Assembly (NCBI GenBank): GCA_025267735.1 | Contig: CM046301.1 | Span: 15,746,190-15,810,189, forward strand | Source of the DNA: Mactra quadrangularis | Lineage: Eukaryota > Mollusca > Bivalvia > Venerida > Mactridae | Length of the DNA: 64,000 nt | Direction of reading: 5' to 3' | The notes under the pieces: model-generated | The model's database searches: none | What the model saw: the letters and a program-made list of their open reading frames with translations, nothing else | Told to the model about the DNA's origin: nothing | Made by a program: the position numbers and the translations under genes | Shown here: one piece after another, positions 1 through 64,000 of the stretch | Layout: every line of letters begins with the position of its first letter | Numbering within the stretch: position 1 is the first letter of the stretch

Positions 1-283
1 CGACCCTCACTGATCACAAAATTCCACGTGGTATAAGTACTATGGTAACTAAACATGCAGCAATTATCCATGTACATTGTCGGAGAGATCGATGTTCCCT
101 GGAATTTTCAAACATTTGCTAACTTCTGAAATCGATATTCACTATTATACTTGATGTCCGGATTCACATCATTTTCCTTAGAAAAAAATTAGGTTGAACC
201 CCATGGAAAAGTTATTGTTTCCATCCTGCACATGTGTCCATTTCAGAGAGCAATTTCTAGAAAGACTGTAGATACATATCGTA

Positions 284-380
284 TCACAGGAGCTTGACAT
301 TCCGTATCGTAGTTTGAAAGATTTGATATAAGAAGGAGGGAATTTTTCAAACTACGATACGGAGTGTTAAGCTCCTGTGA
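284..380 (+). repeat. 36-bp inverted repeat (RNA hairpin candidate)
   Basis: Arms 284-319 and 345-380 are reverse complements over 36 positions except two, with a 25-nt spacer between them. Both exceptions become G·U pairs if the + strand is transcribed and A·C mismatches if the - strand is, so only a + strand RNA would be fully paired. Flanking GATAC (271) and GTATC (383) could extend the stem past an asymmetric loop. It may be a small fold-back element or a hairpin RNA precursor. No direct target duplication is obvious. Confidence 0.7.
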
Positions 381-475
381 TCGTATCAATTCAGATTTTC
401 GGAAACATCAAGTATCACAACTTATAAACAGGATTGAACACACAGGTCGCTAGCCATCGTCGGACACTCAAGGTA

Positions 476-613
476 CTTACCATTGGAAACCCACGGTTCT
501 TACCATCGTAAACTCGCGGTACTTACCATCGGAAACCCACGGTTCTTACCATCTGAAACTCACGGTTCTTACCATCGTAAACTCGCGGTACTTACCATCT
601 GAAACTCACTGTA
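476..613. repeat. 23-bp tandem repeat, six copies
   Basis: Six head-to-tail units of exactly 23 bp begin with CTTACCATC and alternate between the endings GGAAACCCACGGTT, GTAAACTCGCGGTA and TGAAACTCACGGTT. The order of variants suggests higher-order duplication of a two-unit block. A decayed seventh unit may precede at about 451-475. No open reading frame spans it. Confidence 0.85.
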
Positions 614-1520
614 CTCATACATTATTGATATTGTTGACAAACAATTTACCTTGGGTTATCGAGGATGTTCGGTAGCTCGATCGATGATACTCTAATTCGT
701 ATGAATAAATATTTAATAAATAATTATGTGTCATAGCTGTACGCGCTGAGCTACCATTTCGGACTTCTTGCTCTATAACGCAGCCATTTTTTCGCTATAC
801 ATTATATTGGAGCAACATGTATAAATCATTCATTTATAAGAGTATAGTAAACATTGTCCTAGTTAAAGTCGAAAGAGCAAAAATATTTAATCAAGTTTTA
901 CCAAAGACATCGTGAAATAGCCAGGTCACTTTTATATATACATGTACAAGTATATAGATTATATGAACAGTATAGTATCGTCAAGATATGCGGTCGGATA
1001 ACTGAGGTTAAACTGTTCCTTAGACAGGAAACAAAATCGATTGTTAATGCTTAATTTTACGAAATAACCCATGAAATAAAAATTATCTTCCTGTAAAATA
1101 GCGTTAATATCACTTTTTCATCTTGCCAATCAAATTTTACCTCAATATTTGAGTGACTATATATAATATCTAATTTTAGAATATGATTCATTGTATATCC
1201 TATCCAAGTCAATACAGAACACGTCGACAGTGTTAACGTTTTATGTTTACATTTTATATAGTCCCCTTGATCGATCTTTACTTTAGTTGTGAAATATATT
1301 AGTTAAAGTAAAGATATTTAATGATCCTAATGTCTATTTTACAGTAAAAGGAAAAAAATTAAATAGTATTTAAATCAAAGTTTTACAGTGATAGGACCGA
1401 TCTGTTTCGTCTTTAGTTTAGTTTTATATTAAGTTTATATTATAATAACTTGTTGAGTTCAACTTTTAATTTAATTTTAATAAGAAATAACCGTAGAACT
1501 TTATTTACATATTTGAAAAA
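614..1520. other. 5' flank of the Rab gene, no gene seen
   Basis: AT-rich sequence between the tandem repeat and the first Rab coding exon. It must hold the promoter and 5' leader of the + strand gene, but no convincing TATA box or initiator can be singled out, and no coding similarity was recognised. Confidence 0.4.
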
Positions 1521-5617
<4,097 letters not shown>

Positions 5618-6338
5618 ATATGTTCTTGTATAATAGCCCCATTGATGTGGTGTTTACCACATAGGACATGAAATTACAGTCAATTTCATGACACTGCGTA
5701 AAATAAGTTGTTTCCTTAGAATGAAAGTTAAGATTTTGTTCTGCTGATTTTGTCTATTATAGTAATAGCTTGTTCATATTGACCTGAGACAGATTATTAC
5801 ATTTAACATGCTACATTAACTATTGTCAAATTTTATTCAAACATCAGTGACATATACATTAACCCTGCTGATTTATATACATGTACTGTATTTTATAATC
5901 CCCATACATAAATAGAGGTATCTATCTTTATTGACTGCGGGTACAGAAGTATTGTAGTGTGAATTATTTAAATAAGTGGGATTAATAAGTTGAATTGACA
6001 TTCAATAAAATTTGAAATACACTACCATGAACTGATATAATGTGCAATTATATTTAAATTATCTTCTTTGTCTCAGGTCAACTTTTACAAGCTATATACT
6101 AATATATCTATGTAGAAAACAAAATACTACATTTTTGGGATCTACCCAACTTATTCCATTTTAAAGGTAACAACTTGTTTTGTTTAAACAATAAACAAAG
6201 TGCCATGAAATAATGTATAGTGTTACATTAGAGACAAAATCAAAATGATCATGCCACGTCCCTGTTTATAAATTTAAATGTACAAGATTCCTAATTAATC
6301 ATTCATTAGACTGAGAGATGCATATTACATGTTGGCAA

Positions 6339-6404
6339 GAATTCAGCTTGACGGATCTAAAATAAACATTTGACAAAAATGCTTTTAGATCCTGAATAAA
6401 ATTC
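6339..6404 (+). promoter_or_regulatory. SECIS-like hairpin 1 (type II layout)
   Basis: Lower helix GAATT (6339) pairs with AATTC (6400). An AGC loop is followed by the quartet TTGA (6348) facing TGA (6393). Helix II GGATCTAAAA (6353-6362) pairs perfectly with TTTTAGATCC (6383-6392). Unpaired AAA sits at 6364-6366, then a mini-stem CATTT/AAATG. The order quartet, about 12 nt, AAA, mini-stem, 3' GA matches the known type II SECIS architecture that recruits SBP2 for UGA-to-selenocysteine recoding. The first quartet base is T rather than A. Function is inferred. Confidence 0.6.
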
Positions 6405-6764
6405 CTCTGTTGGCAAGTATTGCAATATTTCAGTCTAAAACATAGTGTCCTCCATAAGTTTTTCAACAAAATTGTGTTTTGTAAGATAAACTGTGATACC
6501 TTTACCCATAAAAGGTAACAAAGACTTATCTGAGCAAATACCACAATCAGCATTAAATAGTTTATCAACAAATGGTGCATATTCTGTTACATAAGTAATC
6601 TGAAATTACTTGTGATGAGCATGACCACTATTTTCAAAATTTCATTTTTTCAAGACCTCTTGGAGAGCATTTTACATCAAAACGATGTATTAACATGTGG
6701 TTGTAATTTGTAAATATAGGTAGTTTAGTGACTACTGTATTATAAATGTCATACGAGTTGGCAT

Positions 6765-6831
6765 GAATTCAGCATGACAGATTTGAATTAAATGTTTGTT
6801 ACAAAAATATTTCAAATCTTGAATAGAATTC
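6765..6831 (+). promoter_or_regulatory. SECIS-like hairpin 2 (type II layout)
   Basis: Lower helix GAATTC (6765-6770) pairs with GAATTC (6826-6831). The quartet is ATGA (6774-6777) opposite TGA (6820-6822). Helix II AGATTTGAA (6779-6787) pairs with TTCAAATCT (6811-6819). Unpaired AAA is at 6790-6792, then an imperfect mini-stem with a GTTAC loop. Flanks GAATTCAGC and TGAATAGAATTCC are shared with copies 1, 3 and 4, but the helix II sequence differs with both strands changed together. Confidence 0.65.
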
Positions 6832-6931
6832 CTCTGTTGATTGGTTCATATTTAATAAAAGTGTGTATGATTTATTGTAAATAAACAGCTACAGGGATAT
6901 TAGTGTAGTAAAATTGTTGCAAAGTTGACAT

Positions 6932-6994
6932 AAATTCAGCATGACAGTTTCAAAGAAAACATTTAGACATGTCTTTGAAACTTGAATAGAATAT
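6932..6994 (+). promoter_or_regulatory. SECIS-like hairpin 3 (type II layout)
   Basis: Lower helix AAATTC (6932) pairs with GAATAT (6989) with one mismatch. The quartet is ATGA (6941-6944) opposite TGA (6983-6985). Helix II AGTTTCAAAG (6946-6955) pairs perfectly with CTTTGAAACT (6973-6982). AAA is at 6956-6958, then a mini-stem ACAT/ATGT. Tandem sheared G·A pairs are expected between the ATGA and TGA strands, as in SECIS and other kink-turn-like RNAs. Confidence 0.65.
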
Positions 6995-7152
6995 CTAAAT
7001 CAGCTTTGATCAACCATTACCACATACATGTATATGTTTTTATAAATGATTACATTTGCCAAAGACACTGTGGTGTCAAAACACTGTTGCTGAAGAAGAT
7101 GGAAGCAAAATAAGTTTTGATCAAATCTAGATTAAATATTTTATAATGGCAC

Positions 7153-7211
7153 GAATTCAGCATGAAGGATTTCAAGTTTTTGAAAAACGCTTTCAATCTA
7201 GAGTAGAGTTC
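7153..7211 (+). promoter_or_regulatory. SECIS-like hairpin 4 (degenerate)
   Basis: Shares GAATTCAGCATGA (7153-7165) and the 3' flank GAGTTCCTCTGT with the other copies. The 3' strand has AGA (7200-7202) where the others have TGA, so the G·A tandem can still form. Helix II is weaker (GATT/AATC and AAG/CTT around an internal mismatch) and no AAA is seen on the 5' side of the apical loop. It looks like a decayed copy. Confidence 0.4.
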
Positions 7212-7428
7212 CTCTGTCAATTCATTATATTATGTGATTATGTGTAAGACACACATGTATTCTATTTTAAAAATGTCACTCTCATATAAGTTTACACAAA
7301 AACTTATGAATAATTTTTCTACTTTAACTGCTAGTGCAATATATCTGTATGTAAATATTCTTGTTTTATGTTTTATAAATATTCCACGATAACATTGCTG
7401 TGATATTTGTATTGTTATATATTTCAAT

Positions 7429-7434
7429 AATAAA
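7429..7434 (+). terminator. Poly(A) signal of the Rab gene
   Basis: AATAAA followed after about 20 bp by a T-run (from about 7458), placing cleavage near 7450. It is the last consensus signal before the convergent FCF1 gene. Confidence 0.5.
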
Positions 7435-7473
7435 ATATTAAAAATTAAAGATGCATTGTTTTTTTTAGATAAC

Positions 7474-7479
7474 TTTATT
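7474..7479 (-). terminator. Poly(A) signal of FCF1
   Basis: TTTATT on + (AATAAA on -), 338 nt beyond the FCF1 stop codon. Its expected cleavage site lies within a few tens of bases of that of the convergent Rab gene. Confidence 0.45.
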
Positions 7480-7816
7480 TACATAAGACTTCATAGACAA
7501 TATTAAATGCATTTTTAAGAACATAAAATCTCATCAATAGTAGAAGTGGTTGCCTCTTAAAGTCTTAATACCGAATAAGCTGGCAAAAAAACCCAATTTT
7601 ACTCGACAGCTAAATTTTGAAAAAAAATCGTAAGGAAATTTTGTTTCTTATCACTCCACAATACATAGCAAATATTTAGTTATTAATTCCAGCAGAAGTT
7701 CATTTCTTAACAATGACTTCATCAAATATTTTGAGGTCTATTATGTAGGTACATATTCTGAATTGTAACAAAATGTTTTTATCCCAATCAAGTGAACAAT
7801 GATCAAACTACAAGAA

Positions 7817-10800
7817 CTATGTCTTAGGAGCGCCATATGCATCTGGCATCCTCTCTATAGAGTATCTGAAATACAAAAAAAAAATGGACATTGAAAATCT
7901 TGGAATAATATGAGCATGAACTAATATTTTATATTGATAATATAAAGAAATAAAAAGCACAATTTCAACTACATTGAATTCCATCCATTCTTAAAATTTG
8001 ATCGATGCTCACTGATGGCAAGTAAGCTATGGTAGGTTTAAAATGAAAATCAATATTTCAAATACTTATGCTATAAACAACATAACTCATTATCCCATTA
8101 TTTAAAGACCCTTCTTTTGTCTAAAAAGACTTATAATTGTTGTTATAGTAGTAGTGGCTTATTCCTGTTCTTAACCTGTCTTGTTCTGTCCACTCTTTAG
8201 GATGCATTATGTGCAGACCCCGGCCAGATCTATACATTATACTTAAAATTTGTTTTAGAGTAGCCATACTTGGAAGAAATTCTTCCTCAGCTGGTCTTCT
8301 TAGTTTACAGCAATGATGATCACCCTCTCCATTTTTTAACCTTGTTTGGGTCTGGCAATGATTTATATGATAACTATTACCACAGGTATTTCAATATTTT
8401 GATACCTCGAACCAGTGGTCAGAGAACACAGGTTGGACTGTAATACAGTAGTACCTACCTACGACTTTGTATATACATAACTGGTACACCTGGTATTTTT
8501 CTGATTCTTCTTTTTAGATCTTTGTCACTAGTAGCAACAATATAACATTTATGCTGAAATGATAACATAAGTTCAAAGTAAATGTCACTAAATATCTTCT
8601 GTGGCACAACACAAAGGTCATAACTCCAGTAAACCAAGTAGATAGGCCTAGTTGTTAATCTCATTTGAGATATGTACCCCTTGCAATAAAATGTGAGTCA
8701 ATTTAACCTAAACAGTAAAGGATTTTCCCCAGATAATTTTTACTTTGATTTAAAATTAAACATATTTCTTATTCAGATATCAGGATGAAAATTTACTGGT
8801 GTAATGCCTAAGTGTGAATCTACTTTTGTTAAAAATTTCGAAGAAGCCAGATGAAAAATAAAAATTTAGTTTGCAAGATTTCAGGATCCGCAAACATATT
8901 CAGAACAGTGTTATTACGAGGGCACTGATGATAATAAATTTTCACTGATATTTGTGATGTAAAACTAAGAAAATAAATACCTGCATAATTCTCTGTACAA
9001 TACAATCATCAGCATAAGTTCCTTTATGAAAACATGGTAATCTTTGAAACCTATCATCACGGGCTATCCTGTTGAAAAATATATATCAAATTTATACATT
9101 GTAGTTTAACTTTCTTAAGCTTGACTGAGAAACACAATCTTACAACTTATGATAAGAGCTCGACACAAAATGTCTTCCTATTGCCCCTGACAACATACAT
9201 TGTATAGCTGGTTGTCCAACCGGAAAATAAGTGACAAACCTAAATATTAATCGTTCTTGTAAGGCCTACTTTTTAGTCAGATAAGTCTAAAGATTCTAAG
9301 CAAAAACTTTCTAGCTCAAGGAAAAAAGCAGGTTTTTTTCAGGTTCACCTAAAATTTACCAGTCCAATGTTACATTGCTCAACCTTGCTCAATCTACAGT
9401 TAGACTTAATTCACACATGGCTAACAAACCAAAAAAATTTTTTTCTAACAGTTAAATGGTAAATAGTTTTAGGCATCTACAGTGACGTGAACAAATCATC
9501 AACTAATTCTAGATTAAAATGCCTCTATACAAAATCATTGCCAATTAACAGAAATCATAACTATTGTCATGTACCATGATCCACCCTAATTATCACCTAT
9601 CTTTTCTCTTTCTCTACAAGCCCTGTTTACTCCTTCCTATATATAAATAATTTTAGTAAAACCTGCATCTCAATGAAGCACTCCGTGGGGTTTTTTGTTC
9701 CCCTCTGAATTTTTTTAAGTTCCAATAAAAATACATAAAAAAGGACATAGCTGTCATATTAAACAACAATATGTCATAAGTAATAGAAATGAAAGTAATT
9801 TATCTTACCTCAAAGCAACTCTGTATTTTGCACCCAATTTTTCAAGTTCAGCTAGAACACAGTCAGTTATATATGGAATACCTAAAATGAAAAAACAACA
9901 ACATTTAACCCTGAAGTTTGCTAGTTTTGTTCTACACACTGTTTCTAAAGTTAGAGTTATATGCTAGAAACTGTTCACCCAACCATGATTCTTTAAATGC
10001 ACTGGTACTAAACTCTCCATCCTTAGTGATTTACTGTCAAATGTCTCATATAAAGAGCCAAAGTCAGTTACTGGACAATAAGCATATATCTTCCATCAGT
10101 GTGAGAGGTTTGTTTGTTTGTTTGGGTTTTACAGCACACCAACACAGAAAGGTTATATAGCGCAGAGTGTGAGAGGTACAGTAATTTGAAGTCAAAAACA
10201 GAACCAGTTGACCCCAGTTTTCTTAAATTAACATTTTAAATAAACTGTAAACTATTAATGATACTAGACTAGCTTCATTTTCTTTCATACTACCTTGAAT
10301 TTGCTTGATATACAATTGTAAACATACAGATTGTACAGTTATAGTTTGTTTGTTTGTTTTTTGTTGGGTTTAACGCCATAGCAATGCATTGTATAGGTCA
10401 TATAACGGCGGTCAGTCAACCTACTCACTTCTCCTGGAAAGGCTAAATCAAGTTAACCAACTACTAAGCACATACTTTTGTCAGTGACTGACAACTGCCC
10501 TACATAATTAAGAATCATTACATAGTGATTTTTCTAAAGCAGAATAGCAGGGCGCCGCGCCCTGCCCTTTTTTAGCCCCGCCCTGCTGCCCTAATAGTCC
10601 CGCCCTGCGAGTGTCAAAGCGCCCTGTTGCCCTTTATTTTCCTTAAAAAATATTTTCATAATTGTCAATCATCGGTAAATTCACACGTCAATTGTATAAT
10701 CTTTATCAATCAGTAATTAAATGACACGCCTACTGTGAAAGGGCAGTGTCAAAAATCAATAAGGTGGTTGTTAGGGTATGCCTGTAACACGCTTGACAAC

Positions 10801-13800
10801 GTCAATATACATATACAAAGTCAGGTACCTATACGCGTCAAGGATTAAATTGACACTGATGACCAAACCATGCTGGCAGGCTGCTGTGCAATTAGCAGGG
10901 TTTTTGTTATTTTTAGTGGACGAATGTGATGTAAATTGCAATTTACTTGGGCATATTATGATATACAAAACAACTGTCCCCCGCAGGATTTGTAAAAAAT
11001 AAAGAAACGAGAATTTGCTATCCATTACATTTTTGGGGGTGCAGAACGATTTGATACTGACGATGTTTTGTATTGATCGTTTTTCACTTGTCAAACAAGA
11101 CATATTAGTTTTTTTCTGGTACAAAGTAGCTCAAGAAAAGTTCATTATAATTATTTGCATAAATATTTACATTTGATGCTTTCTTTAGCTGAATAAACAA
11201 TTTTGTAGAAAATCGTATATCAGCAAATCGTTTTGCACCCCAATATTTTGCAGAAAAACAAAAAGGTAAAGTGCAAATTGAATGATTTAAGCAATGGCTT
11301 CCTCTATTTCTTAGAGAATAATGCACTCCCTAATTTATTAGAGGATTAATAAAAAAAAAGATTATGTGCAGGTGCTGACAAATTTAAAGTTTAATTACAT
11401 TAGATGCTTTCTTTATGAATATCTGATTGAATGATTTTATAGAAAATCGTATATTAGCAAGTCGTTTTGCACCCCAATATTTTGCAGAAAAAAACGAACA
11501 CAAAATAAAAAGCAAATTTATTGATTTCAGCAATAGCTCCTTCTTCTTCTAAGAGAATACTGCACTCCCTCATTACTTTGAGGATTATGTGCTGGTGCTT
11601 GCAATTAAAATTTGGGTAAAAACAAAAAAAACCAATATATTCAGTAATCACTTATTAACAGTGATAAACTAGATATATATATACCAGTCAACTGTAGCTT
11701 GGTGTACAGCAGCTGAAAACTTGTTCCACTGAATTATTGTGCTTGGAAAGGAAGAATATTTGGACATGCTTATATGTTAAAATGAATGGAGATGGCTGCT
11801 GAACAATGTCTTGTCTTGTTTTTTTATGTGTTGGGTATGAATAAGGCAGGGCCATAGTGTATACCAATAAGATTATAGACAATTTTATAGAATATTATAA
11901 GTCTGGTTCTTGTTCTTCTACAGTAGTTTCTAGAGGTGGCCACTTAAAGTTAGAGATCATGGTAGAGACGGAGCTTGTATAGTGAAAACGATTTGTTTAA
12001 AATCTTATGCCACCCTTTTTGGACTTTTAAATAGCTAAAGATTTGACACAAAAGTATGTTTTACAACTATGCTAAGTAAATTTGTACACGAGTACATGAT
12101 AATAGAAAAGCATGTAAGAACTTGTTGAGCATGCAGCTACAATGAATATATAAATAATATACTAAAAACATCAGTTCACTAAATGTTATTGACTACAGAT
12201 ATACTTCAGAATTTTAAAAGTCGCGCCGCGCGCTGCGCCCTGCCCTTTTTGGTCCCACCCTGCCCTTTTTGGAGTTCTAGAATAATCACTACATTCCAGT
12301 TACTGTGCATCAACCATAAATGCATATGTCATGTTTAAATGTAATGTCATTTTCACTCTATATTTTCGTAGTTTTCCTATTTGAATATAAATGTAAATAC
12401 TAACAGTATAAAAGTTAAAGTAGTAGTAGTAGTAGTATAATTTAAATTCCCACCAATGGAAACCCAAGTAAATTCAGTAATCAAAGTTAAGATTTTTACT
12501 TACATTTAGCATATAAACAGTCCATCATTCCAGGTATAATATCAATTTTGTTTTTAATAGAGAAATTTATAAAGTTAGTATCAATTAACACATGATATGG
12601 TGGTCCTAACTGTGTGTTGTATTTAAAATACATAGCTGAAGATGCTTGAGGACTGAAATATAAATTATGAAACACATTAAATATGACATTATCATTCATT
12701 CGTAAAAGAACGGTATCGTTCACAAAAATTTTCTGAAAATAAGGTTAAATAACTACCTCTATGGTATATATTTATTTTAGTGTGATTGTGAAATAAGTTT
12801 TCACAACTTAGATTTATCACTCTCAAGTCCGCTTCCTGGTCCCTCAGTACTGAACTAGTAGGATAAAGTTTCTTACACAAGGAAACAACAGGATATGTTT
12901 TGGATGGGATTTCAAACCAATGAGGATTTGGCTATCCAATGATTACCAGTCCAATGTTGTAACTGCTTTGCCACGTCTGCTCCATATATAACTAGCCCTG
13001 AGAATTATTGATGTCATATAATATTGTATATTATCACTGACAGATTATGTCAAATAAATTTTAAATAGAATAATACACTATATTCGGATCATCATTTAAA
13101 GAAAGCAAGTTAATAAAGTTGCTTTTCTCCTGCTTTTTTCATTTTTTTGGTCATAATTTTAGACCCCTAAAGAAAAAAACAATTAGACTCTCAAGTAGTG
13201 ATTAATTAGAATCAAGTATTAATCAATTCACTTACAGATGTCTGATCGCCATTTCCTGGGCAGCTTTCTTCTTTTTATTCTTTAATTCTTTCCTTTTATC
13301 CCTGTCTTTGTCTTTTCTGTAGTAGAATAAATAAACATGAAAAATATTAGATCATTTTATTCAGCACAAGGCTGTCTGTTTTATTATGGTATATACCGTT
13401 TGTTTAAATGGGAAATTAACATCAAGTAATCTGACATCATGAAAATAAGTCATTTTCACTAGCTCAAATCAATTTTAACTAGACCCAGGCTTAGGGCTAG
13501 TGGTCCCTTGACTCAAAATGACTAACAGTCACTATTGAAGCAAGAAAATATTTATGTTGGTTTATTGTCCAGTAACAAATAGAAACTATTAAACGCTAGA
13601 AATTAATGGAGGTGTATACCCACTACTCAGACTGGTTAACCAAATAGTGAAAATTAAGGGTATTAACAGATATATTGACATGTAATTAAGGAACAAATTT
13701 TGAAAATTTGGACATTAGATTTTATTTCAGCACTAGCGAGTCTTTGATCAATCATTCAAGCCACAGAACCACAATGATGGATGTTGGTCAAAATGGATGA

Positions 13801-14665
13801 AATGTGCCAAGGTGAACTTAAGATACTTACATTCTTGAGTCATTAGGACTGATTCTTTTTTTAACAACAGCATATTTCTTGGCAGCTTTTGACTTTACCT
13901 ATAAAACAAACAATTATTCATTAAATGACATGTTTCTACTTCTACTATTTTAAATTAGTACTTACAGGGCGGGCAAGTATTTCCATCACAAAAAATTCAT
14001 AACAGTATTATACTTTAATTCTAAACACATAGTAGACAGCACTAAGACTTAAATTGTTTTTTCATGTCATTGTATTTTCATGTATTGTATATAGTTCATG
14101 TTGTAAATGGCTATGTACCTATAAATTTGTATATGCTAATAAAATATATCCATCTTAAAGAGGAAGTATTTAACAGTTAAAAAGGTAGGGGGCTATCCTC
14201 TCTCTCATTAAAGCCCAGATTGACTGTTAGTTAAGGTACCAATGAAAGTTGGGGCTGTTCCAGCTGAGTGATTTCCAATGGACTGTTATGCCAGTAAAGG
14301 TCTGGCCAGGGCAGAGGTATGAAAGCATTCATTTAAAACTTTGAATCTTAGCTGACAGTCAATGTCAAGATCACGCTATACAGAGGTGGTCCTTGATAAG
14401 GTTTGTAGTTGTCAACAAACATATGATGCACAATTATTTATAATTTGGGTCAATACAAATTAAGTAATTAGAAAATATCCGAATTTAATACCAATATCCG
14501 ACTTCTATTACATTTCACAAATGAGCGACAATCGCACTAAAAATACACAATATTAAACAATAAATACACAATTTTAGACAAAAAATATGTAATACAAGAT
14601 CTTAACACACAAACTAACGATTAACTTCAGTAAAAAAGACAAAAATTCTAACTTACCCTTGCCAT
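7817..14665 (-). CDS. FCF1: FCF1/UTP24 rRNA-processing PIN nuclease (8 exons, 203 aa)
   Basis: Exons in transcript order: 14665-14657, 13898-13831, 13316-13236, 12652-12504, 9881-9809, 9068-8981, 8553-8459 and 7865-7817. All introns are GT-AG, and the 612 coding bases give 204 codons including the stop. The product aligns by eye along its whole length with the conserved FCF1 family (198 aa in human): a basic N-terminal tail rich in KDK and KKKK, then a PIN domain. The expected acidic residues are present: Asp77 in LIDTNF, Glu114 in CVLAELEKL, Asp148 in GTYADD and Asp166 in ATSDKDL. The ending [11 protein letters not shown] is near the usual C-terminus. FCF1 acts in the nucleolus in the small-subunit processome and cuts pre-rRNA at sites A1 and A2. 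The start is the only Met in exon 1, which codes just MAR. No motif is broken. Confidence 0.95.
10105..10165 (-). mobile_element. SINE tail fragment (family 2)
   Basis: TTTGTTTGTTTGGGTTTTAC followed by AGCACACCAACACAG and GGTTATATAGCGC resembles the tails at 10335 and 33740. Only the tail region is present, in an FCF1 intron. Confidence 0.45.
10335..10500 (-). mobile_element. 5'-truncated SINE (family 2)
   Basis: Contains TTGTTGGGTTTAACGCCATA then CATTGTATAGGTCATATAAC, shared with 33740-34020, where a longer copy exists. Read on -, this is the 3' part of the element. It lies immediately beside the TIR element starting at 10523. Confidence 0.6.
10523..12291. mobile_element. 1.77-kb non-autonomous TIR element in FCF1 intron 4
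   Basis: Ends TAGTGATT (10523) and AATCACTA (12291) are inverted, followed inwards by TTCTA and by GC-rich CCCTGCCC blocks (10547-10640 and 12217-12275) that contrast with the AT-rich surroundings. Flanks CATTACA and CATTCCA match at 6 of 7 positions, a likely target duplication. The interior has no transposase-like reading frame but holds a roughly 220-bp tandem duplication. The superfamily is not assignable by eye. Confidence 0.55.
11172..11610. repeat. Diverged direct duplication, about 226-bp period
   Basis: The block at 11172-11390 recurs at 11398-11610. Shared stretches include AGAAAATCGTAT, CGTTTTGCACCCCAATATTT, AATACTGCACTCCCT-type and GAGGATTATGTGC-type words, with small insertions in between. 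It lies inside the TIR element at 10523-12291. Confidence 0.75.
12421..12437. repeat. (TAG)n microsatellite
   Basis: About six uninterrupted TAG units in FCF1 intron 4. Confidence 0.85.
12830..12990 (-). mobile_element. tRNA-like SINE (family 3) in FCF1 intron 3
   Basis: On -, the head reads GTGGCAAAGCAGTTACAAC with a box B-like GGTTTGAAATCCCATCC. It shares TTGGATA and GGTAATCATTG words with the + strand copy at 37145, though internal order differs. Degenerate. Confidence 0.5.
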
Positions 14666-14689
14666 GTTGTTTTTATGAAAGTTTTTGTT

Positions 14690-14732
14690 AGAGTTGTCGT
14701 TCCTAATTCTGGGTGCAACGAACGACAACTCT
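14690..14732. repeat. 13-bp perfect inverted repeat upstream of the FCF1 start
   Basis: AGAGTTGTCGTTC (14690-14702) and GAACGACAACTCT (14720-14732) are perfect reverse complements around a 17-nt spacer, 25 bp upstream of the FCF1 ATG. The same 13-mer occurs again at 18365-18377. It could be a 5' leader hairpin, a dyad binding site, or the end of a small element. Confidence 0.65.
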
Positions 14733-17700
14733 TCATCATCTCTCGATTAAATCAAAAACACTGATTACTCCCCCTGATGTATACATTTGATTCATGAAAC
14801 GTGCAAGTGGTGACCTTTTCATCGAAAAAAATGGACCCCATAAAGTGTCCTTTAGCGAAATAATCTTTATTCACACCAAACCACAATGGAATTGTTTAAA
14901 AATTAGTATGGCACAGGTGATAACCCTATCAAAATTAATAATTCTGCTTGGTTCTTACTGGGACTGTATCATCGCATGGATTCCTGTCTTAGGCAAGGCA
15001 CCAAGATCTTCAATTTTCCCGAACCCACCCCAAACGCGGCTTCCTACTAACGTCCCCTCTGGTACCGGCCTTGCCGACGTTCCTACTAGTTAGCTTGAAG
15101 AGTGACGTGTTATTGATTTAACACTGGATTTAGCCAGGGAATGAGAGTCTCTGATTTAGCAAAAAACTCGAAATTACATCATAGTGTTTTTACGGGCAGG
15201 CTTTGAGTTTTTCGTAAGAGTCTAATGATAATTTACCAAGTTTTAGCTTCATTCTTTTCCTTTTAAAGAGTGTTTAAAAGTCCTCAGTTTTGAACCTTTG
15301 ACATGCAAATATTCAATTTTTTTCCACATCTTCGGGAGAGAATACTCCTCCGCCGAACCCACCCTAACCGTGCCCCCGCCCCCACTAACGACCCCGGTCT
15401 GGACCCGGTCCTGAAAAAAACATAATTTATCTGTGTTTTACATAATTCTGAATTGTCGGCGACATTTATTATTTTATTGTTATCTACGGCATGTTTGATA
15501 ACATATAATTGGAAATTTTACAATACATGTATTTCTATAATGTCTGTATTTTTACTTACACTGTATGAGTAATTATAGATCTTGAAGGTTTGAAGATACG
15601 TGTATTGTGTGGTTAAAATGCTATGATCTTGAAGATAAGATTTGTTACTAGAACTAAAATCGCCGTACATGATACCTGAAGTGTCCGTATTTCGCCATGG
15701 TTATTGCAAAACGACTTAAAGTCCTAATACTTAATATGAGCAGAAAATGTCCCTATATTAAAACAATTCCGCTATTAAATTCATTGAATTTTTAGTAATA
15801 ATGAAACTTAACTGTATAAACAGAAAACAAAGTATGCCGTTGTATAATCTGCAGTTAACCTGTCAAGAACATTAATTATTATTTATCTTTACTGTACGGT
15901 GTAACAATTATTGTATCAGTCTCAATTCTTTCTATTGATTTTGTGAAAGGTGGGACAAATATTTTTTTTATCCACGTGGCCTTACTTATTAGACTTACCT
16001 TATCAACTTTAAAAAGGAAAGATCCATAGCTTTTCGGTATCACGGTTTCTCACCATGATACTGGTTAGAGCGGTTAAAGCTAGTATCATGACAAACTTTA
16101 GGCCCATACATACACTCTTGAAAGTAGATATTCGATTTAGGCCTACCTCTAAAAGTATAGGGGGAAATTCTTAGAACGGCCATACATCTTTTATTTTACA
16201 TAGCAAATAGCTAACTTGTAGATGCCAAGAAACACTACATGCACCTTAAGGAATCTAGCGCCTGTTTATATGGTCTTTGACGGAATATGTGCAAACATAC
16301 TGGTCGTAGAAAGAAATATAAACAATATATAAAAAATCAATTTTAGAACATGTTTATTACGGGCATTCAATTATACATATAGTGAAAACGAAGACCATTT
16401 ATTAATTATAATGAGCGCTTCTAAACACATGTACATCGAGTTTTCATAAATTATTGTATATGTATACATGTATAAAGTATACAATAACATAATTAAATTC
16501 TGTCTTCGAGCCCAAATGGATATGGTAATACTTGAAAATGAAAACCATGCTCTAATTAAGTATGATTACCAATTTTATATCTTCCAAGGACCCTGCAGTA
16601 TTTAAGGTCATCGTGTCTTCATAACTAAACAGAGCTTTAAGTAGAGTCTGATCTCGTGTGCTATAATTAGGGCTGCACTCTAAAACCGATAAATCGTGAA
16701 ACTGTATCGCATGCGTCGTATTGTATCGGTTTTGAAATACATGTAGTTTGAAATTATTTCGTTTAAACGTTATATCAATTAAACGCAATAGTATTACGTT
16801 ATGTACAACACATGTACATGTACATGTATTTCATAATGTCACTTCAAGTGCTCCGTTTTAGAACCCTAAGACGATATTAAAATCGCGATAAAAACGGCTG
16901 ATCGGAGGGACACTAAACTCATACAAATATGAGTCTAAAATCCTTTTAATGGCTCTTTAAAGTTTAAGTCTTTATACTTATAGTGTTTTTTTTTATTTAT
17001 TTCACATTGTATTATTAGTCGATATATTTGTTGAAATTTAACACAAATACATACATTTTGTACTTATATAATTTTACAATCGCTGCCGAAGTGTAAAATA
17101 GGCGTGGTACTGATTTTCGTCGGGATATGTGTAGATAATAATTAGATGCAAATATGAAGGGTCAGATCGGGATCAATTTTTACGCACAATACATACTTTT
17201 ACACATATAATACTACATAGTTTTTTGAAGTTTTATATGTACCACAGTACTTAATCTTAGAATATTACCATAAAAATAAGTAATTTTATTGACTGTAATT
17301 TTACTGAATTATATTACAGAATTCAGTGAGTCTATGTTATACTGAATTTTATCATAGAATTCTACTGGCATAATATAGTAGTTTTACTTAGAATACCCAT
17401 GATGGTGCTTTGATTTTTAAGTGACTGACGAATGGGACTGCATCATTAAACTGTTATGATATTATCACCAAACCATTTTGTAAGTGACGTATCGAATCGT
17501 AACATAAAAAGATAAGTACACCAAATTAACTTTCTGTTTTGGATACATTGGAAACATTCACAACTTGTAGACTAATGAGGTTTATCATGTCTTAAAAAGA
17601 GCAGGAAAAACTGTATAAATACACAATGTATAAATAGAATGAGTTACTACTTGAGTTTTTGAAAGTCATTCTTATGAAATAAATAATGTTCTCACAGGAG

Positions 17701-18090
17701 TAGGCTAATGAATTTAAACAGTCTCATTAATCTCTGATTAATATCATTAATCTGGTGGTATATGAGTCATTTGAATTTTACATGTATCGTGATACATATC
17801 GTATCGCAACTTCTGTATCGAGACTTGCAGCGTCTTATCGCACCTTGACTGGAGATATGCAGCCCTAGTTATAACTTATAACCATGAGGGACCAGTACTC
17901 TATAGTGCTTATAAAATCACCATGACATTGTAATTAGTTTACAGATGTGAAGAAATCGTGTTATATCAATGTCAATGTGTTTAAAGGGGCACGTGATCAC
18001 CGGGTTTTAGTCTTTGTGTTTCATGGCTTCTGTTCTAAAATCAATCGAAATATCTCGATAACAGTCTTCATGGACTATCTAAAAATCAGT
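14733..18090. other. Intergenic, no gene recognised
   Basis: Between divergent FCF1 and the next element. It holds two C-rich, mutually similar blocks (14996-15082 and 15338-15412, sharing CGAACCCACCC and ACTAACG words), a short dyad CATGATACT/AGTATCATG near 16053-16090, and ACATGT-type simple sequence at about 16810. A 99-codon reading frame at 14794-15093 has no recognisable similarity. Confidence 0.5.
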
Positions 18091-18240
18091 GGCCAGTTTC
18101 TTAAGGCAATCGCTACCAAGCGTCTTTACCTCTGGTACCCTGATACACGGTGATCTTGAACGTAATTTAACGTATATAATGTCAAGTCGAGGGTACCAGG
18201 GGGCCAAGCGCTCGGTAGCCACATGCTTGAGAAACTGGCC
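18091..18240. mobile_element. 150-bp MITE-like fold-back (GGCCAGTTTC family), copy A
   Basis: Ends GGCCAGTTTCTTAAG and CTTGAGAAACTGGCC are inverted. Inner parts (ATCGCTACCAAGCG / GCGCTCGGTAGCC, and CTGGTACCCT / AGGGTACCAG) also pair, so most of the element folds back. Copy B is at 36974-37121. No coding capacity. Confidence 0.75.
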
Positions 18241-19376
18241 ACAGGTTTTCCAATGAAAACATATTTTCAGGTTGAATCATCTAATAGTTACGATTGTTGA
18301 CCATGACTTGCATTCAGAATACCAAAAGAATCTTCTACTCAGATATCAGTTCCTGAAATGCAAAGAACGACAACTCTGCTGGGAGATATATAAATGTATA
18401 CCTTGCACAATGTATAACGAAGTATGATAACACTGAAACAGATTCGATTATTGCACAACTTATATTAAATATATTCACATCATATTCAAAAAGTACATAG
18501 ACAAATATGAGAATATTATGAATACCACAGTAGGGATCAGCAGTTTCGTAACAAGAGGACAATTGTGTAATATGACAAGGGAAACAACTGTGTAATACTT
18601 TATTGTCTATTTTATGCTGAGTAGTCTCCCTCTTTGGACAACCAATAATACTATGTCGCAAACCAAATACAACCCTCTGGCACCAAAGATATTTATTTCG
18701 TGTATAACAATATATATTTAAATATGCTTTGAACAACAATAAAGAAAAGGCCAAATAACACAAAACGGCACCGTAAAGACTATCGTGTATAAGTCAAATT
18801 AAATAAATTGTTTTCTTACACACATGATTCTACATGGTATGGACATTTTCTTACTCTTAATAGTTTTTGTCGGAACTCCCTCCCGCGGTGAACGAGAAGA
18901 AAACACAATGATGCGACAAAATTAAGGCAAAATGCGACATGAAAAGATGTCGTACGTTTGTAATATGTGTGTCGTATAAATATTTTTTCGCATTGCGTTT
19001 CGTCAGGCAAAAGCACTGCAAATGATAGAAATAGGGTATAAATTTTGTTTTGCATGGCGCCACTCGGGACAAAGACGTATACGACAAAAAGATTTTGTCT
19101 TACTTTCGTGTTTAATGTGGCCTCTTGCGAGTCGAAAATGTGACATGGCGTAATTAAGCCACCATAGCATGGGGACATGTTTGTAATGCTGTTGATAGTT
19201 TCTTATCATTTATCCATTAATCTGTACATGTTATTCTAATCTATGGACTCTGGAACTAGTGGTACAAGCATACAGAACATGGTGCAAACATACAATATAA
19301 AAATATACAACACGATTGTGCGAATTAATACATCTTCGAATGAACTGCTTTATGTGCACATAGTTCTGGTGACCAA
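18241..19376. other. Intergenic and downstream flank of the Cdc42-like gene
   Basis: Contains - strand open frames of 142 codons (18335-18763) and 120 codons (18816-19178), with no motif, no recognised homology and AT-rich composition. A third copy of GAACGACAACTCT is at 18365-18377. Nothing else supported. Confidence 0.4.
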
Positions 19377-19382
19377 TTTATT
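19377..19382 (-). terminator. Poly(A) signal of the Cdc42-like gene
   Basis: TTTATT on + (AATAAA on -), about 125 nt downstream of the stop codon at 19506-19508. Confidence 0.5.
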
Positions 19383-19505
19383 GTAGTGACGTACTATTTA
19401 ATGTATTTCCCGCCATAAAACTCGTATATAGTATATATGTTGATCTCATCATTAATTCATTTAACACATTAATTCACAAATTTTCATTACTTATATGTCT
19501 CACTC

Positions 19506-26032
<6,527 letters not shown>

Positions 26033-26587
26033 GAAGAAAAACAAACAAATTAGAGGTGTTGACAAGTATGAAACATGATCTGTAAATCAACACCATTTGC
26101 AGGATTTTGCTAAGCTAATGGTATATGCACTTGTTGAGTAAATAGGTAGTATTTGTTTATTTACTTTTCTGTGCCTTTCATTTATCTACATGTGACAGCT
26201 TAAGTTTATTTATTCCTGTATGAGACTATGAGTCTTTTTCAAATGAAATTTAACAAAACTTCAAATACATAATTATGTCTGTACTTTCACGACTGTTTTA
26301 CTATAAGGATCAGATGTCTACATACGTATGCTATATTGACAAATGCATCTGGGCGATAGAGAAAATTTGTCTATAATGCAAATGATTCTATGAGTCAACA
26401 GAATTATTTTAACAGTACGGTGGAACCTCGCCATTGATAGCACTCTGCCATGCAACGGTTCAGAAAAGTGTTTAGGTCGTGAGGCGATGAAAGTTGGGCG
26501 ATATTTAAGTACATTGTATAGCTCTGCTATATGTTATATGTTATCATGTAATCCGACTTGAAATAAATTTTTGTATCTTGTATCTTG
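26033..26587. other. 5' flank or intron of the Cdc42-like gene
   Basis: AT-rich sequence with no recognised gene. If the upstream exon at 28929-28954 is real, this is part of its first intron. Confidence 0.3.
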
Positions 26588-26685
26588 TATGCTGATATAA
26601 TGATGATACTAATAAAAATAACGACTTTATTTAATGGGGATAACATATTTGGCTAAAACCAATATTTTTAATATGGTTCACACAA
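26588..26685 (-). mobile_element. Retroposon 3' tail (matches 32480)
   Basis: Read on -, GAACCATATTAAAAAT, then TTTTAGCCAAATATGTTATC and CATTAAATAAAGT match the + strand copy at 32480-32567 in order. A shared end with an AT-rich simple tail is typical of non-LTR retroposons. No reverse transcriptase reading frame is present. Confidence 0.6.
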
Positions 26686-28928
26686 TAATATAGAACTTTC
26701 ACTTTCGCTAGATATAAGTATCTTTAATTATACAGTTAAATTTTGATTATCCGAATCCGCAGCGTCCGAAAAGTAATCAATTACTTCGGTTGACCCGGAT
26801 TTCGGATGGTTCTGAAGACGACACTATATTTCACTAATGTTAATTCGACTTCCGACAATTGAGAAATAACTGTTGTTTCATTTAACGTAGTCGTGTTTAG
26901 AGGTTTTCATTTTAGAATTCTATCTGAAGATATACATGTATGTTTATCCATTACCTATGTTATATTTTTGTATGACTAACTGGATTCAAGTTTTTATAAA
27001 TAACACAATGTAATGCCGAGATAGACTTAAACATTTGACACGGTAATACAATTTAATATTCATAGTTATATTTTTGTGAGCATCGTATTAATGGTTTCCA
27101 TTTGAGGGTTTAATGTTAATGGATCTTCTATTTGCTCATATAATCTGATCTTAAATTACATGTATATTATTATAGAGGATATTCGTCGACTTCGGAGTGA
27201 GATTTTTACTTCACCGAGTAAGCTCAGAAAACTTTTTTTTCATGAGTACACGAGTCGAAATAAAAAAGATCTTATTCTCCATGCAAAGTTCACCGTAAAG
27301 CATGAAAGAAATATTCATATTCATTTATCATCAACGTTTCTAGAAACTTGTGTGTGATATAGGCAACATCTGATTCAATCAAAATATTATTTATATTCAG
27401 TTCAGGCCTTTAGATATATATTAAGTGTTAAACCGTGTCAATAAAATACCTTAATATAACATCAGCTTTTAAACATTTTTGTTTTCAACAATTTTTTTAT
27501 AGCCAGCATCGCAATCAAAGAAATCTCTTTTAAACATTAGATTAGAGGGGAAATCTGATCATTTCGCACCTGGAATCACCTAGAAGCATATGCCTTCTTT
27601 AGCATTAAAGATGGCCTCGTGAAGCAATCAAAGAAAACTCATTTCCTGTTTTCATTACGATGCTGAGGCAACAAAACAAATAATAATCTTGTGTTGAATA
27701 CTCCTGAAGTTAAATTCGGTGCTGAAGTAATTAGTGCACCTCGTGCGCCACCTGCCGGCAAAAAGTGATTGGTAATTTAAACAGATAACTACGGATTAGC
27801 GGATGTGACATCATGTTGAATGCAGATAGCGTCAAAACGTGATTCTTTTCACGTAAATCGAACAAAAATGAGTGTAAAATCAAGGCATGTGTTTAAAAAT
27901 GAATTAAATATTTCTAAATTGTGGGAGAAACACAGTGTAGCGCACTATGGAATTCTTAAGTAAAATTCCTAAGTTGATTTCGTAATCCTTTGTACAGTTA
28001 TAATATATCCGTTTAAACACTTTCGATGAAAACGTATTTAGCAGTAATGGGAAATACTTATCGTTGAGCCTATACCTATTGTTGAGACCTTTAGTTTAGA
28101 GGTTGCTTCCAATCCGAAATGGCTGTTTATTAGAGTTTCATTCTAAGTTCTAAATCAATATATCTAAAAAATCACCATCATGCTAAGGTAAACAGACCTA
28201 TGTGTTCTTGCATTCATATAAACATTAGAAAACACCTAAGCGTATATATATTCTATCAACATGCAATAAATCTAGCGACGCAGCCACCATAATCATTTCT
28301 TTACTAAACCAGATGCACCATAAGAGTCGTAAAAATAAAAACATGGATGATTTTTGAACCAGTAATTTCAAAATATAAACAGCCGGAAAAAAGACTTGTA
28401 GAGTTTTTTGCATACACTAGAAGACATGCACTATTCCATCAAAAACTATAAAACATATTTTATTGCGGGTTATCGAGATTAGAAAAGGAGAAAATAGTTC
28501 CAGAGATGTTGTTGAGCCAAGATGCGATGCACCATTTGACATTGTTCTAGTAGAGAAGCTAAATTTTGTTTCATATTTAAGATACAGCTCAGGAAGTACG
28601 CAATATAAATTGCTTGAGAAATGCGAGTTCTTGTATACTTCTATGTACAACTTATAAATCAACTATAAAATGCTCTGTAAAGTTTATTTCATTTGGTTTT
28701 AATCAAATATTGGCATTGGATTATGGTGTCTTATACACACAAGCAAACTCCCCGCAGCAGTTATTTCCCTTTATTAAATCAATAACCACTGCCACCACAA
28801 GTAAATTCGTCCCTCAGAGAGCTGAATATTTTTTATCAACTCTTCTTTTATATTTCAATATTTTCTATAAATTCTATGAAGTACTTGAAGACAAAAAATA
28901 GTTTTGATTAATGAAATAACGAAATTAC
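26686..28928. other. No gene recognised
   Basis: AT-rich. A short pogo/Tigger-like dyad rich in TTATCCGAA and TTCGGAT words lies near 26745-26810. Reading frames at 27160 and 28417 have no recognisable similarity. Confidence 0.35.
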
Positions 28929-28954
28929 CGTTGTGTTTTCATTGCGGTCGCCAT
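28929..28954 (-). CDS. Possible upstream first exon of the Cdc42-like gene
   Basis: On -, ATGGCGACCGCAATGAAAAC followed by ACAACG runs into a GT donor (CG|GTAATT). Joined to the TTTCAG acceptor whose exon starts at 25507, the frame continues into the Cdc42-like ATG and would add MATAMKTQR. The context AAAATGGCGACC resembles a YY1-type start region. The frame match alone has a one-in-three chance and the donor is weak, so this is only a candidate. Confidence 0.25.
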
Positions 28955-31900
28955 TTTTTGTCACATGCTATCACTAGCGTCAGGTGATTTACGTGTTGGC
29001 AGTGGTTAAGTAGCAAAGCATGACGTAAGCAGTGAGGAGTTTGACACACAGGTAGTGCAATTGTACTTCTATTTATGCTAAGCATATTCCCTAACTGAAT
29101 TTATTTATTAATGACCAGTCACCACATTAAGAAATATTGTATCTAGAATCTAGATCCATGAAGTTGTTTCATAAAAAAGTGGAAAACAATTGTCTCCAAA
29201 AGAGCAAACTGATTCATCTTTACTATTGCCGACAGTGGTGAGCTAGTCAACATAAACCTCATGAGTAAATGATGTCACATGTTGCATTGTTTTAAGTTAC
29301 TTTAAATTGAAAATATGTATGTCATAAACATATTCTATTTAATACAGGGATTCTATATAACCCTGATTTAATCTAATATCATTCCAGTACAGAGCAAATC
29401 GTTCGAATTTAATAGCTTTTCTGGCGCCTAAGAGTTCTGGTCAACATTCAGGCAACTTAAAGGATATAAGAATTCAGGAATAAATCCGGATATCGCAGGT
29501 TTCGGATATCTGAAGTCATACTATATATCCCTGAGAGTTTTGTGTCTTCTAGATGGTTGTATAATTGAATATGTTACATTTTACCACACTGTAACAATAA
29601 CACTGATCAATGTCTATTGACCTGAAGCCATGAATAGGGATATAAGTCAAGTCTGAGATGTCGAGATTTTTGTCTGTTTGCAAACAACAGCCTATCAAGT
29701 TATCGACACATTTGTTGGCCTACAAACAAATCAACCCAATTTATTTGCAATAAGTCTCTGAACTGGTGAACTTCTCCATCTAAATCCGTGGCAACCCGAG
29801 AATCTCCATTTTGCACTAATGCAATTGTATATTGCCTGAATCACTGCTCTTTCCAATAAAATGTGGAAATTAAACCAAAGAAGATCGAATAATTGTATTT
29901 GCTAGGGCAATCTTACGGTTTCAGATTAACAATTATAGCTCAATATGAGACCATAGGCGGAACTCTTGTTTGATGTGGAAAAAAGAGGAAGGCGCTTTCA
30001 GAACGAGTCAAGATTTGTAAGTGATCTTTCGACAAAATAGTTAATGTTTCATTTGCGACAATAGAAGATGTCGGCTCTTAGTAAAAGAGTGACTTAGCCA
30101 ATAGCGTTAAAATAAATTTGTGCAGTAAAGCTAGAAAGTTGGGGCAACTGCCAATCGAAAATTGGCCATAAAACGTGATACACCATATCGAATAATTCTT
30201 TAAATTTTCTAATTAACTAAAACCATAAGAGCATACACTTGAAGGGTAAGCTTAGTGTCTTTGACGAAGCTTTCTTAAGGAGAGAAGAAAAATGTACCTA
30301 AATACATGCCTCTGATCATTTACTCAAGATTTTCTAGAATAAGTCAAACAAGTAAGTCAGTGTGTAGAGCATAACCGACTCGTACAGAGAGTAATATCAT
30401 GAGCTCAGTTTTTATACTCCCAAGTTTGACGAATGGTATGTGACAGCAAGTGTTTATGTTTGTGATGTTTTGTCATTTATTGTGTTTCTACGTTTATATA
30501 AGAGCGCGATAACCAGCATGAGCATGACATTTCATGAGAGAAAAAACTGATTTTATAGCACGTTTGAGTAATGGCATCTCAGGAGTGTGTTTTGTCATAC
30601 TACTCTCAGAGTTTTCATGTATATATTCTATATCGATCATATTATGATTAATCAGCAGAAAACAGTTAATGTACACTATGTAAGCTTATTGATGGTGAAG
30701 ATCATTTTTATGTCAATCATTCAGTATGTGAGTTACTGGGCAATACTGTAAATATGTCAATTAGTCATGTATAATGATCACAACAAGCAAGTCAGAACAG
30801 ATGTTGTTTTGTAAATATGCAGATAGTTAGTCCTCTGGGCGGTCAAAATATGTAGTAAATAATAATAGTAAAGTGTATGAGTATATTTATTTAAGATACG
30901 AGCATCTTCAAGAAACTGCATGTATCATATAGGGTGCTTAGTGATGATGTTTGCTCTATGTCTTCCTCAAGGCTGGTGCTGAGTCATTATGATTTGTAGC
31001 CTGCACTATCGAAAATGAAAAAGTTGTCGCCACTTTTGAAGAAGTCTTTTCCATCCTTCAATGACAGCAGTAATCAAGCACATTGCAAGTACAATATTTA
31101 CAATCTTGCCATTCAAATAAAATGCTTTGTAATTTTTTGACTGTAGATTCATGACTTATACATGTACATGTACATCAGAAACCGTTGCATGCCCATTCAC
31201 CATGGCAACTTTAATAAGCTGTAGGTAATTACACGTCTAATGAATAGAAATAGTTCGCAAAGACCTTTTGAGTTCAGATATGCCGACTTTTGGATATGGT
31301 TCTGTTACTGCCACACTTCTTGAGCACATAGGCAGTGAAAAATGTTATTCTAGAGAGACTTTTAGGATGCAGACAGAATATTTTAACATAATAATAATAA
31401 TATGTTGTTATACTCTGTGACAGAGATAATCTCAAACAATGGATTGAATACTTAATCAGGTGCCATGATAATTAGATTCTATAAAAAGTCTACTATATTA
31501 CAAGAAAAGATCAAATTCAATAGACATGTTTAGAACAATCTAATCTGGAAAGGGAACCTCGTATATTTGTCTGCAAAGGAACAGACTATTACCACCAAGT
31601 TCGGCATATGTAATGGCGGGCTTTAGGGTTACAGGAAGGAATGCCGTTGAAAACCTAACTATTGCAAGTTTGAATAATGATTTTGAAGCCAGGACAACTC
31701 TGTACTTATCATGGGTTTAAGAGCATGGAATGTTTAAAAAGTCATGAGTTTGAGTACCTTCAATTCTTTAAAAAAATACAAGCACCAGCAATCATGTAAA
31801 TGTATCTATATGTCCTAGCATCAAGAGTTTGTAAAACATCATGGGTTGGGCACTTTGAGCATGGTCTAAAACTGTTGGCATTCGGTATTTGCTGACTCAA

Positions 31901-32479
31901 ATGCTATAACTCGAAATAAAACTTATGTCACTGATTATTGTGATTATGACCTTTCACTTGTCTGACATTTTAATGACATAGTCAGCAGAACCTCGATGTA
32001 TATTACAGAATTTTCTGACAGAGATTATATTTGTCAGTCTGTGATATCGAATAAGATCACGTGATCTCCAGTAACTCTAGATTTTATGGAAATATTAGAC
32101 AATGTATATGCACATATCAAATAGTCGTATACTATTAACCAGTAATTTGTGTGTTTAGTTCTCCAGGAATGTCAATATGTTTCATTGATATTTCAGAGAC
32201 GGTTTGCATAACAGATTTGTGGAATAGTTTAAACAGAAAGACATAATGTGTACAATGAAAGACCCATGATAGATTTTAATTAGATCCAATACAAAGTCTT
32301 TTCTATCGAATATAATCAAATCAAATCTACTTATTAAGGGTATATGGTACTTAGCTTTCTATCTCTTACAGGTTCTACTTTACTGTTTATACGAGTATTT
32401 CTGTATTATTTACTAAAATTTGTTTGTTTCATGTTTTCGTGTAATTGTTTATGTTTTTATACTGTATGTACATTGTATA
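28955..32479. other. Intergenic, no gene recognised
   Basis: Part of the roughly 19 kb between the two Rho-family genes. AT-rich; short reading frames only (for example 30494-30676). A single CCATGGCAAC core is at 31200. Nothing else supported. Confidence 0.4.
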
Positions 32480-32567
32480 TTTTCTGTGTGGACCATATTG
32501 AAAATTTGTTTTAGCTAAATATGTTATCCACATTAAATAAAGTATTTATTATTATTATTATTATTAC
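32480..32567 (+). mobile_element. Retroposon 3' tail with (ATT)n
   Basis: GGACCATATTGAAAATTTG, TTTTAGCTAAATATGTTATC and CATTAAATAAAG are followed by about seven ATT units (32545-32567). Shares its order of words with the - strand copy at 26588-26685. It looks like the 3' end of a 5'-truncated non-LTR element or SINE. Confidence 0.6.
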
Positions 32568-33739
32568 AATGAAAGTCTTGAAATCGATAGACAAAGCAGC
32601 GTTGTTTCAAACCCATTTCTGAAGCAAGGACCTGAGACAGCCAGAAAACAGACACAAGTATGTACACTATATGATATATACTTATCTAGTACTATTTTCA
32701 AACTCAAGTAAACATAAATTCAACAAACACGAGTTACAGCAACAGCAGCACTTAAAAGTGCCTTGTTTGCGTACATGATAACTGTCAGTCATCTCGGGAT
32801 ACACACAAAACATCACCTGTCATTGTTTCTGTTTAACTTTAATGATGCAAAACTAGAACCAAGAAAAAAACACGACATGGCACCATTGTTAATCATTATT
32901 TGACGTATCTGCAAGAATGTTTAGCCAGTGAATTCTGTGGCAAATATCACTCAAAGGACATGGGCAAAAAGAAATTATAACTGTCTGCTCTCAATTTTTT
33001 ACTGAATATTAGAATATATAGCCTCTGATTAAAGATCTTGTCAAAGGACATAGCGTTTCAAAATCCCCATCGTTGTAATGGAATCTATTAGAAAACTAGA
33101 ATCGGAAGCCTTCAAAAACATGTGTTCTTTTTAATGTGTAGATGCATAGGTAACAAATGTGTGTAAATTTACAGAAGGATACATTGAAAAAAGTTTAAAA
33201 AGACTGTTGTGAAGACATGTGATGTATTTCTATGAAGTTGCCTAGTGCAACGTTAAATGATATAATGTGGAAAGGCGCACGCTAAAAAAGATCTGACGCT
33301 TTAGTTTCGAACTAAAACAAAACCGCCATGGGGTTCAAGTTTTGTACAATTCACATACAATTTTGTATTTGCAGAATATTACAAACATAGGAAGCATATT
33401 CAGAGGGGAAAAGTAATTAAGTATCAGCATGCAGATAAATGCAAGTATTGACATTTATATAGGAGTAGGAAAAACTTGAATTCAAGATAAGATAAAACCA
33501 TAATCAGCAAGTAACAGTTTCAAAACATGAGGTAAAAGTAATTTAATACTTGAGTTATCTGTTTTATTTCAGATAAATTTAAGATATACCAATGATGTAT
33601 AGGTATAAATGAATCATATATAACAATCAGACAGTGATGTATAACAAAAGAATTGAGAACTTTTTTATTTCCCATATCTCCTTTAAACATATGGTAGCAG
33701 TCAGAGCCTAGAAGGCTTATTAGCTTGACATGGATTTTT

Positions 33740-34020
33740 GTCTATTTGGGTTGGTTTTAACGCCGTAGCAACACATTGTATAGGTCATATCATAGTGGTC
33801 AATTGACCTACTTCCCATTCCTAGAAAGACTTAATCTTTGGATATTTCTGTCAGTGACTGATAACAGTCCTTCATAAGATAGAATCAGTGGTAGGAGGGG
33901 GAATGACCGCAGGAATTATTTCACGACTCAACTCCACGAAAGGCTGCCCCGACATGAACCAACGACCCCTAGATCAGTAGACTTGTGCGCTACGGAATGA
34001 GATTCCCTGGCGGGCCTCAA
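33740..34020 (-). mobile_element. SINE (family 2), longest copy
   Basis: The tail region TTTAACGCCGTAGCAACACA then TTGTATAGGTCATATC matches 10335. Read on -, the head carries TAGCGCACAAGTCTACTG and a box B-like TTGGTTCATGTCGG, so a tRNA origin is likely. Confidence 0.6.
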
Positions 34021-34181
34021 CATAAGGTAGCAGTCAGAGTTGATGCTATAGTTGGCCTATTGGCTAGTCATGGACTATCGGCATAAATAGTTAATAAAAG
34101 GATTATTATGAACTGAACTTATTTAAGCATATTTATTTCTCATAGCCATATTAATTGAACTTGGTAAGTAATGTGTAACAC

Positions 34182-35866
34182 CAGCATTGTGTTCAGGGCT
34201 CCAATCGAGAACCGACTCCACAATTCACGCATTGTCATCGAAATACAACCAAGTATTCCTTTAGTCTAGCAATTGTTAAGCGAACAGCATACGAACAAAT
34301 TAAGCTTGAGCGTGCTACAACAGTTCAAAATATGAATAAGATGGCTTTTATTTCCAAGTCAATCGATTTAGTATGATTCACAGCTGACATATAATCTCAC
34401 CAAATTTAGAAAACGGGAAGCAGAAAACAGATAATGTAAACATGTGAATTATTCTCCATGGAAATATCCATTAAGACACACTCATTAAAGGGGTACTCAT
34501 ATTCTGTCGTTTTTATGATTACAAAAAACCCGAGGTGGTTATAACTAAGAGCCTAACATTTCGATGAAATGAAAGTGCTCCCAAATCTAGATGAACTTGG
34601 CATTGAACAATGAAAGTGTTTACAAAAAATATAATATACAATATATGCATGATTTGTCCCACATTAAAAGCGATTTACAATATTTGCTGCTTTGACATTT
34701 ACATGGTATAAAAGATAGGCTCCGTATGCTGACAATAATGACTCAACCAACAAGTTGGTCATTTCGTTTTGATAATTTTGTAAGCCTTGATGTTCGCAGA
34801 CATCCCACGTATATATGCACAGGCTCGGATGAAAAACATTTGCACACAATATAAAGCCTAGGGTGAAAGTTAATAGTACTTAACGAACAGTAAATGATGA
34901 ACATTTTTTCCACTTATGCAGTACTTGACTTAAATAACATTCTTTAACAACAAATAGGAAGTAAAATTCATAATGCAATAATGTTATATGAAAAACAATA
35001 CAATACAACAAAGAAACTGTATCAAGTATGTTACTAGTGTTGACATAAGTGTCTTATATACAATAAATGAATTCACAAACAAAGGATCTAGTTAACACTT
35101 AAATGAATTTCTAGGAAGGCCCGTACCTGATAATGACGGAATGTCGATTGGATGGCAGTTATCATATTCATTTCCGACCACACGATGTTGACAGAGGGTA
35201 TCCCGAATGGCGCGTTCAAACTTATAATCACAATAAAATCCGATGTCACAAGTGTATGAAGTATTCGGAAACGACTAAGTGTCAGTGAACAATATTCAAG
35301 TAAGTGATATACGCAATGTGTTTCCGTCCAAACACTTCTTGTTTAAAGTTCTTATCTGAAACACACTCCAAAAATCCTTGAGGCAATTTCAATCACTGAA
35401 ATACAAAGCAGAAACTGTTGATATGTTTTGCTTGATGTAAACACAGCCGAAATATCTCAGGATGAAATAATAAAATACAGGGTATGCTCTAAAGTTATTC
35501 CACTAGTTAAGAAGATTCGTATATTGATAAAAATGCATGTAGTCCTTACTGTATGAGAATTGTAGTAAAATCAATGCTGTTCTCCACTGAAACAGGGATA
35601 GTTTTACATTAGAGCAGCAGACAAACTCTAGCTCTTGTTATCATTTTTTCTGATGTTCTTTTACATTTTTGTGAGCAACATGTGATATGATAAATTTCTG
35701 CGTGTTTTCAGATAATTGGATAGGCGGCTAGCTTTATTCAGAAGCACGTAAGAGTCTGTCGTACAGTAGCGCCTATAGATGCAGGATTAAAGGAATTCTT
35801 GGGAGAATTTTGATGAAATTGCTTGAATTGTGGTGCCGGTTCTCGATTGGAGCCCTGAACTTGCTG
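34182..35866. mobile_element. 1.7-kb TIR element (possible non-autonomous hAT-like)
   Basis: The left end CAGCATTG, GTTCAGGGCTCC and AATCGAGAACCG is the inverse of the right end CGGTTCTCGATT, GGAGCCCTGAAC and TTGCTG. CCACAATTCA/TGAATTGTGG continues the pairing inward, for about 40-60 bp in all. The CAGGG-type terminus recalls hAT elements, but no 8-bp target duplication was found. Interior reading frames are short and unrecognised. Confidence 0.55.
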
Positions 35867-36973
35867 TAAAAGACATATTATGTCATAAAGCCGAAACAAA
35901 CTTGAAGGAATTGTGATACAATCCATTAAAATGTGTTATCCTAGATAGTCTGTTGTGATATAACTATTTAACTCTGTAACCAAATATCATTACCTTGGAT
36001 GAACTTAGTAGACCTCTACATGTACTTGTGAACATGCAGACCGAATATCGATACCAAAAATATGCTGGTCTGTATTGGGGTTCCATAAACTCTGATCGCA
36101 TGAAAATGCTGACAAATAAATGGGTCAGCATTGCAACAAATTAGTCATATAACCAGGGTATACTATCACGGTAGTGATTGAAATCAACTTGCTGCTTAGT
36201 TTCCTTGAGTTAGTGTTTTGTGCCCTATGGTCTGTTAATTTGATTTGGTCCAACGTGGGTGTCTATATGCAGGAAGGGACTCGTTTGTTTTGTAATTCTG
36301 ACTGTTTGGCGCCTACATGCAACCGAATGCTTCTAATACACCGGGACACGCTACAGCTATACTAAAACAATAAAAATTGCTTGTTAAAGACAGAATGAGT
36401 GTTGTACCTTCTTCTTGCTAAAAGGCGTTGTTGTCAGAACTTATAGCCATACCCTGTACATACTCTAGCATATACAAATTAAGTTATGGATCACTGGTGC
36501 TAAATTCACCCGTTCTCAATCTAAAATAAATTACCAGTAATTTTATAGTTGAAAATGAAAGATTTAGGGATCTGATAGAAAGTGAAAACTTTTAGATTTG
36601 GAAAATTTTCTCATGTCTGTTTTCTTTAGTTTGTGAAGTGGATGTTGAGTGGATGAGTATAGAATACCATCATTAAAGCCATGATGTTTTCACTGCCTTC
36701 AAATTAAACACAGAGCGTCTGTTTCATATAAACATCCTGGAAATGTAAAGCAGTTGCAATCTGACGATCTACTCTTGATATTTGGAAAATAAACGTTTTT
36801 TTAATGATTCAAAGTAAAATGTAATTTAAATTAGAAAATTCAAAGATGTTTATTCTGTAATGATAGATTGGAATCAATTTATCTAGAATTATTAGACATT
36901 ATCGTACATCGATGTGAATTATGTTAAAATGATATAAGCATACATGCATATAAACAGTAGCAGTGTTATTTAT
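35867..36973. other. Intergenic, nothing recognised
   Basis: AT-rich sequence with only a 63-codon frame at 36174-36365, which has no recognisable similarity. Confidence 0.35.
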
Positions 36974-37121
36974 GGCCAGTTTCCTAAGCAAATCGCTAGC
37001 TAGCGCTTCGTTCCTTGATACCCTCGATTTGATATCACATACTCATGTACTCAGAAATTTTGGCGTAAAAAGGATACCAGAGGAAAAAGCGCTAGCTAGC
37101 GATATGCTTAAGAAACTGGCC
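36974..37121. mobile_element. 148-bp MITE-like fold-back (GGCCAGTTTC family), copy B
   Basis: Left GGCCAGTTTCCTAAGCA then ATCGCTAGCTAGCGC; right GCGCTAGCTAGCGAT then TGCTTAAGAAACTGGCC. The two ends pair over more than 30 bp. Same family as 18091-18240. Confidence 0.75.
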
Positions 37122-37144
37122 TTTAGTTTATAATTATTTTATTT

Positions 37145-37300
37145 TAGCTCAGTTGTATCGACGTTGGATAGGTAATCATTGCATACCCAGTCCATCGTTG
37201 GTTCGAATTCCATCCAAAAACCCATTCCGTTATTTCTTGAGCACGAGACTTTATCCTAGAAGTTCAGAACTGGGAAACAAGGAATCAGACTCGAAAGTGA
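37145..37300 (+). mobile_element. tRNA-derived SINE (family 3)
   Basis: Head TTAGCTCAGTTGTATCGACG (box A-like) and TTGGTTCGAATTCCATCC (box B-like). The region between is too short and irregular for a cloverleaf tRNA, and a body follows. Confidence 0.55.
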
Positions 37301-39079
37301 TAAATCTAAGCTGTTAGAGCGGGTTTTACAATCGAGTTAAAATAAATAAACTTTATATACGAAACTAAAATATTTTTGTCACAAATATTTTGACACCGAA
37401 GTCATATCCCAATCAGAACTCGATCAGGTTTACATGAACATTTTTGGAATACGTAAATTGCTGGACATTTAATGCTGTCTCATAACATGAAAATGAGAAT
37501 TCAAAACCGAATAAAACACTGCACGTAAGTAGACATTATTCCGCCGCCTATACCATATGAATCAAATGTCAAATGGTTTTATCACGCATAAAACATAATA
37601 TTAAATGTCTTAAAATGGTAAACTATCATTCTCTAGTCGTTCCAAACTTATTGCTATTTTTATTTTATTATTCATAAACCCGAACATGATCATCGATTTC
37701 CTATTTTAACTACATGTACAGTTTGAACATCAATTGTTGCTTTTAAATTTTATACAATAATCTGCCTCATGCGGTGCCACTTCATAAATAAAATGGTTTT
37801 AATGTTTTACTTAAAGCATGATTGATTTTCTTTTTATAATAATTGATATTGGGAGACGGTCTGTTTGTTTAAAACCCATGAAGTTTATTTATTCAAGAAA
37901 TTCGACACTTTGATAGGATAAACAATTGTTGGAAAAATGAAAAAATCGGTCAGACAAAACAGCGACAAACATGCAATGGAATATCCCAGCATGCAATGAA
38001 AACAATCGACCCTGTTCCTATTAACGTTTATTCCTATCCTACAGAATGCATGTCTGTAAGAGATTATGATCACGATGCTCATTGATGTCCAAAAGTAATC
38101 GATTGTAAAATATTATAGGCAACATTGCTGCATGTAACTCCTCAGCAATCACTTTAAATATAGATAGTTTGAGACAAACGCCTCGGAGAGGTTACTTCCC
38201 CTTATTGAAACGGCAAGGTAGTGCTGGCTCAACGCGTGACGCCATCGATATGTGGAGTTTGGATTTGAGTATTATAAATTCAGTACTTGCAAGTTAATCT
38301 AAGACGGATTAATACATTTAATGCTGGAGTAACAAACTAACAATGCTACTGATACCGTGTATGAAAATATACGTAGTATGTTTTTTGTTACAGTTCAATT
38401 AACATCCTGTACCCAGTATAAATAACTTTATGTTCCAATAGTTGCTTATTCACGCTTAAGAAGCTGCAAACGTTCTTTTATTGAAAGGTTAAACATAACT
38501 TTTAGAATCGAATCAGGATAGCAGGATTTGGGGCCCAGTGTTGTGATCATTGGTCCACTAGTATGATTGTATGGTAAGGAGAAATTTAGATACATGTAGT
38601 TCAAATTGACATGGAACAGATTGACACATTACACACTTTAGTAATTATACTACATTTAACTTATATTCTTAAAGTGACATGTAAATTGTATTTTACTCAG
38701 GTCAATTTTAATAAGCTATGCAAGGAGAAAACTGAATATCAATTATGAATGAGTCACAAAACAAATAAAAAGCTTGTTATAATCGTTGTAAAGAACGAAC
38801 ACAATTTGGGCGGAGAATAATCTGAAAGCACGAAGATTTCCATTTATCCTGATAACATCTTCATGCCCCCAAATTTAATGACTTAATTCATTCTTAGAAC
38901 ATCTCATTAGTAGATTATTTTTAACTACATTGATATTTACGAGAGAAAGCATGCTTTAGTTTTTTGGAAGTAAAATTAATTGATTGAGTGAGTTTGTGTC
39001 TGACATCTTTTTAATTTTAAATTAAGGCCGTTTACTTATACCTTTTATTCGGGTTGTGCACGGTGGTCGACTAATGCTA
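37301..39079. other. Intergenic, nothing recognised
   Basis: AT-rich sequence with no gene or clear repeat; a 65-codon frame at 37885-38082 on - shows no similarity. Confidence 0.35.
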
Positions 39080-39420
39080 CAGTCCCATAAACATGAAAAT
39101 TGCCGTAAGGGCGCCGTACGGGCGCCGTGCGATCAAGCTCCGCAAGGACTCGAACGAACTCTTGCGTACCCGTTTGGACTGTTACGTTTTTTCCAGGGTC
39201 CGTTTGATGAGCCGAGGATACACGTATTAGTTTCAAAGTCAAATCGTGAACAAAATCGTGGCCGAGAATGGATTAAACTTGCATATCTTCCAGCTACGGC
39301 TCCGTCCGGGTGTGTTGTTTTGTGCCATGTTCGTACCGTCACCTTAATACGCAAGGCTTCCCACGGCCCACGGCTGTTTGCACGTACGGTTCCGCAACAA
39401 GCCACGATTTTATGGGACTG
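39080..39420. mobile_element. 341-bp GC-rich TIR element (MITE)
   Basis: Terminal CAGTCCCATAAA and TTTATGGGACTG are perfect 12-bp inverted repeats. Beyond them TAATGC and GCATTA are also inverted. Subterminal GCCGTACGG-type words recur at both ends. It is clearly GC-richer than its surroundings. Overlapping 80-120-codon frames on both strands are by-products of its composition. Confidence 0.7.
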
Positions 39421-41066
39421 AGGCATTACCTGCTTTCTGTGGTATAGTAGGTATATTGTTCGATAACTGTCATGGTCTCAGTTGTTCATTAGCTTTCATT
39501 ATACAAACCGAACTGTTCGTACCAAACTATAAACTGGCCGAACCATGGAAGCTCTTCATTGTTAAAACACATGCTTACTTAGATGAAAGTGATGTCTTTT
39601 TGTTCACTTTCAAATTCTAATTATGAAACTTTACACAAGTGACATTTTACTGTGAATAAACAGATTTTTACTTTCACTTGTTCTTAGACAGTTATTGTTG
39701 AAATTTCTTCACCCCGTGCGGGCTCCTTAGGTGGTTCGAACAACGCCTTCTTGCGGGTGCTTGTTCCCAAAGTTCTGGGGTAAAAATTTGCGGAGGGACG
39801 TCCCGGGAATTAGGATCCTAAGGGTAAAGTTCTCCGGGATCCGGGGGAGGGGCAATGATCTTCGGACAAGGATCTACCATACGTAGGTGGATCTGGAATC
39901 GCATATATATAAAACTGTTTAAACCTTTTTATTTAAACTTTTATCAACATTCCAAGTCTCAGGTAATGAAAGCTTCACTATATACTCTTATGTTTAATTC
40001 ATTTATTCATCTTTTTCAAAAAGATCAATAAAAAGAAAAATCAATTAACTTCCATATTTTAAACATTTTTTTCGAGATATTTTTCGCACATCCTGTATAC
40101 CTTGTAAAGAGGTTGGAGGTGAAGATCACTTTATCTCAACTGACATGCGGAACATCTCGTTCATGATCGTAGAGATCAACTGATAGCGCCATCTACCTTT
40201 CATAAAGATCATTGTCTCTTTGAATTTAGTTCACTTTCTTTTTTCTCCCCTGATTTTCTCGGAAGTTCCACAGACGCTTGCATGATTTCACCATATGTTG
40301 TCGAAGATTATAGGGATAAAACTCAAATCAGTCTCAATTATTACGATGTTTGAATTCAGAGCATGTTGGTCGATGAATCAATGCAGGTTTTCTTTTAATG
40401 TTATGAAAATCGTGGATTCAAAACAGTGAGCTCATTTATTCATAAAATTGAATGACTCACTGAAAGCAAACTTCAAGAGCAGGGTCCTTCATATATCACG
40501 CTGGTTCAATTATGTTTTGGAGATATTAAACATTGTGGTATAATGATCTTTACAAACGACATGTTGTTTTCAATCCAGTTTGAATAATCTGACTGAATTA
40601 TTAGGCTTGGATCACACTTTCATCTTACCTTTAGGTTGAGGCTGAATATTACCTCATGGTAACTCATCTACAACATGTTCTATGTTTTTCTTTGTTATTA
40701 ATTTCGCTACAATGTGGTGTCAGAGATTGACTCTATCATCGTGCGTAGTCCATAAAATTATTATGTTAATTATCAAGTTATAGTTCTTACCGAACATTTT
40801 TCATGAACTAGTATAGCCCGGATGGACAGGCGCGTGTTCTTAAATTTCATTCAAACCTGACTGAGTGATCGCCTGTGAAAAGCAATTGATTCTCTTAAAC
40901 AGCCAAAAAAAATTGTCTTAATTGAATTTTGTTCAGTTCTACATCTGTAAGAATTAGCCAGGTGTTATTAGCTTTAATGACAATGGCAAAATTATCAGCT
41001 AGCCTGTCTATGTGTAATAGATAATTTTACAAGCGCGAATCAATTTTCACTTGCTTCAAGGCTAGT
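39421..41066. other. Intergenic with a GC-rich patch
   Basis: 39712-39905 is GC-rich (CCCGTGCGGGCTCC, GACGTCCCGGGAATT, ATCCGGGGGAGG) and contains an imperfect dyad GATCTACCATACGTAGGTGGATC (as two half-sites). It is probably an old repeat. The rest is AT-rich with no gene seen. Confidence 0.35.
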
Positions 41067-41129
41067 CATTCTCGTACCCAGGGGATATCAAGATTCTCGA
41101 GTATGTTATAACCTCTGGGTACGAGATTG
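41067..41129. repeat. Fold-back element, CATTCTCGTACCC family
   Basis: CATTCTCGTACCCAG at the left and CTCTGGGTACGAGATTG at the right; the interior ATCAAGATTCTC matches 24241-24311. No target duplication seen. Confidence 0.65.
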
Positions 41130-41921
41130 TGGACTTGTGGGTTAAGGCAAAATGTTGATCATATCATGTTTTACTTACAGTTGATGTAATGTAACTGATG
41201 AAATCATTGAAAGGATATTGATTGCATGACTCATCTTAAATTACAATTATCTATTGAATAAATCTGCTTATATATGCATTATTTTTAAAGACCAACGATT
41301 TATATTACCCATTTAGAGCCTGTAGCGCTTGATAAATTAACTTTCTATCCGTCGAACTAGATAGACACCACATTAAAATGTACTTTTGTACTATGTTTAT
41401 TGGTATCAGGCTATCTAACACCATAACTCGGATTAAAACCAAAGTGATTTACATATATAAATAAGCTTACTTCATCTATTTCCCCATCCTTAGTCACTTG
41501 AACATAAATTATTGAAACTTTAAAACTATTAATTTTGTCTACGCTTTTAAACAGTCTGACAATGGCCATGAATAATTAATGATTTTGTTACAAAATGTAT
41601 ATTTTAAATGAATTTATGTATTTTCTTGACATATTCCGTTATATATTGGAAACGACCGTACCAACCCATAGCCTTAACTCTTGATAACGAAGAGCAATCG
41701 TAACCACTCGGCAATTTCCGTACCCTAACAATCATTGGACAAACTCTATCGAGTTCAGAGAGGATATAGAGAACCGGAGATCATCCACGTTATCAGAAAT
41801 TACTGAATCATATTACAGGCAATCACCGAGGCAATCACCTCGGTTGCCCCGGAGTGTGGCGATGTGCAACCTGTAATATGATGACCTCGATCCGCTTATT
41901 AACCATATTTATTTTATTTTC

Positions 41922-42172
41922 ATGGTAGCGCACTAAGAATTCGAATATGGTTCCCGAATGGGGTACAAGTTCAAATCCCATCCGGGTCGGTTATACCATT
42001 TTCATGAAAACTTCGCAATACTGCCAAGCTTTCTTTATTAATAAGGTATATTATATAAAGCTGCCGGCCATGTGAAATGTTTGGTGCGTACTGTTATAGA
42101 CGAGGGTCCGGGAAAGCTAGGTTTGGTGCGCTATCCATGTACGTGTTGACGCAGTGTAAATCTCAATAAAAT
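41922..42172 (+). mobile_element. tRNA-derived SINE (family 1), copy 3
   Basis: Head CATGGTAGCGCACTAAG and box B-like AAGTTCAAATCCCATCCGG, a body with GGAAAGCTAGGTTTGGTGCG, and a tail with GTGTTGACGCAGTGTAAAT. The start of the tRNA-like part is degraded. Confidence 0.75.
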
Positions 42173-42536
42173 GAATTTTATGAGGTGTTGGAATCGCTGG
42201 CTTGTATAAAAATTAGTTTAACCCGATTACCTCGAATGGTATACTAAATTAGTTCTTTATACGAAATTATACGGAAACAGACGATTAATTACGAAAGAAA
42301 AAAAGATTACATCTCTATCGTCTGAACGCTGTAACATAAATTAAGAAATTACGTATTCAGTATATTGACGCCGTTAGGGGAAAGGCGTATCAATACATAC
42401 GATGATTTGAATGGAGGCTGATGAATAATTCATTGATAATTTTGTTGCTATATATATTTAGTTGTCTGATAATTATGTATAATGTCTGTTATGCATATAC
42501 ATCATTATCAATCAACGTCTACGCGTGTTACCATGG

Positions 42537-42550
42537 TAACATACATGAAA
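42537..42550. promoter_or_regulatory. Perfect palindromic X-box motif
   Basis: GTTACCATGGTAAC matches the RFX-factor X-box consensus GTTNCCATGGNAAC at every position and on both strands. It lies 5.7 kb upstream of the Rho-family gene at 48295; which gene it serves, if any, is unknown. Confidence 0.45.
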
Positions 42551-43194
42551 TATTTATAGTTCACCAAGTTCACTTCATCAACGTCTCGGATCTTTGACAT
42601 TTTTTTTCAGGCACTGTCTCTGAGACCCCATCTTACACGCACGCACGCATCCACGGGTGACGCGCGATGCTCCAATTGTAAACATAAACACACTTTATCT
42701 GGAATCCAACTGATTGGACTTAGTAGATATTTAACTTTGTTTTGATGAAATACTTCAAGGTTATATACTTCACTTAATTAAGTGTAATTGAAGTCTGTAA
42801 ACATTAATTTGTTTATCTTTTACGTAGCGCATGTATTTAATCTGCAGTTGGACTTTTTACAACAAATCGTCGTAAGTAAAATCAGGAAACATTCAAAATA
42901 CATCTGCTATTTTGTTCTATTAATTCCAATAGTCTTATTTTATGCAATATAGTGTTTGTTTCTTTATATCACGTTTGGTCATGATGAAATTCTAGCGATT
43001 TAATATAAACCTTTTTCATGACAAAGAAACAACTATTCCAGATGCAAAAAATTTCATTTAAAGAGTCAAATTAAATACAATGTAGTGCGTGTATATAAAA
43101 GTTGAAGTGCGGTTTAAAGTCTGCTTCCATGTACATCTTCAGCCGACTTTACAATGTTGTACGATAACTCCTGATCATTGAAATCACCCTCAGA

Positions 43195-43350
43195 CAGATG
43201 ATCCCTCACTGTACACATTTACAACTGGGTGAAGTGGAGCAAATATATGTAAATTTCTTGTTAAGGATTAGTAATGTCCCTATTGGAAATCGAGCCTTGT
43301 ACCTCTTGATCCCTAAACGCGCGTCCTACCGCTGGACAAGTGCTACTACA
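43195..43350 (-). mobile_element. tRNA-derived SINE (family 4), copy 2
   Basis: On -, head CTTGTCCAGCGGTAGGACG and box B-like AAGGCTCGATTTCC; the body includes AAGAAATTTACATATATTTG and CAGTTGTAAATG as in 22666-22860. Confidence 0.6.
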
Positions 43351-43660
43351 TCGAAAGTGTAGATTTGAAAAACACCATCGGACAACATTTTTTCGTGTAA
43401 CTTCGGTTATGTTGGGCGGGTGTTATTACATGCATTTCAGAATCCATAAAACAAAGCGTTTCTTATCACTAGAATATCTAGATAACACGATGACGTATCA
43501 TAGGTAATAGTTTCTTTCTCAGCATAACAGCTGTGATAGCAGTGTACATTCTTGTATTATTGCTCTCCCTTTGTCTACGAGAAAAATTGTAGATGAACTG
43601 AATGTAGATAGTCTGGCTAATATTGGTAAATTTAATTCATCTGTCAATGGCGCATACAAT

Positions 43661-43790
43661 AGCCCCGCTGATTCAAGTACTCGATATGTGTTCGATGATC
43701 CCTGGACATATATGTGGGTATCTATTTATATCGATAGTGAGTGCAGACGTAGAGTGGTTAGTATTTAAATCAGCGGGGTTAATGTATGTG
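43661..43790. mobile_element. Small TIR element, about 130 bp
   Basis: ATAGCCCCGCTGATTCAAGT at the left and ATTTAAATCAGCGGGGTTAA at the right are imperfect inverted repeats. A similar sequence lies in the Rab 3' region at 5864-5960. Reading frames here are by-products. Confidence 0.5.
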
Positions 43791-44544
43791 CCACCGACAG
43801 TTGAATAATGTTTACTAAAACAATACACGAATACTCGTAAAATCATTCAACAAAGTGCCGCATTTGCGGATTTTTTCTTTGTGTGTTTAAGGACAAGCAA
43901 AGGGCATACACTAATTATATTTCTCAAATTACAACCTTGTTGATTTATTTCTTTGAAAGTATAATATCATGCGTATAAAACTAATATGTCCAGTAACAAG
44001 TAAAGGGTATAAAATAATAATGATTTTTAAGGTGAGCAATTCATGTATATTTATTAACTGATTATTCAACAAAGCGATGCATCCCTGTGGATTTCTTTCA
44101 TTATACAAAAGTCGTATAACATGAGTATAAAATTACAAAATGTAGTATGGTTTTCACGATGGAAAATGCATGTATAGTTATAATCTGATTAACTAACAAA
44201 GCGCCGCCTCTCTTGAGATATTTTTCTTCGTATGCCTATTGTCTAATACCAAGAAGTCAAGTAGTTCAATACATTGTATATTACATTAGTATGACGATCA
44301 AATATCATTTGTAGTTGTATCTTCCTGTTATTTATCATTCACTCCATCAGTGAGGCCAATTTACTAGAATCATTTTTATCTTCCTGATAAATCAGCGATT
44401 CAATCAATTCTGGGAATAACTATAACTAACAGCATTGGCGGTTAATGCCAGGAGAGAGGCGTTAGTGCACTGGCCTTTATGTTATAATTTTCAAATGGAT
44501 TTTCCAAAGTAATAAAAATTGTTGTACATTAACCTTCAAGCCGG

Positions 44545-44705
44545 TGATCCCTCAAAGTTGCCATTTACATCTGGTGGAGTTGGACAACCGAATGTAAATT
44601 TCTGCCTAATGGAAATTAGCAGCGTCCATAGTGGGGTTTTAACCATTGGACCTTTCGATCTTTCGATTCCTTAGCGTGTCATACCACTTGACTACTGCTC
44701 CTGCA
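44545..44705 (-). mobile_element. SINE (family 4), copy 3
   Basis: The body TGCCATTTACATCTGGTGG and AATGTAAATTTCTGCC is in the same order as in the other family 4 copies; the tRNA-like head near 44700 is degraded. Confidence 0.5.
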
Positions 44706-45429
44706 AGCAAATTGGTAAAAAATGACATATCTACGAGTCTTGACATTCAAATAGACACCATTTTAGTAAAATTCTGAACTCCTCAAAAATAAAATATAAC
44801 CCGCCCCTCAGTATCTTAGTTTCATAGTATTTTTCTTTGAATAATGATTCCTGTTTTTTTATAATGAGGTATACTGTTTTAAATGTTAAGTACATGTACA
44901 ATATATATTTTCCCACCGTTCTGTCTACCACAAACCATCTGTTTTACACATATACATAAGTATTGTACTCTTAATGATCTAAGGGTATAAATTGGAAATT
45001 AGTCATCATGAGATATGAGTAAACTTTACTCTCAAACACTTTGCTATCGTGTACATGGCTGTACCAATACATCCTTTGAGAGATGAGAAGGGGTGAGAGC
45101 TCGATGGGGTTTAGTCCAAGAATGCTTCCACCGGTGGGGGTTGAGTTCCGATCACCGAAAAAGTATTATCTTAAATTCTAATTCTCAATTTTAAGGCTAG
45201 TTATTTAAATTTATATGTATTTTTAAAATCCAAAGGTCCTGACTTCCAGACACCCTCTTCGCTGGACCCGCCCGTGTCGTTGTAAGTAGGATTACAATTG
45301 CGTATTATGATAAATGAATAGAAACAATCATTGATCGTCGTAGAGACGCTGTTAGGCCACCAGTCCGGTTACTGGGTATGAACAAGATGAATACTTCCAG
45401 CCATGAGCGAGATATGCAGTGTTTCATTT

Positions 45430-45600
45430 TATTTTAACACAATCAGCGCAAATAACCTAACTTTCCTTGACAAGGCAAATTTACTTTATTGTCAAATTTT
45501 CATGAAAGGGTATAACTCCCCCGGGATTCGAATCGTCCCCCCTTGGGTACACTGAATGCGAAATCTCCACGTGCTACCAACAGCGATACAGACTCGGGCT
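45430..45600 (-). mobile_element. tRNA-derived SINE (family 1), copy 4
   Basis: Contains CAAATTTTCATGAAAGGGTA, CCCCCGGGATTCGAATCG and CGTGCTACCAACAGCGATAC, parallel to 23190-23430, with short deletions around box B. Confidence 0.65.
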
Positions 45601-46014
45601 AATCTATACTTAATATAATCAATATATTGGTCATAAACATTGAATGAAGGATATCTCGACAACTCACCAGGAATCTTGAATGGATGCCCAAACACTGTTG
45701 GTGTCTTGCATACAATCAATTTTCTCAACTTATTACACGAGACCAGACGTGAATTCTGTCTGCACTTGCTCCGTAACATTTATAACTATGTCTTAAGGTG
45801 TTCTGTCGATCATGTATTAGGGAATTTACGATCAATTAATTTTCACCTCTTTGTTAAATCTACTAGCTTTGTGTTGTCCTTGCATTCGGAACACTCGGAG
45901 TTGATCGTCAGTCTACAGAATCGCCCGAGCGTTTTTCCGAATGTCTAAAATGCGCTTAAATAAAAGCGCGATCGGTTTAGGGTCAGTGTATTAACTCCCC
46001 AAGGTCAGACGGAC

Positions 46015-46510
46015 AGTGTCTGTAGCGTCGCTAAACGTCGCAATTGACTTTAAACGTCACAACAACTTAGGACCTAATGGACTTAAATATACATTAAAAC
46101 GGTTAATTAGCACATTAGACATTCTCGTTCCCAGAGTCTAGTAGGATTCTCAATACTAACTAGTATTGAGAATCCTACTAGACTCTGGGAACGAGAATGC
46201 ACATTAGAGAGTCTGCTATAGACCTTAGGGTGGTTGCTATGGATATGTGGTCGTTGTTATGCGTCTAAGGATCGTTGCTTTTATGTCAAATTTGTTCTTA
46301 GTAATTCTTTTGACATGTCTAGGCTTGAAACTAAACATTTCTACTAGTGCGACGTTTGAGGCATTATGCGTAAGTCGATTATTGTGCGAGGTTTATCATC
46401 AGCGTTGCGACATTTATCCTCAGGACAATTGCGAGGTTTAGCGTTGGTTGCGACATTTAGCGTCAGTGATGCGACGTTTAGCGTCAATAGCGACGTTTAC
46501 TGGCGGTGGG
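46015..46510. repeat. GCGACGTTTAGCG repeat block with inverted flanks
   Basis: The left part (46023-46060) has AGCGTCGCTAAACGTCGC. The right part (46370-46500) has four to five copies of GCGACATTTAGCGTCA-like words in the opposite orientation, and GACCTTAG/CTAAGG words also mirror each other. It may be an old fold-back element; the perfect palindrome at 46120-46199 is inserted in it. Confidence 0.5.
46120..46199. mobile_element. 80-bp perfect palindrome with 9-bp target duplication
   Basis: Arms 46120-46158 and 46161-46199 are perfect reverse complements over 39 bp around a 2-nt centre. CACATTAGA lies directly on both sides (46111-46119 and 46200-46208), the signature of an inserted element. 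Ends CATTCTCGTTCCCAGAG match the fold-back family at 24241 and 41067. No coding capacity. Confidence 0.85.
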
Positions 46511-48294
46511 AAGTAGTGCTAGTGCTGCAGACTAAATGACGATTCAAGTCAAACGTTATCAATGAGATGACGTCAGAATGCCTCCAATCGTAGGTTTAAC
46601 ATTATTTTATCGTGTTCTTCAGTAAAGAAAACATATTTTTTTTAAATCGATCTCATTTTTAAACTGATATCGATCACCCGCTGATTTTTCTATGTATTTT
46701 TATATAGTAAAATAATCTTTTATAAATGTCAAAGGTTGGCATTATCGTTTTGTTTTACAGGAAATCTTGAAAACGCTACAGGAAGTGCCTCTACAACATA
46801 GTTTGCTTTAGTAGAAAATAAAAAACCTTAGGCAAACTTTACTTATGAATGCAGGACCCGGGCAATGACCGCTCGAACATTTTTCAAAACCATGGTTAAA
46901 GTTTATAAAACCGAAACAAATTGTTGTCCTAGTTTATCGACTGCACCCCCATCCTCACTTGTGAGGATTCTTGATACGCAACTGGCTTGTATTTTCTTGA
47001 TAATGTGAGAAATCGAAGATATGGCATGCAACTATTGTACTATATATAAAAAGACTAGTTTTATATATCATGATCTCTCATAGAATTGAATAGTATCTTT
47101 TATAAAACTGAAAATGACTTGTAAAATGGTAGTATTGTGTTGCTTATACTTAACCCTTAGGTTAGAACTTAAGAAAGCTTTGATGGTTTTATTTTGCAAT
47201 GGTAATGTACTGTGATGTGGGTAATCAAACAATGATCATTTGTTATTTATGATTGAATGCAAAGTATCATTTACCTTTGTTATACTAAATACTGGGGTAG
47301 TATTAAACAATTTGTTATAATGAACATAGTTTTTCCCACGTAAGCTGATCATTAAAACACGATATATATTGACTAAGATGTACTTGTTCATTATTAAAGC
47401 TTACCTTTTTGTGATGTAGGCTCGCTTATAATTACTACAAATGTATTTTGAATAAACAAAAGGAAGAAAAACACAGTTCATTGTTCGATCGGCAACTGAA
47501 ATTTTAATTTCTCATTCACAGCGAAAACTTGGAATCAATTCACGATTCGGATTAAGCTGACTTGACGTTTGTCAGCTGCTGCTTCTGCTGAGACGCGGAG
47601 TGTCGTCTGCTTTTTAAAATATTCAACAAAAACAACAATATTTTGTTTTGCGGTGAATGAACGCTTGAGCTTTAAATTCAACCATATTTAAACAAAGACT
47701 ATTTAGTATTACTAACAATGCGTTAAGAATTGAGGAGAGTAAGTGTGGTTGAGATGTATTGTTAAGATAAAGGATTTTCTACTTCCGGTAGAAGGGTTCA
47801 ATGTATCCTTCCTTCCTGATTTATCGATAACCAGTCAGCCGAGAGAGTTTATACTGTGAACGTTGTTTGTTACAGTCAGCGTTCAAGAGAGATTCGTTGA
47901 CATTTGGTTGTTATTGTTTATATAAAAGAAGTGAAATGTCGGATAGTTGTTTTAGTTAATAACTCGCATAGTAGCAATACTTAACTGAATAGTTTAAACG
48001 ATTATTTGCGAACCTGTTGAAGTGAGGAGTGCACGTGCGTGGAATATGTATTTATGAATTAGTGGTATATTTTTATTAGGTAATAAAATTATGCTTCGAT
48101 AGTTGCTACGGTGGGAGAGTTCGCGAGTTTTGTTGTAATTATATTTGAATGATTATTCTCAGCAGATATTAGTTGCAGAAACATTCTTGTAATATGACCA
48201 GTGTGGATTGGAAGAAAAGGAGAGTGTTTAGTTAGTTATAGTTAATTTTGTTTAAATATCCGGTGAAAATTATTAAAAACTTCAAATTTCACGT
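46511..48294. other. 5' flank and leader of the Rho-family gene
   Basis: No coding exon recognised upstream of the ATG at 48295. The promoter and leader must lie here or nearby. Sequence is AT-rich; several upstream ATGs occur, none with a long frame. Confidence 0.4.
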
Positions 48295-51200
48295 ATGTCG
48301 AGTATAAAACAAAAATACACCAGGATGAAGCGAAAATATGAATTCAGAGACAAAAGAAGCTCGTGTATAAAATGTGTGATTGTTGGGGACGCTGGTGTGG
48401 GAAAGTCTAGCCTGGCGGCTAGGTTATCTTCAAGAAAATTCAAAGATGAATACATTCCGACGATATTTGATAATTACGCAGGTAATGTATAATGTATTTA
48501 CGAATACTCGGCGTAGGTGGTTCTAACCGTCTGCGATGAAATCAGATATTGGTGAATATTGAATTAATTTTATCATTTAGATTTTCCATATGTTTTATTG
48601 GTAAAATATTTTAATCCATATACTCTGATTAATCTAATGGAAATTCTGGTTGATGCCATTAATGTAGTTGTTCACCATTGCAATGTAGACAATGTCAATT
48701 TGAAGTTGATAACTGTAGGTGAAGCTATTGTATTGAGAGGGTATCATATTATGTGGAATATTTCTTATGGTAGTTTATTTTCTCTCCCCTATGAATGTAC
48801 CCAGTAACATTGTTACAGTATAAGGGGAGGGGGAAACTATTTTTTGATAGCGTTTCATTTCATTGTCATTATTATATTTTGTTATATAATTATGCGGGGG
48901 TATTTTCTCTTGAATGTGCCTGAGTAACATGGTTTACTTTAAAGTCAAGATTGGAGTATTTTGTTAGATAAGGGGATTTTAATGTTTATTAGTTTCCGAA
49001 GCGAGAGTGACAGTTTCTATGTCCTATGCGCGGCTCAATTCAAGCCCGTGTTGGTCGCGCTTGGGATCGAACCCTTCTGACAGTCTGGGCATACGCCAGG
49101 CGTGGAGCTAGTAAAAATTGATTTCGACGAGTGAAACTCATTTTATTTATACTACTATAAGACATATAAAGTCGAAATTATAATGACTAAGACAATGGCG
49201 CTCTCTTCAAACCAAAAACCAAATCAAAGATTATCAATTACAGATCTTTTAGGGCTATTGGAGTCAAGCAGAACGGTGTACGTCTCGATATACTAAAGCC
49301 ATTATATCTTTAGTGGATCGGGGCCGTGCCGGTCGCCAGTGAATATATAAATTTGTATAATTATGATTACAGTATTGCTTATGTAACAGGAAGATCGAAC
49401 ATAGTTTCTCTCAAGTATTTGGAAATAATTTTAACTGCTATAATTAATCACCCAATACAATATACAGTATAATTGTAACTACAAGTAAAAATGGTTAAAA
49501 GACTAGACCATGATGTATAATTGATTCAGTATCGTTCGATGCCAAAATACAAACTTAACACCATGGCTGTCTTAATGATGTATTATTCATTCTATTATTC
49601 ATCGACTAATGTCTGTGTGAGTAGTCCGTCTTGACACTTAACTAAGGTCATGGTATAGTTAGAATTCTTGTTTAGTTTTAGGTCGGTAGAATTTGTTTTA
49701 AATTCAGGCAATACGGAATAGAATTGACTATAGAGACTCGATTTAAAATTGTCTGAAATAAAGACCAGTTTATACTGAGAAGTTAGTCCACCTCTGTCAC
49801 TAATTGAAAGGCCGTAATTTTAAATGTGTCCGATCATTAGTTGTTTCCAGCATTTGAATATCAAAAGGGTTCAAGAAAATTGAAGGGCGTTGTTTTAATT
49901 CAGTCAACGTTGAGCAGCAACATTTTTTCCCCGCTCGGTAAGCCCAATCGATGTAATTTCTGATTTCATTGCTCCAATTCGTCGAGGGGGTTAAATGAAT
50001 TCATTTCTTTTCCTATTCTCCCTCCCTCGAGCTCCGCTGTATCAAGTGGGTTTTGGCGATTAGTACTTAGTACTGACTGGTTTAAAGGGTTAGGCTATAC
50101 AGGTTAAGACATCTGAGCATTTTTGGAGACAGTTAATATACAAACCGTCTTTTCTAAAACAAATGTTAAAAGATCTACGTAAATAACAATGCAGCATGAG
50201 CTATCTTCATAAAATTTACTATAATTTTGCTCATATAGTAATTAAACCAAATAAACATTGTAAAAATGTATATAATGTGAAATCATTGTATTTTATACAT
50301 GAATGTGTTTCTATACAAACCGATTCTAGGATTGTCGGTGAAATCACTCTATTGTTATCAATGAATGAATGTGTCGTCTGCACTGTGTGTGCACATCGTC
50401 TCCTCATAATTATCACCATGACGACCTTGCACTTACTTTACTTGTCAGTAGTTTATCAAAAAGTGAGTACAAAATAATTCATTTTACGGAGAATGAAAAT
50501 ATACGATGTGCAACCAGGTACATACATGTGACAGTTAGATGGCATGTCGGCTGCACCCACTTTTTGCGGGAATCATCAATAAAATTAACATACAAGACAG
50601 GCGATTAACAGCGTGCTGTTAAGATGAATGTGTGAGGGAGAGAGAAAAGGAGAAAATGAGAGAAACTGGAAATGTGGTATAATCATCAATGAAATGGTAA
50701 ATACTTGATGTGAAAACAAATGTGAGTCATACAGTTGTCTAACATCAATGAAAATCAATGAGAAGTAGGTGCAGTTCGTTTTCTAGCAGAAAACAAGAAA
50801 ATTCACTGATACGTTATGTTTTCTAATAGTTTTCCTCTCTATTGACTAAGAGGTGAAAAAACAAATTAGAATATGTTCGGTTGTCATTCGGAAACATTCG
50901 TCATTTTCCGTTGATTATTTAGAAATTACCGTGAAATTAAAGATAAATATGCCTATTACAATATAAATAAAGAAAATGTAAAAAACTGAAAAAAGCTTAC
51001 TGTATATAATACAGTATATGCACTCGCAACATTTCTGACTTTTCCGTAAAATTACCAAATCGTTGTTACGACATACATGTATGCTATGTATGTACATGTA
51101 TTTAGAAATTCAAGTAAATTGGAAAAACAGCACTCGCGCCGCAATCTTTATTATACTTGACAATGTCAATTAGATCTACCTGAAAATATACATTTTTATT

Positions 51201-54200
51201 TTGACAAACCCTATCGAGATTAGAATGCTATCGTCGAGGTGTTCCGAATTATTCAAATTTTGTATCTATCTCACTTCGGCTTATTTCGGAAAATACGGAC
51301 GGAAATTCCCGACGTAATACGATTAAATTTATGATACAGAATATCATTTTATTCACCAGCTGCAGACATCAAGAGAGAAAATATTCATCGTAAAAGATAC
51401 AGGATTATGATATTTTGCTGCAGTTGGCAATATTTTATGCTAACTTACATCTGTTATTGCTAATTACGCCTGGTAACTGAGAACCGTCTTCAATATTTCC
51501 GCAATTAACATCATTTTGAATAAAATAAAATTATATTTTTGAAATATATAAACAATAACATATTTCTGCGTTTTAAGGTGGTCTGTTTTCTAATATTACT
51601 TTTTGAATTTATTGATTTTTTTTGTAAAATTGCTTAGATTGATTTGAAACTACGAAGAGGGAACGGGGGGGCATCATTGAGAAACATAAAACTTATTTCT
51701 GTGTAAACTACTTCTTCGCGCAGGTTGTTATTTAAAAAAGTGGAAAAACTGGGACGAGAGAAAATGGCATGTTTAAGCATATTACAATCTTTTTTACGCA
51801 ATTATTATATTATTACTGGAAAGGATTGGCCTCGCGTTTATGAATATTAATAACTAATGCACGGCAGTTGTTCGCAGCAATAGGACATAAAAGTATTGTA
51901 ACTTGTTTTGCTAAAATGCTTAGCTAACAAATACTCACTATATTTGATGTGCGAGTTATCTAATATAGATGCTGGGATATTTGTCTCTTGACAGAATGCA
52001 TTAATAAGTGCATATATGTTTGACAATACATTGTAATGTATTTAACTACATGTAGTTCACGGCTGTCAAATGTACCGTAACATACTAAGAGAGGCTGAAA
52101 CATTTCCTGGACGTTTTTATTGTTACATAAATTACAAATTGCACTCATATTTATAAATATTGTATGACCAATTATCTGGTTGTGTTCAGAAATGAAATAC
52201 ACTGGCTCAACAGTTACTGTGGGTAAACAACTTATACAAATAATGATGCAAATGTATATTGATGTCTTTTAAAAAAAAGTTATATTAGATGTATCTAAGA
52301 AAAATACATTTTTTTGTAATTTGAACGCACAACCAATGAATATGTATTAATTTTGAAACTTGAAATTTGTGTAATAGAATCCATCATTTACAGATTCGTG
52401 CCCTTTAAAAATAGTAACATAATGCCATAGATACGTTGTAAAGGCGCAGTTTAAAAAAGAACAATGAAACAAAATCCTGGAATGCAGCAGCGCACTTTGT
52501 CTTTATATCAGAATGGCTGGGATCTTGTTGTGTGCAGCTCGCATTTTAGGACACGGATACGGATTTCTTTAGAAGTGGGTGAATGATCTAGAACAAAATG
52601 TATGGTTACATCAATACATGGCTGCATTGTGTTAGTAAATCTGACACTGTACCATAAATGTGTGAAGTTAGTCCTATTGTCTAACGGAAATGTATATTAA
52701 TATCCGGGTTAGCTCATCTGCCGCACTTGTTGACCTACACAATGAACTCTATCAGGTTTGTCCATTGTTTCAAATTGCGGAAATTGTCGAGTAGTAACAA
52801 TTGGGTAATTAACTATCATTCGGAACACCATCTATTAGCAGAAAAACTGTCCATTATATGTTTTTGCGTAGAAAAAAAAACGCCGAAGAGTTCAGAATAG
52901 CCAATTATGAGTGACCGCTCTGCAATTTTCGTAACCCGATTGAGTCTATATACTAATCATGATGTTCATATGCGTTATATGCGAGGACGATGATAATATT
53001 CTTTAAGGGACCACATCTTCTTGTCTAAAAGATGGCCAAGACCGACGACGAACTATGTTAACACAAATGCTGAAACTACTAATTGTTAACTATTTCCAAT
53101 ACCCAGATGAGGCACTAAAATGAATATTTATCAGATGTATTTCAATATTTTGTTTCTATTTTCAGCGACTGTGATGTTGGACGAAAAACCATTCCATTTT
53201 AGCCTTTTTGATACTGCTGGCAAGGTATGTATTTAATGATAAAATTAGTTTAGATTAGGAGCAGAAGTCCGATGGAAGAAAGTGCGTTTTTGGACTTAGC
53301 TTTTCCGAGATCGAACCCTTTTAAATATAGTGGAACTGCGGATTGCACTGAGCCATTAATTTACCTGTGATTGCTTCATTCCACCCAGGTGATATTGGGT
53401 TCATCGAGGGTGATAAAATTTGTTAAGCCATAGTGCTGACAAAGACTCCCGGTGACTGATAAATACACATATAGATACATTTGTACCAGTAGTCTAATGG
53501 CCGAGAATAACAGCTGCATGGTCATTAAACATGCATCAGCATGGATTCTAGTCTATAAATTGATTCAATGCTAGAATTAAAGAACAAAAATCGTCACAAA
53601 AGCATTCTAATACAGTTGGCATAAAGACTTGTGAGAAAAAAAAACCGCTAAGTAGTTTCATATGAATGTAATATAACGCGCACGTGCTAGAAAATTTGCA
53701 ATAATTATTTCAAAGACAATTCTTATCATTCCTATATCTTATTTTCACTTAATTTTCTTGGGAAGTAATAAATTAAATAACATTCAATGTAATAGTATGA
53801 ATGTAGATATTAGCAGAAGATTATAAAACGTCAATATTTACATCATTTGGTGCTTGTTATAAGAAAGACACGTGTGAATTCTGGAATATCGTAATGTCTA
53901 GGGACTTATTATTGATGTTGCAGTTAATATGATATACGAAATGTTCCTCACGTTTGATGTGGTTATCTTTTATAGTCAGAAAATGAGGAAAACACGCTGA
54001 AGATGTGAACATGTTAATATTGCTGATTTGATAATTCTAACTAAATGCAATTTGTGTTATAACCAGTACAAAAATGTCATTTGGTTGAAATAATGAAATA
54101 AGACCACTAATGGCACTGCTTTAAGTTTTCTTATCTGAAATAAATGACAATAAAGGAATTGCTTCTGAATTGCTTTTAAAAATGATACTCTGAATTCAAA

Positions 54201-57200
54201 TTTAAATCAATTTTTGTATTAATTGATACGGACTGGCTCAGTTTTGTTCTTAAGAGCCAATGCAAATTGCTTAAACTACTGATTGTTGACTCTACAGGAA
54301 AGCTAGGTTAGGTGCGATGGACGCCGTGAAATGACCTAAATTGTGTTGATACGGCGTTAACTCCAATAAATAAAAAAAATATTGTTGACTCTGTCAGGTA
54401 CCCGAAGAGCACCGTCCAAAATGGTTGACTCGTGGTTTAGAAAGTTTTATGTTTTTTTAGAGTTTAATTCGAAAGTAATCCAAATATAGGAGGTTCTTGT
54501 CTTGTTATGTTGTGTTATGTTATGTCAATATCACTCCGGATCTAATCACTGGTGACCGGCACGGTCCCGAACTGGAAACACTTTATATACATAGTTTTTC
54601 AGATGCATGGACCCGTGACCACACTGGCAGTCTTTTGTCTTAATCATTGCGAAGTTATTATTATACATGTACATAATGACAAATCCACATATTTTGTTTC
54701 CATAAGTTAGAGGATTTGTAAATGTCTTAGTCTTTGACGTATAAACTATTTAATACAGCATGATAGATTGACTGTTAGCGCTTCTCTTTAGAAAGGAAAG
54801 CGAGTAAAGAAACGCATTCTAGAAAGTTTATGGAGTGAGTTCACAAAACTTAGTTCACATCCTAATAAAAGTATGACCATTTAACTAAAACTTAAACAAA
54901 TAATACATACATGCACATAGCTAAATTAGATCAAATGGGTTGAGCATGGGAGTGAACAATGGTCAATGGTCAATGAACATTTAAAATCACTAAATAACCA
55001 CACCCTTTTATCGTATTTCAAAGATAAAACATAGTACTCAAAGTGACCATTGTTTCAACATTAGTCCAGTAGCAAGGACGCCTGCTGTCGTCTGCATACT
55101 CAGCTGTTAAAATAGAGAATACTTATAAATAAGCCTTCATTAACATTTACTGTTTAAGTTAGGAATAAACTCGATTTAGAATAAGGATTGGTTGACAGTC
55201 CTTTTCCTGGAACATTCCGGAATAAACATAAGGTTATTAAGTAGAAATAATATAGTTGTAGTATGCAAAATATGTGACTGTACTTTTCTCCAATGTGATG
55301 TCTGGATTGGCGTTTTGATGAATGACAAATAACGCCTTACATTCTCATCAATGAGAAACAATGATACTTTAAAACTTTCTGTCCATGACTGAGAGAGATA
55401 AAAGCAAAGGCGACCGGCACAGTCCCGGCCCACAAATATACATGTTATTTGGAACACAATTTGCGTAGAAAATTGCCAAGCGCGTAAGAAGGAATTGAGA
55501 GCTCGAATCCCTTTGATTTTCAAACTTGTTGCATTTAGTGAGGAAAACAGGATTCAAAATGATATATTTGATTCCCCTCTCTGACGTTAAGTCGTTGGTT
55601 TTCTAGGTAATAACTGAATCAACCCTTGCTTAGCTTGGAGACTCCAACTTTGATGGCACTGTAATATGCAATGTCAGGCATAATGACACAAGCTGGTTTT
55701 TGTCATAAAATCGACCTCATTTAATGACATTAGCGTTCATGAATAAATCAATTCCTATTAGCAACACAATGTGTGCAACCTTTGTGAGTGGCAGCTGTGT
55801 GGCGATGTTTTCAATGTTTATGTCAACATGTCACGATCCCATAATGTTTATCACATGTTATTGAAGTCTGTTTGGATACGTCATTATAAACTATACTCAT
55901 AAATTTCGTTCTGCGAGAAATTAAGTTCCAATTAATGGAAGCAAATGTCTATAATCATCGTGTACCGGTACGTGCAAGACGGTGATGATGGTTTATAAAT
56001 GCAAATATACGTATCAAACGAGATTAATTATGTATTGTATCCAAGCAAACATGTCGTTTGGTTTCACAACTGTTTCTCTTGTAATAAGTCTCTGTCTACC
56101 GCTAGAATGCTTAATTAGAGAAAAGTGTCAGAATGAAGCGGAAAGATACAGAAATGAGCGCAAATAGTTGTTCAGAAATTTTAAGCAAATATAGCACTTG
56201 TCAGCAGACGATTTATCACATTCTACAGGAGCTGCATGTACATACAATGTAAATAAAACAGAAATTACAGATCGATTTTGAACGGAATTACAAATTCACA
56301 TCTGGGAATAATTTCCAAGAATTTAATACAGTTACAATCCGATATTAAGACCACATAAATGTAGTGACTACTTTAGGTCGAGTCTCATTTCAAACTACAT
56401 GTTTTTTTTTTGTCAAATAGTAATTGGAACTGGAACATCTTTATAAAATTACTCAATCACAGATTGTCAACATGAAAGAGTCCCCCAGGATGTTATGCGT
56501 ATATATAGTGCTCTAGTGCTCTTTTTTGTACAAATTAACTAATTTTCTAAATTGCTACAGCTCACGATGTAAACGTCCGTTCACTAATCATCCCTTCCAA
56601 ATTATAATATCCATGTTTTTAGCTTGGTTAAGCAATCACAACACTAATGTTCTTAGTGAAGTTAAATTTAGATACACAAAATTAAATGAAAGGAAAAAAA
56701 TAAATACCAACCTTTAATTACGCGGACTTCAATTATAGGAACGCGTTAAACAGATTTTTCCCGAAGAGATAAAATAATAAAAATGAATGATGCGTTCATC
56801 TTCATGACGTGAACGAAAAGAGGGGGAAATATGAATGCAAAAGATGTATAGGCTTTAGTTATGCATAACCCTCCAAAAGTCCGCTGTGAAGAATTCCCTC
56901 ACAGTTAAACTTACCATTATTATGCAAAACAATTGACAAGTGGGTACGATCAAAACGTTGACAAGTTGTCAAAAAAAGATGGTCATCCTGAATGTTGTAT
57001 AAGTTAAAGAAAAATTGCCATTTCTTTAAGAACTCTCACCTTCAATAGTGTATAACTTGTATACAAACCAAAAAAAAACCAAAAAAAAAACAACAACAAT
57101 ATAATTATGTATTTTTACTTACAAGCCTTTGAGAGACCAACGACTTGCTAAATTTTAAATCATGTTAACTGTTAAACTAACGCCACCTATCGGAGCTGAG

Positions 57201-60200
57201 AAACAAAGGGATGTAACTTTCGTCTAATTCAACGTTGCAAAGGATGAGAATTTTATTTGGTTTAAACAATTTTGTGAATAATGATTAATTAATAATAACT
57301 AATTGCTAGTGATTAAAAAAAACTTTTTTTTTTAATTTTCAGGAAGACTATGACAGACTACGTGTAATCTCCTACATGAACTGTGATATTTTCCTCGTCT
57401 GTTTTTCTGTGATAAGTCGAGAGTCCCTTGATAGTGTGACGTCACATTGGGTACCAGAAATCAACCATTACCTCCCTAAAACCCCTTTTATAGTAGTAGC
57501 CACACAGACAGACATGAGAAATATGACACCAATTAATGGGGTAAGTAAAATTGTTTACACTATTCCTAGCCTCCGTTCCTAGGACCTAGAACTATTTGGC
57601 TATGTCCGAAATGCCAAGATGATCGGAGTATGCAATCGAAATAAATATCCAACTTTTAAAGCTGCTTAATCATAGGTTTTAACTTAAATACAAAATATCC
57701 ACTTTTTTTAAACTCTCAGAAGTGTAAAGAAACTTTTTGGACACAGTAAAGTCATAGTAGTGTTCTTATAATAAAAAAATAGTTCAATAATGAATACCAC
57801 CCGGGGACTACAATGTCAATTTTCCTCTATTGATTAGATAATATTGAGAAGTTTCCGGCCTTGTGGAAGGGTAGGTGAGTACTGGTTGTAGACAAGGGTC
57901 CAGGAAAGCTATGTTAGGTGCGCTGGACGCCGTAAAATGACCTTAAATGTGTTGAAACGGCGTTAAATCCAATTAAAAAAATGAATACATGTGAAAAATA
58001 TGGTAGTTGTATGAATAAAAACTTATCCTGTTAGTAACGGTATAGATGCTTTTAGTGCATTTTTGTGACTTTTATTATACATGTATATTTCTCTCAATCT
58101 ATAAGCAAGTCTGTCTTAAAGTATTAACCATTCAATTTCTTAACACAAATACAGAAAGTGACGGGTATTTTTAACATATCAAAAAAAATCTATAAGCGAG
58201 TAACTTTAAATAATACTATTCCATTAAAGCATTAGGTGATACTCTGCACTACTATTCCCAAATGTGTATATCAGCTGTTTACCATTTAAAATTTAATGCA
58301 TTGTCTCTGTTGCTTTTAAGAGATAGAGTGTTTCTATGGACTGTATTTCCTGTTCAAGGCTTGTTATAGTAATATCAATGTCATATTTCAAGAACATCTT
58401 GCGCCCGGAAGTGAAAATAAAACGCAAATAGTGTTTTCTCTCGTAATCGTCTTATTCTGTCAATTTTCGTGATCGTTCGGCAATTTCAGCTTTGTCACTG
58501 AAAATGGCGATATTTGTCGAAGTAGACAGAATATCGTGGGGGGCATTGTATCGTATGTCACGGAAAATGGCGATATTTGTCGAATTAGGCCGAATATCGT
58601 GGAGTATTGTATCATATTTCACGGAAAATGACGACATTTGTCGAATTAGACCGAATATCGTGGGAGTATTCAAATTTAAAGTATGCTAACCAGAAACTGC
58701 CAAACCCTATCACTAAGCCATATAAGATTTAACAATACACGTCTAGCATACATTTTCATTCGTACAGAATAATTGACAGAAAGACAGGGTCACGTGACTT
58801 TGTGATTTCAAGAACTCTAAAATTGACATTTACTCTGTATTATCCAGACGCTTGTTGCCATGCTATTTCAAGACTGGTTTTAAACAACAATAACTTCCAG
58901 CAAACCATTCTACCAGACAGCAATAGCTATTATATATTTCAATAGAGGACGAAAAGCGTCTAGACGCTCTTGTAACCATAGTAACCGAAATCAATAAACA
59001 GACGTCATAGGTCAACGCCCCCTCCCCTCATCAATTTGTTTAATGAAAAAAATCTATATGTCAGATTTGGACAGAAGTGTGAGATCTGGCGATTGTTAGA
59101 ATCGAAAACAAACTATATGTTCTCTTTCCACTAATGTCATTGAACGCCCACGCTATTTGATAATGTTCTTTTAAATATCAAATGTTAAGTTTGACTTTAG
59201 TTGTGTATCAGAATGCTATCATCTAAAACAATTTATGTTTATCCTTTCAACCTGTATCAAAAGAATCTTACTTTCAATGATCTATTTGTCAATCATCACC
59301 TTAATTTTTCTAGAGCACTATAGCCCAATTTATGTCAGGAATCAAAGAGTTATATTTCAACTAGTCCGTCGGTATAAGAAAAGTAGCCCGAATCAGTTTT
59401 CTCTTGTTCTGGGTTTCGGGCAAGTGGGTTAAGGCAATGACTGCTGTTAGTCGATACCATAAGCTACCTATAGCATTTTCTATCAGGATTGGAAGGTAGT
59501 TAGCGTAAAGCTTCAAGATTGTGGTAGCGGAAAAAATTCTATCTTTCGAACCGATGTTTTGGAGAGTAGGAAAGGGGTTGCAGCAACTACTGTTCACTGT
59601 CAAATTAACATAATGTTCTTCGTGTATGGTGTACAATTCCATTTTCTTTCTCAAACTTTAATTGAATGCAGCCCTGATGTAATTAAACATCTCAGTTATT
59701 TCATCATTCGTTCTGACTGAACCAAATCTAATCTATATTAAGTTTCTTCATAATATTCTATTTCTAAAATTATCTTAGCGGAAGATAAATTCTAAATATT
59801 TATAATCATTATGAAAGTTGTATATGTATACATTGTGCATTGTATTCCTGTATAATCAGCTGTATGTTTCATATAGAGTGTGAATGGTCGTTTCTTGTAT
59901 ATTGCATTGTGTTGCAACTATACAATTCATCATATATAATGCACATACTTGAGAAAACTTGTAAATCTTCCAGTTAGGTCAAGCAGTATAACACATGTAC
60001 ATTATATATGCATGTACAATGTTATATGTCTTAAGCGTACAAAAAGAGGATACTTAGAATGAGGTCGTTTAAGACAGATAGTATATTTACTTAGGATCAG
60101 TACCTGGAAATTCAATCGAAACGAAATCGACAATCGATCACGTCAATTTACTCCTAGGAGGCCTGGAACTGGTGTTACCAACGACCCTACGCACTTTCTT

Positions 60201-62100
60201 AATAGTAAATCCTTCTACATTTTGTAAATTGTAGAGTAATATAATTGTTAATTTTTGGATAATATGCTGGTCTGTAATTGTATACTTTAAGCTGTGAAAT
60301 TACGATTTTTTAGTGGTCGCTAAGCAAAGGTTTCTGAATATAAGCATATCTTTATCGTACTGTACACAAAATGTTTTTAAAGGTTCTTGATAACATTTGT
60401 TGTACGGAAATCTAGCCGCAACCGGTCCCAAGCCCGATTGTGAAATGAAGAGGGCAGTACTGACTAATAACTTACCGAAGGCCAGCAGAGAAAGGTTTTT
60501 CCAACGGCATGTCTCTTTGGAGCTTTAACTTTCAATTTTGAACTAAAGTTCCGGTCGAGGTCTGCATATCATACATCCTTAGGAGCGGTTGGAACCCGGT
60601 TAAGAAATAAACGACAAACAAATGAATTTGGTGAACGAAAACGATTGGCTTAATGTATGTTACATTTACAGCCTACAGGATACATTGTACATTTCTAAGT
60701 ACTTTGTATCGTATTACAACGTATGGTAATTTAGTCTGTATATATGATTATCGTACAAGTTCATGGAGATCAATAAGTTCTTAGAAATAAGTGATAATAG
60801 ATTTACTGTCTATATGAATGACAGTTGATTACATTTGTTGCGATAAATGTATGATGTAAAGATAATATCTGGGGCGGTTCAAGTATCAGGGTTTTGGGGG
60901 GTTATAGGGGTCATCTAATATGCACTTTTAGAAGCGCACATTTGTTCTTAGTTATCGAGACGACGGTATAATTAAGATGTTGCAACCAAATGTTTTAAAT
61001 TTTCAATAGTTCTTATAGGTGTATCAATGAATGAAATATTTCTGTATTTAGCTACAGTGATATAGAACTCTATTTTTACGAAAAGAATATTGGGTAGTGT
61101 CTTACTAATCTTATTCCTTAATTAGTGGCGATAGGAAATTATATTAGATATTAACAAAGTACGCTATAATAGGTACATGTACATTGTTGTACTAAATAAT
61201 AAAACAGTATCACAAATTCATGCACGTTGTATATCTAAAATCAAGTTCAACAAACTGTCGGTCAATGAGATAGGGAAAGGGCGTTCCATCGGATGGTCAG
61301 TGAGGTGGGGAAAAGGCCCTTTCAGATTCTCTCTCCATAAAAATGACCAGTCCATCCCTGGATATTGATAGAATGCGATCAAGATAATCTAACTTGCCAA
61401 AACAAATTACTTTCCTATATTACATCATTCTAGTATGAATGATTATCTTCCAGCAATCTTCTCTATGTTTACAACGATATAGATAATCTGATCACTGGGT
61501 CAATGTACGCTAAATCTTGAAAGGTTTTTGACCCGCCTTCTTTGTTGTGTATTCTTCTGTTTGGTAGAACAGATTGATAGATCAGCGCAAAACTAGGCCA
61601 ACCTCATGTAGATAAAAGGATGGTGTTGGCTAGTTTTGCACTGGTCCGTCAAGATACAATCGCACTTCTGTAATCGGTAATTCCGTATTCGATCGTGTTC
61701 GGGTTGGAACCGACAATGAGCTGTAATAGGTCATTGGGAACAGACATTCACAATCGGAATACCTCGGTCATTCACATGAATTGTTGATAACGTCCAAAGT
61801 GATCAGAATGAGATAGTCAATATTGTATTCAATTACGACTATAATCGATACATCGTTGCCGTCCGTGTGTTTTCTCAATTATTTCTTTTTTCTATTTCAC
61901 AGGTTCACACAAAACCAGAAGTTTCATTGAAAGAAGCCGCAGAACTAGCAGACAAATGCGGAGCTGCTTCCTACGTGGAGTGCTCTTCACTGACGTCAGA
62001 CGGAATCCCTGACGTCATCAGAGAAACCATAGAAACAGTTCAGAAGCACTTCGATTGTCGATCGAGCAAAAATAGATGCTGTCATTGTAACATCATCTGA
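48295..62100 (+). CDS. Divergent Rho-family GTPase (4 exons, 213 aa)
   Basis: Exons: 48295-48481, 53166-53224, 57343-57540 and 61903-62100. GT-AG introns of 4.1-4.7 kb; 214 codons including the stop. It has a basic 24-residue extension before IKC, G1 GDAGVGKSS (31-39), effector loop PTIFDNYA, G3 FDTAGK (77-82), a Rho-type EDYDRLR, G4 TQTD (136-139), a shortened insert region, G5 ECSSLT, and a Cys-rich tail ending in CNII (CAAX, 210-213) with extra cysteines that could be palmitoylated. Ala33 (Ras Gly12) and Lys82 (Ras Gln61) replace residues needed for GTP hydrolysis, so a mostly GTP-bound protein is predicted. Introns 1 and 2 are at the same codon and phase as in the Cdc42-like gene at 19506, while intron 3 is extra. 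Rho-family membership is secure; the subfamily is not. Confidence 0.93.
48482..53165 (+). other. Intron 1 of the Rho-family gene
   Basis: GT at 48482, AG at 53165. No nested gene recognised. GGGCCGTGCCGGTCGCC occurs at 49321-49337 and recurs inverted at about 54553 and 55407. Reading frames at 50196-50608 have no similarity. Confidence 0.6.
54294..54372 (+). mobile_element. SINE tail fragment (family 1)
   Basis: CAGGAAAGCTAGGTTAGGTG, GGACGCCGTGAAATGACC and ACGGCGTTAACTCCAATAAA match the 3' end of the copy at 57795. In intron 2 of the Rho-family gene. Confidence 0.7.
57795..57975 (+). mobile_element. tRNA-derived SINE (family 1), head-truncated
   Basis: Starts at the CCACCCGGGG next to box B and keeps the full body and tail: GGAAAGCTATGTTAGGTGCG, TGGACGCCGTAAAATGACC and AACGGCGTTAAATCCAATT. 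In intron 3 of the Rho-family gene. Confidence 0.75.
58494..58672. repeat. Three tandem copies of a 61-63-bp unit
   Basis: Each unit contains GGAAAATGGCGATATTTGTC, then GAATATCGTGG. Copies start near 58494, 58557 and 58618. In intron 3; open frames on both strands here reflect the repeat period. Confidence 0.8.
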
Positions 62101-62648
62101 GTTCATTGAGTTCAATATCAGCTGTAAATACTTGCTTATTGTCTCGTGACACTCAATCATAAACACAATAGTTAAATCGTGCGCATGCGCACCGGTGAAC
62201 ATTTGACATCCGCGTGCGTAACGGAAGTATTGGTTCTGCACAAAGAGTGTTTGGATACCTTTCTTAATGACTGTGATAACGTTTTGTATAAATCTATTGT
62301 GAGTAATTTACAGTTATCATATTTAATGTTAAATATGAAGCCAGTACGTTGTATTCCACGACCAATGTGACTTTAAATTATCATTAACTGAATATATCTT
62401 TCAGCCATTCTTGCTTTGTACGTTTCGACTTCCTGTATGTGTCAACTGTGCTGTCAAGAAGTTCTGTGTAATGGTGGAATATGGAACAGGAACACAAGTC
62501 CATGAAATAGTCTTAGTCAATGGCCCTGTATTTATAGAACTTCATATATTTGACAATAATTGCCAATTACGCCACAAAGCTTAATTTGACAAATTTGTCA
62601 ATGTACACCAATGTACACCTATAGTCAACAGACACTAGTCACTCTTGG

Positions 62649-62654
62649 AATAAA
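62649..62654 (+). terminator. Candidate poly(A) signal of the Rho-family gene
   Basis: AATAAA about 550 nt after the stop codon; another AATAAA lies near 63210. Confidence 0.35.
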
Positions 62655-64000
62655 TGTGTGCTTATGGGTATCATGTCTTTCATTGTGTTTTGTCAGTGTG
62701 TGGAACCGTATGTTCGGACATGTCGTTATTCGGACGCAGCACATTTAAGGTGATATTCTATCCTCTCACTAACGGACAGTTATGTAAGATAGACGTAAGA
62801 AGAAAGGAATTTGATAAAACTTGCCTAAATTTTGGAAGGCCATTTCAGATTGCACGTGATGAGTGGCATATATTTGAACATGTGTGTGATCTTAATATTT
62901 TTATGTTGAACGCTTTCAAACTCACTGCAGTCATCATTTTCCTCTGTTGAATTAAGTTGCAAAGCATGACGTACGCTCTGTGAGAAACTCGGGATGCTAA
63001 GTCAGTAATTTCTGCGGTGTACTATTGTAATATGTTATTCTTTTTATCAACACAATTTATAACTTACGATGCAATAATGGTATCCCGACCTAGACACCAA
63101 TCTGATATTTTCTGAGTAAAAAATGTTGCATGTCGGGAAATGTTCATGTTTAATAACTTCATTCTTATCAACACCTGATTTTAAATATTGTTTTCTCTCA
63201 TATACTCAGAAACAATAAAATTACTATCTGAAAACAGCGTTCTCGATTTTGATTGGTTAATATTACATATGTAATAAAAACACATCTTGATTCTTAAATC
63301 TAAGGTAGTTACACCACATTAAATGTGATTTCATTTTAAAATGGAACAGCACCTGTTCTATTCCATGTGTTTACAACAAAACCTCGCCCCCCGAAACGCT
63401 CCAAAATATATTAAAACTTGAAGCTTCTGCAAACTAGACAATAATCGGATCCTAACGGTTGTTTTTTCCGGAATTTGCAATTGTTTTGCATTATGATAAA
63501 ATAGGTTAGGACAATTCGTACGAGAGTCCGGGTTATTCAAATAACTCTGCAACAAAAGAAATAACGATAGTTGATAAATTTAAGGTAGCTCCACACTTTA
63601 CAAATTAATTTTCGACTTTCCTTCGATCTTGCTCAAATTAAGTACACTTGTCAATTAAAGTTTCATAGTGTGGTTCCCGGTCTCGTATTCTACGCAATAC
63701 TTTAGTAGGGGCAGGTAATCTTGGCTGACTAGTTCATTTGTACATCGTGCGTATCGTATACATTTGTATGTCACGTGCATATACAATGGATATTAAATTA
63801 GCCAGTGCATTGTGGGATTTTACCATCGGGGTTTTGTGGTAACTAAACCATTAATAAAGAGATTGTTGCTTTTACATTTTTATGATTTTGAATGGATGAA
63901 TATTAACTTGTGTGTACTATCAAATTTATCAATACTTTGTTTATTGTTGCACGTTGCCAAACAGCGTTCAATAATGAACTTAAACTTGCTGTTAATATGT
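62655..64000. other. Downstream region, no gene recognised
   Basis: AT-rich. A 98-codon + frame at 62654-62950 and a 65-codon - frame at 63358-63555 show no recognisable similarity or splice context. Confidence 0.4.

Follow-up and report, generated by a model that had tools for sequence, protein, structure and literature searches.

Four related hairpins of about 83 nt, S1 to S4, lie 0.7–1.6 kb downstream of the UGA stop codon of a Rab1-like GTPase gene in the window—the whole 64-kb stretch of DNA that was analysed (Table 1). Two of them, S2 and S3, are very probably SECIS-type RNA structures. No other locus examined carries the array. Its presence there would mean a new class of selenoprotein, a stop codon that serves as a selenium sensor, or a function for SECIS elements that involves no recoding at all.

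Table 1. Positions in the window of the Rab gene, the hairpins and neighbouring features
Feature	Position	Strand	Remarks
Rab1-like GTPase gene	1521..5617	+	Seven exons, 214 aa; C-terminus NMCTC, then UGA
Rab exons	1521-1561, 2216-2288, 2820-2867, 3071-3118, 3530-3625, 4590-4721, 5411-5617	+	
Rab UGA stop, proposed recoding site	5615..5617	+	No other UGA in frame
Possible 27-codon extension, ICSCIIAPLMWCLPHRT-U-NYSQFHDTA	5618..5701	+	Second UGA 5669-5671; UAA 5699-5701
Stem-loops after the stop	5645-5662 (7 bp), 5667-5690 (9 bp)	+	From the predicted fold
S1	6325..6425	+	SECIS-like hairpin; UUGA core, AAA, mini-stem; no SECIS_1 match
S2	6751..6851	+	Form-2 SECIS-like; AUGA core, AAA, mini-stem; RF00031 24.1 bits at 6766-6830
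S3	6918..7010	+	Form-2 SECIS-like; AUGA core, AAA, mini-stem; RF00031 26.7 bits at 6933-6993
S4	7139..7230	+	Related hairpin; apical AAA and mini-stem absent; two helix II mismatches
AATAAA	7429..7434	+	The + transcript likely ends here
Further AATAAA	6004, 6190, 6361, 6395, 6854, 6880	+	6361 and 6395 inside S1
FCF1, C-terminal exons	7817..9881	-	PF04900, 3.4e-32; four exons joined by hand
AATAAA on the FCF1 strand	7474-7479	-	

Pairing, core and apex of the hairpins

The original prediction listed four copies, and each was found in its place. The flanks it described as shared are exact in S2 and occur as variants in the others: AGCTTGAC and TGAATAAAATTCC in S1, AAATTCAGCATGAC and TGAATAGAATATC in S3, GAATTCAGCATGAA and AGAGTAGAGTTCC in S4. 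The helix arms it gave are correct. Its statement that the central helices 'differ completely' and still pair holds for the pairing but overstates the difference: four of the ten helix II pairs are invariant. Six of the ten have changed on both sides in at least one copy. Two further helices that the original prediction did not list, helix I beneath the core and an outer one, have also been kept, with two-sided change in one of six and two of eight pairs, respectively. Aligned over 102 columns, the copies pair in 90.5% of the 95 cells of the outer helix, helix I and helix II. Nine of the 24 pairs show two-sided change, a count reached by none of 500 shuffles and compared with 0–2 for slid versions of the structure; the comparison draws on four paralogous copies only, and since these also supplied the structure, the true version has an advantage over the slid ones.

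Pairwise, the elements are 62–80% identical and exceed the 95% level of shuffles in all six copy pairs, while 10 of 12 comparisons of their 100-nt flanks fall below it. The exceptions are the downstream flanks of S3 and S4, which lie above the shuffle level (27 vs 20), and the upstream flanks of S1 and S2, which equal it (19). Folding energy alone leaves the strand undecided (z on the + strand: S1 -2.29, S2 -1.77, S3 -3.03, S4 -0.39; on the - strand: S1 -2.03, S2 -0.47, S3 -3.32, S4 -0.81); the core and the AAA motif point to the + strand. Selection on a + strand RNA structure, as had been proposed, is supported.

The proposed type II SECIS layout is borne out by the AUGA/GA core, helix II, the AAA and the mini-stem, and so is the finer claim that copies 1–3 have an AAA about 12 nt after the quartet, followed by a mini-stem; S4 has neither. 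Criteria for form-2 elements were taken from passages of PMC3328465 and PMC3316567. The non-Watson-Crick RUGA/GA core is complete in three of the four (AUGA and GA in S2, S3 and S4), S1 having UUGA and GA. Form-2 elements have three unpaired A (or C) near the apex, with an extra helix above; S1, S2 and S3 show this and S4 does not. They also have two helices, kept by compensatory change, around an internal loop of 4–18 nt, and the array agrees with this as far as its four paralogous copies go. Helix II comprises 9–10 pairs in S1–S3 and the mini-stem 4–5 bp; in S1 and S2 the TGA is followed at 12 nt by the AAA, and in S3 at 11–12 nt by a run of four adenines. S4 is likely decaying, a copy in the course of losing its function.

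A search with a SECIS model, suggested earlier as a check, succeeded for two copies and failed for two. RF00031 (SECIS_1) aligns with S3 and S2 over its full length (1-64/64), core and AAA in register; it finds neither S4 nor S1, the latter not even in a 101-base stretch. Both scores, 26.7 bits for S3 and 24.1 for S2, fall short of the Rfam gathering cut-off of 35 bits, which is a curated threshold rather than a biological definition. The E-values of 0.018 (S3) and 0.087 (S2) apply to a search across 4227 families; for SECIS_1 alone in 1.9 kb they become about 4e-6 and 2e-5 by our own arithmetic, division by 4227. When the whole 64 kb was scanned at E up to 10, S3 was the only SECIS_1 match; S2 was lost there, so other elements could be lost too.

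A strict scan for the form-2 layout finds S1, S2 and S3 in 5618-7440, against a mean of 0.011 matches in dinucleotide shuffles, none of 2000 of which had two or more, for a pattern tightened post hoc, once S1–S3 were known, and copies that are not independent. The first version of the scan, with a helix I of 5 bp, found S1, S2, 51613 (+) and 38906 (-) and missed S3 (shuffle mean 0.35 in 20 shuffles of the + strand). A relaxed version finds S1–S3, six + and three - matches in the window, and four matches in three of six flanks of glutathione peroxidase (GPx) genes. Outside the array, the strict scan picks out 47213-47252 (+), 51613-51662 (+) and 24157-24212 (-). Three such matches in about 126 kb of strand exceed the shuffle expectation (18 in 100 shuffles of the + strand); they are probably chance.

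A model built from S1–S4, R1, scores the four copies at 81–103 bits. Elsewhere in the window it reaches at most 19.9 bits, and in eight loci picked by a 13-base pattern at most 20.5; none of the six GPx flanks or of eight loci with Rab paralogs goes beyond 9.3. As a DNA query against the 979-Mb genome, S2–S4 give two matches, both at this locus (S2–S4 itself and S1), in a search that skips very common words and yielded one candidate locus. RF00031 found nothing across the genome at E<=0.001 among the 150 of 22974 candidates that were scored, and detected none of 14 controls, so that this negative carries no weight. With one mismatch allowed, the 13-base pattern occurs 843 + 839 times in the genome, and its reversal 511 + 511 times. 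Three of its loci (L004, L005 and L006) match R1 weakly at the same place, 1417-1528 (-), with 18.3–20.5 bits; these are perhaps an unrelated repeat family.

The Rab gene, its stop codon and its transcript

The array was predicted to lie behind a Rab gene, and the gene is there. It has a start, a stop and GT/AG at all six introns of the spliced frame; exon 1 is the single match in a pattern search and resembles the Mactra N-terminus. The protein matches Pfam Ras (PF00071) at 7.7e-60. A Mactra antiquata protein is 86% identical over 66% of the query, and among the best 120 of 7982 matches a Mercenaria relative shows 64% identity over 100%, and one from Dreissena 69% over 83%. These relatives put the gene's owner among the bivalves, probably a clam, although Brassica and unnamed records stand beside them in the same best 120 of 7982, some with higher scores. 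The last exon alone, used as a protein query, found no match.

Seven relatives have an aligned C-terminus; an eighth, P0009, is incomplete at its end. Four of the seven end in CxC (P0003 NMCIC, P0004 NMCVC, P0005 and P0007), the others in DSC (P0012), in CCSWLRTR (P0017) or in a different, long Cys-rich tail (P0010). None of the seven has the tail that would follow the Rab stop. Because four of seven end in CxC, termination at the ordinary stop is probably ancestral and probably gives the main product. The 214 codons contain no UGA, the stop being the only one in frame, so this Rab does not count as an ordinary selenoprotein, which would have an in-frame UGA with conserved protein on both sides. 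A selenocysteine codon inside the Rab was rejected on the spliced frame.

Runs of at least 28 codons start at 17.6% of the positions in 5618-7440, so the openness of the 27-codon tail is no evidence; nor does any Pfam family match within the tail. The two stem-loops that follow the stop bring to mind a selenocysteine redefinition element. A structured stop context was rejected nonetheless, the region being no better folded than shuffles (z -1.17 for 5618-5720 and -0.60 for 5618-5700).

FCF1 converges on the Rab gene from the other strand, and the opposed AATAAA signals at 7474 (-) and 7429 (+) nearly meet. Because of this convergence and these poly(A) signals, the + strand to about 7440 is most simply the 3' UTR of the Rab, with S1–S4 on its mRNA. 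The presumed UTR also contains two dispersed repeats, one at 5821-5986 with about 30 listed copies, several matched on both strands, and one at about 6426-6679, between S1 and S2, with at least six. As a DNA query, 5618-7440 gave at least 58 matches, 40 of 1341 candidates being scored. Upstream of the gene, 438-675 holds short repeated coding-like frames with THGSYHRKLAVLTI-type units.

Rab1-like paralogs (L055-L062) form two clusters on the chromosome that carries the window's Rab, one on each strand (C9, 2.74–2.80 Mb and 9.96–10.02 Mb). Paralog L060 ends in GGGGCC, followed by a UAA or UAG stop, and L061 in CKCC, followed by UGA. A UGA stop is therefore not special to the window's Rab; R1 finds no match near that of L061. 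UGAs that seemed to lie inside exons of L055 and L058 were set aside: they directly follow the ...MMKV at which the open exon stops, and we read them as overrun past the splice donor. In L056 the apparent exonic UGA stands in an alignment row.

Recoding of the Rab stop and the alternatives

Selenoproteins are very likely made in this organism, because six of nine GPx loci have a catalytic UGA. The genome has 15 matches to PF00255, and nine GPx loci were read through; UGA occupies the catalytic position in L035-L038, L040 and L041, cysteine in L033, L034 and L039. RF00031, at E<=10, finds no SECIS in any of the six 3' flanks of the UGA-type loci (23 kb). The strict scan finds one match in each of two of these flanks, with AUGA, AAA and mini-stem, to which RF00031 lends no support in short stretches; RF00031 may be blind to the SECIS elements of this genome, or both matches may be chance. 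A search with PF10262 for more selenoproteins gave one match, on contig C23, without an internal stop. The cysteine-type GPx frames of L033 and L034 (contigs C128 and C126) are alike in the printed stretch, intron-free in the domain and bacterial in look, and are possibly on symbiont or contaminant contigs.

The reading we favour, at a probability of roughly 0.4, is that the SECIS layout of S1–S3 recruits the selenocysteine machinery, and that some of the ribosomes reaching the UGA stop of the Rab insert selenocysteine there. We favour it because SECIS elements act on an upstream in-frame UGA, and only the Rab stop qualifies; it is the most specific reading, and it fits the only UGA available. 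With S1–S4 on the Rab mRNA, as gene order and poly(A) signals suggest, SBP2, SBP2L or a similar SECIS-binding protein would bind the array, and the stop, as the only in-frame UGA, would be the target. Insertion of selenocysteine there would let translation run on through ICSCIIAPLMWCLPHRT to the second UGA at 5669 and, were that read too, end at the UAA. In the resulting protein CTC would be followed by selenocysteine and as many as 27 further residues, and would no longer be C-terminal. Several copies may raise efficiency; or alternative polyadenylation may give mRNAs with different numbers of SECIS elements, as the AATAAA at 6395, 6854 and 6880 would permit mRNAs with fewer copies.

Prenylation of Rabs requires C-terminal cysteines. 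A tailed Rab would for that reason not be geranylgeranylated at its C-terminus and would be soluble, and membrane attachment of the Rab could then vary with selenium supply. The full selenium switch—a tailed, soluble Rab with its CxC buried when selenium is present, a prenylated, membrane-bound Rab when it is not—is a step further, and we think it somewhat unlikely. The stop lies 732–1325 nt from the cores of S1–S3, which we count in favour of recoding. According to PMC3737529, the UGA of mammalian TR1 was functional only in or close to its native place, and that of TR3 at any position tested; because of this position dependence in TR1, recoding of the Rab stop is not to be assumed.

The hairpins might instead bind SBP2/SBP2L, or another kink-turn protein, and recode nothing, serving as a decoy for SECIS-binding proteins or to regulate how stable the Rab mRNA is, where it goes or how it is translated. 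We hold this unlikely. It suits a structure kept among copies behind a Rab that has no internal UGA, and a CxC end common to four of seven relatives, but the AAA at fixed distance and the mini-stem of S1–S3 exceed what a kink-turn comprises and fit SECIS recoding. According to a passage in PMC3328465, the apical SECIS motif is needed for selenocysteine incorporation.

It is unlikely, in our estimation, that the array serves a selenocysteine codon elsewhere, in an unrecognised alternative Rab exon or in another gene that overlaps on the + strand. It is true that a UGA is required for a SECIS to act on, and the Rab frame has only its stop; and with UGA read as sense a frame with three UGAs opens in the last intron, at 4982-5338. 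Neither that frame nor one at 261-695, with five UGAs, has a Pfam match up to E 1, however, and a hidden selenoprotein frame was rejected on that ground. FCF1 occupies the 3' side in the opposite direction, and 5618-6339 holds no convincing frame (>=45 aa, or >=80 codons with UGA read).

That the array is a relic, the SECIS-bearing 3' UTR of a former selenoprotein gene captured or duplicated and now drifting, is improbable. For it are an S4 that has lost its AAA and two helix II pairs, and the UUGA of S1; against it are two-sided changes that keep the pairing, and cores kept amid flanks at shuffle level, which speak for selection after duplication. The idea that a dispersed, MITE-like hairpin repeat inserted four times and resembles SECIS by chance can draw on the two dispersed repeats in the same 3' region and on the weak R1 matches of L004-L006, but it is largely refuted, and was rejected, since both repeats lie outside S1–S4, the copies score 81–103 bits with R1, and the S2–S4 query finds one locus instead of many.

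Comparison with known systems, and other features of the window

The elements resemble eukaryotic form-2 SECIS (RF00031) in their AUGA/GA core, a helix II of 9–10 bp, an AAA 11–12 nt after the TGA, the mini-stem, helix I and a position 3' of the coding region. They differ in forming a tandem array of three to four, in being AT-rich, in scoring below the Rfam gathering threshold and in adjoining a gene whose stop is its only in-frame UGA. We know of no earlier selenoprotein among the GTPases of vesicle traffic and of no 3' UTR with more than two SECIS elements; the selenium switch, if true, would supply the first of each.

The selenocysteine of thioredoxin reductase lies near the C-terminus. 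SelS likewise has a late UGA, selenocysteine being its penultimate residue (PMC3628699). In both, selenocysteine is part of the known protein, whereas most of the Rab relatives examined end before it. Recoding of the Rab stop would also resemble programmed stop codon readthrough, in which proteins are extended by decoding a stop as sense; the cases described in the abstract of PMC3840789 are from Drosophila and apparently do not work by SECIS. Selenoprotein P shares with the Rab the possession of more than one SECIS in one 3' UTR, but it has many in-frame UGAs and two elements, whereas the Rab has a single UGA as its stop, another within the tail, and as many as four elements. Alternative polyadenylation of human SelP changes the number of SECIS elements per mRNA, according to PMC5133445. 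The vertebrate survey of PMC3316567 reports that all eukaryotic selenoprotein genes contain a SECIS and that SelP alone has two. Among the open-licence papers listed, titles and opening lines of abstracts mention neither a Rab with a SECIS nor more than two SECIS elements in any natural 3' UTR; PMC1884150 mentions a Rab, unrelated to its SECIS, and PMC5323020 contains the words 'four SECIS'.

Elsewhere in the window, 46117-46202 is a palindromic hairpin whose two strands both match miRNA models (MIR1120 at 67.3 bits, below its cut-off of 86); it is likely an inverted-repeat element. Pfam Ras also matches at 19506-19967 (-) and 25267-25623 (-), Ras-superfamily exons that we take to be Rho/Rac-like, and 48367-48465 (+) matches the Rab in a tblastn search; the window hence holds several small GTPase genes.
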